Shown here piece by piece: positions 1 through 50,348 of a DNA stretch of 50,348 nucleotides. The translations under genes and the position numbers were made by a program. Location: contig CAMYKW010000034.1 of assembly GCA_947259175.1 (NCBI GenBank), positions 1-50,348 on the forward strand, read 5' to 3'. A model generated the notes under the pieces. It ran no database searches, had not been told where the DNA came from, and saw only the letters and a program-made list of their open reading frames with translations. This DNA is from an uncultured Gammaproteobacteria bacterium (GTDB lineage Bacteria; Pseudomonadota; Gammaproteobacteria; Arenicellales; JAANXG01). Within the stretch, counting starts at the first letter, position 1, and every line of letters begins with the position of its first letter.

Positions 1-75
1 GATCTTGACCTCGCGGTGTTCGGGGCATGGCAGGCGGATCATCGGCGCACCGGCCACGCGATCGAGACGCAATGA
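1..75 (+). CDS. 3' end of an unidentified protein (partial)
   Basis: An open frame runs from the first base of the window to a TGA at 73-75 and encodes 24 residues ending ...GHAIETQ. Its codons look like those of the neighbouring genes, with GC-rich third positions. The fragment is too short to assign to a family, and it could be chance open sequence at the contig edge. The upstream part of the gene would lie outside the window. Confidence 0.3.
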   Translation, partial: DLDLAVFGAWQADHRRTGHAIETQ

Positions 76-396
76 TTGGCCTTGCTTGGATCACTAAAAC
101 GAAAAACTCAGCCCTGTTTACTGCGCTGCGTCGTGCGGCAAACGGCCAATAGCCGACGCACAACGTGAGCGTTTCGCGCTCAGAAAATTCGCTGGAACCC
201 TGTGTTGTCGGTGACCAGAATCGCTTTTTGACAGTGAAGAGGTTGCACTGCAGTTGCCCCATGAAACTGTCATAAAGTTGACGAACATCATAGGTAAAGT
301 TCATGTCTGTTGATTTAATAGTGATCAGACAGTGCCATAGCGGTGGGATCGATATTTCTCCATCGGTACGTTAACCCTACTTCTGGAAAAGCGATA
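76..396. other. Intergenic stretch, nothing firm
   Basis: This gap lies between the partial left-edge frame and the exported bactofilin-like protein. It is less GC-rich than the genes. TTGACA at 228-233 and TTGACG at 278-283 resemble -35 boxes, but neither has a convincing -10 box at 16-18 bp. No RNA gene or repeat was recognised. A GTG at 343 is in frame with the downstream gene but is not preferred as its start. Confidence 0.4.
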
Positions 397-1434
397 ATGA
401 GGACGCCTAAAGTTAGCATTTGTATGGTTCTTGTCCTTTTAACTGTGTTGTCAACCGGAGCTTTATTCGCGCAGCACGGGGGGCTGACCGTGACCAAAAG
501 CGGTCAGGTTACCGAAGACGTCTATATGGCCGGAGCCACGGTGCAGGTCTTGGCCGATGTAGAGGGTGACGTGGTGGTAGCGGGTGGTAGTGTGACCATA
601 GTCGATTCTGTGTCGGGCGACGTGCTGGCAGCCGGCGGCACGGTGAGCATTGTAGCGAACGTCGATGACGATATCCGCGCCGCGGGCGGTTCGGTTGTAG
701 TGACCGGTAACGTGGGTGATGATGCAATCATTGCCGGCGGTTCAGTCACACTTGCGCCAGGCAGCACGGTCAGTGGACGAGCTTGGCTCGCCGGTAGCAC
801 CGTTACTGTAGCCGGCACCGTCGGCCGCGAACTGAAAGCGGCGGGCGGAGAAATTATTGTGGCGGGTACGATCGGTGGAGATGTGGAACTGTACGCAGAA
901 TCCATCGAGATCCAGCCAAGTGCCGTCATCAAAGGAAACCTCACCTACTCGGCGCCGAAGGAGGCCGTGGTCCATGAAGGTGCGACAATCGAAGGCGTAG
1001 TGACCTGGCACGAGCTCGATCTACACCGCGATTTCGGCGTTCCGAGTTGGGGTTTTGCCGGGACTTTGGTGTTTTTCTTGAGCTTGGCTGTTTCGGCGAT
1101 CGTGCTGTTTCTGATCTACCCGCGCTTTTCTACGTCCGTGGTACAGCGGTTACAAGACGAACCGTTTAAGTCGTTGGGACTGGGTCTAATGGTCTTATTT
1201 GCAACACCCTTTGTGGTGCTGATGTTGCTGGTGTCGGTTCTCGGGGTACCGTTAGGGCTTATCGTGCTGGCGTTGTACTTCGTCGCTCTCGTTGCGGGGT
1301 TAATTCCGTTTATAGGGGGATTGGTCTTATTCCTCGTGCTGTTACTGGGCATTGGGGCACTGGAGCTGCATTTCTACAGGCTGTACATCGCTCGAGGTGA
1401 CAGCCCAATCGGTACACCTACACCAGCCGATTAA
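397..1434 (+). CDS. Exported bactofilin-like (polymer-forming) membrane protein
   Basis: This 345-residue protein starts with a Sec-type signal sequence (MRTPKVSICMVLVLLTVLS) that ends near ALFAQ. Residues ~30-200 hold at least eight short imperfect repeats of the type GDVVVAGGSV / DDIRAAGGSV, the glycine-rich turn pattern of a right-handed beta-helix as in bactofilins. After a linker, about four hydrophobic segments fill the C-terminal ~120 residues. The ATG at 397 is preferred over the in-frame GTG at 343 because it opens directly onto the signal sequence and has GGAAAAG upstream. Classical bactofilins are cytoplasmic, so a helix domain behind a signal sequence suggests that it faces the periplasm. 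Partners and role are unknown. The family call is moderately sure; topology is inferred from hydrophobicity. Confidence 0.75.
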   Translation: MRTPKVSICMVLVLLTVLSTGALFAQHGGLTVTKSGQVTEDVYMAGATVQVLADVEGDVVVAGGSVTIVDSVSGDVLAAGGTVSIVANVDDDIRAAGGSVVVTGNVGDDAIIAGGSVTLAPGSTVSGRAWLAGSTVTVAGTVGRELKAAGGEIIVAGTIGGDVELYAESIEIQPSAVIKGNLTYSAPKEAVVHEGATIEGVVTWHELDLHRDFGVPSWGFAGTLVFFLSLAVSAIVLFLIYPRFSTSVVQRLQDEPFKSLGLGLMVLFATPFVVLMLLVSVLGVPLGLIVLALYFVALVAGLIPFIGGLVLFLVLLLGIGALELHFYRLYIARGDSPIGTPTPAD

Positions 1435-1491
1435 CGCATGACCAACGGCCGGCCACAACGTATCGCCACATTAACCGACTGACCTGTATCA

Positions 1492-2175
1492 ATGCTGGAA
1501 CCTTTCGGACCATCGCTTTACGTAGCCAATGGACCGACCGTCTCATTTTTCGGTTTCCCATACCCCACTCGCATGGCGGTGGTGCGGCTTTCGGATGGCA
1601 ATTTATGGGTGTGGTCACCGGTATCACTGACCGAAGGGCTGGCCAGTGCGTTGGAGGCCATCGGACCGGTGCGCTACATCCTCTCGCCGAACAAGATTCA
1701 TCATCTTTTCTTGTCCGAGTGGGCCGAGCATTGGCCCGACGCACGCCTCTATGCGCCGCCTGGTCTCGCACGGAAGAAACCCGACCTCCACCTTGATGCC
1801 GAACTTGGCGACGAGCCTGATGCTGGGTGGGCGGCGGACATTGACCAGGTGATCTTCCACGGCTCGTTCGCGATGGAAGAGGTAGTGTTTTTCCACCGCG
1901 CGTCCCGGACCGCGATCATCTGCGACCTTATCCAGCGTCATCCCGAATCAAAGATGTTGGGCTGGAAGGGGAAGCTGATGCGGCTCGATGGCCTGGTTGG
2001 TGAACATGGAAGCACACCGCGCGAGTGGCGCGCGACTTTCCTCCATCGCGGACCGGCCCGCGCTGCACGTGATAAGGTGCTCGGCTGGAAGGCTGAACGA
2101 CTGTTGATCGCCCACGGCGAGTGCGTACAGACAGAGGCGACCTCGATCATCGCCGCAGCCCTAAGCTGGATCTAA
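1492..2175 (+). CDS. DUF4336 domain protein (metallo-beta-lactamase-like fold)
   Basis: The 227-residue protein matches the DUF4336 pattern from end to end: an N-terminal MLEPFGPSLYVANGP segment, a central LSPNKIHHLFLSEW motif, then WPDARLYAPPGL and a later FHRASRTAIICDLIQ. The family is related to the metallo-beta-lactamase fold but lacks the classical HxHxDH motif, and its substrate is not known. No signal peptide or membrane segment is visible, so it should be cytoplasmic. It starts 57 bp after the bactofilin-like gene on the same strand and may be cotranscribed with it. No clear Shine-Dalgarno precedes the ATG. Confidence 0.75.
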   Translation: MLEPFGPSLYVANGPTVSFFGFPYPTRMAVVRLSDGNLWVWSPVSLTEGLASALEAIGPVRYILSPNKIHHLFLSEWAEHWPDARLYAPPGLARKKPDLHLDAELGDEPDAGWAADIDQVIFHGSFAMEEVVFFHRASRTAIICDLIQRHPESKMLGWKGKLMRLDGLVGEHGSTPREWRATFLHRGPARAARDKVLGWKAERLLIAHGECVQTEATSIIAAALSWI

Positions 2176-2217
2176 GGGCAGGCTCTTTATTTTCAAGAAA
2201 TTAGTGAACAGCGGGGC

Positions 2218-2361
2218 TTAGAAATTTCGGGGGCAAAATGGAGGCAGCTGAACGTCCAGGCGGTCGCAGACGATGTAAGGTCCGGTTTTGACGAGCCGTA
2301 CAAGGATTTCAACCCAGCGGCTGCTGTTGCAGAACTGCCAGGTTAGGTCGCGCTCGTGGAT
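2218..2361 (-). other. Possible coding remnant between DUF4336 gene and dctB
   Basis: On the minus strand, 47 codons are open between two stops, and the translation (IHERDLTWQFCNSSRWVEI...) looks protein-like rather than random. There is no start codon and no recognised family. It could be a fragment of a decayed gene or chance. The rest of the 226-bp gap shows nothing clear. Confidence 0.2.
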
Positions 2362-2401
2362 CTAAACTGAAAGACCACGTTTAGACTTTTACAATTGAAC
2401 C

Positions 2402-4291
2402 TCACCCGGCACGCTGTGCGGCGGCATCACTGTTCACAGCGGGAAACGTAAGCGTGAACAGCGCCCCACCCTGCTGTTGATTCTTCGCCGTTATTGAACC
2501 GCCGAATTCGTTGACTATTTCTTGCGATATGGAGAGTCCCAGGCCGAGCCCCGCACCGGCCTCCTTACTGGTGAAAAACGGATCGAACAGTTTCTGCAGA
2601 TTTTCCTCGGGAATACCACCGCCATTGTCTCCAATGCTGACGCTCACCGAATCGCCTGTGGTGCGCATGGAGATCGTCAACTTGCGGTTAACGCATTCCT
2701 GCATGGCGTCGACAGCATTCTTAAGGACGTTGATGAACACTTGCCCTAATCGAGTCGCATCCGCGCGGACGTAAACCTCATGCTCGGGCATTGCATCGCT
2801 CACCTCCACCTCCTGGTTGTGCGTGTGCATGATCAACGCCAGCGCATCATGGATTGTCTGCTTTAGCGGCACGGCGTCGAGGTTTTGTGTCGACTTGCGT
2901 GAAAAAGTTTTCAGTTGGCTCGTCAACCTGGCCATACGATCCGTCAGCGCCAACACGTTGGCCAGGTTTTCGCCCAGTTCATCGTAGTGCCGATGTTCCA
3001 GCAACTGAGTTGCAGTGCCGAGGTAGGTTTGTATAGCGGTCAACGGTTGATTGAGCTCGTGGGTGACGCCTGCGGACATTTGGCCCACCGCTGCGAGTTT
3101 CGCCGACTGGATCAATTCTTCCTGCGCCTGACGCAGCTCGCGCTCGGTGTGTTCCTGTTCTTTGATCTTATTGTCCAATTGTTCATTGGTTCTTATGAGT
3201 TCGACCGTGCGTTGCTTGACCTGCACCTCGAGTTCCTGTTGCGCATTGAGCAGGGTTTCCTCGATATGCTGCTGGTGCTGCAGGCGTTGCGCAAGATTGC
3301 GCCTGCGCTGCAGCACATATAACAAGACCAGGCATAGAGTAATCACCGACACGGTCGCGTAGCCCACTGAATGGGTCACGCGCGCGTCCACGCCCCGGGT
3401 ATCCGCGAGCAAATGCACCAGCCACCTGTGATCAGGCATCTCCCGGCTTTGCGTCAGGTAGGTGTTCTCCCGTCCCGGCGAATCGCCGTCGGATGCGCGA
3501 AACGTCAACAGGCTGGCGCCATGGTCGTAGAGCTGTTCTTTTATTATCGGCAACGGCGACATCACGGCGTCTGGATACTGACGGCTTTGCTCGATCCGTT
3601 GCCGCACCGTGTCGCTGAGGGGATGCAATGTCTTGAACTTCCAGCTGGGATTGTTGGTGATAAACACCACCCCGTTGTAGTCGGTAACGATTACCTTTTC
3701 CGGCGCGTTTCGCCATGCGGCCTCGACACGCTCGGGACTGACTTTAACCACCGCGGCGCCCAGAATCTCATTGCCCGACCTTACCGGAGACGCGTAGTAA
3801 TACCCGCGCTTTTTCGAGGTTGCCCCCAGTGCGTAATAGCGCCCGACTTCACCGCGCATCGCCGCTTGAAAATACGGCCGGAAACTAAAGTTTTGCCCCA
3901 CGAATGGCGCTTGCGTATCCCAGTTACTGGCCACCAGCGTCAATCCGTGCTTGTCGATAACGTAGGTATCCGACGCCGCCGCGATTTCGTTCACCTGCTG
4001 CAAATAGCGGTTTACCAGATCCCGGTGCGCGTCATCAGTCGGCTGGCGAAGCAACTGGATGATTCGCTCGTCCCGGGCGAGAATCTGTGGCAGCGATTCG
4101 TACTTCTCGAGTTCGCTGGTAAGGTTGGCGACGAACAGCCTCAAGCTATTCAGGTTCGCTTGCCGCATCTCATCGAGGGCGGCGTTGCGCGTGATCACCG
4201 CAGCCTGCCATAACACAAGCAGCACCATGACGACACACGCCAGCACAACCAGCCACTGTTGCAGTTGCCGATGCTTCGGCGACTGCATCAT
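2402..4291 (-). CDS. dctB: DctB-type C4-dicarboxylate sensor histidine kinase
   Basis: This 629-residue membrane sensor kinase has a TM segment at ~12-34, a periplasmic double-PAS-like sensor region at ~35-300, a second TM at ~308-326, and a coiled coil at ~330-400. The HisKA box has phospho-acceptor His411 (GVTHELNQPLTAI). The C-terminal ATPase domain has the N box (NVLKNAVDAM), G1 (GDNGGGIPEE) and G2 (GLGLGLSISQEIV). In known DctB proteins the sensor binds C4-dicarboxylates such as succinate or malate and the kinase phosphorylates DctD. It lies 294 bp downstream of dctD on the same strand and divergent from the TRAP operon, which fits that role. Two adjacent ATGs (4291 and 4288) could both serve as the start. 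Confidence 0.93.
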   Translation of the reverse strand: MMQSPKHRQLQQWLVVLACVVMVLLVLWQAAVITRNAALDEMRQANLNSLRLFVANLTSELEKYESLPQILARDERIIQLLRQPTDDAHRDLVNRYLQQVNEIAAASDTYVIDKHGLTLVASNWDTQAPFVGQNFSFRPYFQAAMRGEVGRYYALGATSKKRGYYYASPVRSGNEILGAAVVKVSPERVEAAWRNAPEKVIVTDYNGVVFITNNPSWKFKTLHPLSDTVRQRIEQSRQYPDAVMSPLPIIKEQLYDHGASLLTFRASDGDSPGRENTYLTQSREMPDHRWLVHLLADTRGVDARVTHSVGYATVSVITLCLVLLYVLQRRRNLAQRLQHQQHIEETLLNAQQELEVQVKQRTVELIRTNEQLDNKIKEQEHTERELRQAQEELIQSAKLAAVGQMSAGVTHELNQPLTAIQTYLGTATQLLEHRHYDELGENLANVLALTDRMARLTSQLKTFSRKSTQNLDAVPLKQTIHDALALIMHTHNQEVEVSDAMPEHEVYVRADATRLGQVFINVLKNAVDAMQECVNRKLTISMRTTGDSVSVSIGDNGGGIPEENLQKLFDPFFTSKEAGAGLGLGLSISQEIVNEFGGSITAKNQQQGGALFTLTFPAVNSDAAAQRAG

Positions 4292-4585
4292 CTCCGTGTG
4301 CGGCCGGCGATATCACCAGGCATCATGTTGAGGGTGTACATGATATTCACCGGTTTCCGCGCGCGTTCGTTTCACGCTTGTCGAAAGTAACCAACGTTGA
4401 TCGACTTTAACTTCTGGCGGCCATTAATCGAGAATTGGCTATCAGCGAGGAGTCTATCTCCTTTATTGCACGGAAGAAACGCCCGGCTACTATTTTCGGC
4501 AAGCAGTATCGTTGGTCTTAAGTCGCAGAATCATTGAACCAAAATTGCGGGTGTCTCAGACTGCGTGCCATGAATAGTAGCTGGG

Positions 4586-5965
4586 TTAACAGTAGTCCCT
4601 GCGATTCAAGTTATATTTGCGCAGCTTGTCTTCGAACGTCTTGCGCGGTAAACCCAGCGCCGTGTAGGCGGCCCGCGCATCGCCTTTGTGCTGTACCAGC
4701 TGCTGTTCGATGACCCGTCTTTCGTAACAAGACACCATCTCTGCAAGTGTTTGCGAATTGCCACAGTCGGCATTATGGGACAGGTTTGTGAGACCCGACA
4801 GATCGTTAAAACAACCCAACACATAGCGATCTGCAGTGTTCTGCAGTTCCCGGACATTACCCGGCCAGTCGTGGGCCATCAATTCCGCCATCACCTCCGG
4901 CCCCGGAGAGGCGGGGGCGCTCTCGTACCGGCGCGCCGCATTATCGAGAAAATACTCGAATAAAATCGGAATGTCGTCGCGCCGCTCCCTGAGCGGCGGC
5001 AGATTGAGCTGCACCACTGCGAGCCGGTAATACAGATCCTCGCGGAATTCCCCGCGCGTGCTGGCGTCTCTAAGGTCGGTCTTGGTGGCGGCAATGACGC
5101 GCACGTCCACCGGTATGGTCTTGGATGATCCCAGGCGCTCGATGGTGCGCTCCTGTAATACGCGCAGCAGTTTCACGCTCAGGGCCTGCGACATGCTCTC
5201 GATCTCGTCGAGAAACACGGTGCCCCTGTGGGCAGTTTCAAATTTGCCGATCTGGCGCGCATTCGCGCCGGTAAATGCGCCGGGCTCATGGCCGAATAAT
5301 TCATTTTCAATAATGTCCTCGGGCATGGCGCCGCAATTGACCGCGACGAAGGGTTTATCGCGGCGCCGGCTCTGCTTGTGCAAGGTATGCGCGACCAATT
5401 CCTTGCCGGTGCCGGTCTCGCCAAATATCAGCACATCGGCGTCGACATCCGCGATCTTCGCTATTTGCGTGCGCACCAGTTCGATCTGCGGAGAATTTCC
5501 GATGATGTCGAACTGACTGAGTTGGTCGCGAAGTTCGTTGCGCAACGCCCGGTTCTCGAGTATCAGCCTGCGCTTTTCCACCGATCGTTTCGCCACTTCG
5601 ACCAGCCGGTCGGCGCCGAAGGGCTTTTCGATAAAGTCATAGGCGCCGTCGCGAATCGCCTGCACCGCCATTGAGATGTCGCCGTGGCCGGTAATCAATA
5701 CCACCGGCAGGTCCGGATCGAGCGCCAGCGCCCGGTTCATCAGTTCCAGACCGCTCGCCCCGGGCAGCTTGACGTCGGTGATCAGCACGCCCGGCCAGCT
5801 TCTGGACAGCAACCGTTGCGCCGGTTCGGCGGCATCAAAGCATTGCACGTCGAAACCGGCCATCTTCAATGCCTGTTCCCCCGCGCGGCGGATATGCATT
5901 TCATCATCAACGAAGATGACGCTTCCCTGGGTCACGCCAGGGACGGAAAGTGAGTCGTTCATCAT
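4586..5965 (-). CDS. dctD: DctD-type sigma-54-dependent response regulator
   Basis: This 459-residue NtrC-family activator has a receiver domain at ~14-130 with phospho-acceptor Asp64 (LITDVKLPG) and conserved VDDE and KPF residues. The AAA+ domain has Walker A GETGTGKEL, the sigma-54 contact loop GAFTGA and a Walker B-like region (TVFLDEIESM). The C-terminus is a Fis-type helix-turn-helix (AYTALGLPRKTFEDKL). Phosphorylated DctD would bind upstream enhancers and drive sigma-54 RNA polymerase at dicarboxylate-transport promoters. The gene is divergent from the TRAP operon across a 534-bp gap that carries two sigma-54-like elements, one of them reading toward dctD itself. It probably forms an operon with dctB. 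Confidence 0.94.
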   Translation of the reverse strand: MMNDSLSVPGVTQGSVIFVDDEMHIRRAGEQALKMAGFDVQCFDAAEPAQRLLSRSWPGVLITDVKLPGASGLELMNRALALDPDLPVVLITGHGDISMAVQAIRDGAYDFIEKPFGADRLVEVAKRSVEKRRLILENRALRNELRDQLSQFDIIGNSPQIELVRTQIAKIADVDADVLIFGETGTGKELVAHTLHKQSRRRDKPFVAVNCGAMPEDIIENELFGHEPGAFTGANARQIGKFETAHRGTVFLDEIESMSQALSVKLLRVLQERTIERLGSSKTIPVDVRVIAATKTDLRDASTRGEFREDLYYRLAVVQLNLPPLRERRDDIPILFEYFLDNAARRYESAPASPGPEVMAELMAHDWPGNVRELQNTADRYVLGCFNDLSGLTNLSHNADCGNSQTLAEMVSCYERRVIEQQLVQHKGDARAAYTALGLPRKTFEDKLRKYNLNRRDYC

Positions 5966-6049
5966 GGTTGCTTCGGTATGCCGGCGGTTTCAGACCACAG
6001 GAATTGCTGTCGATACGGTGACGTCGGGGCACCGCTGGGCATTGCGTCA

Positions 6050-6065
6050 AGCAAGATTCTTACCA
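6050..6065 (-). promoter_or_regulatory. Predicted sigma-54 promoter for dctD-dctB
   Basis: Read on the minus strand, the element is TGGTAAGAATCTTGCT. It has the invariant GG, exactly ten bases, then GC, and otherwise fits TGGYAnG-N4-TTGCW closely. Transcription would start near 6040, about 75 bases before the dctD ATG. This suggests that dctDB is sigma-54 dependent and possibly autoregulated. The match is by eye only. Confidence 0.5.
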
Positions 6066-6228
6066 ACCACGATCACCACCGTCGCAAAATCATCCGCAGC
6101 TCGCGGCCTTGCCGTAAAAGCCGCGCCGATCCCGTGTGCGGCACCGACGCGATCAGCGTGTCACGTCTCTCGGTCGCCACTACCCCCCGGATTATGGGCG
6201 AGATTTCGCCGTATTGCATCGCCATTGC

Positions 6229-6242
6229 GGCGGTTTACCGCC
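6229..6242. promoter_or_regulatory. Inverted repeat, candidate DctD enhancer site
   Basis: GGCGGT-TT-ACCGCC is a perfect 6-2-6 palindrome. It lies ~90 bp upstream of the plus-facing sigma-54 element and ~165 bp upstream of the minus-facing one, which is normal enhancer spacing for NtrC-type activators. A second short repeat lies at 6197-6210. Assignment to DctD is inference. Confidence 0.35.
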
Positions 6243-6330
6243 TTGCTGGCCGCCCGCAGTCCTGCGCCAGGCCCCCGGGGACGCCCGATTCCACGGGGAA
6301 ATCGCCGATTTTGGCGATGGTTAGCGGGTC

Positions 6331-6346
6331 TGGCCCTGTTTTTGCA
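6331..6346 (+). promoter_or_regulatory. Predicted sigma-54 promoter for the TRAP operon
   Basis: TGGCCCTGTTTTTGCA has GG and GC separated by exactly ten bases and matches the -24 (TGGC) and -12 (TTGCA) boxes. The predicted start near 6357 leaves a leader of ~143 bases before dctP. The adjacent divergent gene for a sigma-54 activator (DctD) makes this the best promoter candidate for dctPQM. Confidence 0.6.
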
Positions 6347-6412
6347 TCAACTTGCGCCCCAGAGGGTGGAGACATGGGCTCGAGCCAGGGCGGCCCCGGA
6401 TCGTTTTGCTAA

Positions 6413-7483
<1,071 letters not shown>

Positions 7484-7539
7484 CGGCGCTGAGCCCGAAA
7501 ACCAACCAACATTAAACTAAACAGGCTTCGCACATCGTC

Positions 7540-8082
7540 ATGAGTCGCATTCTCAACCAAATCGAGGAGGGCGTGATCGCCCTCCTCCTGGTCGGTATGA
7601 CCGTGTTGGTGTTCATCGAGGTCTTCGACCGCTTTGTACTCGGTCAAGGCATCTTGTGGATGGAAGAACTGACATTGCATCTGTCGGCGTGGATGGTGCT
7701 GTTCGGCACCTCCTGGGTGCTCAAGCAAGGCGCCCACATCGGCGTGGACGCATTCGTCAAACTGTTTTCCAGCGGTGTGCAACGCGTTTTCGGGCTTATC
7801 GCCGTAATGGGCAGTCTCATCTACTGCGGACTGATCATGTATGGCGGTTGGATCTACCTGGCGAAATTGCTCCAGATCGGCATCGAGCTCGAGGATATTC
7901 CCATACCGAAGTGGGTCGCCCACTCGATCCTGGTGCTCGGCATGGCTTTGCTCGCGCTGCGGCTGCTGCAACTGTTTTGGCGCATTGTCAAAGGCGAGGA
8001 AACCGGCTTTCGCCATGCCGATGAAGCCGAAGAGGCCCTGGAGGAACTCGCTCACGAAAAACAGGGGGACACTAAAGGATGA
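7540..8082 (+). CDS. dctQ: TRAP transporter small membrane subunit DctQ
   Basis: The 180-residue protein has about four membrane segments (ALLLVGMTVLVFIEVFDRF; LSAWMVLFGTSWVL; VFGLIAVMGSLIYCGLIMYG; SILVLGMALLALRLLQLFW) and a charged C-terminal tail of ~35 residues rich in Glu and Lys. The pattern GILWMEELTLHLSAWMVLFG is typical of DctQ. It partners DctM in the inner membrane. The gene follows dctP by 56 bp, and its stop overlaps the dctM start in an ATGA arrangement, which indicates translational coupling. Confidence 0.92.
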   Translation: MSRILNQIEEGVIALLLVGMTVLVFIEVFDRFVLGQGILWMEELTLHLSAWMVLFGTSWVLKQGAHIGVDAFVKLFSSGVQRVFGLIAVMGSLIYCGLIMYGGWIYLAKLLQIGIELEDIPIPKWVAHSILVLGMALLALRLLQLFWRIVKGEETGFRHADEAEEALEELAHEKQGDTKG

Positions 8083-9479
8083 CGACAGCCGCGCTATTCA
8101 TTCTGCTTTTCGCCTGCATGTTCATCGGCGTGCCGGTATCCATCGCCCTCGGCCTTTCGAGTGTGGCAACCATATTGTTATTTTCCGATGACTCGTTGGC
8201 ATCCGTTGCGCTCAAGTTCTTCGAGAATGTGTCCGAGCACTACACGCTCCTCGCAATACCGTTTTTTATTCTGTCCTCGGCGTTCCTGTCCGGTGGCGGC
8301 GTCGCCAGACGACTGATTCGTTTTGCCATCGACGCCGTCGGTCATATCCGCGGTGGGTTGGCGATGGCCTCGGTGCTCGCGTGCATGTTGTTCGCCGCCG
8401 TGTCCGGATCGTCACCGGCAACGGTGGCGGCGATCGGCAGCATCGTCATCGTCGGCATGGTGAAAGCCGGCTATCCCAAGGAATTCGGCGCCGGCGTCAT
8501 CTGCAACGCCGGCACCCTGGGAATTCTGATCCCGCCGTCCATCGTCATGCTCGTCTATTCCGCCGCTACCGAGGTGTCGGCGGCGCGCATGTTCATGGCC
8601 GGCTTCATTCCCGGCATCGGCATGGGCCTGTTGTTGATGGTCGCCATTTACGTCGTCGCCCGTATCAAGGGCTTGCCCTCCCAGCCTCGGGCTTCGTTTC
8701 GCGAATTGATGACCAGCGGTTTTTCCGCATCCGGCGGCTTGTTCTTGATTGTCATCGTGCTCGGCGCAATCTACGGCGGCATCGCCAGCCCGACGGAAGC
8801 GGCGGCGGTGTCAGCGGTTTATGCGTTCATGGTGGCGTGCCTGGGTTACCGTGACATCGGTCCGATGAAGGACATTCCGTGGCGCAAAGACGGCGAAGGA
8901 ATCGGCGGGATCGTGGCGCGCAACAGCGGTCAGATTCTTTGGGCGCTGCCGAAGTGCGTGTTCGACAAAGAAGTGCGGCACACGATCATGGACGCCGCCA
9001 AAGTCAGCATAATGCTGCTGTTCATCATCGCCAATGCGATGCTGTTCGCGCACGTGCTCACCACCGAGCGCATTCCCCACGCCATCGCCGAGACCATCGT
9101 CCACTGGGGCTTGCCGGCATGGGGCTTCCTGATTGTGGTCAACTTGCTGTTGCTGGCCGCCGGGAATTTCATGGAGCCGTCGGCCATCATCCTGATCATG
9201 GCGCCGATCCTGTTCCCGATCGCCACCCAACTGGGCATCGACCCCATCCACCTGGGCATCATCATGGTCGTCAACATGGAGATCGGGATGATCACACCCC
9301 CGGTGGGGCTCAACCTGTTCGTGACCGCCGGAATCACCGGCGAGAATCTGCAGTGGGCGATCAAGGCCGCGCTGCCCTGGCTGTCCCTGTTGTTGGTGTT
9401 CTTGATCTTCATCACATACATCCCGCAGATATCACTGTTCCTGCCCGAGTACATCGACTATCTGAAAGGTTACAAATAA
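8079..9479 (+). CDS. dctM: TRAP transporter large permease DctM
   Basis: This 466-residue polytopic permease contains the DctM hallmarks: GVPVSIALGLSS near the N-terminus, AVSGSSPATVAAIGSI, NAGTLGILIPPSIVMLVYS, GGIASPTEAAAVSAVYA, and GMITPPVGLNLFVTAGI near the end. It drives ion-coupled uptake of the solute handed over by DctP. It is ~40 residues longer than typical ~425-residue DctM proteins. The extra length lies around residues 255-300 (after LGYRDIGPMKDIPWRKD), a hydrophilic loop between membrane segments. It overlaps dctQ by 4 bp and is followed without any gap by a second binding-protein gene. Confidence 0.94.
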   Translation: MTTAALFILLFACMFIGVPVSIALGLSSVATILLFSDDSLASVALKFFENVSEHYTLLAIPFFILSSAFLSGGGVARRLIRFAIDAVGHIRGGLAMASVLACMLFAAVSGSSPATVAAIGSIVIVGMVKAGYPKEFGAGVICNAGTLGILIPPSIVMLVYSAATEVSAARMFMAGFIPGIGMGLLLMVAIYVVARIKGLPSQPRASFRELMTSGFSASGGLFLIVIVLGAIYGGIASPTEAAAVSAVYAFMVACLGYRDIGPMKDIPWRKDGEGIGGIVARNSGQILWALPKCVFDKEVRHTIMDAAKVSIMLLFIIANAMLFAHVLTTERIPHAIAETIVHWGLPAWGFLIVVNLLLLAAGNFMEPSAIILIMAPILFPIATQLGIDPIHLGIIMVVNMEIGMITPPVGLNLFVTAGITGENLQWAIKAALPWLSLLLVFLIFITYIPQISLFLPEYIDYLKGYK

Positions 9480-10514
9480 ATGCCGGTCCCGTTCTGCTCG
9501 GATATGCATCCGGTAAGTATCAATCGCCCGCTGCGTTGGTTTGTGGTCGCTTGCGTGCTGTTTCTGTTGACAGTGAACGCCCGCGCGGACGAACCCATCC
9601 TGATCCGTTTCTCCCACGTCACCAGCGAGGCCACCCCGAAGGGACACGGCGCGGCGCTGTTCAAGAAAACGGTGGAGGAGCGGCTGGCTGGAAAAGTGCG
9701 CGTCGAGATCTATCCCCGCGCCTTGAAATACAACGATGACCAGGCGCTGCTCGCCCTGCTGTTCGGCGATATCGAATTGGCGGCGCCTTCGTTTGCCAAA
9801 TTCCGAAGTTTTTCCAGGCAAATTCAGGTCTTCGACCTGCCGTTCTTGTTTTCGGACGTCGATGCGGTAAAACGTTTTCAGCGCAGCGAAGCCGGCGTCG
9901 AGCTGCTCGATTCCATGCTGTCGCACGGCATCAAGGGGTTGGCCTACTGGGACAACGGGATGCGCGTGATGTCCGCCAACCGTCCCTTACGGAAGCCGCA
10001 AGACTTCAAACGCCTGCGGTTTCGCATTGAGCCGTCGGCGGTGATGCAGGCCCAGTACCGGGCGCTGGGCGCGGCGACCGTGCCGATGCCGTTCAAGCAG
10101 GTCAGGGAGGCTTTAAAAATGGGCTTGGTGACCGGCCAGGAGAACGCCTGGTCCAACATACGCTCCAAGGGCTTTCACGATTTTCACAGGTACTTCACCG
10201 AAGCTGGGCACAGTTTTCTCGGTTACATGTTGGTCACCAACGCGGACTTTTGGGCCAAGCTGCCCGATCAAGTTCGTACAGAACTGGAGAACATCATCCA
10301 GGAAGTGACCGCGGAGGTGAACAAAAATGCCCGCGACAAGGCCAAGGCGGATCGCCAGCGGGTCATCGATTCTAAAAAGGCGGACGTGATCACCTTGACC
10401 GACGCCGAACTCGAGGAGTGGCGCACGTTGCTCACACCAATCTGGAAGAAGTTTGAATCGCAGATCGGAACGGAGATCCTGGAACAGGCGACACTCGCCA
10501 ACCAGGCTCGTTAA
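9480..10514 (+). CDS. Second TRAP substrate-binding protein (DctP paralogue)
   Basis: The 344-residue protein has the DctP fold (PILIRFSHVTSEATPKGHGA, FDLPFLFSDVD, LRFRIEPSAVMQAQY, GQENAWSNI) behind a signal peptide cleaved near NARA-DE. It resembles the first DctP of this operon but is clearly diverged, so it may bind a different or overlapping set of acids. The ATG at 9480 abuts the dctM stop with no gap. A second in-frame ATG at 9504 (MHPVS...) is closer to the hydrophobic core and equally possible. The conserved arginine and the QENAWSN segment suggest a working carboxylate site. Confidence 0.88.
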   Translation: MPVPFCSDMHPVSINRPLRWFVVACVLFLLTVNARADEPILIRFSHVTSEATPKGHGAALFKKTVEERLAGKVRVEIYPRALKYNDDQALLALLFGDIELAAPSFAKFRSFSRQIQVFDLPFLFSDVDAVKRFQRSEAGVELLDSMLSHGIKGLAYWDNGMRVMSANRPLRKPQDFKRLRFRIEPSAVMQAQYRALGAATVPMPFKQVREALKMGLVTGQENAWSNIRSKGFHDFHRYFTEAGHSFLGYMLVTNADFWAKLPDQVRTELENIIQEVTAEVNKNARDKAKADRQRVIDSKKADVITLTDAELEEWRTLLTPIWKKFESQIGTEILEQATLANQAR

Positions 10515-10524
10515 CGCAACCAAA

Positions 10525-10541
10525 CCTCACGATCCGTGAGG
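10525..10541. other. Short perfect hairpin between dctP2 and malic enzyme
   Basis: CCTCACG-ATC-CGTGAGG forms a 7-bp perfect stem with a 3-base loop, 10 bases after the dctP2 stop. No T-run follows, so it is not a standard intrinsic terminator. It may stabilise or process the operon mRNA. Confidence 0.4.
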
Positions 10542-10555
10542 GCAGACAAACAATA

Positions 10556-10605
10556 ATGTCAGACAAGCTCACAGATGCGGCGCTGGCCTATCATCCACCA
10601 AACCG
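10556..10605 (+). pseudogene. maeB: Displaced N-terminal start of the malic enzyme
   Basis: ATG at 10556 opens MSDKLTDAALAYH, which is the expected N-terminus of MaeB-type malic enzymes. It is in a different frame from the rest of the gene and stops at a TGA about 20 residues later. In E. coli MaeB, 12 residues (including PVPGK) separate the equivalent His from the Thr-Lys-Pro motif. Here only two bases (10595-10596) separate the His codon from ACC-AAA-CCG, which continues in the main frame. A net loss of ~34 bases explains both the missing residues and the frame change. Confidence 0.75.
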
Positions 10606-12807
10606 ATGGCGACGCAGCATGACTTGACGCTCGCCTATTCACCCGGCGTCGCCGCTGCATGCGAGGAAGTCGCCAGAGACCCGCAGCAGGCGGCAACTCT
10701 CACCGCCCGCGGCAACCTGGTAGCGGTGGTCACCAACGGCACCGCGGTGCTGGGGCTCGGCAGCATCGGCGCGTTGGCGGCGAAACCGGTCATGGAGGGC
10801 AAGGCGGTGCTGTTCAAGAAATTTTCCGGTCTCGACGTGTTCGATATCGAAATCGAAGAACGCGACCCCGGCAAATTCATCGACATCGTCGCCGGATTGG
10901 AGGCTACATTCGGCGCCATCAACCTCGAAGATATCAAGGCGCCGGAATGCTTTCACATCGAGGAGGCGCTGCGCAAAAGGATGCGCATCCCGGTGTTTCA
11001 TGACGATCAACACGGCACCGCAATCATCGTCAGCGCGGCGATCAGAAGCGGACTCAAAGTCGTGGAGAAGGACATCGCACAAGTGAAGCTGGTCGCCTCC
11101 GGCGCCGGCGCCGCCGCCCTCGCGTGCCTCGACCTGCTGGTGAAGATCGGCCTGCCGCGGGAAAACGTCACCGTGGTCGATATCGACGGCGTGGTGTACC
11201 GCGGGCGCACCGCGTCCATGGATCCGTACAAGGAACGCTATGCCCAGGATACCCAGGCGCGCACCCTGGGCGAGGTCATCGCCGGTGCGGATATCTTTCT
11301 GGGGCTGTCGGCGCCCAGGGTGCTGCGTCCCGAGTACCTGGAGAAGATGGCCGACAAACCAATCATCATGGCGCTGGCCAATCCGGTGCCGGAGATCATG
11401 CCGGACGACGCCCGCGCGGTGCGCCCCGACGCGGTGATCGCCACCGGGCGGTCGGATTATCCCAACCAGGTGAACAATGTATTGTGCTTCCCGTTCATTT
11501 TCCGCGGCGCGCTGGACGTCGGTGCGACGTGTATCAACGAGGAGATGAAGATCGCTTGCGTCAACGCACTGTCGGAGCTGGCCATGGCCGAGCCCTCCGA
11601 CGTGGTAAAGACCGCCTACGCGGGACAACCGCTGACCTTCGGTCCCGACTATCTGATCCCCAAACCCTTCGACCCGCGGTTGATCACCGTGGTGGCGCCG
11701 GCGGTCGCCAAGGCGGCGATGGACTCGGGCGTGGCAACACGACCGATCACCGACTTCAAACACTACTGCGACGACCTCAGCCATTACGTATTCAAGTCCA
11801 GCGCGGTGATGGAGCCCATCTTCGAACGCGCCCGGGAACAGCCGATGCGCATTTGCTACGCCGAAGGCGAGGAAGAGCGCGTACTGCAGGCCGCCCAGCA
11901 GGTGGTCGATGCCGGCCTCGCCCACCCCATCCTGATCGGCCGCGAGGACGTAATCGAGGCGCAGTTGCGGGAACTCGGCCTGCGTATCCGGCCGGGCCGG
12001 GACTTCGAACTCGTCAACCCACAGACCGATCCGCGCTTCGACACCTACGGGCACGAATACTTCAAGATCATGGGGCGCCGGGGCGTGACACCGGCGCGTG
12101 CGCAACATCTGCTGCGCAGCCGCAGCAGCACCTTCGCCGCGCTGATGGTCCGTTGCGGCGACGCCGACGGCATGCTGTGCGGCACGGTCGGCGCCTTTCA
12201 CAAACACCTGGAACGCGTGGACGACATCATCGGCAAGGCGCCCGGCGTGCATGATTATTCGACCCTGGTCGCCTTGATACTCCCGGGGGGCACGTATTTC
12301 ATCTGCGACACCCATGTGACTGACGAGCCCAGCGCCGAAGACCTGGCGGAGATGACGCTGTTGTCGGCCCAGGAGGTGCGGCGTTTCGGCATCGTCCCCA
12401 AGGTGGCCCTGGTGTCGCATTCCAACTTCGGCAACCGCGACACGCCATCGGCGCGCAAGATGCAGCAGGCGCTGGCCATACTGCGCGAACGCGCCCCGGA
12501 ACTCGAAGTCGACGGGGAAATGCATGCCGAAGCGGCGGTGAACGCCGAGATTCGCAACCTCACGTTTCCCGATTCGCGTATTTCGGGATCCGCCAATCTA
12601 TTGGTGATGCCGAACGTGGACGCCGCGCATATCTCCTACACCCTGCTCAAGGTCCTGGGCGGCGGGGTTTCCGTGGGCCCGATACTGGTCGGGCCGTCCA
12701 AACCGGCCCATGTGGTCACCCAGACCATTACCGTGCGCGGCCTGATCAATATGACCGCGATGACCAGCGTGGAGGCGCAGATTCAAACCGCGGAGGGGAA
12801 ATCCTAG
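10606..12807 (+). CDS. maeB: NADP-type malic enzyme fused to phosphotransacetylase domain (N-terminus frame-displaced)
   Basis: The open frame of 733 residues begins at [19 protein letters not shown], which is internal in the family. Residues ~1-385 are the malic enzyme: the Tyr of AYSPGV, the catalytic Lys region [18 protein letters not shown], metal ligands in FHDDQHGTA, the Rossmann motif [16 protein letters not shown], and [17 protein letters not shown]. Residues ~400-733 are the phosphate acetyltransferase-like domain usual in MaeB. The enzyme decarboxylates malate to pyruvate with NAD(P)H formation. It sits between C4-acid uptake and a 2-oxoacid oxidoreductase. The ATG at 10606 has no ribosome-binding site, and the true N-terminus lies in another frame at 10556, so either the gene is damaged or the assembly has lost ~34 bases. 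Confidence 0.9.
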
Positions 12808-12992
12808 ATGGCGCCCACCACTGCCTCAGCGGGGAAGAGCAACACAAACATCCACTTGGCAGCTTTGGATCTCGATTGCGTTGGGCCGTCGACCTGTCCG
12901 CGACGATGGAATTGAACACCGAGACGGGTACCGCCGGCCCCCCAACAACGGGCATCGCCGGCTGTGACCGATAGATAGAAGAGGAGACAACC

Positions 12993-13553
12993 ATGTTTCA
13001 AGTCCGTATCCACGGCCGCGGAGGCCAGGGGGTGGTGTCCGCCGCCGAGATGCTGTCCATCGCGGCCTTCGAAGAGGGCAAGCACTCCCAGGCGGTCCCC
13101 AGTTTCGGCTCGGAACGCATGGGTGCGCCGGTGGTAGCCTACGTTCGAATCGACGATAAGGAAATTGAATTGCGGGAACCGGTGCTGGAACCCGACCTGT
13201 TGATCGTGCAGGACCCAACCTTGTTCGCCGCCATAGACGTGTTTGCCGGGCTGCGCGACGACGGATACGTGCTGGTGAACACCAGCAAGACCCCGCAGCA
13301 GCTGGGTATAGCGGATGCCACCAATCAGCTGCCGGACGGCCACGTGGCCGCAGTTCCGGCGACCGAGTTGGCGATGCACCACTTGAAGCGTCCGACGCCC
13401 AACACCGTGTTGCTGGGGGCGTTCGCGGCGATGAGCGATATCGTCAAACTGGAGTCGGTGTTCAAAGCCATCCAGAAAAAATTTCCCGGCAAGATCGGCG
13501 AGATGAATGTCGCCGCGGCCCAGGCGGCCTATGACACCGCCACTGCAAGCTGA
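12993..13553 (+). CDS. porG: 2-oxoacid:ferredoxin oxidoreductase, gamma subunit
   Basis: The 186-residue protein begins FQVRIHGRGGQGVVSAAEML, the diagnostic gamma-subunit motif of pyruvate/2-oxoacid:ferredoxin oxidoreductases, followed by QAVPSFGSERMGAPVVAYVRI. It forms the core enzyme with the alpha and beta subunits, which oxidatively decarboxylates a 2-oxoacid with CoA. A strong GAGGAG lies ~8 bp before the ATG. It is the first gene of a four-gene operon. The 185-bp gap after the malic enzyme holds no clear gene. Position after malic enzyme makes pyruvate the likely substrate, but subunit sequence alone does not fix specificity. Confidence 0.9.
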   Translation: MFQVRIHGRGGQGVVSAAEMLSIAAFEEGKHSQAVPSFGSERMGAPVVAYVRIDDKEIELREPVLEPDLLIVQDPTLFAAIDVFAGLRDDGYVLVNTSKTPQQLGIADATNQLPDGHVAAVPATELAMHHLKRPTPNTVLLGAFAAMSDIVKLESVFKAIQKKFPGKIGEMNVAAAQAAYDTATAS

Positions 13554-13574
13554 ATTCCTTAGGAGGACCCTGTC

Positions 13575-14837
13575 ATGCTGAAACAAATAGAAGGCTCTCA
13601 TGCGGTGGCTGAAGCCGTTGCGCTGTGCCGGCCGGAGGTGATATCCGCCTATCCGATAACGCCGCAGACCCACATCGTGGAGGATCTGGGTTCGATGGTG
13701 AAGTCGGGGGAGATTGCGAACTGCGAATTCCTGTTGGTGGAATCGGAGTTCGGGGCGCTCAGCGCCTGCATAGGCTCCTCGGCGGCCGGCGCGCGGAGCT
13801 ACACCGCGACCTCCAGTCAGGGCATGCTGTTCATGATGGAGGCGGTCTACAACGCATCGGGCATGGGTTTACCCATTGTGATGACCGTGGGCAACCGCGC
13901 TATTGGCGCGCCGATCAATATCTGGAACGATTGGGGCGATTCGATGTCGGCACGCGACGCCGGTTGGATTCAGTTGTTCGTCGAGAGCAATCAGCAGGCG
14001 GTGGACGTGCACATCCAGGCGTTCCGCCTGGCGGAACAGCTGAGCCTCCCGGTGATGGTGTGCATGGACGGATTCGTTCTCACGCACTCATACAGCCAAG
14101 TCGACATACCGGATCAGAAACAGGTGGACGCCTTTCTGCCAACTTTCGAACCGCGCCAGCTCCTCGACCCCGCGTCACCGGTTTCCATGGGCGCCATGGT
14201 AGGCCCGGATGCGTTCACCGAAGTGCGATATCTCGCGCATCACAAACAGATGGAGGCGTTGGAACTGATACCGGAACAGGCGGCCGAGTTCGAAACGCTT
14301 TTCGGGCGCGACTCCGGCGGATTGGTCAAGAGCTTCGACTGTGAAGGCGCTGAGACGGTGGTCGTCACCATGGGCTCGGTCATCGGCACGATGAAGCACG
14401 TCCTCGCTGAGATGCGCGATGAAGGCATCTCCATAGGCGCGCTCACGGTCCGTTCCTTCCGCCCGTTCCCCAAAGAGACCTTGCGCGATCTGCTCAAAGA
14501 CGCCAAACGGGTGATCGTATTCGAGAAATGCCTCGCCGTGGGCATGGGCGGAATCCTGGCGATGAACCTGCGCATGGCGCTGAAGGATTTTCCTATTCGC
14601 GTGCATTCTGCGATCGGCGGGCTGGGGGGACGACCGCGACCGATCACCCGCGCGAATCTGCGGCGCATGTTCGAGAAAGGAATCCGGGATGAAATGGAGG
14701 AACCACACTTCCATGACATCCACATGGACATTGTCGAGCGTGAACTCGAACGCGAACAGGCGCAGCGCCGCTCCGGTTCGATCGCCGAGAATATTCTTCA
14801 AGACGTCGGCGTCGTTGCCGCGGCTAAAACCATATAG
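13575..14837 (+). CDS. porA: 2-oxoacid:ferredoxin oxidoreductase, alpha subunit
   Basis: This 420-residue alpha subunit opens with IEGSHAVAEAVALCRPEVIS followed by AYPITPQTHIVEDLG, the conserved TPP-enzyme pyrimidine-domain start of pyruvate:ferredoxin oxidoreductases. It continues with ATSSQGMLFMMEAVYNASGM and the C-terminal transketolase-like domain (GAETVVVTMGSVIGTMKHVL, VRSFRPFPKE, GGLGGRPRPITRANL). It supplies half of the active site, with TPP held at the interface with the beta subunit. AGGAGG lies 10-15 bp before the ATG, and the gene follows porG by 21 bp. Specificity for pyruvate rather than another 2-oxoacid is inferred from context. Confidence 0.92.
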   Translation: MLKQIEGSHAVAEAVALCRPEVISAYPITPQTHIVEDLGSMVKSGEIANCEFLLVESEFGALSACIGSSAAGARSYTATSSQGMLFMMEAVYNASGMGLPIVMTVGNRAIGAPINIWNDWGDSMSARDAGWIQLFVESNQQAVDVHIQAFRLAEQLSLPVMVCMDGFVLTHSYSQVDIPDQKQVDAFLPTFEPRQLLDPASPVSMGAMVGPDAFTEVRYLAHHKQMEALELIPEQAAEFETLFGRDSGGLVKSFDCEGAETVVVTMGSVIGTMKHVLAEMRDEGISIGALTVRSFRPFPKETLRDLLKDAKRVIVFEKCLAVGMGGILAMNLRMALKDFPIRVHSAIGGLGGRPRPITRANLRRMFEKGIRDEMEEPHFHDIHMDIVERELEREQAQRRSGSIAENILQDVGVVAAAKTI

Positions 14838-14849
14838 CAGGAGCGCACC

Positions 14850-15869
14850 ATGCCTCAGATTCCCGAATCACACCAAAAAGTCAGGTTCTACCAGACCGGC
14901 ACACTGACGGTCGGCAACCGGCTGCTGGATGCCGAACACCGATCGGTCCAGGGCACCATGGACCGTTCCAATTCACTGGATTCCGGACACCGCGCGTGCC
15001 AGGGATGCGGTGAGGCCCTGGGGGCCCGGTTCGCCATCGATGCCGCGATGCGCGCGACAAAGAATCAACTCATCGCCGCGAACGCCACCGGCTGCCTGGA
15101 GGTGTTCACCACCCCGTACCCCGAGACTGCGTGGTCGATACCCTGGATTCACTCGCTGTTCGGCAACGCCGCCGCAGTGGGCGCCGGGATTGCCGCGGCG
15201 TTGAAGGCCAAGGGTCGCGACGACGTGCGCGTCATCGCCCAGGGCGGTGACGGCGGCACTACCGACATCGGCTTTGGTTGCCTGTCCGGCATGTTCGATC
15301 GCAACGACGACGTGCTCTACATCTGTTACAACAACGAGGCTTATATGAACACCGGCGTGCAGCGTTCCAGCGCCACCCCCGGGGGGGCGCGCACCGCTAC
15401 CACCATGCCGGTGGGAAAAGATCCGGGCAACGCGTTCAACACCGGAAAGAGCGTGCCCCTGGTGGCCATGGCCCATCTGATCCCCTACGTCGCGACGGCG
15501 TCGGTGCACGATCTACACGACTTGGAGCATAAGGTCTCCAAGGCCATGGGTATCCACGGCGCGCGGTACATTGAAATTTTCGTACCGTGCCCCCTGGGCT
15601 GGGGATCAAAACCAAGCGATACGGTGAAGATCGCGCGCCTTGCGGTGGAATGCGGCCTGTATCCGCTGATCGAAGCGGAGCACGGCGAGCTCACCGGCGT
15701 GACCAAGATACGACAGCACGTGCCGGTCGGTGAGTATTTGAAGCTGCAGCGGCGATTCGCCCACGTATTGAAACCGGGAAACGCCCATCAGCTCGAACAA
15801 CTCCAGGCGATCGCCGATCGCAACATCAAAAAGTTCAGCCTCATCGACGAAAAAGGAGGCCAGGAATGA
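14850..15869 (+). CDS. porB: 2-oxoacid:ferredoxin oxidoreductase, beta subunit
   Basis: The 339-residue beta subunit carries GHRACQGCGEALGARF (iron-sulfur ligand cysteines), a later single cysteine in NATGCLEVFTTPYP, the TPP-Mg motif GGDGGTTDIGFG ending in CYNNEAY, and MNTGVQRSSATPGGA, all typical of PFOR/VOR-type beta chains. It binds TPP and a [4Fe-4S] cluster. A ~45-residue N-terminal extension precedes the conserved part. CAGGAG lies just before the ATG, 12 bp after porA. Its stop overlaps the next gene's start as ATGA, so the flavoprotein is translationally coupled to it. Confidence 0.92.
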   Translation: MPQIPESHQKVRFYQTGTLTVGNRLLDAEHRSVQGTMDRSNSLDSGHRACQGCGEALGARFAIDAAMRATKNQLIAANATGCLEVFTTPYPETAWSIPWIHSLFGNAAAVGAGIAAALKAKGRDDVRVIAQGGDGGTTDIGFGCLSGMFDRNDDVLYICYNNEAYMNTGVQRSSATPGGARTATTMPVGKDPGNAFNTGKSVPLVAMAHLIPYVATASVHDLHDLEHKVSKAMGIHGARYIEIFVPCPLGWGSKPSDTVKIARLAVECGLYPLIEAEHGELTGVTKIRQHVPVGEYLKLQRRFAHVLKPGNAHQLEQLQAIADRNIKKFSLIDEKGGQE

Positions 15870-17488
15870 AAACCCCGTTCGCGATTACGCTGGACGTCGG
15901 CAGCAGCCTGTTGAACAAGACCGGCTCCTGGCGCAACGAGCGTCCGGTATATCTGGACCGATTACCGCCGTGCAATCATGCGTGCCCCGCCGGCGAGAAC
16001 ATCCAGCAATGGTTGTATCTCACCGAGGAAGGCCGTTACGAAGAGGCGTGGCGGCAGATCATGGATGACAATCCGTTTCCGGCGGTGATGGGACGGGTTT
16101 GTTATCACCCCTGTGAAACCCACTGCAACCGCGGCCAGCTGGATGAAGCCGTGGGCATCAATGCGGTTGAGCGGTTTCTCGGCGACCAGGCCCTGATCAA
16201 CGAGTGGCAGGTTGAGGCCGGCGCGCCAACCGGGAAACGGGTGATGATCGTCGGCGCCGGCCCCAGCGGACTGACGGCCGCGTATCACCTGCGTCGCATC
16301 GGCCATGCGGTGACGGTGTACGACGCCTCGCCCCAGGCCGGTGGCATGGTGCGTTACGGCATACCCAAATACCGCATGCCGCGAGAAAAACTTCGCGCCG
16401 AGGTCGCGCGCATTGAACGGATGGGCGCTGAGCTGCAACTCAATACCCGTATCGACGATGTGGTCGCCGCACGGGATGAGGGTAAATTCGATGCCGTATT
16501 CCTGTCGATCGGCGCGCAATTGCCCAAGCGCGTGGACATCGAAGTGAACGGTGAACTGCCGGTGCTCGACGCGGTGTCCGTGCTGCGCAACACCGAGCTC
16601 GAGGAACCTACCGGAATGCGCGGCCACGTGGTGGTGTATGGCGGCGGTAACACCGCGATGGACGTCGCGCGCTCGGGGGTCCGGCTCGGCGCCAAGAGCG
16701 TGACCGCGGTGGTGTTCGAAGCTCGGGAACACATGCCGGCGCATGAATTCGAGGTCAAAGAGGCTCGTGAAGAGGGCGTGGAGCTGGTCTGCCTGCGCGC
16801 AATCCGTGAAGTGAACGGCGAACAGGTCACCCTGGAAAAGATGGTGCCCAGCGAAGGTCGCTGGCCCCAGCCCACCGGCCAGTTCGAGACCATTAGCGCG
16901 GATGTCGTGGTGCAGGCCCTCGGGCAGAACGTGGACACCGGGCTGGCCGAGGCCATATCCGGCATCAAGGTCGCCGAGGGCGCGGTGCAGGTCGGCACCG
17001 ATATGCAGACCGGTTCACCCGGCATCTTTGCCGGGGGTGACATGATCCCCTCGGAGCGTACGGTGACCACGTCAATCGGTCACGCCAAGAAGGCCGCGCG
17101 CCACATCGATGCTTATCTACGCGGCGTCAGTTATTCGCCTGCGGAGAAGCACGAGGTGGTCAGCCATGACATGCTCAACACCTGGTATTACTCCGACGCA
17201 CCGCGCACCGTCCGCCCGATGCTCAGCGTAATGCGGCGGCAGTCCGGTTTCGCTGAGATCGTCGGTAATATCGACCAGGAGAATGCCACCTTCGAGGCCC
17301 GTCGCTGCATGTCGTGCGGTAATTGCTTCGAGTGTGATAATTGCTATGGCGTGTGTCCTGATAATGCGGTGAAAAAACTCGGACCCGGCAATCGCTTCGA
17401 GTTCAAGTACGATTACTGTAAAGGCTGCGGCTTGTGCGCGTCCGAGTGCCCCTGCGGCGCGATCAAGATGATCCCCGAAGAGATCTGA
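15866..17488 (+). CDS. GltD-like NAD(P)H/FAD oxidoreductase fused to a ferredoxin domain
   Basis: This 540-residue protein has an N-terminal iron-sulfur region with Cys36, Cys40, Cys79, Cys83 and Cys87 (PPCNHACPAG, CYHPCETHC). An FAD-binding Rossmann motif follows (VMIVGAGPSGLTAAYHL, ~125-140), then an NAD(P)-binding motif (VVYGGGNTAMDVARSG, ~255-270) and IFAGGDM for FAD closure. The last ~75 residues form a two-cluster ferredoxin-like domain (CMSCGNCFECDNCYGVCP and CKGCGLCASECPCG) that replaces the separate delta subunit of Por enzymes. It probably passes electrons from the 2-oxoacid oxidoreductase to NAD(P)+. Similar flavoproteins accompany 2-oxoglutarate and phenylglyoxylate oxidoreductases in denitrifying Betaproteobacteria and DsrL in sulfur oxidisers. 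The direction of electron flow is inferred. Confidence 0.85.
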   Translation: MKTPFAITLDVGSSLLNKTGSWRNERPVYLDRLPPCNHACPAGENIQQWLYLTEEGRYEEAWRQIMDDNPFPAVMGRVCYHPCETHCNRGQLDEAVGINAVERFLGDQALINEWQVEAGAPTGKRVMIVGAGPSGLTAAYHLRRIGHAVTVYDASPQAGGMVRYGIPKYRMPREKLRAEVARIERMGAELQLNTRIDDVVAARDEGKFDAVFLSIGAQLPKRVDIEVNGELPVLDAVSVLRNTELEEPTGMRGHVVVYGGGNTAMDVARSGVRLGAKSVTAVVFEAREHMPAHEFEVKEAREEGVELVCLRAIREVNGEQVTLEKMVPSEGRWPQPTGQFETISADVVVQALGQNVDTGLAEAISGIKVAEGAVQVGTDMQTGSPGIFAGGDMIPSERTVTTSIGHAKKAARHIDAYLRGVSYSPAEKHEVVSHDMLNTWYYSDAPRTVRPMLSVMRRQSGFAEIVGNIDQENATFEARRCMSCGNCFECDNCYGVCPDNAVKKLGPGNRFEFKYDYCKGCGLCASECPCGAIKMIPEEI

Positions 17489-17520
17489 TCGGTTCGACGC
17501 TGCGGGCCACCAAGCCGGTT

Positions 17521-17586
17521 TGGTGCCGGGCCGAACCACGGGAGAATTCCCGGGACACGCCGTGAATACCTCCCTGTAGGCTGGGT
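17521..17586 (-). repeat. Intergenic repeat family A, partial copy 1
   Basis: On the minus strand this stretch reads AGCCTACAGGGAGGTATTCA followed by CGGCGTGTCCCGGG. It aligns with the copies at 34171-34313 and 46255-46364. The left inverted-repeat arm is missing, so this is a half element. It sits between two convergent genes. Just left of it, GGTTCG (17491-17496) pairs with CGAACC and CACCAA with TTGGTG, so the spot can form hairpins and may act as a two-way terminator. Confidence 0.65.
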
Positions 17587-18788
17587 TAACCGGACTGCTG
17601 GCGCAGCCGGTTAAATTCGCTTGCGGACCTCGAGACGCAGTCTTCTATAGACATGCCGCGCAGGTAGTTTCCCGTTACCAGCACGCGTTTGCCGGCTAGC
17701 AGGCTGTCGATCCGGTCAACATGGTCCCCATGGCCGATGCGGAAGGTCGGCAGGATATTTCGCCTGGTGGCCACCAGCTCCAGATCACCAGCTGATATCT
17801 GCAGCACCTGTGCGATCCGTTCGAGCTTGGCATCCAGCTCGATCTGATCGCCCTTGAAATGGAAAGTAAATCCCCGGTACTCGTCGTCGGGGACCGTATC
17901 CCGGGACACCACCGAATGAAAGCTGTCGCGCACGGCGACAATACCGGCGACTTTTTCCACGGGAACCACTTGCTTGGCGACCGCGACGCCTACCGATTCG
18001 ACGGCAGCGCCTCCGATCCGAGCCAACTCGTCGGCAAGCTCCGGGTACACCGGACGCAGCAAGCCGGCGCTCACCTCGGGGGCGGTGGCCAATGCAATAT
18101 GATCGCTGATGTATCGATCTCCGTTTGCGATGGTAACTTCGAAACACTGCTCCTTGGCCTCGATCTGAACCGCGTCACTCCCGGTAACCGTTTCAATTCC
18201 CGGCGCGGTGGCGATGGCGTCGGTCACGGATTGCAGCCCGTTCGGCAGGGTAAAACTTTTCAACACGTCTTTACGCCGCGCGCGCCGTTTGAACATGATG
18301 TCCGCCGGAAAATCGTCCGCTGGTTGCGAAGGCACGGCGGAGAATAGATGCGTGAAGATCTTGTCGTAGTTTCTTCTGCCGACGATCTTCGAGTAATAAG
18401 ACTTGACGCTCTGCCCCCGCTTGTTCAGGAAAAATAAGCGCGGAACCGATACCAGTAACTCCGGAAAGTTCAGCTGGGAAGGAATCGACTTGAGACGGTC
18501 GTCGACCAACATACGATACGGCGCCTTCTCACGCCGCATGAGCTTGTCGAGCATGCCCAGGGCTTCGATGATCTCGAGAAACCCGGCGTACGAGTTATAG
18601 CAAGTGTGGGCCCCCAGTTCGACCCAAAAGGGTCGTGTGCCGGCCGCGAATTGATGGGTATGCACCGCACCCCCAACGCGCTCGGTTTTTTCCACTACCA
18701 AGGTCTTTAGTCCGGCGGCGGCTGAATGATGAGCAAGGCTCAGTCCGCTTATCCCGGCGCCGATAACTACGATGTCGTATTGGCTCAT
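17586..18788 (-). CDS. FAD-dependent amine-oxidase / protoporphyrinogen-oxidase-like protein
   Basis: The 400-residue protein starts with a dinucleotide-binding motif (YDIVVIGAGISGLSLAHHSA) and the second FAD contact VVEKTERVGGAVHTHQ. Near the C-terminus KRVLVTGNYLRGMSIEDCV is the typical closing FAD motif. The overall layout matches the HemY/UDP-galactopyranose-mutase/amine-oxidase superfamily. Haem biosynthesis is possible, since three c-type cytochromes follow, but FAD amine-oxidase folds are widespread and the substrate cannot be read from sequence. No signal peptide is visible. The gene converges with the oxidoreductase operon across a repeat element. Confidence 0.7.
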   Translation of the reverse strand: MSQYDIVVIGAGISGLSLAHHSAAAGLKTLVVEKTERVGGAVHTHQFAAGTRPFWVELGAHTCYNSYAGFLEIIEALGMLDKLMRREKAPYRMLVDDRLKSIPSQLNFPELLVSVPRLFFLNKRGQSVKSYYSKIVGRRNYDKIFTHLFSAVPSQPADDFPADIMFKRRARRKDVLKSFTLPNGLQSVTDAIATAPGIETVTGSDAVQIEAKEQCFEVTIANGDRYISDHIALATAPEVSAGLLRPVYPELADELARIGGAAVESVGVAVAKQVVPVEKVAGIVAVRDSFHSVVSRDTVPDDEYRGFTFHFKGDQIELDAKLERIAQVLQISAGDLELVATRRNILPTFRIGHGDHVDRIDSLLAGKRVLVTGNYLRGMSIEDCVSRSASEFNRLRQQSG

Positions 18789-18963
18789 GGGCGCCCATGC
18801 ACAGTCAGTTGGTCACGCCGCGGAACACGATCAACGGAGAGGTGTACGGGCGGCTGGACAGCGCATCGAAGGGACAACTGCGTAGCCAAGCCGAGTCAAA
18901 TGATACCGGGATGACGGATCCATGCGGTCGCCGGCTCACACACGAACCACGACACAATCCGGA

Positions 18964-19338
18964 TCAATTATTCTTGGCCCCCTGGTTGATCCATTTGCCG
19001 ATCAGTTCCACCTGCTCTTGCGGCAATCGCGGCAATTGTTTGGGCATGTTTATCGAGGAGTCCGCTTTGTGCTCAACCAGGATCTGTAAAGTGCTGGAAA
19101 AACTGTACCCCGGAATGATTACCGGACCAAATTTGGTGCCTTTCATGAGGTTGTCATAGCTTTCCATGCTCAGTCCACTGGCAATATATCCCGAGCCACC
19201 CGGTTTATGACATGACACACATCGCTCCTGCAGTATCGGCATCACATCTTTCTTGAAACTTATTTCCTGTTCGGCGCAACCCGCAACAATCACCAATGCC
19301 AGCAATGAGACCGGCCACATTATTTTTCTTACATGCAT
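18964..19338 (-). CDS. Small c-type cytochrome lipoprotein
   Basis: This 124-residue protein has a lipoprotein signal peptide (LALVIVAGC, lipidated Cys ~21) and one haem site, CVSCH, preceded by KKDVMPILQERC. That is the pattern of the single-haem domain fused to many planctomycete-type cytochromes. A methionine in SSINMPKQLP ~45 residues later is a candidate sixth ligand. It should be anchored on the periplasmic side of the membrane. It is divergent from the membrane cytochrome at 19932, which has a similar haem motif context (IFEKRCLACH). An electron-transfer role is inferred; the partner is unknown. Confidence 0.8.
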   Translation of the reverse strand: MHVRKIMWPVSLLALVIVAGCAEQEISFKKDVMPILQERCVSCHKPGGSGYIASGLSMESYDNLMKGTKFGPVIIPGYSFSSTLQILVEHKADSSINMPKQLPRLPQEQVELIGKWINQGAKNN

Positions 19339-19931
19339 CTTTTATCGTTCCTTACATGGCGCATGGCGCAAATTCGACTTCCGGCATTGTCGCAAAAGGC
19401 CAACCGCGCCACAATAGGCGCGGTTCCGGCAGTCATACACGCGGCAAAACTAAGCGGCGTTGGCGGCAACTGTCGCTACCATCGTTGACGACACGCGCGT
19501 GCGGCTCATGGGTGAGTGCGGCTTTATTGCCCCGGTACCGGCGTAACCGGGACCCACCGTCGGCAGCGTTCACTGCGATACCGGTCGGGAGCGGGTCGGG
19601 CCATATTGATTTGATTTGTCGGCCCATGTTATGTTGCGCTGCACAATTTGGCGTACCCGGTACGTTGCACCGATGATGTACGTTTCTTGAAAGGAATGGT
19701 AAGTTTCGGCTTGCATGGCGAAGGGTGGAGATCTCTATGACTTGCCGCCTCCCCGCTCCTCTACTAATGGCATTGACTTCCCAAGCGGAACCCGTCTAGG
19801 GTGTGGCCACGCCGGGATTGGCGTTGTTCCCGCCGCGTCTGGCGACGGTCGATAGGAGCGGTCGCGCGCGGAAACGGGCACAACAGACCCTTGCCGTCCT
19901 CAAATGATTTTTGGTCGCGGAGAAACCAACT
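19339..19931. other. Divergent intergenic region between two cytochrome genes
   Basis: This 593-bp region lies between the lipoprotein cytochrome (minus) and the membrane cytochrome (plus). It holds a strong hairpin (19402-19425) and a 13-bp palindrome CGTACC-C-GGTACG (19652-19664) that could be an operator. Short open frames here show no protein-like features. Promoters for both genes are expected, but no -35/-10 pair was convincing. Confidence 0.4.
19402..19425. other. Strong perfect hairpin
   Basis: AACCGCGCC-acaata-GGCGCGGTT is a perfect 9-bp stem with a 6-base loop. Read on the minus strand it is followed within a few bases by TTTT, so it could work as a terminator or attenuator ahead of the lipoprotein cytochrome gene. 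No gene is seen on the right that would need such a terminator. Confidence 0.4.
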
Positions 19932-20711
19932 ATGAGTGAACAAGCACTTCACCGCCACTACCTGCACTTTCAGGAGCTACCGTGGAGTTTGCGCACACTG
20001 TACACCGCCACCCTCCTGGTGCTGGCGACCGGATACTTGTTTGCCCTGCTCCACTTGTACGGATCCCACGCTGGACGCGACGGCGAGTCTGGGCTGTCGA
20101 TTAAAGACGTGGTCATCGCCTACAGCGGCAGCAAAGATTCCACGCGCCTGGAGTCCGCATTGCGCGGCCCGATGGCCAGCATGCTACCCACCAGCGAGGC
20201 CAACGATATCTTTGCCTGGATTCACGGCGGGCTGGACAAGGGGGTGTTCGAAAAGAGTATCGATCCAATCTTCGAGAAACGCTGTTTGGCGTGCCACGAC
20301 GGCAGCAACCCGCACATTCCACACCTGGGGGGCTACGACAACGTGGTGCAAACCGCCGAGTTGGACGAGGGGGTGGATATTTTCACCCTGGTACGGGTGT
20401 CGCACATCCATCTTTTTGGTCTGACCTTCATATTCTTCATCACCGCCCTGATCTTCAGTCATGCCTATGTGCGCCCGGTGTGGCTGAAGTCTCTGATCGT
20501 GGCGTTTCCGTTTATACAGATCGTGTTGGATATTTTTTCGTGGTATCTCACCAAAGTCTTCGAGCCTTTTGCCTATGTGATCGTGATCGCGGGCGGACTG
20601 ATGGGCGCGTGCTTTGCGTTTATGTGGGTGGTGTCGATGTATCAGATGTGGCTGTATAAGCCGTCCGAACGCATTGCCTCACGCGCAGGAGAGCGGCAAG
20701 CCGTCGGTTGA
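19932..20711 (+). CDS. Membrane-bound monohaem c-type cytochrome
   Basis: The 259-residue protein has an N-terminal membrane segment (~18-40), a hydrophilic domain of ~110 residues with one haem site (FEKRCLACHDG), and then about four hydrophobic helices (LFGLTFIFFITALIFSHAYV; SLIVAFPFIQIVLDIFSWYL; FAYVIVIAGGLMGACFAFMW). The haem domain should face the periplasm. His residues in VSHIHLFGLTF at the start of the helix bundle could bind a further cofactor. The ATG at 19932 is chosen over a TTG at 19911 because CGGAG lies ~10 bp upstream. The family is not recognised by name. With its neighbours it suggests a membrane electron-transfer unit. Confidence 0.75.
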   Translation: MSEQALHRHYLHFQELPWSLRTLYTATLLVLATGYLFALLHLYGSHAGRDGESGLSIKDVVIAYSGSKDSTRLESALRGPMASMLPTSEANDIFAWIHGGLDKGVFEKSIDPIFEKRCLACHDGSNPHIPHLGGYDNVVQTAELDEGVDIFTLVRVSHIHLFGLTFIFFITALIFSHAYVRPVWLKSLIVAFPFIQIVLDIFSWYLTKVFEPFAYVIVIAGGLMGACFAFMWVVSMYQMWLYKPSERIASRAGERQAVG

Positions 20712-20806
20712 TCCCGCCTCTGTTTCCAGCCCGGGGCGGGGACGAGTGCGAAGCTTTAATCCCCCGGTACGGCGCGCCGTCGATCTGTTAGATCTCCAAT
20801 CCTAGA

Positions 20807-22039
20807 TCACTTACAGGGCACTCTCACGAATACAACCGACTTGCGTTTTTTCCCGGCGTAGTACCTGGCGATATTGTCGATTTCAACATCCTTGATCGGC
20901 TTCAACATCGCGCGCATGATCGTGTTGCCGCGGTCTTGCTCTCTGTATGCGGTCATGGCCTTGATCAGGTACTGTTCTCCCTGACTCGAAATCGACGGAA
21001 TTTGAGGGTCGATGCTGTTGCCATCGATGCCGTGGCACCGGTCACAACGTTCGGCCCATTGGAAGGTGGTCAGCGGTTTACGCGCCGCTCCGCCTTTGGG
21101 TGACGAGGCGGCGTAAAATGCGGCGACGTTTTTGATGTCGTCCTCACTCAGTGGCGAGACAATCGATTGCATCGCGCTGTGATCCCGAATGCCGTCCTTG
21201 TAGGCCTGGGTCGCCGTGGCGAGATATCCGGGATCCTGACCGGCCAGGCTCGGGGTATCGGGTTTGGCGCTGTTTCCGTCAGCGCCGTGGCATTCGGCGC
21301 ACGCCGTGGCCACCGCCTCACCCGCCTTGGCGTCGCCCTCGGCGTTCATGGGGCTGGTCTTGGGCTCCTGCAGCGCGTAATACAATGCGAGATTCTCGAT
21401 GGTGTCGTCGTTCAGCAGCGCCACCGCCGGCCGCATCATCGCATCCTTGCGACTCGACGAGCGATACGCCTTGATGGCGTTGACCAAATACTGAAGATTC
21501 TGCCCGGCTAAACTCGGCATCCCGGGCAAAATGCTGTTTCCATCCTTGCCGTGGCAGGACGCGCAGCCGACCGACGCCTCTTTGCCGGCCCCCTCCGGGT
21601 TAATATCGGCGGCGGCATGTTGTGCGCCGGCGCCCAGCCCCTGCTGCGCCGCCGCGGTGAACGGCAAGTCCAGACTGAAATAGTAGGCGGCCACATTCCG
21701 CAGCGCCTCGTCATTCAACATCTTGATTGATCGGCGCATGCGTGCATGTTTTCTCACCCCGTCTTTGTACGCCTTGAGTTGCGCATAGAGATAATCCGCA
21801 TGCTGGCTGGCCAGGTGGGGCGCCCCGTCTTCAACGCTGAGCCCGTCCAGTCCATGGCAGCGGGCGCAGGTCTGTTCGGCGATCGCCCGCCCCGCCCTGA
21901 CCTCAACCGGTGACGCAAAAATCGACACCGCGGGTTCCTCGGCCTTAGGCTTGGCGGCGGGCCTACCGGAACTGGCCTGAGCCGCAGGTGCGATCCACAT
22001 CGCGATTATCAATACGAGCACGTACCACATGCGATGCAT
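20807..22039 (-). CDS. Periplasmic cytochrome c with four haem-binding domains
   Basis: This 410-residue protein has a signal peptide (MHRMWYVLVLIIAMWIAPAA, cleaved near QASS) and four consecutive ~85-100-residue class I cytochrome c domains. Each has one haem motif: CARCHGLDG, CASCHGKDG, CAECHGADG and CDRCHGIDG. Each domain ends in a similar helix (ALRNVAAYYFS, TIENLALYYAL, DIKNVAAFYAA, EIDNIARYYAG), and each repeats an AYxxGxR...MR...L block with the likely Met ligand. It looks like two c4-type dihaem units in tandem. The ATG at 22039 is chosen because AGGAGAG lies 5-11 bp before it; the in-frame start at 22093 has no such site. It converges with the membrane cytochrome gene at 20711. Confidence 0.85.
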   Translation of the reverse strand: MHRMWYVLVLIIAMWIAPAAQASSGRPAAKPKAEEPAVSIFASPVEVRAGRAIAEQTCARCHGLDGLSVEDGAPHLASQHADYLYAQLKAYKDGVRKHARMRRSIKMLNDEALRNVAAYYFSLDLPFTAAAQQGLGAGAQHAAADINPEGAGKEASVGCASCHGKDGNSILPGMPSLAGQNLQYLVNAIKAYRSSSRKDAMMRPAVALLNDDTIENLALYYALQEPKTSPMNAEGDAKAGEAVATACAECHGADGNSAKPDTPSLAGQDPGYLATATQAYKDGIRDHSAMQSIVSPLSEDDIKNVAAFYAASSPKGGAARKPLTTFQWAERCDRCHGIDGNSIDPQIPSISSQGEQYLIKAMTAYREQDRGNTIMRAMLKPIKDVEIDNIARYYAGKKRKSVVFVRVPCK

Positions 22040-22355
22040 AGAACTCTCCTCAATGGTCTTTGATGTAAGCAACTGGTCATTTGCAGGCCCCAATTCTAGT
22101 TCCGACGGAGCCCTCGACTCAAACCCGGTGCATTAACCGTCAACGGCGCAACCCGTTCCGCCGCCGGGCGGTGGACACGGCCCGATTCGTCCGGACGCCG
22201 GCTTCGTGTCAGCCCAACGCACCGCATGTTACGGACTGCGTGTATGTTTACCGTGGCCGGCAATGACGTTCACATCGCCGTAGCGGGCGTCACGAACACG
22301 TTACGATAATGTAATGCAGGACACAATATGCGACGGGCGCATTTATTGACCCACG
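22040..22355. other. Intergenic region, nothing firm
   Basis: This 316-bp region lies between the start of the four-domain cytochrome and the end of glgA, both on the minus strand. It should hold the cytochrome promoter. Apart from the ribosome-binding site at 22044-22050 and a weak 5-bp hairpin just after glgA (ATGCG-cccgt-CGCAT on the minus strand), nothing could be supported. Confidence 0.35.
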
Positions 22356-23837
22356 TCATCCACCGCCGGTGTTATGTTTCTCGCCGGGAATCGAAGACGT
22401 TGATGGCGTCTGATACAGTTCCAGATAGGCTCGCGCGCTGTGCGTCCAACTGAAATCCGTATTCATTCCGCACTGCATGAGCGCGCGCCATTGTTGCGCG
22501 TCGCGGAACAGCGCAACACTCTGGTCCACGGCCTTGGTTAACGCATCGGCGGTGAATTCACTGAATACGAAACCCGTCGCGATGTTAACACTCAGGTTTT
22601 TCGGCGTCGCAGGTACAACGGTATCCGCTAACCCGCCGGTTTGGGACACGATGGGCACCGTCCCATAGCGCATGCTGTACATTTGGTTCAGTCCGCACGG
22701 TTCAAAGCGCGACGGCATGACGAAAACATCCGCCGCTGCCTCGATCTGATGCGACATCTGCTCGTCATAGCCGATACGAACGTGTATTTGACCCGGGTGG
22801 GCGCGGGCGATCTCCTTCAACTTACGTTCCAAAGCCGGGTCACCCGATCCCAGGACGACAAACGGATACCCGGAGCTCAATAACCCCGGCAGCGCGGCGA
22901 CCAGAAGGTCGATCCCTTTTTGTTCGACCAAACGCCCGATAAAACCAAAAAGCGGCGTATCGGCTCTCCCCTTCAGTGACCATCTTTCCATACATGCCCG
23001 TTTGTTTCGGCTTTTGCCGTCGAGGTTGTCCGCGCTGTAGTGAAAAGCGATATGGCTATCGGTGGCTGGATTCCATTCGTCGTAGTCTATTCCATTGAGG
23101 ATTCCCAGCAGGTTGTCGGCCCGGTGTTGCAACAGGCCATCGAGTCCGCAACCCAGATCGCTGGTCTGAATTTCTCGTGCGTAGGTCGGGCTGACGGTCG
23201 TGATCCAGTCGCTGAACACGATTCCGCCCTTGATAAAAGACATCTGATCCAGGTACTCGACGCCATCCATGGTCCACAGTTCTTCTTTCAATCCCAAACT
23301 CGTAAACGTCGATCGGGGAAATATGCCCTGGTAGGACAAGTTGTGCACCGTGAAGACCTTGACAACGTCGTGGCTGTCGGCAATCAGCGGCGCGACCATG
23401 CCGGTCTGCCAGTCATGGCAATGGACCACGTCCGGGCGCCAATCGAGCAGGTCTTCGTTGTGAACGATAGCGACGGCGACGCGGCACAACAGGAAAAAGC
23501 GCTCCGCGTTGTCATCCCACGGCTCACCGGTGTCATCCACGTACGGGTTGCCGTCGCGGTCAAACGCCGGTGCGTAATCCGCCAACCAAACTGTCGGCGA
23601 CCCGTCCCGGGGAGGCATCGTCAGGATACGGACAAAACCCGGCAAACCGGGCAGGCGGACTTCCGCGATGGCGGCAGCGTTGCGCAGGCGCGAAACCGCC
23701 GCACGGTAGGCGGGGATCAAGACACGTACGTCGTGCCTGAGCTGCGCCTGCGCCCGCGGCAGGCTTGCCACAACATCCGCCAGGCCGCCGGTTTTGATGT
23801 ACGGGTAAGCCTCGCTGGCGACGTGGAGTATCCTCAT
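22356..23837 (-). CDS. glgA: Glycogen synthase GlgA
   Basis: This 493-residue GT5-type glycogen synthase transfers glucose from ADP-glucose to a growing alpha-1,4-glucan. The N-terminus carries the ADP-glucose-binding motif KTGGLADVVASLP (the family usually has KxGGLADVV), then VHCHDWQTGM, FTVHNLSYQGIF, and C-terminal MPSRFEPCGLNQMYSMRYGT and QTGGLADTV. It starts one base after the glgB stop, so glgB and glgA form an operon. The ADP-glucose supplier glgC lies divergently upstream of glgB. Confidence 0.95.
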   Translation of the reverse strand: MRILHVASEAYPYIKTGGLADVVASLPRAQAQLRHDVRVLIPAYRAAVSRLRNAAAIAEVRLPGLPGFVRILTMPPRDGSPTVWLADYAPAFDRDGNPYVDDTGEPWDDNAERFFLLCRVAVAIVHNEDLLDWRPDVVHCHDWQTGMVAPLIADSHDVVKVFTVHNLSYQGIFPRSTFTSLGLKEELWTMDGVEYLDQMSFIKGGIVFSDWITTVSPTYAREIQTSDLGCGLDGLLQHRADNLLGILNGIDYDEWNPATDSHIAFHYSADNLDGKSRNKRACMERWSLKGRADTPLFGFIGRLVEQKGIDLLVAALPGLLSSGYPFVVLGSGDPALERKLKEIARAHPGQIHVRIGYDEQMSHQIEAAADVFVMPSRFEPCGLNQMYSMRYGTVPIVSQTGGLADTVVPATPKNLSVNIATGFVFSEFTADALTKAVDQSVALFRDAQQWRALMQCGMNTDFSWTHSARAYLELYQTPSTSSIPGEKHNTGGG

Positions 23838-23838
23838 A

Positions 23839-26037
23839 TCAATCGGGCTTCAAGACGATTCCCGCGAGGGGTGGCAAGGTCAGCGAAACGGATTGCCGCT
23901 GCCCCATCCATGGAATCGGTTGCGTGTCCACCTGCCCGCTGTTGCCCACATTGGATCCCCCGTAGTAATGGGAGTCGGAATTGAATACCTCGCGGTACGC
24001 GCCTGGTTGAGGAACACCGAGCCGATAGTTGTCTCGCACCACCGGGGTGAAGTTAAGGACAACGACGACAAACGCATCTCCATCCTTGCGCAGGAACGCA
24101 AGTACGCATTGTTCCGTGTCATGACAGTCCAGCCACTCGAACCCGTTGGCGTCGAAATCGAAATAATGTAACGGCCGAGTCCCGCGATACAGCAAATTGA
24201 GATCTCGCACCAAATGTTGCACCCCCGCATGACCGGAGAATTGCGTGACGTACCAGTCCAAGCCGTCGGCATGCGACCATTCGTTGCCCTGAGCAAATTC
24301 CGATCCCATAAACAGAAGCTTCTTGCCCGGGTGTGTATATTGATAAGTGTAGAGCAGACGCACATTCGCCATACGCTGCCACTCGTCTCCCGGCATCTTG
24401 TACAACAGCGATCGCTTGCCGTGCACGACCTCATCATGGGAGAAGGGCAACACGAAATTCTCGGTAAAACAATAGAGCTGGCTGAAGGTGAGCAGATCGT
24501 GATGAAATTTTCGATAAATGGAATCGAGCGCGAAATAGGACAAGGTATCGTTCATCCATCCCATGTTCCATTTCATGCTGAAACCCAATCCACCGACGTA
24601 CACCGGCCGCGATACCATAGGCCAGGCGGTGGATTCCTCCGCGGTCACGATGGCTCCGGGAAACTGCTCATGCACGACTTCATTGAGCTGACGCAGAAAA
24701 TCGATGGCTTCGAGATTTTCCCGTCCACCGTACTTGTTCGGCACCCAGTCCCCTTCTTCGCGGGAGTAATCGAGATATAACATCGATGCCACCGCATCCA
24801 CGCGCAGACCGTCAAAATGAAACTCCTCCAGCCAATACACGGCGCTCGACAACAGGAAATTCGCCACCTCGCTACGGCCGTAATTGAAGATCAAGGTGCC
24901 CCAGTCGCGGTGCTCGCCGCGGCGCGGGTCGCTGTGTTCGTACAGGGCGGTGCCGTCGTACTGAGCCAATGCGAAGCGATCCTTGGGAAAATGAGCCGGC
25001 GGCCAATCCAGCAGCACGCCGATGTTGTGTTGGTGGCAAAGGTCGATGAAGTAGCGCAGATCGTCCGGTGGTCCGAAACGGGAGGTGGGCGCGAAATAGC
25101 CGACGGTCTGGTAACCCCAGGAAGCCTCGAACGGATGTTCCGTGACCGGCAGCAATTCGATGTGCGTGTAGCCCAGATCGGCGACATAGGGAATCAACTG
25201 ATCCGCGAGCTCGCGATAATTGAGCGGTGCGCCGGTTTCGCCGTGCCGCCACGATCCGGCATGCACCTCGTAGATTGCTATCGGCGCATGTAGCCAATCC
25301 CATTGCTCGCGCTGTTTCACCCACTCCTGGTCGCACCACTGGTACGCGGTGTCCACCGGAACCAGATTTGCCGTGTCCGGGGCTATTTCGAAGTGCTGAC
25401 CGTATGGATCGGCCTTGAGAAACACGTCACCGGTGTCGCGATTTCGCACTTCGTACTTGTATAACTCGCCGGAATCCAGGCCGGGCACGAACAACTCCCA
25501 AACCCCGCTGTCGCCGCGCACCCGCATTGGATGCCGGCGCCCGTCCCACTCATTGAAATTTCCAACGACACTGACCCGGGCCGCGGTCGGCGCCCAGGCT
25601 GCGAACAGTACGCCCTCGACACCGTCACAGCTGTGCCGGCGGGCGCCCAATACGCGATAGATGTGCCAGTGTTTACCTTGCGCGAACAGGTGCAGGTCGT
25701 AGTCCGACAGTTGCGGCGGAAAACAGTAGGGGTCGAAATAAGTAATCGTCCGGCCCGCCGTATCGACGCGGCGAAGCTGGTAACGGGCAGGCACCTGATG
25801 CGCGGGCCCGGACCATTCGAAGAAATCCGATCCGGTCAATCTTTCGAGAGAAAAACCCGATTCCATGATCTCGATGCGTTGCGTGGCCGGGGCGAATACA
25901 CGCAAAATAACCTGGTCTCCGGACTGATGGCGGCCCAAGTACGCAAATGGATCGTGATGTTCCGCTTGCTCGATGCGTTTGCGTTCGGAAGCGAGCATTT
26001 CCAATTTGTTCGAGAGCTTCTTACCTGATGTTATCAT
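23839..26037 (-). CDS. glgB: 1,4-alpha-glucan branching enzyme GlgB
   Basis: This protein of ~730 residues has an N-terminal glucan-binding region ([10 protein letters not shown]), a CBM48 domain, and a GH13 catalytic domain. The catalytic residues are the nucleophile in [19 protein letters not shown], the acid in [10 protein letters not shown], and [10 protein letters not shown]. The usual DWVPAHFP reads DWPPAHFP here. It makes alpha-1,6 branches in glycogen. Open frame extends to 26097 inside glgC, so a start at ATG 26037 or 25998 is more plausible; neither has a strong ribosome-binding site. Only ~12-50 bp separate it from the divergent glgC start, so its promoter must lie within or over glgC coding sequence. 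Confidence 0.93.
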
Positions 26038-26049
26038 TGAGATAGTCAC

Positions 26050-27351
26050 ATGGTTAAAAAAACACAGAAAAACGACAAACTCGACCAATCCTCGCATGGG
26101 CGCTTTGTCAGCCTGCTCACCAAAGATACCCTGGGCCTGGTGCTGGCGGGCGGCCGCGGTTCGCGATTGAAGGATTTGACCGAATGGCGAGCTAAACCCG
26201 CGGTACCGTTCGCCGGCAAGTTCCGCATCATCGATTTTACTTTATCCAACTGCATTAACTCGGGCGTGCGTCAGATCGGTGTGCTGACCCAGTATAAAGC
26301 CCATTCACTCATTAAACACTTACAAAAAGGCTGGGGATTTCTAGGCGGACAACTTGGCGAGGCGGTGGATCTGTTGCCCGCATCACAACGCGTGAGCGAG
26401 GGGTCCTGGTACACGGGCACCGCCGATGCGGTGTATCAGAATCTCGATATTATTCGCGCCTATGAAAAAAGCTACATATTGGTGTTGGCCGGGGATCATA
26501 TCTACAAAATGGACTACGGCCGCATGCTGGCGTACCACGTTGAGCAGCAGGCGGATCTCACCGTGGGATGCATCGAAGTGCCGCTCCAGGAAGCCTGCGC
26601 GTTTGGGGTGATGTCGGTGGACGAGGACCACCGCGTTCATGAGTTCAATGAGAAACCGGACAATCCCAAGCCGATGCCCGGCAATAACGCGATGGCCCTG
26701 GCGTCCATGGGGATTTATGTGTTCACCACGGAATTTCTTTACGAGCAGTTGATAAAGGACGCGGATACCCCGACATCCAGGCACGATTTCGGCGGCGATA
26801 TCATTCCCAGCGTGATCGGTGCTTACCGCGCGTTTGCCTATCCATTCCGCGACGTGCAAAGCGGCACACAATCCTACTGGCGGGACGTGGGCACCGTGGA
26901 TGCGTACTGGAAGGCCAACCTGGAGCTAATCGATCCGGTTCCGGAGCTGAACCTTTACGATAAGACATGGCCGATATGGACCTATCAGGAACAACTGCCG
27001 CCGGCCAAGTTTATTTTCGATGACGAGGACCGACAAGGCGTCGCCATCAACTCCATGGTGTCCGGCGGCTGCATTATCCAGGGCGCCCTGGTCAGGCATT
27101 CCCTGTTGTTTTCGCAAGTTGCGGTGCGCAACGCCTCGCAGATTATCGACTCGGTAGTGCTGCCGGAAGTCAACATCGGGCAGAATTGTAAGATCAGACG
27201 CGCCATTATCGACAAGGGCTGCCAGATCGAAGACAACACGAGTATCGGCTGGGACGAGGAAGCCGATGCCGAGCGTTTCTATGTCTCTCCAGAAGGCGTG
27301 GTGCTGGTGACTCCCGATATGCTGCACCAGAATCTGCACTATGTCCGATAG
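26050..27351 (+). CDS. glgC: Glucose-1-phosphate adenylyltransferase GlgC
   Basis: The 433-residue protein makes ADP-glucose from ATP and glucose-1-phosphate, the committed step of glycogen synthesis. It shows [45 protein letters not shown], the glucose-1-phosphate loop [29 protein letters not shown], and a C-terminal left-handed beta-helix ([19 protein letters not shown]). An N-terminal stretch of ~25 residues precedes the catalytic domain, as in allosteric bacterial GlgC. Its last 11 bases overlap the GH57 gene in another frame, which indicates coupling. Confidence 0.95.
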
Positions 27352-29038
27352 CAAACCTCTCAACGTGGTGCTGTGCTGGCACATGCATCAGCCCGAATAC
27401 CGAGACCTGTTGACCGGGGAATACCTGCAACCGTGGACTTACCTGCATGCCATCAAGGACTACACCGACATGGCCGCGCATTTGGAAACGTATCCCGGCG
27501 CCCGTGCGGTGGTGAACTTCGTGCCCATCGTGCTGGAGCAGATGGCCGATTACCACGCCCAGATCAAAGCTTTTCTGGACGACGGCACGCCGATCAGCGA
27601 TCCACTGCTGGCGGCGCTAGCCGGCGATTCGCCACCGTTGTCCGCCGCGGACCGGGTGGCGCTTGCGCAGCGCTGCCAACGCGCCAACGAGCAACGCATG
27701 ATTCAGCGCTTTCGTCCCTACGCGGACCTGATACACACGCTTGGCGCCCACGGCCAGCGCATGCACGGTTTGGACTATCTCAACGACCAGTTCTTTCGCG
27801 ATCTGGTCGTCTGGTACCACCTGGCGTGGCTGGGTGAGACGATTCGCCGCGGCGATCCGCGGGTACAGGCGCTGATCGACAAATCACACCTGTTCAGCTA
27901 CGACGATCAAATTCAACTGCTGCGCGTAATTTGCGAATTGATCGGTGATATACCCGGGCGTTACCGCGACCTGGCGGCTCATGGCCGGGTTGAGCTGTCG
28001 ATGACGCCCTATGCCCATCCAATGCTCCCGCTGTTGGTCGACTTCAAATCAGCGCGGGAGGCGATTCCTGATATCCATCTGCCGCCATCGTCGTATCCCG
28101 GCGGTGTAGAGCGCGTGCGCTGGCACTTGGAGAGCGCCCTGGAGTCGTTTCAGGCGATCTTCGGACTAAAACCCTGCGGATGCTGGCCCTCGGAGGGAGG
28201 CGTCAGCGACGCGATCCTGCCGTTGCTTGCCGAGTACGGGCTGAGCTGGGTAGCCAGCGGTCAGGCGGTGTTACGCAACAGCCTGGAGCGCGCCCACCGT
28301 GCGATCGACAACAGCACCTGGCCATACCGGCCTTACCGGCTGAACGGGCTGCCGCTACACGGATTCTTCCGCGACGACGGATTGTCCGACGCCATCGGCT
28401 TTACATATTCCGATTGGCAGGCCGATGACGCGGTCGCCGATTTAACCCATCGGCTGGAACACATCGCATCGCAACTGAATACACCCGATCGTCATGTCGT
28501 GTCCATCATTATGGACGGTGAAAACGCCTGGGAGCATTATCCGGACAACGGCTATCACTTCCTCAGCGCCCTGTATCGCTCCTTGTCTGACCACCCGGCC
28601 ATCCATCTGACAACCTACCGAGAATTTCTCAATAAACATCGGCGGCACGCCGACGATCTGCCCAGTGTCTGCGCGGGAAGCTGGGTCTACGGCACGTTCA
28701 GCACGTGGATCGGGGACGACGGCAAGAATCGCGCATGGAAGATCCTGACCGAAACCAAGCGTACCTTCGACAAGGTAACGGCCAGCGGAAACTATTCCGA
28801 AGAAGAGCGCAGGCGGCTGAATCGGCAACTCGCAATGTGCGAGGGTTCGGACTGGTTCTGGTGGTTCGGCGACTACAATCCCATCGAGTCGGTCGAGGAT
28901 TTCAGCAATCTGTATCGGCGGCACATTACAAATCTGCATCAGATGATGGGTCAACCCCCACCGCAGAGCCTCGATGCGACCTTTGGCCGGGGCGGCACCG
29001 CCGAACAGGGTGGTGTCATGCGCCGCGGAGGCGGTTGA
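27341..29038 (+). CDS. Glycoside hydrolase family 57 protein
   Basis: This 565-residue enzyme carries the GH57 signature [12 protein letters not shown] at the N-terminus. The conserved region [18 protein letters not shown] contains the likely nucleophile Glu, and [13 protein letters not shown] the likely catalytic Asp. GH57 enzymes act on alpha-glucans (amylase, amylopullulanase, 4-alpha-glucanotransferase or branching activity). Placement between glgC and malQ points to glycogen or maltodextrin processing, but the exact reaction is not readable. The start overlaps the glgC end by 11 bp and the stop shares one base with the malQ ATG (TGATG), giving a tightly coupled glgC-GH57-malQ operon. Confidence 0.88.
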
Positions 29039-30531
29039 TGCATAGCGATTGCCGCGTCCTGCCGGGACGGGAATTCGGCATTCTGCTGCATATCACTTCG
29101 TTACCCGGGATCGGCGAACGCGGCGATTTCGGACCGGACGCCTACCGGTTCGCCGATTTCCTGGCGGCGAGTGGCGCCCGGGTCTGGCAGGTTTTACCTC
29201 TGGTGCCGACGCACCCCGGTGATTCTCCTTATCTTGGGGATTCCGCCCACGCCGGCAATCCCCTGCTGATCAGCCCGCAAAAATTGCTCGATGACGGCTT
29301 GCTCACCGGTAATGAAATCGACGAATTTATTCACAGCGCCAATCGCGATCACGACTATAAGGCAACACATCAACGGATGTTGACGCATGCGTTTAACCGT
29401 TATCGCACAGGCGGCTCCGAACCGCGCGGAGAATTCACCCGCTACGTAGAGGAAAATGAATACTGGTTGCCCGATTACACGCTGTATCGCGCGATCAAAA
29501 ATCACCACGATGATGCACCGTGGTTCGATTGGCCGGCGCCTTTGCGGGACCGGGACCCGCAGGCACTCGCCGCGGCGCGCTCCGATTACGATGACGAAAT
29601 TCAACTCGGCGTTTACGCTCAGTACCTGTTCTGGCAACAATGGCGCCAGTTGAAGACGTACGCAAACCGGCACGGCGTACGCGTCATGGGCGATATGCCC
29701 ATGTTTGTCGCCCACGACAGCGCCGAGGTGTGGGCATTCCCACAATATTTTCAGCTCGACGCCACCGGCCGGGCGGTGAATGTCGCCGGGGTACCGCCGG
29801 ATTATTTCTCCGCGACCGGACAGCGCTGGGGAAATCCCCTATTCGAATGGCGACGCATGCAGCAGGATGGTTTCACGTGGTGGATAGATCGCTTCCGGTC
29901 ACAGCTCAAGTTGTTCGATATACTGCGCATTGATCATTTCCGCGGATACGAATCATATTGGTCGATTCCCGCACAATGCGAAGATGCGACCGGGGGCCGC
30001 TGGCGCAGCAGCCCCGGCGAAATTTTGTTCAATACGCTGTCGCAAAAGATTGATTCGCTGCCGCTGATTGCCGAAGACCTGGGCGAGATCACGCCCGCCG
30101 TCCACGAATTGCGCCGCCGCCTGGGATTCCCCGGCATGCGGGTGCTGCAATTTGCGTTTGACGGCGGCGCGGACAACCTGCACTTGCCCCATAATCACCC
30201 GGAGTGCTGCGTGGTGTATACCGGCACCCACGACAATAGTACAACCCTTGGATGGTTTCAGCAGCTTGCGTCCGCGCAGCGGCAAAGGATTTACGAATAT
30301 CTCGGCGATCCTCAAACGACCATGCCATGGGCGCTGATTCGCGCCGCCATGGCGTCGGTGGCGAGAATGGTAATACTGCCGCTACAGGACATCATGGAAT
30401 TGGATGACGAACACCGCATGAATCTGCCCGGCACGGACAGCGGAAATTGGGCGTGGCGCTTCGACTGGCCGGATCTCGAGTTCGGCACCGCCGATCGGCT
30501 CGCCCATCTGGCGTCGATCTACGGCCGCTGA
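29038..30531 (+). CDS. malQ: 4-alpha-glucanotransferase MalQ
   Basis: The 497-residue GH77 enzyme begins REFGILLHITSLPGIGERGD and has ARVWQVLPLVPT, GDMPMFVAHDSAEVWAFP, DILRIDHFRGYESYW with the nucleophile Asp, LIAEDLGEITP with the acid/base Glu, and YTGTHDNSTTLGWF. It transfers maltodextrin segments between chains during glycogen turnover. A longer open frame reaches back to 28705, but that part is out-of-frame GH57 sequence. The ATG at 29038 overlaps the GH57 stop by one base and matches the family N-terminus. It converges with glgP, leaving only 6 bp between the stops. Confidence 0.94.
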   Translation: MHSDCRVLPGREFGILLHITSLPGIGERGDFGPDAYRFADFLAASGARVWQVLPLVPTHPGDSPYLGDSAHAGNPLLISPQKLLDDGLLTGNEIDEFIHSANRDHDYKATHQRMLTHAFNRYRTGGSEPRGEFTRYVEENEYWLPDYTLYRAIKNHHDDAPWFDWPAPLRDRDPQALAAARSDYDDEIQLGVYAQYLFWQQWRQLKTYANRHGVRVMGDMPMFVAHDSAEVWAFPQYFQLDATGRAVNVAGVPPDYFSATGQRWGNPLFEWRRMQQDGFTWWIDRFRSQLKLFDILRIDHFRGYESYWSIPAQCEDATGGRWRSSPGEILFNTLSQKIDSLPLIAEDLGEITPAVHELRRRLGFPGMRVLQFAFDGGADNLHLPHNHPECCVVYTGTHDNSTTLGWFQQLASAQRQRIYEYLGDPQTTMPWALIRAAMASVARMVILPLQDIMELDDEHRMNLPGTDSGNWAWRFDWPDLEFGTADRLAHLASIYGR

Positions 30532-30537
30532 CGGACG

Positions 30538-33087
30538 CTATAGCCAGAGCATACGCCCCATTTCCAACCGGTGCGACAAGGTGTGGTTGTAGGGATAAGC
30601 GCGCAACTTGTAGGAATAACGGCCGCATTGAGCGAGGCCGATCTCCCCCTCGTAAATCCGCCAGCCTTCATTAGACGCACCGCTCGCGGACAACGGATAC
30701 TGCCGCGGCTCCAGCAGACGATCCGCCTCGGATTTGTCGCTGATCAGGCACTCGACGCGCACGTCGCCGGGATCCAGACCATTGAGCAGCACCTCCACCA
30801 CCAGCCTCGCTTCATCGCCCACCCGTATCCCTTCCGTAGGGATTTCCGCGCGCCGAATCTTCACCCCGTTCCAACACTTGCCGATCTTTTTCTTCCACGC
30901 CACCAATTCCTTGGCCCAGGCCGCGTCGTCGGCGGCGAACTTCCGGCCCAGCTTCGCCGCCGGTGAGTAATACTGGGCGATGTAGTCGGTCAACATGCGT
31001 TGCGCGCTGAAGCGGGACAGCGCCGATATCATCGCTCGCTTCGCAACCTGTACCCAGTCCGACGAATAGCCCTGCCCGTCGCGCTTGTAATAGAGAGGCA
31101 GAATCTCTCCCTCCAGAAGATCGAACGCCCCGGATGCCTCGATGAAATCACGCTCGTTGCTGTCCGCGGTCGCAAGGTAGGGGCTGATGGCCCAGCCGTT
31201 GTCGCCCTCGTATCCCTCCTCCCACCAACCATCCAGCACGCTGAAATGGGGTATCCCGTTGATTGCCGCCTTCTGCCCCGAGGTGCCGCTGGCTTCCATC
31301 GGATACTCCGGGGTGTTAAACCACACGTCCACGCCGGTGACCAGAAAACGCGCCAATTCGATGTCGTAGGCTTCGAGCAATACGATTCTCCCTTCGAATT
31401 CGGGACGGCGTGACAGCTGGTAAATCGCGTGAAGATACTCCTGGCCCGGCCCATCCTGGGGATGCGCCTTGCCGGCGAATATGAATACCACCGGGTGTGC
31501 ACTGTCCTGCACCAGGCGCGCCAGTCGGTCCATATCCCTGGTCAACAGCGTGGCGCGCTTGTAGGTCGCGAAACGCCTCGCAAAACCAATCACCAGGCTT
31601 TCCGGATTGAGACATCGGGTCAATCGACGGATCTGGGATTGACTCAGCCCGTTCCTTTGTCCCTGCTGGGTGATGCGATGTTTCGCCTCATCCATCAACA
31701 ACGCCTTGATGGTCTGGTGGGTTGCCCAGAAGGCGCGGTCGGGGATGTTCTTGATCGCCGCCCAGAATTCCCGATCCACCAGACGATCGCGCCATTCTCC
31801 GGAAAGATGTTGATCGAACACGCGCACCCACTCGTGATGAATGAACGACAGCACGTGCACGCCGTTGGTCACGTGCCCGATCGGATTTTCCTCCGGCTCA
31901 ATCTGCGGCCAGACGAAACTGCCCGATTTGGACGACACCTCACCGTGCAGCCGGCTGACGCCGTTGCGGAAACGCGATCCGCGCAACGCCAATGCGGTCA
32001 GGTTGAAGCCGCCCTCGTGGCCCGGGCTGTCCCCCAATCCCAGGAGCTTATCGGAGTCCGCCTCGAGCTCATCCAGCAAATCTCCCAAATGGCGGATGAT
32101 CACATCCCGCGGAAAGATATCGTGCCCCGCCGGGACCGGGGTGTGGGTGGTAAACACGGTGGACGCGGCCACCCTTTCGAACGCGGTTTCGAAAGGCACG
32201 TTTTGCACCACCATCTCGCGGCATCGCTCCAGCACGAGCAGCGCGGCATGCCCTTCGTTGATGTGCCAGACCGTCGGCTGCAGGCCCATTGCCCGCAGCG
32301 CCTTGACTCCACCGACGCCAAGCAAAATCTCTTGCTGGATGCGCGTGTCGGCGCCGCCGCCGTAAAGCTGATGGGTTATGAATCGGTCGTTCTCGCTGTT
32401 TTGGTCTAAATCGGTGTCCAGCAGGTAAATCGAAATGATGCCGACCTTCGCTTCCCAGACCTTGAAGGCTACCTCACGATCCTCGAGACGCATCTTGAGC
32501 GTGAGATCTTGACCCGACGTGTCTTTTACCGGGAATACCGGCAATTCGTCAAAGTTCAAGTCTGCGTATTGCGCGTGCTGCCGTCCATTGCCGTCGATCT
32601 GTTGTTGAAAGTACCCGTGACGATAAAGCAAGCCCACGCCGACAAACGGCAGACCCAAATCACTTGCCTCCTTGCAGTGGTCGCCGGCGAGTATTCCCAG
32701 ACCGCCGGAGTAGATCGGCAGGCTCTCATGCACCCCGTACTCCGCGCAGAAGTAGGCAACGAGATCGTTGTTCTTGTCCAGGTTCTTGGTCACCGTCTTG
32801 GAGTGCCGGTGCTTGAGGTAGGTGTCAAAAGACGAGACACAACTCACGTAATGCCGCAAATACAGCGGATCCCCGGCGGCCTGGTTGAGGCGATCCTGAT
32901 CGACCCGGCGTAAGAACAAGCGCGGGTTATGACCGGTGGCTTCCCACAGCTCCGGATCCAGGGTGGAAAAAAGATGACGTATCCCGCGATCCCAGCTGTA
33001 GAGCAGATTGCTGGCGAGATCGGTCAATCGCGACAGGGGCTTGGGAATCGTGGGACGAACTTCGAGAGAGAATGTGGTACCGGTCAT
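30538..33087 (-). CDS. glgP: Alpha-glucan phosphorylase (GT35, DUF3417-type)
   Basis: This 849-residue phosphorylase belongs to the long subfamily with an N-terminal DUF3417 region (PLSRLTDLASNLLYSWD, DPELWEATGHNP). Conserved catalytic segments include YFCAEYGVHESLPIYSGGLGILAGDH, VWHINEGHAALL, TTHTPVPAGHD, FARRFATYKRA, and EASGTSGQKAAINGIPHFSV, where the Lys of SGQKAAING is the expected PLP anchor. It releases glucose-1-phosphate from glycogen. A C-terminal ~110-residue beta-rich extension (VRVECLISDKSEADRLLEPR) is present, as in this subfamily. It completes a synthesis-plus-degradation glycogen cluster. No clear ribosome-binding site precedes the ATG. Confidence 0.93.
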   Translation of the reverse strand: MTGTTFSLEVRPTIPKPLSRLTDLASNLLYSWDRGIRHLFSTLDPELWEATGHNPRLFLRRVDQDRLNQAAGDPLYLRHYVSCVSSFDTYLKHRHSKTVTKNLDKNNDLVAYFCAEYGVHESLPIYSGGLGILAGDHCKEASDLGLPFVGVGLLYRHGYFQQQIDGNGRQHAQYADLNFDELPVFPVKDTSGQDLTLKMRLEDREVAFKVWEAKVGIISIYLLDTDLDQNSENDRFITHQLYGGGADTRIQQEILLGVGGVKALRAMGLQPTVWHINEGHAALLVLERCREMVVQNVPFETAFERVAASTVFTTHTPVPAGHDIFPRDVIIRHLGDLLDELEADSDKLLGLGDSPGHEGGFNLTALALRGSRFRNGVSRLHGEVSSKSGSFVWPQIEPEENPIGHVTNGVHVLSFIHHEWVRVFDQHLSGEWRDRLVDREFWAAIKNIPDRAFWATHQTIKALLMDEAKHRITQQGQRNGLSQSQIRRLTRCLNPESLVIGFARRFATYKRATLLTRDMDRLARLVQDSAHPVVFIFAGKAHPQDGPGQEYLHAIYQLSRRPEFEGRIVLLEAYDIELARFLVTGVDVWFNTPEYPMEASGTSGQKAAINGIPHFSVLDGWWEEGYEGDNGWAISPYLATADSNERDFIEASGAFDLLEGEILPLYYKRDGQGYSSDWVQVAKRAMISALSRFSAQRMLTDYIAQYYSPAAKLGRKFAADDAAWAKELVAWKKKIGKCWNGVKIRRAEIPTEGIRVGDEARLVVEVLLNGLDPGDVRVECLISDKSEADRLLEPRQYPLSASGASNEGWRIYEGEIGLAQCGRYSYKLRAYPYNHTLSHRLEMGRMLWL

Positions 33088-33118
33088 AAAGCAGTGTCTT
33101 GTTTAATGTAATTTTTTA

Positions 33119-33143
33119 GGAAGCTCTAACAATCAGAGGTTCC
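33119..33143. repeat. Palindromic repeat family B, short copy
   Basis: The 25-bp unit consists of GGAAGCTCT, a 7-base spacer AACAATC, and AGAGGTTCC. It differs at only three positions from the unit at 39514-39538, and both are followed by TT. It lies 31 bp upstream of the glgP start codon, so it would fall in the glgP leader if transcribed. It may be the remnant of a miniature mobile element. Confidence 0.65.
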
Positions 33144-33415
33144 TTAAGATTGATTCCGCGAATCCAGGTTTTAAACAGCGAATCATTGACGGACAATACC
33201 GGTTCCCGGCGCACGCCGTCTCGGATCGCTCCCCACCCATGGCGGCAGTTCGGCGCTTGATTGACAAGTGTTTTATAGATTATGCAAACCCCAGTCAACT
33301 AATGATCGATGCCGACCAGCCGGCTTAAAACATTGCAAACGATGTGTGTTTGCGGTGGCGGCGAAACACCGTTGTCCTTACCGCGGGTATTGCAGTGCAG
33401 GTATGCCTTGCTTGG

Positions 33416-33443
33416 TTGACGCCTCGGCACAAGCCTTTATAGT
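33416..33443 (+). promoter_or_regulatory. Sigma-70-type promoter for the HbpS-like gene
   Basis: TTGACG and TATAGT are separated by 16 bp, each matching consensus in five of six positions. Transcription would start near 33450, giving a leader of ~85 bases before the ATG at 33535. This is one of the better sigma-70 matches seen in the window. Confidence 0.55.
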
Positions 33444-33534
33444 ACCCAGGCGTGATTATCCCACAGCACGGCAGCCGCGGGTCCCGGGGACCGTCCCGCC
33501 GTGCGCCATCGAGAATCAACAATGAGCACTAAAG

Positions 33535-33978
33535 ATGCCAGATATAACACTGAAACAAGCCAATACCATCATCGAAGCGGCACTTAACAAGGGGCGGGAA
33601 ATGAACCTGCCCAAACTCACCGTGGCGGTAGTCGATCGCGGCGGCAATCTTATCGCCTTGCAGCGTGATGACGGCGCCACATTTCTACGCCCGAACATCA
33701 GCCTGGCGAAGGCCTGGGGCGCCGTCGGCCTGGGGGTGAATTCACGCGACATCTCCAAGCGCTACGAGAGTGGTGTGCGTGAGACCGGATTCATCAATGC
33801 ATTGAATTCAATGACCGGGGGCAACGTCATCCCACTGCCGGGCGGTGTGCTCGTCTACAACACCGGCGGCGCGCTGTGCGGCGCCGTGGGCGTATCGGGC
33901 GCCGTATCCGAGGACGACGAGGCCTGCGCACTCGCCGGCGTGGAAGCCGCAGGCCTCGAGGCGCGCATCGCTCAATGA
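33535..33978 (+). CDS. HbpS/GlcG-family (DUF336) haem-binding-like protein
   Basis: The 147-residue protein fits the GlcG/HbpS family along its whole length: LKQANTIIEAALNKGREM, LTVAVVDRGGNLIALQRDDGA, ISLAKAWGAVGLGVNSRDI, GGVLVYNTGGALCGAVGVSGA, and a C-terminal EDDEACALAGVEA helix. Some members bind haem or act in redox sensing; others sit in glycolate or diol pathways. No signal peptide is present here, unlike secreted HbpS. It stands alone behind its own promoter and is followed by a tandem of family A repeats, so context gives no firm role. Confidence 0.85.
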   Translation: MPDITLKQANTIIEAALNKGREMNLPKLTVAVVDRGGNLIALQRDDGATFLRPNISLAKAWGAVGLGVNSRDISKRYESGVRETGFINALNSMTGGNVIPLPGGVLVYNTGGALCGAVGVSGAVSEDDEACALAGVEAAGLEARIAQ

Positions 33979-34003
33979 GTGCAGACCCGTAAAACTGCTT
34001 GAT

Positions 34004-34095
34004 CCCACACGGCGGAGTTCACCGTGGATCCCGGGGATTTGCCCGCGGTTCAGCCACACCCCCGACTTCAATTCCCGGGTTCGCGGCTGTTTGTG
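34004..34095 (+). repeat. Intergenic repeat family A, copy 2 (right half)
   Basis: This copy has ACACGGCGGAGTTCACCGTG at its left, followed by the family core (TCCCGGGGATTTGCCCGCGG, then TTCAGCCACACC). From 34027 to 34095 it is identical over 69 bp to 34245-34313. It begins ~25 bp after the HbpS-like gene stop and lacks the left inverted-repeat arm. Confidence 0.8.
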
Positions 34096-34170
34096 CCGTG
34101 CGTTGTTTACGGTACTTGTACCGTGCTCTGTTTACGACAAAAGCCCTCCCACCACGTCAATTCGCTGAGG

Positions 34171-34313
34171 CGCGGGTGAATCCCCGGGACCGTTGCCCGG
34201 CAGGGATGCCGGCACCGAGCCTACACGGACGTATTTACGGCGTGTCCCGGGGATTTGCCCGCGGTTCAGCCACACCCCCGACTTCAATTCCCGGGTTCGC
34301 GGCTGTTTGTGCC
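34171..34313 (+). repeat. Intergenic repeat family A, copy 3 (full)
   Basis: The most complete copy has a left arm AATCCCCGGGAC (34179-34190) and right arm GTCCCGGGGATT (34244-34255), which form a perfect 12-bp inverted repeat. Between them lies an inner hairpin, CCGGCA-GGGA-TGCCGG, and the conserved AGCCTACACGGACGTATT. The 3' part is the 69-bp segment shared with copy 2. The structure suggests a folded RNA, a terminator, or a REP-like mobile element. Confidence 0.8.
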
Positions 34314-34399
34314 TTACGTTTTTTACGACAAAAACCGCGCCAGCCGCTACCGCTGCCGCGGGCTGAACGGGTCACGCACGTTCGATCACCGTGGTACGA

Positions 34400-34405
34400 T
34401 ATAAT
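34400..34405 (+). promoter_or_regulatory. -10 box for the YdcH-like gene
   Basis: A perfect TATAAT lies 55 bp before the ATG at 34460. The -35 region 16-18 bp upstream (around CACGTT) is poor. The start would fall near 34412. Confidence 0.4.
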
Positions 34406-34459
34406 CATTTTCCAAATTCCATCCGTCGGCACAACGGCAATATCAGGAGTCCAAACAAT

Positions 34460-34699
34460 ATGCTAGGCGAATCCCACGACCTTCTCCACGAGTTTCCCGA
34501 ATTCCAAGACAAGATCACCAAGCTGCGACACACCGATGGAAAATTCGCCCGCCTGATGATCGAATACGACGAACTCGATGCCAAGATCCGCAGTCTGGAA
34601 GAACACGCGCAACCGGTCTCTGATAATTACATGGAGGATCTCAAAAAAGTCCGGGTGACTCTGAAAGACGAACTGTACGATATGCTCAGCCATCGATAA
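34460..34699 (+). CDS. YdcH-family (DUF465) small protein
   Basis: The 79-residue protein matches the YdcH/DUF465 family: HDLLHEFPEFQDKITKLRHT, FARLMIEYDELDAKI, and VRVTLKDELYDML. It is all-helical and likely a short coiled-coil hairpin. The molecular role of the family is unknown. The start at 34460 is preferred over an upstream in-frame GTG or ATG because CAGGAG lies ~11 bp before it and the family N-terminus begins here. It converges with the gamma-carbonic anhydrase gene 48 bp on. Confidence 0.88.
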   Translation: MLGESHDLLHEFPEFQDKITKLRHTDGKFARLMIEYDELDAKIRSLEEHAQPVSDNYMEDLKKVRVTLKDELYDMLSHR

Positions 34700-34747
34700 C
34701 GCCAAGCGCAGGCACCCCCAGCGAGGCCGGGGAAGACGCCTGCTCCG

Positions 34748-35275
34748 CTATGCGTCCCGCGGTGACAACGCCTGCGAGTAACGGCGAATCTTTTTGACAT
34801 ACAACTCGGCGGCCCACTCGAGATGACCGATCTCGTCGGCGTTCAACTCGCGCACGACGCGCCCCGGACTGCCCATCACCAGGGAGTTGTCCGGGATCTG
34901 TTTTCCCTCGGTGATCAGCGTGTTGGCGCCTATCAGGCAATTGTTGCCAATCGTCGCGCTATTCAGAATCACCGACTTGATGCCGATCAGGCTGTTGTCG
35001 CCTATCGTGCATCCGTGCAGCATGACCATGTGGCCGACGGTTACTCCGGCACCGATCGCCAATGGAACACCCGGATCCACATGCAGCACTGAACCGTCCT
35101 GGATATTACTCCTCGCGCCTACGTGGATGAGATCATTGTCGCCACGAAGAACCGCGTTGAACCAGATACTGCTGAGATTCTCCAGAATAACCGAACCGAT
35201 AACGGTGGCGCTGTCGGCAATGAAGTGCTCGTTGCCGCGGAGTTCCACACTTCGTTCTTCGAAATCATAGATCAT
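34748..35275 (-). CDS. Gamma-carbonic anhydrase family protein
   Basis: The 175-residue left-handed beta-helix protein shows hexapeptide repeats ([48 protein letters not shown]). His65, His82 and His87 match the three metal ligands of gamma-carbonic anhydrases (YrdA/PaaY/CaiE type). Many members have weak or untested hydratase activity, so the reaction is not certain. A C-terminal helix ([18 protein letters not shown]) caps the helix. It is divergent from the ABC exporter gene. Confidence 0.9.
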
Positions 35276-35405
35276 GGTTCATTCCCGTTCGTATAATTCG
35301 CCACTCAACCGCTGATGATGCGGCGGCGCCGTAGTAGTTGCAAGATTGGACTTCGCTGGGCAGGCAACAACACCATCCGTCACCGATTCGTTCTACAATG
35401 TGGTT

Positions 35406-37244
35406 ATGAAACAATCCGTCGCACCCGCCGGTTCCGAAAAACACCCTGAGCCTGAAGCATCGTACGATGCAGGGTATAACTGGTCCTACATCATCGACAT
35501 AGCGCGCAAACACAAGCGCAATCTGACCGTCGCCAATATTATCGCCGTAATCGCCGTGGTTGCGGCGGTGCCGACCCCGCTGCTGATGCCACTGCTGGTG
35601 GACGAGGTGCTGCTCGAGCAACCGGGAGTGCTGGTCAATCAAATGAACCAGATCATGCCCGACGCCTGGCACGGACCGACCTTGTATATCGGCCTCATAC
35701 TTCTGGCCACCGTCCTGCTGCGCTTCACGTCGACCTGTCTCAATGTGCTACAGACGCGGGAATTCACGCTGATTTCCAAAGACGTCACGTATCGCATGCG
35801 TCGCGATCTGCTCGCACACCTGGAACGCGTATCGATGGCGGAATACGAAACATTGGGCAGCGGCGCCGTGTCATCACGCTTCGTCACCGACGTCAACTCA
35901 ATTGATGAGTTCGTAGGACAGTCCGTGAGCAAACTGCTGGTGGCGATTCTGAGTTTGATAGGCGTGACTATTGTCCTGTTGTGGATGCACTGGCCGCTGG
36001 CATTGTTCATCCTGTTTATGAATCCCCTGGTTGTGTTCTTCACGGTGGCGCTGGGCAACAAGGTGAAGAGTTTGAAACAACGGGAGAACTCCGCATTTGA
36101 ACTGTTTCAGCAAAGCTTGGCCGAGACCCTCGGCGCCATTCAGCAGATTCGCGCCAGCAATCGCGAACGTCACTATATCCGCGACGTTGTCGACAAGGCG
36201 CGGGGAATCAAAATCCATTCGGCGGCGTTCTCCTGGAAATCGGACGCGGCCAATCGTTTCTCTTTCGGCGTCTTCTTGATCGGCTTCGATGTATTTCGCG
36301 CGATCAGCATGCTCATGGTGGTGTATTCCGACCTCAGCGTCGGCCAGATGCTCGCGGTATTCTCCTACCTGTGGTTCATGATGGGACCGGTACAGGAGGT
36401 GTTGAACATTCAATACGCCTATTTCGGCGCCAAGGCGGCGCTCGGGAGGATCAATGAATTGCTGGACTTGCAGCAGGAACCGGCCTACCCGCATCTGCAG
36501 AATCCGTTTCGGGATGCCGGTACGGTAGCGATACGCATTGAAGACGTGAACTTCGCCTACGTTGCGGGCGAACCGGTGCTCAAACATGTCAATCTCGAGA
36601 TTCAACCGGGCGAGAAGGTCGCCCTGGTCGGCGCCTCCGGAGGCGGAAAATCCACCCTGGTGCAAGTGATCCTCGGCATGTATCCGATACAAAGCGGCCA
36701 CCTGTATTTCGACGGCATATCGGTTACCGAGATCGGACTCGACGTGGTGCGCGACAACGTCGCCACCGTATTGCAACATCCGGCGATGTTGAACGATACG
36801 GTGCGCGCCAATCTGACTCTGGGACGTGAAGCCGGTGACGACGAACTTTGGAAGGTCCTCGGCGTCGCCCAGTTGACGGACGTGATTAGAGCCATGCCCC
36901 ACCGACTGGACACGATAATCGGCCGCGACGGGGTGCGCCTGTCCGGAGGTCAGGCGCAGCGGCTGGCGGTAGCGCGCATGATCCTGTCGGACCCCAAGGT
37001 GGTGATACTCGATGAGGCGACATCCGCCCTCGACAACGAAACCGAAGCCGCCCTGCACCACGCCCTCGGCGAATATCTCAAGGACCGTACCACACTGATC
37101 ATCGCCCACAGGCTGAGTGCGGTAAAACAAGCCGACCGCGTCTACGTGTTCGAGGACGGGCATATCATCGAACAGGGATCCCACGAGGAGTTGATGAATG
37201 CCGACGGCCTCTATCACAAGCTTTACAGCCGCACCGCGCGCTAA
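35406..37244 (+). CDS. ABC exporter (fused permease-ATPase)
   Basis: This protein of ~612 residues is a type IV half-transporter of the MsbA/lipid-drug exporter kind. An N-terminal membrane domain has about six helices (~25-320). The ATPase domain has Walker A GASGGGKSTL, a glutamine loop near VLQHPAMLND, the signature LSGGQAQRLAVARM, Walker B VVILDEATSALD and a His switch in LIIAHRLSAV. It would work as a homodimer. The substrate cannot be read, and no accessory gene is adjacent. The ATG at 35406 is chosen because the alternative in-frame start at 35346 is a TTG with an unremarkable extension. Confidence 0.88.
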   Translation: MKQSVAPAGSEKHPEPEASYDAGYNWSYIIDIARKHKRNLTVANIIAVIAVVAAVPTPLLMPLLVDEVLLEQPGVLVNQMNQIMPDAWHGPTLYIGLILLATVLLRFTSTCLNVLQTREFTLISKDVTYRMRRDLLAHLERVSMAEYETLGSGAVSSRFVTDVNSIDEFVGQSVSKLLVAILSLIGVTIVLLWMHWPLALFILFMNPLVVFFTVALGNKVKSLKQRENSAFELFQQSLAETLGAIQQIRASNRERHYIRDVVDKARGIKIHSAAFSWKSDAANRFSFGVFLIGFDVFRAISMLMVVYSDLSVGQMLAVFSYLWFMMGPVQEVLNIQYAYFGAKAALGRINELLDLQQEPAYPHLQNPFRDAGTVAIRIEDVNFAYVAGEPVLKHVNLEIQPGEKVALVGASGGGKSTLVQVILGMYPIQSGHLYFDGISVTEIGLDVVRDNVATVLQHPAMLNDTVRANLTLGREAGDDELWKVLGVAQLTDVIRAMPHRLDTIIGRDGVRLSGGQAQRLAVARMILSDPKVVILDEATSALDNETEAALHHALGEYLKDRTTLIIAHRLSAVKQADRVYVFEDGHIIEQGSHEELMNADGLYHKLYSRTAR

Positions 37245-37394
37245 CCGCCGGCCAAATCGCCGGTCGCACAAAAACCCGAAAGCAGGTGGGCGCGCTTTTC
37301 ACGCGCGAACAATGAATCGCGGCATATTTTCATTGGGCCAGCGCCCGCGTTAACCTGTGAAAGGCGGTTCAGTCCAGCCAAAACCGAGGGCGGT

Positions 37395-38006
37395 CTAAAT
37401 GCGTCGCAACAATACCTTCAGCCGCGATTGAGTGATGTGCGGCACCACTGGATTGTCGTAGGCGCTCACAAACTTCCTGCGATGGCCGGTATCGGGATCG
37501 TAGATATAGCGTTTCACTGTGGCGATATTCGCGCCGTAGACATGGATGCTGAGTGTCACCGCATCGGCCAGAGCGTTTGTCAGCCGATGAATGTCGCCGA
37601 TCGCAGGGGATGCGATAAACACGTCACTACGCTGCAACCGGCGGGTTGTCGCCGGCGATAACTGGTACCCCACGGGGTCGCGGTCGAACACCTCACAGCG
37701 CAAGACACCCTCCATGACCGCGGTCATACCCCAAACCGTGAGGTCGTAAATCGCGGTACCCCGCCCCGGCCCCCACACGACGCTGACTACCGAAAACCGC
37801 TCCCGCGGGTCCAGGTACAACAGATACTGTCGATACCAATCCGGATCGGGGGCCGCAAGTTCCGCCGGCAACCAATCATCGTGCCCTACGAGATCGGCGA
37901 GTAACGGCTTAGCGGATTCGAAAAGCCGCCGTTCAGCGTCTTCACCCTCGTCCACGATTCGGGACAGCTGTTCAATGAAACGCTTGAATCTGGCCAGGTT
38001 ATGCAT
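37395..38006 (-). CDS. Cysteine-dioxygenase-like cupin lacking two iron-ligand histidines
   Basis: The 203-residue protein aligns with the cysteine dioxygenase/thiol dioxygenase family: RFSVVSVVWGPGRGT, TVWGMTAVMEGVLR, SPAIGDIHRLTNALAD, and LSIHVYGANIATVKRYIYD. In active enzymes the first metal motif is HDH; here it is TAIYDLTVWG, so both histidines are replaced (Tyr87, Leu89). The third ligand, His140, and the Ser153-His155-Tyr157 triad are kept, with nearly the same numbering as rat CDO. Each substitution needs one base change from CAC (TAC, CTC). Ordinary iron-dependent thiol oxidation is therefore doubtful. The ATG at 38006 gives the family length; an upstream TTG at 38081 would add 25 residues. 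No operon partner is evident. Confidence 0.8.
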   Translation of the reverse strand: MHNLARFKRFIEQLSRIVDEGEDAERRLFESAKPLLADLVGHDDWLPAELAAPDPDWYRQYLLYLDPRERFSVVSVVWGPGRGTAIYDLTVWGMTAVMEGVLRCEVFDRDPVGYQLSPATTRRLQRSDVFIASPAIGDIHRLTNALADAVTLSIHVYGANIATVKRYIYDPDTGHRRKFVSAYDNPVVPHITQSRLKVLLRRI

Positions 38007-38187
38007 GGTTCCGTCGCTGGATGGAGCGCTAATTACCAACACCGGTACGTGATCGACACGCGGATCGTCCGCCTGATACAAAATGGTTCCGCGTAACCAT
38101 TAAAGAACATAAATGTCGCCGCACCTCGGGACCGTAAAAAACGAGCGCATAGCGCACCGGAACACACCGAAGAACAGCGGCTCATCG

Positions 38188-39267
38188 TCATTCGGCGACG
38201 ATGACTCGATTGCGTCCCTGACGCTTCGCCTGATACAAGGCGTGATCGGAACGCTGCAACAGCCATTGGCCGAGATCCCCGCCGGCGGCCGTTGGAGGCT
38301 TATCCAGCACCGCCACACCCGCGGAAATGGTAATACTGAGCCGCTGCTGGTCTTGCAGTTTGAACTGCAACTTCTTAATCTCCTGATGATGCCGCCGCGC
38401 GATCTTGGCGCCGTGAACCAACCGGGTTTCCGGCAGCAGCAATACGAATTCTTCACCACCATAGCGCGACAGGATGTCGCTGGCGCGCAACCCCTTGCAC
38501 AAAGCATCGGCCACCGACTTCAAAACGCTATCCCCCACGGAATGGCCATATTGATCATTGATCTTCTTGAAATGATCGATGTCCAGCATCACGCAGGTCA
38601 GCGGATGCCCGTAGCGGCGGCAGCGTTCGATTTCTTCGTCCAGACGGCGCTCCAGGAATCTCCGATTGGGAATATCCGTCAATGGATCGGTCAATCCGTG
38701 GCGTTCGAGCCTGGCGATGTTGACCGTATTGCGTATGCAAAGCGCAATGGTGGCCGACAAATGCGCCAGCAACTCGGTCCCCGCTTCTGCCGAAAAATGC
38801 CGCCGGTCATAACTGCCCTGGGCGAGACAACCAATAAGCTTCCCGGAGACGATCAATGGGGACAATGCCGTGGAACCCAGGGGTCTTTTACAACCTGGGA
38901 ACAGCCGTTGCTGCGTCGGGACATCGCAACCGCCCACGACCGGCTGTAGCGAGTCCGGAAACCATTGGTCCAACTCATGTTCAGTCACCATGACAAAATA
39001 CGGGCTAATGTCGTGCGGCGCCTCGCGTTTGGCCATGATGCGGACAATTTCGTAATCAAGATTGAGGCACGCTATCGATGCCTCATCAACCTTGGGAAAG
39101 GTGCTCTTAATGCCCGTAGTGATGCCGTGTACGAGTTGATGAAATGTATCCGCGCCGATCGCATCAATTTCAACCTTGCGGAACCCAGACCAGATTTTCT
39201 CATTGCTGCGCACTTGTTTCTTGAGCGCAGCCAATTCGTGACGCATCACGGCAATTTTGTGTTCCAT
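38188..39267 (-). CDS. DUF484-GGDEF diguanylate cyclase
   Basis: This protein of ~359 residues opens with a coiled coil (MEHKIAVMRHELAALKKQVR), followed by a DUF484/GAF-like sensor domain (~40-190; ISPYFVMVTEHEL, LGSTALSPLIVSGKLIGCLA). A GGDEF domain (~200-359) has an intact active site RYGGEEF and an inhibitory site RASD five residues before it. It should make cyclic di-GMP from two GTP under product inhibition. The ATG at 39267 matches the DUF484 start; an in-frame start at 39342 adds an unlikely leader. No EAL domain or membrane segment is seen, so it is cytoplasmic and senses an unknown ligand. Confidence 0.9.
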   Translation of the reverse strand: MEHKIAVMRHELAALKKQVRSNEKIWSGFRKVEIDAIGADTFHQLVHGITTGIKSTFPKVDEASIACLNLDYEIVRIMAKREAPHDISPYFVMVTEHELDQWFPDSLQPVVGGCDVPTQQRLFPGCKRPLGSTALSPLIVSGKLIGCLAQGSYDRRHFSAEAGTELLAHLSATIALCIRNTVNIARLERHGLTDPLTDIPNRRFLERRLDEEIERCRRYGHPLTCVMLDIDHFKKINDQYGHSVGDSVLKSVADALCKGLRASDILSRYGGEEFVLLLPETRLVHGAKIARRHHQEIKKLQFKLQDQQRLSITISAGVAVLDKPPTAAGGDLGQWLLQRSDHALYQAKRQGRNRVIVAE

Positions 39268-39582
39268 GGCGTGGCGGTCTAATTCAATCCATGCGGAAGG
39301 TGAACTCAACCGGATCACGACGCAGGGTATGCGGGATGGCAAGTCGCAGGTTCATTGCGTTCATCGGTGGCGATGGAATATGCGCCATTCTAACACCGCT
39401 TGCGGCGGGTCAAATCCCGCACGAACCGGGTTGGTGTATATTTAGGGAAGCTCTGAATAATCCATTTCAATCAGTTGCGTGATTGAACTGTGTCAGTACA
39501 TCCATGTACCGGCGGAACCTCTGACAATCGGAGGTTCCTTGGACTTTGAAACAGCTGGCGAAACCTTACCGACCCGTCACCA
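39268..39582. other. Divergent intergenic region holding repeat B
   Basis: This 315-bp gap lies between the diguanylate cyclase (minus) and dadA (plus). Its right third is the structured repeat at 39444-39540. The left part shows no clear promoter or gene. Confidence 0.45.
39444..39540. repeat. Palindromic repeat family B, long copy (MITE-like)
   Basis: This ~97-bp element begins GGGAAGCTCTGAATAATCC and ends in the 25-bp palindrome (39514-39538) also found near glgP. The two outer ends form an imperfect terminal inverted repeat. Inside are three successive perfect hairpins: TTCAATCA-gttgcg-TGATTGAA (39466-39487), GTACAT-cc-ATGTAC (39496-39509), and GGAACCTC...GAGGTTCC (39514-39538). No coding capacity. 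It resembles a miniature element mobilised by a transposase encoded elsewhere. Confidence 0.65.
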
Positions 39583-40833
39583 ATGGACAACCACAGCGAC
39601 GATTTCGATTTAGCCGTACTGGGCGCCGGCGTGTTGGGCGTCAATACCGCCTACTGGGCGCAACAGGCCGGTCTGTCGGTCGTGGTTATAGACCGGCAAC
39701 CCGCCGCCGGTCTGGAGACGAGTTTCGCCAATGGCGGCCAGATTGCAGTCAGTCATGCCGAGCCCTGGGCCAATCCCCAAGCCCCGCTTCAAGTGATCAA
39801 GTGGCTGTTCGACAGCAACGCGCCCCTGCTGTTTCGACCCCGCATGGACTGGGCGCAGTGGCGCTGGATTGCGGCGTTTGTCGCCAACTGCACGGCCGCC
39901 AAAGCGGATCGAAACACCGCATCCATCGTCCGCCTGGCGGTGGAAAGCCGCGACAGACTGCAGGAGGTCCGGGAACGGGAATCCATCGAATACGATCACC
40001 GCAGCGAAGGCATCCTGCATTTCTATCGTGATCCCCGATCCTTCGAGTCCGCGCTGCACGCCGTGGAAGTGATGCGCCAGCACGGGTGCCGGATAGAATC
40101 CATTCAGCCCGATCAGGTGGTGGAACTGGAGCCGGCGTTTGCCGGCAGCAAGGCGCAAATCGTCGGCGCGACCTACTCCCCCGACGACGAAAGCGGCGAC
40201 GCCTTCAAGTTCACTCAGGCGTTAGCGGACCTTTGCGCATCCCGCGGGGTGGAATTCCGCTACGGGTCAGAGGTGCTCGCTCTGCACCGGGATAAAACCG
40301 GCATGCGCATCACCGCTGTGGAGACGCGTACGCCGCAGGGATTCAAATCCGTGGCTGCCCGCGACGTAGTGGTGTGCCTGGGGAGCTACTCGGCGCCGTT
40401 TTTAAGGCCCTACGGGATTCGCCTCAACATGTATCCCGCCAAGGGTTATTCAATCACCCTGCCCACCGACCCGTCAGCGCCAAGCTGTCCGCAGAAGAGC
40501 CTGACCGACGATGAATACAAACTGGTCTACAGCAACTTCGGCGACCGGCTCAGGGTCGCCGGAACCGCTGAGCTGAGTGGTTTCCGCGTTCATCTGGACC
40601 ATCGCCGCTGCCGGGCGATCGTCGACAACGTCCGCGGCCTGTTTCCCGATGCCGGCCGCTTTGAAGAAGTCCAGTACTGGTCGGGGCTGCGTCCCACGAC
40701 ACCCACCAACGTGCCGTACATCCAGGGCACCCGCTTCCGCAACTTGTGGCTCAACACCGGCCACGGCACGCTGGGCTGGACCCTGGGCCCGGGTAGCGGC
40801 AAACGCATCGTCGAGTTGATCCGGAAAGGCTGA
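39583..40833 (+). CDS. dadA: D-amino acid dehydrogenase (DadA family)
   Basis: The 416-residue flavoprotein starts with a glycine-rich FAD motif (LAVLGAGVLGVNTAYWAQQ), followed by SFANGGQIAVSHAEPWANP, which is diagnostic of the DadA small subunit. LRPYGIRLNMYPAKGYSITL, YWSGLRPTTPTNVPYI and NTGHGTLGWTLGPGSGK follow. It oxidises D-amino acids (typically D-alanine) to 2-oxoacids and ammonia, passing electrons to the respiratory chain. No alanine racemase gene is adjacent. A general glycine-oxidase-like role is possible but the SFANGGQ motif favours DadA. The gap to the next gene shows no clear terminator. Confidence 0.92.
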   Translation: MDNHSDDFDLAVLGAGVLGVNTAYWAQQAGLSVVVIDRQPAAGLETSFANGGQIAVSHAEPWANPQAPLQVIKWLFDSNAPLLFRPRMDWAQWRWIAAFVANCTAAKADRNTASIVRLAVESRDRLQEVRERESIEYDHRSEGILHFYRDPRSFESALHAVEVMRQHGCRIESIQPDQVVELEPAFAGSKAQIVGATYSPDDESGDAFKFTQALADLCASRGVEFRYGSEVLALHRDKTGMRITAVETRTPQGFKSVAARDVVVCLGSYSAPFLRPYGIRLNMYPAKGYSITLPTDPSAPSCPQKSLTDDEYKLVYSNFGDRLRVAGTAELSGFRVHLDHRRCRAIVDNVRGLFPDAGRFEEVQYWSGLRPTTPTNVPYIQGTRFRNLWLNTGHGTLGWTLGPGSGKRIVELIRKG

Positions 40834-41069
40834 CCTCACCGGTAGGCCGCACCCACCCGGCCACGGGCCGCCGGAACGACAAAATATCTCGCAGGCGCCG
40901 CTTTTTCGCAAACAAAACACCGTACAAGCAGTGGGAATCCAACAACCGGGACGGTTGCGCACGACACCGGGTATTGATCGATATCCTGATAACAATCAGA
41001 ATGTTAACTCCGTTGTCAGCGCCCCGGTGCAATATAGAAGTGCGGTTTAGTTCCGCTTCACTACACAAG

Positions 41070-43610
41070 ATGTCCACTTTGGAAGCACTCGCCCCCGGTA
41101 CCAGGATCGGCATGTTCGAGATCGAGGAGACCCTGGGGCTCAGCAATCACGGTGTCGCGTACCGCGCCCGCGACACCGAGCATGATCGGAACGTCGCGAT
41201 CCAGGAGTATCTTCCGGCGGCGTTCGCCACACGAACCACGGACGCCGTCAGCGTCGCCGCCGTCGAGGAAAAAACCACCGCCTATGAAGACGGGCTCACC
41301 TTGTTTCTGCAGGAAGCGCGGATCCTGGCGCAGATCCACGATCCGTACATCGCCCGGGTGATCGAATACACCGAGACCAACGGCACCGCGTATCTGGTGA
41401 TCGAACACGAGTCAGGACAAACGCTGCGGCGCTTTCTACAAAATCATCCGAAGCTCAACGAACAACGGCTGCAGGAGATCCTCATCCCCATGCTCAAGGG
41501 TCTGCGCGTCATTCATTCCCACGGCCTGCTGCATCGTGATGTCAGGCCAAGCAGTATTTTTCTGCGCGAAGACGGCCCGCCGGTACTGATTGGATTCGGC
41601 AGCGCGGCGCGCACAGTGGTTGACGATCACGTCACTTTGGACACCTGCGTCACCCCTGGGTACAGCCCCATCGAGCAATACCATGATGGAGGAAACCTCG
41701 GCCCATGGACGGATTTGTATGCGTTGGGCGCGACCCTGTATCGCTGCATTGCCGGCGTCGCACCGGTAGACGCCACCAAGCGGGTGGCGGCCCTTGCGCA
41801 GGGAGACGACGACCCTTTGGTGCCGGCGATGGAAATCGGCATCGGCGACCACAGCACCCGTTTGCTCGGCACCATTGACTGGATGCTGAAACCCGTTATC
41901 ACCGAACGCCCCGAATCCGCCGGCGCCGTACTCGGGCTGCTGTCCGACCAGCGGAGTTCGCGCGCCGCCGCGTCCAAGCCGGGGCCGTTACAGCAGAACT
42001 TGCGTTTACCCGGGACGAGCGATTCCGAATCAAATTATCGATTGCCGTATCGCTCGCTTCGCCAAACCGGAGACGGCGATCGGCCGCCGGCGCCGCTGCG
42101 CCGGCGCTTCATCCACGGCGTGAACGGCTGGGCCGTGGCGGGCGTAGCGCTCGCCGGCTTGATCGCATTCGCGCTGTGGCAAACCAACCGTGATCTCGAT
42201 GAGTCATCCCCCGCGGTTCCTGATACCGCAGCCGTCACGCAAGGGGCCGATCCCGCATCTCCCGCAGTGGACGAACCGCCGCCAACGGAATTGCCGGCGC
42301 CGGACGAGGCGGTGAATTTCGGTCGCGAAGACGACGATATGCGCGCGGAAGCATTTCGGGAGCTGGCGCAAGATCAAAGGCGAATCGAGAAGCTGCTGGC
42401 GTCGGCCCACGCTCATGTCGAGGCCGGGGAGCTCACCTCTCCTGCGCAACGCAACGCGGTCACCGATTTTCGCGCGATACTCGCAATCGATCCCGAGCAC
42501 GTCGATGCCAGGGAAGGGCTAAACAACATCGTCACCACGCTGTTGGACAACGCCCGTAATTCGTTCGAGAAGAGAGAATTGGACCAGGCACAAACACAAC
42601 TGGACGAAGTGGAGGGCATTCAATCCGGGCGTGAGGATGTGGGTGAACTGCGGCGGCGGATGGAGGACTACACACAGCGCGTCGAGCAACAAAGGCAGTT
42701 CGCGGAGTTACAGCGAAAGCGGGAACTGGAGGCGCGCAACCGCCGGATTTCCGATTTGCTGAAACGAGCCGAGTCGGCAATGCGTAATAACCGGCTGATC
42801 ACACCCGTGGACGATAATGCGCTGGCGCACTATCGCGGTGCTCTAGGGCTGGACGAAAACAATGCCGACGCCCTCGCGGGCATCAAGCAGATCGGCCGGC
42901 GCTTCCTCACCATGGCCGGTCAGGCGATCGTCGATGATGATTTGTCGCGCGGCGAGGAGTTGTTGAAATCCGCGGTCGACGCCGACGCCGACGCCGACAC
43001 CGTCGGCCTGTTGCGCAATCAACTTCAAGCACGCCGCACCGTACTCCAACAGCAGGCGCAGCGCTTACAACGGGACGCCCAGGCGGCGCGGCAAACTGAA
43101 CTGGCGCAACGCAAACTACGCACGCAACAGCGGCTAACACTTGTTTCCGGTATCAACGCTTACTATCGGGGTGACTATGATGAGGCGTTCCAGAAACTGA
43201 ATCCGCTGGCGAAAGCCGGTTATCCCCGGGCCCAATTCCGCTTGGGTATGATGTATAACCTGGGACGCGGAGTCACCCGCAACACGGATCTCGCGCAGCA
43301 AATGGTGCGCAAAGCGTTGCCTGCGGTGCAAAGCGCGGCGGCCTCAGGCCAAGCGTGGGCGCAGGCGGACCTGGGGTCCCTGTATGAAGACGGCCTGGTT
43401 GTTGCCAAGAACGACGCTGAAGCGGTACGCTGGTATCGTCTCGCGGCACAGCAGGGATATGCCGGGGCACAAACCAATTTGGGCGTCATGTACGCAAACG
43501 GTACCGGCGTCGAGCAGAACATCGAGGAAGCGATCCGTTGGTTGCGGCGGGCGGCCGCACAGGGCGACAAGATCGCCGCGGAAAACCTTGCCACATTAGG
43601 AGCAAGATAA
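41070..43610 (+). CDS. Sel1-repeat membrane protein with a degenerate Ser/Thr kinase domain
   Basis: This 846-residue protein has a kinase-like domain at ~10-290, one membrane segment at ~350-368 (VAGVALAGLIAFALW), a long charged helical and TPR-like region (~400-680), and three C-terminal Sel1 repeats (~695-840; YPRAQFRLGMMYNLGRGV, AQTNLGVMYANGTGV). The kinase domain has lost key residues: the ATP lysine is Gln45 (VAIQEYLP where relatives have VAIKEYLP), DFG is GFG (Gly175), and HRDxKxxN reads HRDVRPSSI with only HRD intact. The glycine loop is also poor. The C helix Glu82 and YSPIEQY remain. It is therefore a probable pseudokinase with a periplasmic Sel1 part. An open frame reaches 40974, but MSTLEALAPG at 41070 is the better start. 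Only 2 bp separate it from gabD. Confidence 0.85.
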   Translation: MSTLEALAPGTRIGMFEIEETLGLSNHGVAYRARDTEHDRNVAIQEYLPAAFATRTTDAVSVAAVEEKTTAYEDGLTLFLQEARILAQIHDPYIARVIEYTETNGTAYLVIEHESGQTLRRFLQNHPKLNEQRLQEILIPMLKGLRVIHSHGLLHRDVRPSSIFLREDGPPVLIGFGSAARTVVDDHVTLDTCVTPGYSPIEQYHDGGNLGPWTDLYALGATLYRCIAGVAPVDATKRVAALAQGDDDPLVPAMEIGIGDHSTRLLGTIDWMLKPVITERPESAGAVLGLLSDQRSSRAAASKPGPLQQNLRLPGTSDSESNYRLPYRSLRQTGDGDRPPAPLRRRFIHGVNGWAVAGVALAGLIAFALWQTNRDLDESSPAVPDTAAVTQGADPASPAVDEPPPTELPAPDEAVNFGREDDDMRAEAFRELAQDQRRIEKLLASAHAHVEAGELTSPAQRNAVTDFRAILAIDPEHVDAREGLNNIVTTLLDNARNSFEKRELDQAQTQLDEVEGIQSGREDVGELRRRMEDYTQRVEQQRQFAELQRKRELEARNRRISDLLKRAESAMRNNRLITPVDDNALAHYRGALGLDENNADALAGIKQIGRRFLTMAGQAIVDDDLSRGEELLKSAVDADADADTVGLLRNQLQARRTVLQQQAQRLQRDAQAARQTELAQRKLRTQQRLTLVSGINAYYRGDYDEAFQKLNPLAKAGYPRAQFRLGMMYNLGRGVTRNTDLAQQMVRKALPAVQSAAASGQAWAQADLGSLYEDGLVVAKNDAEAVRWYRLAAQQGYAGAQTNLGVMYANGTGVEQNIEEAIRWLRRAAAQGDKIAAENLATLGAR

Positions 43611-43612
43611 CC

Positions 43613-45106
43613 ATGAGCAGTGTCACGCAGTCAGCAGCAACGCAACCGATCCAACTTGCCGATCCCGAACTACTGGAACACCGTTGCCTCGTCGGCGGGA
43701 ATTGGATTGAAGCCCCCTCCGGTGAGTCCGTGACCATACACAATCCCGCCACCGGCGAGGCCATCGGCACGGTGCCGTCCCTGGGCCGCGACGACACCCG
43801 CCACGCCATCGATAGGGCCGACGCCGCGTGGGCTGCGTGGCGGGCGCTTTCCGGCAAAGAGCGGGCTAATCTGTTGCGCGGGTGGTTCGATCTGATCATG
43901 GAGAACCTGGAAGACCTGGCGGTGTTGATGACCTCGGAACAAGGCAAGCCCCTGGCCGAATCCCGCGGGGAGGTCGCCTATGCGGCGTCGTTTGTCGAGT
44001 GGTTCGCGGAAGAGGCGAAGCGCATATACGGCGACACCATCGATCACCCCTTGCCGGGGCGGCGCATCGTGGTACTCAAGCAATCCGTGGGCGTCGCTGC
44101 CGCGATTACGCCGTGGAATTTTCCAGCGGCGATGATCACCCGCAAATGCGCACCGGCGCTGGCGGCGGGCTGCCCGGTGGTGATCAAGCCCGCGCCGGAA
44201 ACCCCTTTCACCGCCCTGGCGCTGGCCAAGCTTGCCGATCGCGCGGGTATTCCGGCGGGGGTACTCAACGTACTGACGGGCCCGGCGCGGGAGATAGGCG
44301 GAGAGCTGACCGGCAACAGCAAAGTCCGGAAATTGAGTTTCACCGGTTCCACCGAAGTCGGCAAGCTGTTGCTGGCGCAATGCGCGCAAAACGTCAAAAA
44401 GGTCTCGATGGAGCTGGGCGGCAATGCCCCGTTTATCGTTTTCGCGGACGCGGACCTGGATGCCGCGGTGGAAGGCGCGATGGCTTCCAAATACCGAAAC
44501 ACCGGTCAAACCTGTGTGTGCGCTAACCGCATTCTAGTGCAGGACGATGTCTACGAAGAATTCGCCGACCGGTTGGCGAAGGCGGTCGGCGCGCTGAAGG
44601 TCGGCAACGGCATGCAAGACGGGGTGCAACAAGGCCCGTTGATAAACATGCGTGCCGTCGAAAAAGTGGAAACCCACATCGCCGACGCGATTGCCAAAGG
44701 CGCGAAGGTGCTGGTGGGAGGCAAACGTCATGACATGGGCAGGACCTTCTTCGAACCAACGGTTTTGACCGACATTTCGCAAGACATGGTGCTTAACTAT
44801 GAGGAAACCTTTGGTCCGGTCGCGCCACTGGTCAAGTTCGAAGATGAGAGCGAAGCGATCCGCATCGCCAATGAAACCGAGTTTGGACTCGCCGCGTATT
44901 TCTACAGCCGCGATATCGGTCGCATCTGGCGGGTGGCCGAGGCCCTGGAATACGGAATCGTGGGCATCAACGAAGGCATCATCTCCACCGAAGTTGCGCC
45001 CTTTGGCGGTGTCAAGGAATCCGGCGTCGGCCGCGAGGGCTCCAAGTACGGTATCGAAGAATATCTCGAAATCAAGTACCTGTGCCTGGGAGGCATCGAC
45101 CAGTAA
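43613..45106 (+). CDS. gabD: NAD(P)-dependent succinate-semialdehyde dehydrogenase
   Basis: The 497-residue aldehyde dehydrogenase shows AAITPWNFPAAMITRKCAPA, FTGSTEVGKLL, SMELGGNAPFIVF with the general-base Glu, and NTGQTCVCANRIL with the catalytic Cys. EQGKPLAESRGEV and EGIISTEVAPFGGVKESG are typical of the GabD group. It oxidises succinate semialdehyde to succinate. No GABA transaminase gene is adjacent, so the source of the semialdehyde is unknown. The ATG at 43613 lies 2 bp after the pseudokinase stop, so the two are probably cotranscribed, which is an unusual pairing. Confidence 0.92.
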   Translation: MSSVTQSAATQPIQLADPELLEHRCLVGGNWIEAPSGESVTIHNPATGEAIGTVPSLGRDDTRHAIDRADAAWAAWRALSGKERANLLRGWFDLIMENLEDLAVLMTSEQGKPLAESRGEVAYAASFVEWFAEEAKRIYGDTIDHPLPGRRIVVLKQSVGVAAAITPWNFPAAMITRKCAPALAAGCPVVIKPAPETPFTALALAKLADRAGIPAGVLNVLTGPAREIGGELTGNSKVRKLSFTGSTEVGKLLLAQCAQNVKKVSMELGGNAPFIVFADADLDAAVEGAMASKYRNTGQTCVCANRILVQDDVYEEFADRLAKAVGALKVGNGMQDGVQQGPLINMRAVEKVETHIADAIAKGAKVLVGGKRHDMGRTFFEPTVLTDISQDMVLNYEETFGPVAPLVKFEDESEAIRIANETEFGLAAYFYSRDIGRIWRVAEALEYGIVGINEGIISTEVAPFGGVKESGVGREGSKYGIEEYLEIKYLCLGGIDQ

Positions 45107-45158
45107 GCGTGCATCGCCGGAACCAGCTCGAATAATGCGCTGAAGCACCGAGCCTTCT

Positions 45159-46154
45159 ATGGACATCATCGAGCGGCTCACCGCGAGGGCCACCGGGCGC
45201 AGTCAACAGGTGGTGTTCCCGGAAGGCGAAGACGCGAGGATCGTGGCTGCGGCGCGGCTCGTGCACGACCGGCATATCGCGGCGCCGATCCTGTTGGGAG
45301 ACGTCGACGCCATCCGCGAACTTGCCCGGACCCGCCGCATTGCACTGGACGGGATCACCCTGCTCGATCACCAGCGCAGCGACCGCATCGACGTCTATGC
45401 CCAGCACTACGTCGAACAACGCCCCAAGACCCGCTTGAAAGTCGCCCGGCGATTGATGCGCAAGCCATTGTTTTTTGCCGCGATGATGGTGCGTGGCGGA
45501 GACGCCGCCGCGTCGGTGGCCGGCGTCGACCACCCTACCTCACGAGTCATCGAGGCCGGCATGCTCGGTATCGGGCTGATGCCGGGAATACAGACTCCAT
45601 CGAGCTTCTTTTTGATGGTGATGCCGGAATTTCGCGGAAGGAAAAATCACCCATTGATGTTCGCCGACTGCGCAGTCAACATTGATCCAACGGCGGAACA
45701 GCTTGCCGATATCGCCGTCGCTTCGGCGGCGAGCGCCGTCCGACTGCTCGACGAACCCCCCCGCGTCGCCCTGGTGTCATTCTCGACCCAAGGCAGCGCG
45801 CAGCACGAATCAGTAACCAAGGTTCGTGACGCCGTCGACATCGCCAGACGCCGTGCACCGGATGTGGCTATCGATGGCGAGTTCCAGGCGGACAGTGCGC
45901 TGATTCCCGAAGTCGCGGCGAACAAACTTCGCGCCGCGAGCGAAGTTGCCGGACGCGCCAACGTGCTGATCTTTCCGGATCTGAACTCCGGCAACAGCGC
46001 CTACAAACTGACGCAACACCTGGCCAAGGCCCGGGCCATCGGCCCGGTGCTGCAAGGCTTCGCCAAACCCCTGGGCGACCTGTCCCGCGGCGCCGGCAGC
46101 GAAGACATCGTCGCCTCCATCGCGGTGATCCTGGCCCTGGCGGCGCCCGACTGA
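45159..46154 (+). CDS. pta: Phosphate acetyltransferase (short single-domain Pta)
   Basis: The 331-residue protein is the catalytic phosphotransacetylase domain alone: QQVVFPEGEDARIVAAARLV, MMVRGGDAAASVAGVDHPTS, FADCAVNIDPTAEQLADIA, VALVSFSTQGSAQHESVTKV, IDGEFQADSALIPEVAANK, and NVLIFPDLNSGNSAYKL. It interconverts acetyl-CoA and acetyl phosphate. It follows gabD by 52 bp on the same strand. No acetate kinase lies next to it. The malic enzyme at 10606 carries a second, probably regulatory copy of this fold. A family A repeat follows its stop. Confidence 0.92.
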   Translation: MDIIERLTARATGRSQQVVFPEGEDARIVAAARLVHDRHIAAPILLGDVDAIRELARTRRIALDGITLLDHQRSDRIDVYAQHYVEQRPKTRLKVARRLMRKPLFFAAMMVRGGDAAASVAGVDHPTSRVIEAGMLGIGLMPGIQTPSSFFLMVMPEFRGRKNHPLMFADCAVNIDPTAEQLADIAVASAASAVRLLDEPPRVALVSFSTQGSAQHESVTKVRDAVDIARRRAPDVAIDGEFQADSALIPEVAANKLRAASEVAGRANVLIFPDLNSGNSAYKLTQHLAKARAIGPVLQGFAKPLGDLSRGAGSEDIVASIAVILALAAPD

Positions 46155-46254
46155 ATCCAGCGGCAATCCACCCTGGATATTGCCCCAAGAACTGCTAACG
46201 CTGGCGGCCAACGCGAGCGACAGCGACCCGCGATGAATTCGTGATTTTCAAAGG

Positions 46255-46364
46255 CGGAGCCGGGGGTAAATACCCGGGACCGTCGGCCGCAGGGATGCGG
46301 GCGTCGAGCCTACACGGATGTATTCACGGCGGGTCCCGGGTAGTTGCCCGCGGTTCAGCCACAC
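46255..46364 (+). repeat. Intergenic repeat family A, copy 4 (full)
   Basis: The left arm TACCCGGGACC (46271-46281) and right arm GGTCCCGGGTA (46332-46342) form a perfect 11-bp inverted repeat around GCAGGGATGCGGGC and AGCCTACACGGATGTATTCA, and the end reads TTGCCCGCGGTTCAGCCACA. Relative to copy 3 one base changes in each arm so that pairing is kept, suggesting the structure is selected. It lies between the convergent pta and citrate synthase genes. Confidence 0.8.
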
Positions 46365-46394
46365 CGCAGAGCTTATCCCTCGCATGGGGGTTAT

Positions 46395-47496
46395 TTAATC
46401 CCTCTCCTCCAGCGGCACATAGTCGCGCGGCTCCGGTCCGGTGTACAGGGTCAGCGGCCGAATCAGGATATTGTTCTCCAACTGCTCCATGACCTGCACC
46501 GTCCATCCGGGAACACGCCCAACCGCGAAGATCGGCACGAACAAGTCCTCCGGTATCCCGTGCAGGTAGTAGACCACGCCGGCGTAGAAATCCACGTTCA
46601 CATTCACCCCGTGGCGCGCATAGGGTCGCATTGCGTCGACCAGCGCCTGCAGGATCTCGTACCATTGCGGCTGCCCCATCTCCGCCGACAAACGCTGCAC
46701 CCCGTCGCGCATGTGCCGCGCCCGGGGATCTTCCGCGCGATACACCCGATGCCCGAAACCCATGACCGGTTCACGGTTCTGCCGTTTCTGCTTGACATAG
46801 TCCGCCGCCCGCGCCGGGTCGCCGACCTCCAGCGCCATCTTCATCACGTTTTCGGCGGCGCCGCCATGGGCGGGCCCGGAGAGCGCGGCCACCGCTGCGG
46901 TGATGGCGGCGTGCAGATTGGCCTCCGTACCGGTCACCACCCGCGCGGTGAATGACGACGCGTTCGAACCGTGCTCCGCATGCAGGATCATCTTTCAACA
47001 TGTACAGAAAATTCGCCGCATGCCCGAGGGAAGGGCTGGGCGCCACCGGTTGCAGATCATGGCGTATCCGGCTGTGCGCACAGACAATAATCGGCACCTG
47101 GGAGGTGAGGCGCATACCCTTGCGCAACGTCGCTGCGATGGACTTGTCCGCGGCCTCCGGATCGAAAGCCGCCAACGCCGATACCGCGGTGCGCAACACG
47201 TCCATGGGGTGGGCGTCGCGCACCAGCCGAATCACTTCGTACACCGGTTCCGGCAACTGCCGGGCGTCCTTGAGCTGCTGATCGAACGCCTCGAGCTCGC
47301 CGCGGGACGGCAGATCTCCGTTCAGCAGCAGATACGCGGTTTCCTCGAACGTCGAATGCTCGGCCAGATCGTGTATCGAATAGCCCCGGTAGCGAAGCTC
47401 GCCGGCGCGGCCGTCGATGAAGCTCGTCGCCGAGCGGTCGAAATATACGCCCTTAAGGCCCCTTTTGATTGCAATTTTTTCTTCGGAATCGGTCAT
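46395..47496 (-). pseudogene. gltA: Citrate synthase, frame-disrupted by a short deletion
   Basis: Two frames together encode a citrate/2-methylcitrate synthase. The first (47496 down to ~46992, 168 residues) runs from GLKGVYFDRSATSFIDG to PSLGHAANFLYMLK. The second (46991 to 46395, 198 residues) resumes at MILHAEHGSNASSFTARVV and includes GHRVYRAEDPRARHM. In the family, ~15-17 residues separate FLYML from LILHAEH; here only a few bases remain and the frame shifts. The rest is well conserved, with the catalytic His and Asp regions present, so the break is recent or an assembly artefact. A GGAG ribosome-binding site precedes the ATG at 47496. As read, no full-length enzyme can be made. Confidence 0.88.
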
Positions 47497-47569
47497 ATTC
47501 TGCTCCGCCAGCACGCATTTCTCACCAGGATCCCGATTACTGGCGCAGGACTCGTGCGGCCCAGGGTGG

Positions 47570-48412
47570 TTAGATTGTACTCGAATGTTCGGTTAAAGAC
47601 CGGTAACGGGCGATGTGCCGCAGGGCGGATTGACGATACCCTTGTTGCTCGTACAGCTGCGCCAGATTGTAATGCGCATCGGCAAAATCCGGATCGACGC
47701 GCAACGCTTTCTTATAAGTGGCGATGGCGGCGTCGAAGCGTTTGCGCTGTTCCAGGGCATGCGCCAAGCTGAAGATGGCATTGACATGTTTCGGCGCCCG
47801 CTCAATGGCGGCGAGATAATGCCGCTCGGCTTCTGTTATCCTGCCCTCGTGCTGGAGCAGCCTGCCCAGATTTACATGGGCATCCGCATGATCCGGTTGC
47901 AGGGACAGTGCGCGGCGGTAGGCGTCTTTCGCCTGCTCGAGGTCGCGAATCAGTTCCAGATCCAGACCCATGCGATACCAGTCACCGCCGGTGAGATCAC
48001 GCCGCCGGGTCGCGGCGGCCATCGCCTTCCGCACCAGCGGCGCAATTTCGCGGGTCATGTCGGACATCGCAAAATCGAGGTGCATCTGGCCGGATCCGGG
48101 ATGCCACAGCGACTCGCGGTCTTGCACCAACACATCGGCGTCCTGGACCAACACGCGAATCGTGGATAAAGGCCGGCCGCGCGGCAGGGCGCTTTTAAGT
48201 TTCCTCAGGCTCATCCATATCTTGCGCGGCGCGACGTAGGCATCTTGCAGACCCTTGGCGGTGCGCAGCAGCACCACGTCTTGAAGCGAATAGCGGTACC
48301 AACCGCGCCCGTCGCGGCTCGCGGTCAGCAATCCGGCGCGGGCGAAGGCGCGTACGTGGTCCGGGGTCAATCCCACCAGCTCCGCCACCTCGCGTGTCGT
48401 GTAACCGCTCAC
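47570..48412 (-). CDS. MerR-type DNA-binding protein with TPR repeats
   Basis: The 280-residue protein begins with a MerR-like winged helix (YTTREVAELVGLTPDHVRAF, ARAGLLTASRDGRGWYRYS) and ends with about four TPR units (~150-270; AHVNLGRLLQHEGRITEAER, AIFSLAHALEQRKRFDAAI, DAHYNLAQLYEQQGY). A linker of ~75 residues joins them. The start is a GTG at 48412. Such proteins are likely regulators whose TPR part binds another protein. It lies between citrate synthase and ppk2 on the same strand with gaps of ~75 bp, so it may control or share transcription with them. The target is unknown. Confidence 0.82.
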   Translation of the reverse strand: MSGYTTREVAELVGLTPDHVRAFARAGLLTASRDGRGWYRYSLQDVVLLRTAKGLQDAYVAPRKIWMSLRKLKSALPRGRPLSTIRVLVQDADVLVQDRESLWHPGSGQMHLDFAMSDMTREIAPLVRKAMAAATRRRDLTGGDWYRMGLDLELIRDLEQAKDAYRRALSLQPDHADAHVNLGRLLQHEGRITEAERHYLAAIERAPKHVNAIFSLAHALEQRKRFDAAIATYKKALRVDPDFADAHYNLAQLYEQQGYRQSALRHIARYRSLTEHSSTI

Positions 48413-48487
48413 GGTGTATCCCGGACAGACCTTCGCCGCAGCGGCGGCGCGAGCGGAGACCGCTCGCTCACAGACGCCGACCGCGGA

Positions 48488-49315
48488 TTACACCAGAGAG
48501 TCGGGGGGGTAATCCTTGATGTCGAACCCGGGCGGCGGGTACTTGGGATCCATGTCCGCAAATGCATCGATCAATATCTCACTGATTACCACGTCTCTGA
48601 ACCACCGTTTCTCCGCGGGAATCACGTACCACGGCGCATATTCGGTGGAACACCGGTTGAGCATCGCCTCATAGGCATGCATGTACTCGTCCCATCGTTT
48701 GCGCTCCTTGAGATCGCTGGGATTGAATTTCCAATGCTTATCGGCCCGCTCCAGACGCCGGCGCAAGCGCGACAGCTGATAGTCCTGGGAAATATGCAGC
48801 ATGATTTTGATGATACGCGTGCCATGGTCGTGAAGCATGCGTTCAAAGTCATTGATATGCCGGTAACGTTTCTCGATCAACGCGGCGGTTGCCAACTGGT
48901 GAACGCGGACGATCAATACGTCTTCGTAATGGGAACGATTGAAAATCCCGATGTGTCCGGCGGGCGGCGCATGGTCATGGACCCGCCACAGGAAATCATG
49001 CGCCAACTCTTCGTGGCTTGGCGCCTTGAAGCCGGTTACTTGACAGCCCTGGGGATTGAGGTCATTGGCGATCTTGCGAATCGTGCTGTCTTTGCCGCCG
49101 GTGTCCATGGCCTGCAGAACCAGCAGCAGGGACTGTTTACCCTCGGCATACAGGCGTTCTTGAAATTCCTGCAGATCGTCCAAGTTTTTTTTCAGGCGTT
49201 TGCGCGCGTAATCCTCGTCCAATCCCTGATTGTCGTCGCAAGGAATCGACGCGAGATTGAAAGCACCGCTGTCGGGAACCCGATAGCGACGATAGTCGAA
49301 TTTGGCTTTGCCCAT
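48488..49315 (-). CDS. ppk2: Polyphosphate kinase 2 family protein
   Basis: This protein of ~275 residues matches PPK2: Walker A QAMDTGGKDSTIRKIANDLN, the lid region FNRSHYEDVLIVRVH, the YRHINDFERMLHDHG segment, and RRRLERADKHWKFNPSDLKE. PPK2 enzymes use polyphosphate to phosphorylate nucleotides (NMP or NDP); this short form with the GKDSTI motif is close to the single-domain class I-III enzymes, and which nucleotide it uses cannot be read. The ATG at 49315 (MGKAKFDYRRYRVP) is preferred over an in-frame start at 49399. It follows the sulfatase gene by 80 bp on the same strand. Confidence 0.9.
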   Translation of the reverse strand: MGKAKFDYRRYRVPDSGAFNLASIPCDDNQGLDEDYARKRLKKNLDDLQEFQERLYAEGKQSLLLVLQAMDTGGKDSTIRKIANDLNPQGCQVTGFKAPSHEELAHDFLWRVHDHAPPAGHIGIFNRSHYEDVLIVRVHQLATAALIEKRYRHINDFERMLHDHGTRIIKIMLHISQDYQLSRLRRRLERADKHWKFNPSDLKERKRWDEYMHAYEAMLNRCSTEYAPWYVIPAEKRWFRDVVISEILIDAFADMDPKYPPPGFDIKDYPPDSLV

Positions 49316-49395
49316 GGTTTCGCGTCCGCTGATGTCACTGGCGATTATACCCGCGTTTGGCGGGCGGGAAGCGGCTGATGCGGTACGCCCCGCCG

Positions 49396-50348
49396 TCAAT
49401 AAATCTGCGTCAGGCGCGGCGGACCGTGGTCCACCGGTTCCACCCGCAGCAGCGTCAAGCGGTTGCCGCCTTCGGTGAAAGCCCGTTCCGGCACCAGCGC
49501 CGAGAATTCCGCGCGCCCATCCGTCTCCCCTGCATAGGTGCGCGTAACCACCTCAATGCGGCCATTGAGCGCCACCGCAACCAGCTCGCCCGGAGCGCCC
49601 GGCATATGGCCCATGACGTGAGCGGGAACAAACGCCGCGCGGCGCACATCCTCGTACAATTGCCCATGCATCACTTCGGCGGATCGATCCGCCGGCCTGC
49701 GCACCGCGAGTTGCTCGATGCGTTTGCCGACCAGTTCCGCGGCCACCGGGTGCGCGAGGATTTGTTCGCGCCAGCGGCGGCGCGTGCGGGGGCCGGGGAC
49801 CATCAAATCCGCCGCCAACCGCAACCGCTGTCCGAGGTCGAACAGCGTCTTGTACGGCCGCTCGGGGCCGGAGAACGGCGAACGGCCATCGAGCCGCCAG
49901 TCCAGGGCCAGCCCCAGGGCCTCGGCGACAGCCGGCAGGATATCCACCAATTCCACGTTGCGATCGCTGACCACACCGCGCTCCTGGTGCGGCAGCTTGA
50001 TGAACAGCGGCACCCCGGCGATGTCGCGTTGATTGACGTCGCTCACGCCGCGGCGCAGGTCGCCGGCATGAATACTTACACCGTGGTCGGCGGTAATGAT
50101 GATCAACGCCCGGTCGTACAATTGCTGCTGCTCCAGGCGCGTGACCACTTCCCCCACGATGCGGTCCACGAAGCCCACTTGCAGCAAAAACCGCTGGGTC
50201 GCTTCCGAGATCGCCAACGCATCGTGCGCCCATGCGTCCAGATTGCCGCGCTTGTCGATGCCGCGGATCAAGGCGTGGCGAAAATACAGGGTGCCTGACG
50301 GAAAGTACTCATAGGGCAGATGCGGCAGATTGGAATGCATGAAATACA
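49396..50348 (-). CDS. Sulfatase-family protein, C-terminal part (runs off window)
   Basis: About 316 residues are visible. The frame is open to the window end, so the gene continues beyond 50348, and the Met at 50340 is internal (sequence ...YFMHSNLPHLPYEYFPSG). IIITADHGVSIHAGD is the conserved sulfatase metal-binding Asp-His motif, and FIKLPHQERG and LVDILPAVAEALGL are typical of the alkaline-phosphatase/sulfatase superfamily. The N-terminal half with the formylglycine or Thr nucleophile is missing, so enzyme class (sulfatase, phosphoglycerol transferase, phosphoethanolamine transferase) is open. LPHLPYEYFPSG resembles membrane-anchored sulfatase-like transferases. Confidence 0.82.
   Translation of the reverse strand, partial: YFMHSNLPHLPYEYFPSGTLYFRHALIRGIDKRGNLDAWAHDALAISEATQRFLLQVGFVDRIVGEVVTRLEQQQLYDRALIIITADHGVSIHAGDLRRGVSDVNQRDIAGVPLFIKLPHQERGVVSDRNVELVDILPAVAEALGLALDWRLDGRSPFSGPERPYKTLFDLGQRLRLAADLMVPGPRTRRRWREQILAHPVAAELVGKRIEQLAVRRPADRSAEVMHGQLYEDVRRAAFVPAHVMGHMPGAPGELVAVALNGRIEVVTRTYAGETDGRAEFSALVPERAFTEGGNRLTLLRVEPVDHGPPRLTQIY

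Follow-up and report, generated by a model that had tools for sequence, protein, structure and literature searches.

The window analysed here, a stretch of 50,348 nt from an uncultured gammaproteobacterium, encodes a homologue of 3-mercaptopropionate dioxygenase (3MDO) that lacks both histidines of the H-x-H iron motif and has nevertheless been kept under purifying selection. The best overall explanation is a pseudo-3MDO that lost its catalytic iron and was retained as a non-catalytic binding or scaffold protein, to which we assign a probability of roughly 0.6. The more general statement, that the product is a pseudoenzyme maintained by selection, is held with high confidence; once this is granted, binding or scaffolding would be its probable role. 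Its retention is most simply read as serving a role that involves no iron chemistry. Annotation by similarity would label the gene a cysteine/mercaptopropionate dioxygenase, crediting the organism with a thiol oxidation that it probably cannot perform.

The product is a 3MDO homologue by both sequence and fold. Among solved structures, its sequence is closest to 3MDOs and close homologues, led by 3uss/4tlf of P. aeruginosa (best E 2.8e-48) and followed by 6xb9, 4qma and 4wvz, the whole 3MDO set falling between E 2.8e-48 and 5e-47; mammalian cysteine dioxygenase (CDO) matches at E 1.7e-7 and weaker. In the Pfam family CDO_I (PF05995), the window protein scores 21.9 bits, below the cut-off of 23, and the orthologue from the related genome G004 passes it with 27 bits. 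A comparison of the window protein with the NCBIfam models gave no match. The protein carries the 3MDO hallmarks, a Ser-His-Tyr (SHY) motif (S153, H155, Y157) and a glutamine (Q60) in place of the CDO arginine. Its predicted structure (pLDDT 85.9), compared with those of the P. aeruginosa enzyme (Pa3MDO) and of Av3MDO, best matches 4wvz (Pa3MDO; Z 29.1, rmsd 1.4, 190 residues), and this confident model supports the expectation of an ordinary cupin barrel. An earlier note on this DNA had given the right limits for the reading frame, which lies on the minus strand (the plus-strand frame over the same interval contains stops), and had placed the motif slightly off, at 37747-37757 (Table 1).

Table 1. 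Coordinates within the window of the 3MDO-like gene, its diagnostic sites and its neighbours.
Feature	Position	Strand	Remark
Gene of the probable 3MDO-like pseudoenzyme	37395..38006	minus	203 aa + stop, ATG at 38006
Degenerate iron motif Tyr87-Asp88-Leu89	37740..37748	minus	TAC GAC CTC; His-Asp-His in active 3MDOs
His140, last iron ligand	37587..37589	minus	Phe in relative G002
Leu102 in place of Glu	37701..37703	minus	Leu in 5/5 variants; Glu in 80/80 comparison rows
Ser153-x-His155-x-Tyr157 (SHY motif), kept	37536..37550	minus	Tyr is Phe in G002
Arg166	37509..37511	minus	Aligns with Av3MDO Arg168; kept in 5/5 variants
C-terminal segment 158-203	37398..37535	minus	Stronger constraint than 1-157 taken together
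DUF484-GGDEF diguanylate cyclase, upstream neighbour	38188..39342	minus	Adjoins the gene in 5/6 genomes
ABC transporter (membrane + ATPase domains), convergent neighbour	35346..37244	plus	Conserved locus

The gene is present at the same locus in all six genomes of the genus that were examined, with five copies intact (referred to as the variants). These read YDL at the iron motif in the window, G001 and G004, FDL in G003 and SDL in G002; in this last copy, residues 140 and 157 are both phenylalanine, resulting in the loss of all three iron ligands. The sixth copy, in G005, is a pseudogene with a frameshift near residue 158, and because the part matching residues 1-89 is missing, the remnant directly follows the stop of the GGDEF gene. 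Misassembly could possibly underlie this broken copy; taken as it stands, it indicates that the function is dispensable at least in G005. The locus runs from a gene that we take to encode glucan phosphorylase through HbpS-like and DUF465 genes (the latter unmatched in the G002 locus), a presumed gamma-carbonic-anhydrase-like gene and the ABC transporter to the 3MDO-like gene, and continues with DUF484-GGDEF, FAD oxidoreductase and kinase-Sel1 genes. In G004 (L109, between 8543 and 8768), the DUF484-GGDEF gene, which lies upstream in the other five genomes, is missing from this locus and the 3MDO-like gene is kept.

In Av3MDO, iron is bound by His90, His92 and His142, Arg168 binds the substrate carboxylate, Glu105 hydrogen-bonds the serine of the Ser155-His157-Tyr159 motif, and Tyr61, Pro88 and Phe180 line the entrance (PMC8050391). 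By alignment, the iron ligands correspond to window positions 87, 89 and 140, Arg168 to 166, Glu105 to 102, the SHY motif to 153/155/157 and the entrance residues to 58/85/179. All 80 comparison 3MDO rows, namely L006, L007 and L030-L107 (78 of the best 80 loci taken from 498 relatives in a genome-contig search, the other two being genus copies), carry histidine at positions 87, 89 and 140. The window protein, which aligns without gaps to the 3MDO HDH site, has Tyr87 and Leu89 instead, leaving His140 as the only one of the three ligands. This bears out the earlier note, which had read HDH as Tyr-Asp-Leu at 87-89 with His140 and Ser153-His155-Tyr157 retained. It had also correctly placed each change in the window one base from CAC; at site 87, the codons of two relatives (TTC in G003, TCG in G002) are both more than one base from His, indicating that the change is old.

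The loss extends beyond the ligands themselves. Second-sphere Glu102 has become leucine in every variant; neither this nor the relative lacking all three ligands had been part of the earlier note. V142, G162 and a C-terminal N-x-W are likewise gone from all five, and F76 from four. Of the three entrance residues, the window protein keeps Tyr58 and Phe179 and has lost Pro85, which is present in all 80 comparison rows, to alanine, the sole loss at this site among the variants. The earlier note's view that the rest of the fold is well conserved is right as regards overall structure (Z 29 to Pa3MDO), whereas the active site has changed (E102, V142, G162, N-x-W, F76, Pro85). A search for compensating ligands yielded no newly invariant His, Asp, Glu or Cys in the barrel of the five variants, and no newly fixed His or Cys; the candidates E30, D38, E49 and D170 are invariant in the variants, but common in active rows too. 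Conserved catalytic residues have therefore gone with no replacement seen in the sequence. With two or three ligands lost and no ligand-type residue newly fixed in the barrel, a catalytic iron is very unlikely, and thiol oxidation should be absent.

Among seven other genomes of the family, none has a 3MDO-type match (distant matches occur in G010, G011 and G012). In the sister genomes G006, G007 and G010, five stretches that surround either the ABC gene or the oxidoreductase gene contain no match to the 3MDO-like or the GGDEF gene of this locus. At the level of the order, where 22 of 109 genomes have a match if the genus is counted, 3MDO-type genes outside the genus were found in G054 and G018 alone (E<1e-50), and both read HDH. 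The search was extended to samples of the class (369 genomes, 20 with a match) and the phylum (398 genomes, 40 with a match; about 20 weaker matches without a locus were left out of the reading). Among the loci outside the genus readable over the site, none shows the same loss and every one has H-x-H. HDR and HDA readings, which appeared in some rows with the window as query, are gap effects, as L030 as query gives HDH. One contig (L067, JAKAIH010000176.1) carries two 3MDO-type genes, both reading HDH, whose products share 44% and 32% identity with the window protein. No relatives in viral contigs were confirmed, and a viral origin is rejected.

In a tree of 95 rows, the five variants form one clade (support 100/99), nested in a group of 18 rows (100/96); the bootstrap had yet to settle completely, very long branches lead to the outgroup, and that of G002 is long as well. 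The 13 other 3MDO rows of this group are proteobacterial (Shewanella, Neptunomonas, Nevskiales, Massilia, Gallionella etc.), except for one contig labelled Synechococcus. Since the variants form a single clade, one loss before the genus diversified would explain all five.

After this loss, the gene was kept under purifying selection. A one-ratio codon model over the five variants gives an omega of 0.223 (omega=1 rejected, 2dlnL 189) and the window branch one of 0.218 (omega=1 rejected, 2dlnL 10.2), values that are approximate because synonymous sites are near saturation (branch lengths, in neutral units per codon, run from 0.25 to 4.56). When the window branch was simulated under neutrality, with indels ignored, only 10 of 2000 runs remained without a stop. 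For six neighbouring genes from the same genomes, omega is 0.08-0.12, compared with 0.2 here (grid maxima), so that the constraint on the gene is real but about half as strict. The constraint is unevenly spread, with regional values in the variants of 0.26 for residues 1-157 and 0.114 for residues 158-203 (2dlnL 24). On the grid, residues 1-157 reach 0.27 in the variants versus 0.07-0.14 in four groups of active 3MDOs, and residues 158-193 reach 0.10 versus 0.03-0.10, which indicates a relaxed barrel and a C-terminal part at ordinary constraint. With its frame intact and constrained, the window copy does not qualify as a pseudogene, whereas the G005 copy does. The homologue search proposed in the earlier note showed Leu89 to be common to the five intact genus copies (Tyr87 in three). 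Its refuting condition, that no relatives share the substitutions and that sister genomes show signs of decay, received a mixed answer: the substitutions recur in relatives, and decay is seen in one of the five sister genomes.

The end of the protein is where something appears to have been gained. Residues 194-203 (SRLKVLLRRI) stand in for the variable tail of active 3MDOs, and all five variants have LKVLLxR here, followed by Ile or Val. The N-x-W ahead of this tail, lost from the variants, is present in 76 of the 80 active rows at each site. Over 194-203 the variants show an identity of 0.81, where divergence-matched sets drawn from active 3MDOs average 0.35 (1 of 2869 sets as high); over 158-179 it is 0.85 against 0.62 (0 of 2869 as high), and over 180-193 an ordinary 0.636 against 0.623. 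These sets overlap, as they were drawn from the same 80 rows, so they are not independent trials, and active 3MDO tails vary in length. Within the variants, residues 51-78 are as conserved as 158-203 (0.78 each). Because the C-terminal omega is not lower than in active groups, 180-193 is ordinary and 51-78 is equal, the clearly gained constraint is confined to the last ten residues. These have a pLDDT <50 in the models; a second model with full-length tails places a helix at 196-202, again at pLDDT <50 and hence unusable. Beyond GANI, the variants carry a net charge of +6 to +9, whereas the 80 active rows average +0.7 and reach +8 at most. A DNA or RNA element beneath the C-terminus was considered and rejected, as four-fold sites are no more conserved there (0.43) than overall (0.41).

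Several features of the surrounding DNA may be recorded here. Between the GGDEF and 3MDO-like genes, at 38082-38101 (minus), lies an inverted repeat AATGGTT/AACCATT with perfect 7-base arms 6 apart; at the aligned place, G001, G003 and G004 instead have a AAAACTCTT..TTTT..TGGTC stretch. Upstream of the gene no promoter match was found, an absence that carries no information, and there are no Rfam matches within 33000-40000. A 111-base direct repeat occurs in two copies, 87% alike, at 34001-34111 and 34217-34327 (plus), with a third partial copy at 46306-46365 and a 29-base match on contig C27. Inverted-repeat pieces in and between the 111-base copies give this direct repeat the look of a small element that has spread locally.

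How a pseudo-3MDO might be used can be sketched from the residues that were kept. An ancestral 3MDO lost both histidines of the iron motif before the genus diversified, as sequence, phylogeny and motif counts show. The pocket, presumably metal-free, may still take a small carboxylate via Arg166, with Gln60, Tyr58 and Phe179 close by, and contact with a partner may fall to the basic, conserved C-terminal segment that bears the new LKVLLxR tail. Retained Arg166 may be structural and kept for stability; Arg168 variants of Pa3MDO are reported to be unstable (PMC8050391). As a tentative version, possible rather than probable, the protein may act as a metal-free ligand sensor or adaptor, whose pocket binds a small carboxylate or thiol with no reaction taking place and whose newly conserved basic tail signals to a partner that might itself be encoded in the conserved locus.

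The main and serious rival is slow decay, in which the common ancestor of the genus gave up activity and the frame has been eroding since, the remaining constraint being partly leftover or reflecting avoidance of misfolding. This has happened in G005, where the copy is truncated and frameshifted, and it would fit the relaxed barrel (omega 0.27), the additional absence of His140 and Tyr157 from G002, and the rapid divergence of the gene, with the four other intact copies 48-64% identical to the window protein compared with 59-90% for eight neighbouring genes. However, omega is well below 1 for the clade as well as for the window branch, frames are intact in five of six genomes, and the tail is newly conserved, so that we regard slow decay as rather unlikely. 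A pseudoenzyme is accordingly the best supported of the three outcomes named in the earlier note, with one old loss followed by purifying selection. Its 'newly inactivated gene' is rejected for the window copy, given the age of the loss and the omega of 0.218 on the window branch, and its 'different metal' is unlikely. The latter supposes that a different metal, held by Tyr87 and His140 and perhaps Tyr157, supports a different reaction, a view favoured by the joint presence of Tyr87 and His140 in the window, G001 and G004 and by Asp88, kept in all five variants. Yet G003 has Phe and G002 has Ser at site 87, G002 also has Phe at site 140, all five have Leu at site 89, and no ligand-type residue has become newly fixed in the barrel; Asp88 is not new either, since all 80 active rows carry Asp or Asn at this position. 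An altered metal site is therefore improbable.

Slightly less probable still is a regulatory subunit, a dead paralogue that activates or inhibits a functional thiol dioxygenase present alongside it in the cell. 3MDOs are dimers (PMC8050391), which makes mixed dimers conceivable, and distant CDO-type genes with HDH, about 28% identical to the window protein, are present in G001 (C318:2632-3150) and G005 (C84:9034-9573). Against this, the window genome itself (G000, 97.7% complete) has no other match by protein or profile search, making a partner enzyme of this family unlikely, and G002, G003 and G004 (74, 86 and 96% complete) have no second match. A Pfam CDO_I search found nothing further in G000, which adds little, because the CDO-type genes of G001 and G005 also escaped it. 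A sequencing or assembly artefact at the motif is refuted by the relatives: Leu89 is common to five separate species-level assemblies whose surrounding codons have diverged, so that an error is excluded in practice.

Compared with known proteins, the window protein shares the cupin fold of type I cysteine dioxygenases (Pfam CDO_I, mammalian CDO; Z ~22), but has a Gln-type pocket and lacks the iron motif. It is closer to the Gln-type enzymes Av3MDO (6xb9) and Pa3MDO (4tlf/3uss), with the same fold and length and 42-44% identity over the structure alignment, and has in common with them Gln60, Ser153/His155/Tyr157, Arg166, Trp78 and the entrance residues Tyr58 and Phe179. Unlike them, it lacks two iron histidines, has Leu for Glu102 and Ala for Pro85, and ends in a new conserved tail where the C-terminal N-x-W is gone. 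A search of the open-licence literature, which misses most subscription journals, found no pseudoenzyme in the thiol dioxygenase family, and neither 'dioxygenase' nor 'cupin' appears in the main text of the pseudoenzyme review PMC10211241. The protein resembles pseudoenzymes in general (e.g. pseudokinases; PMC10211241), in that the fold is kept by selection while catalytic residues are lost. The natural series running from HDH through YDL, FDL and SDL with loss of the third histidine to a pseudogene may offer a view of how the thiol dioxygenase fold can be put to iron-free use.
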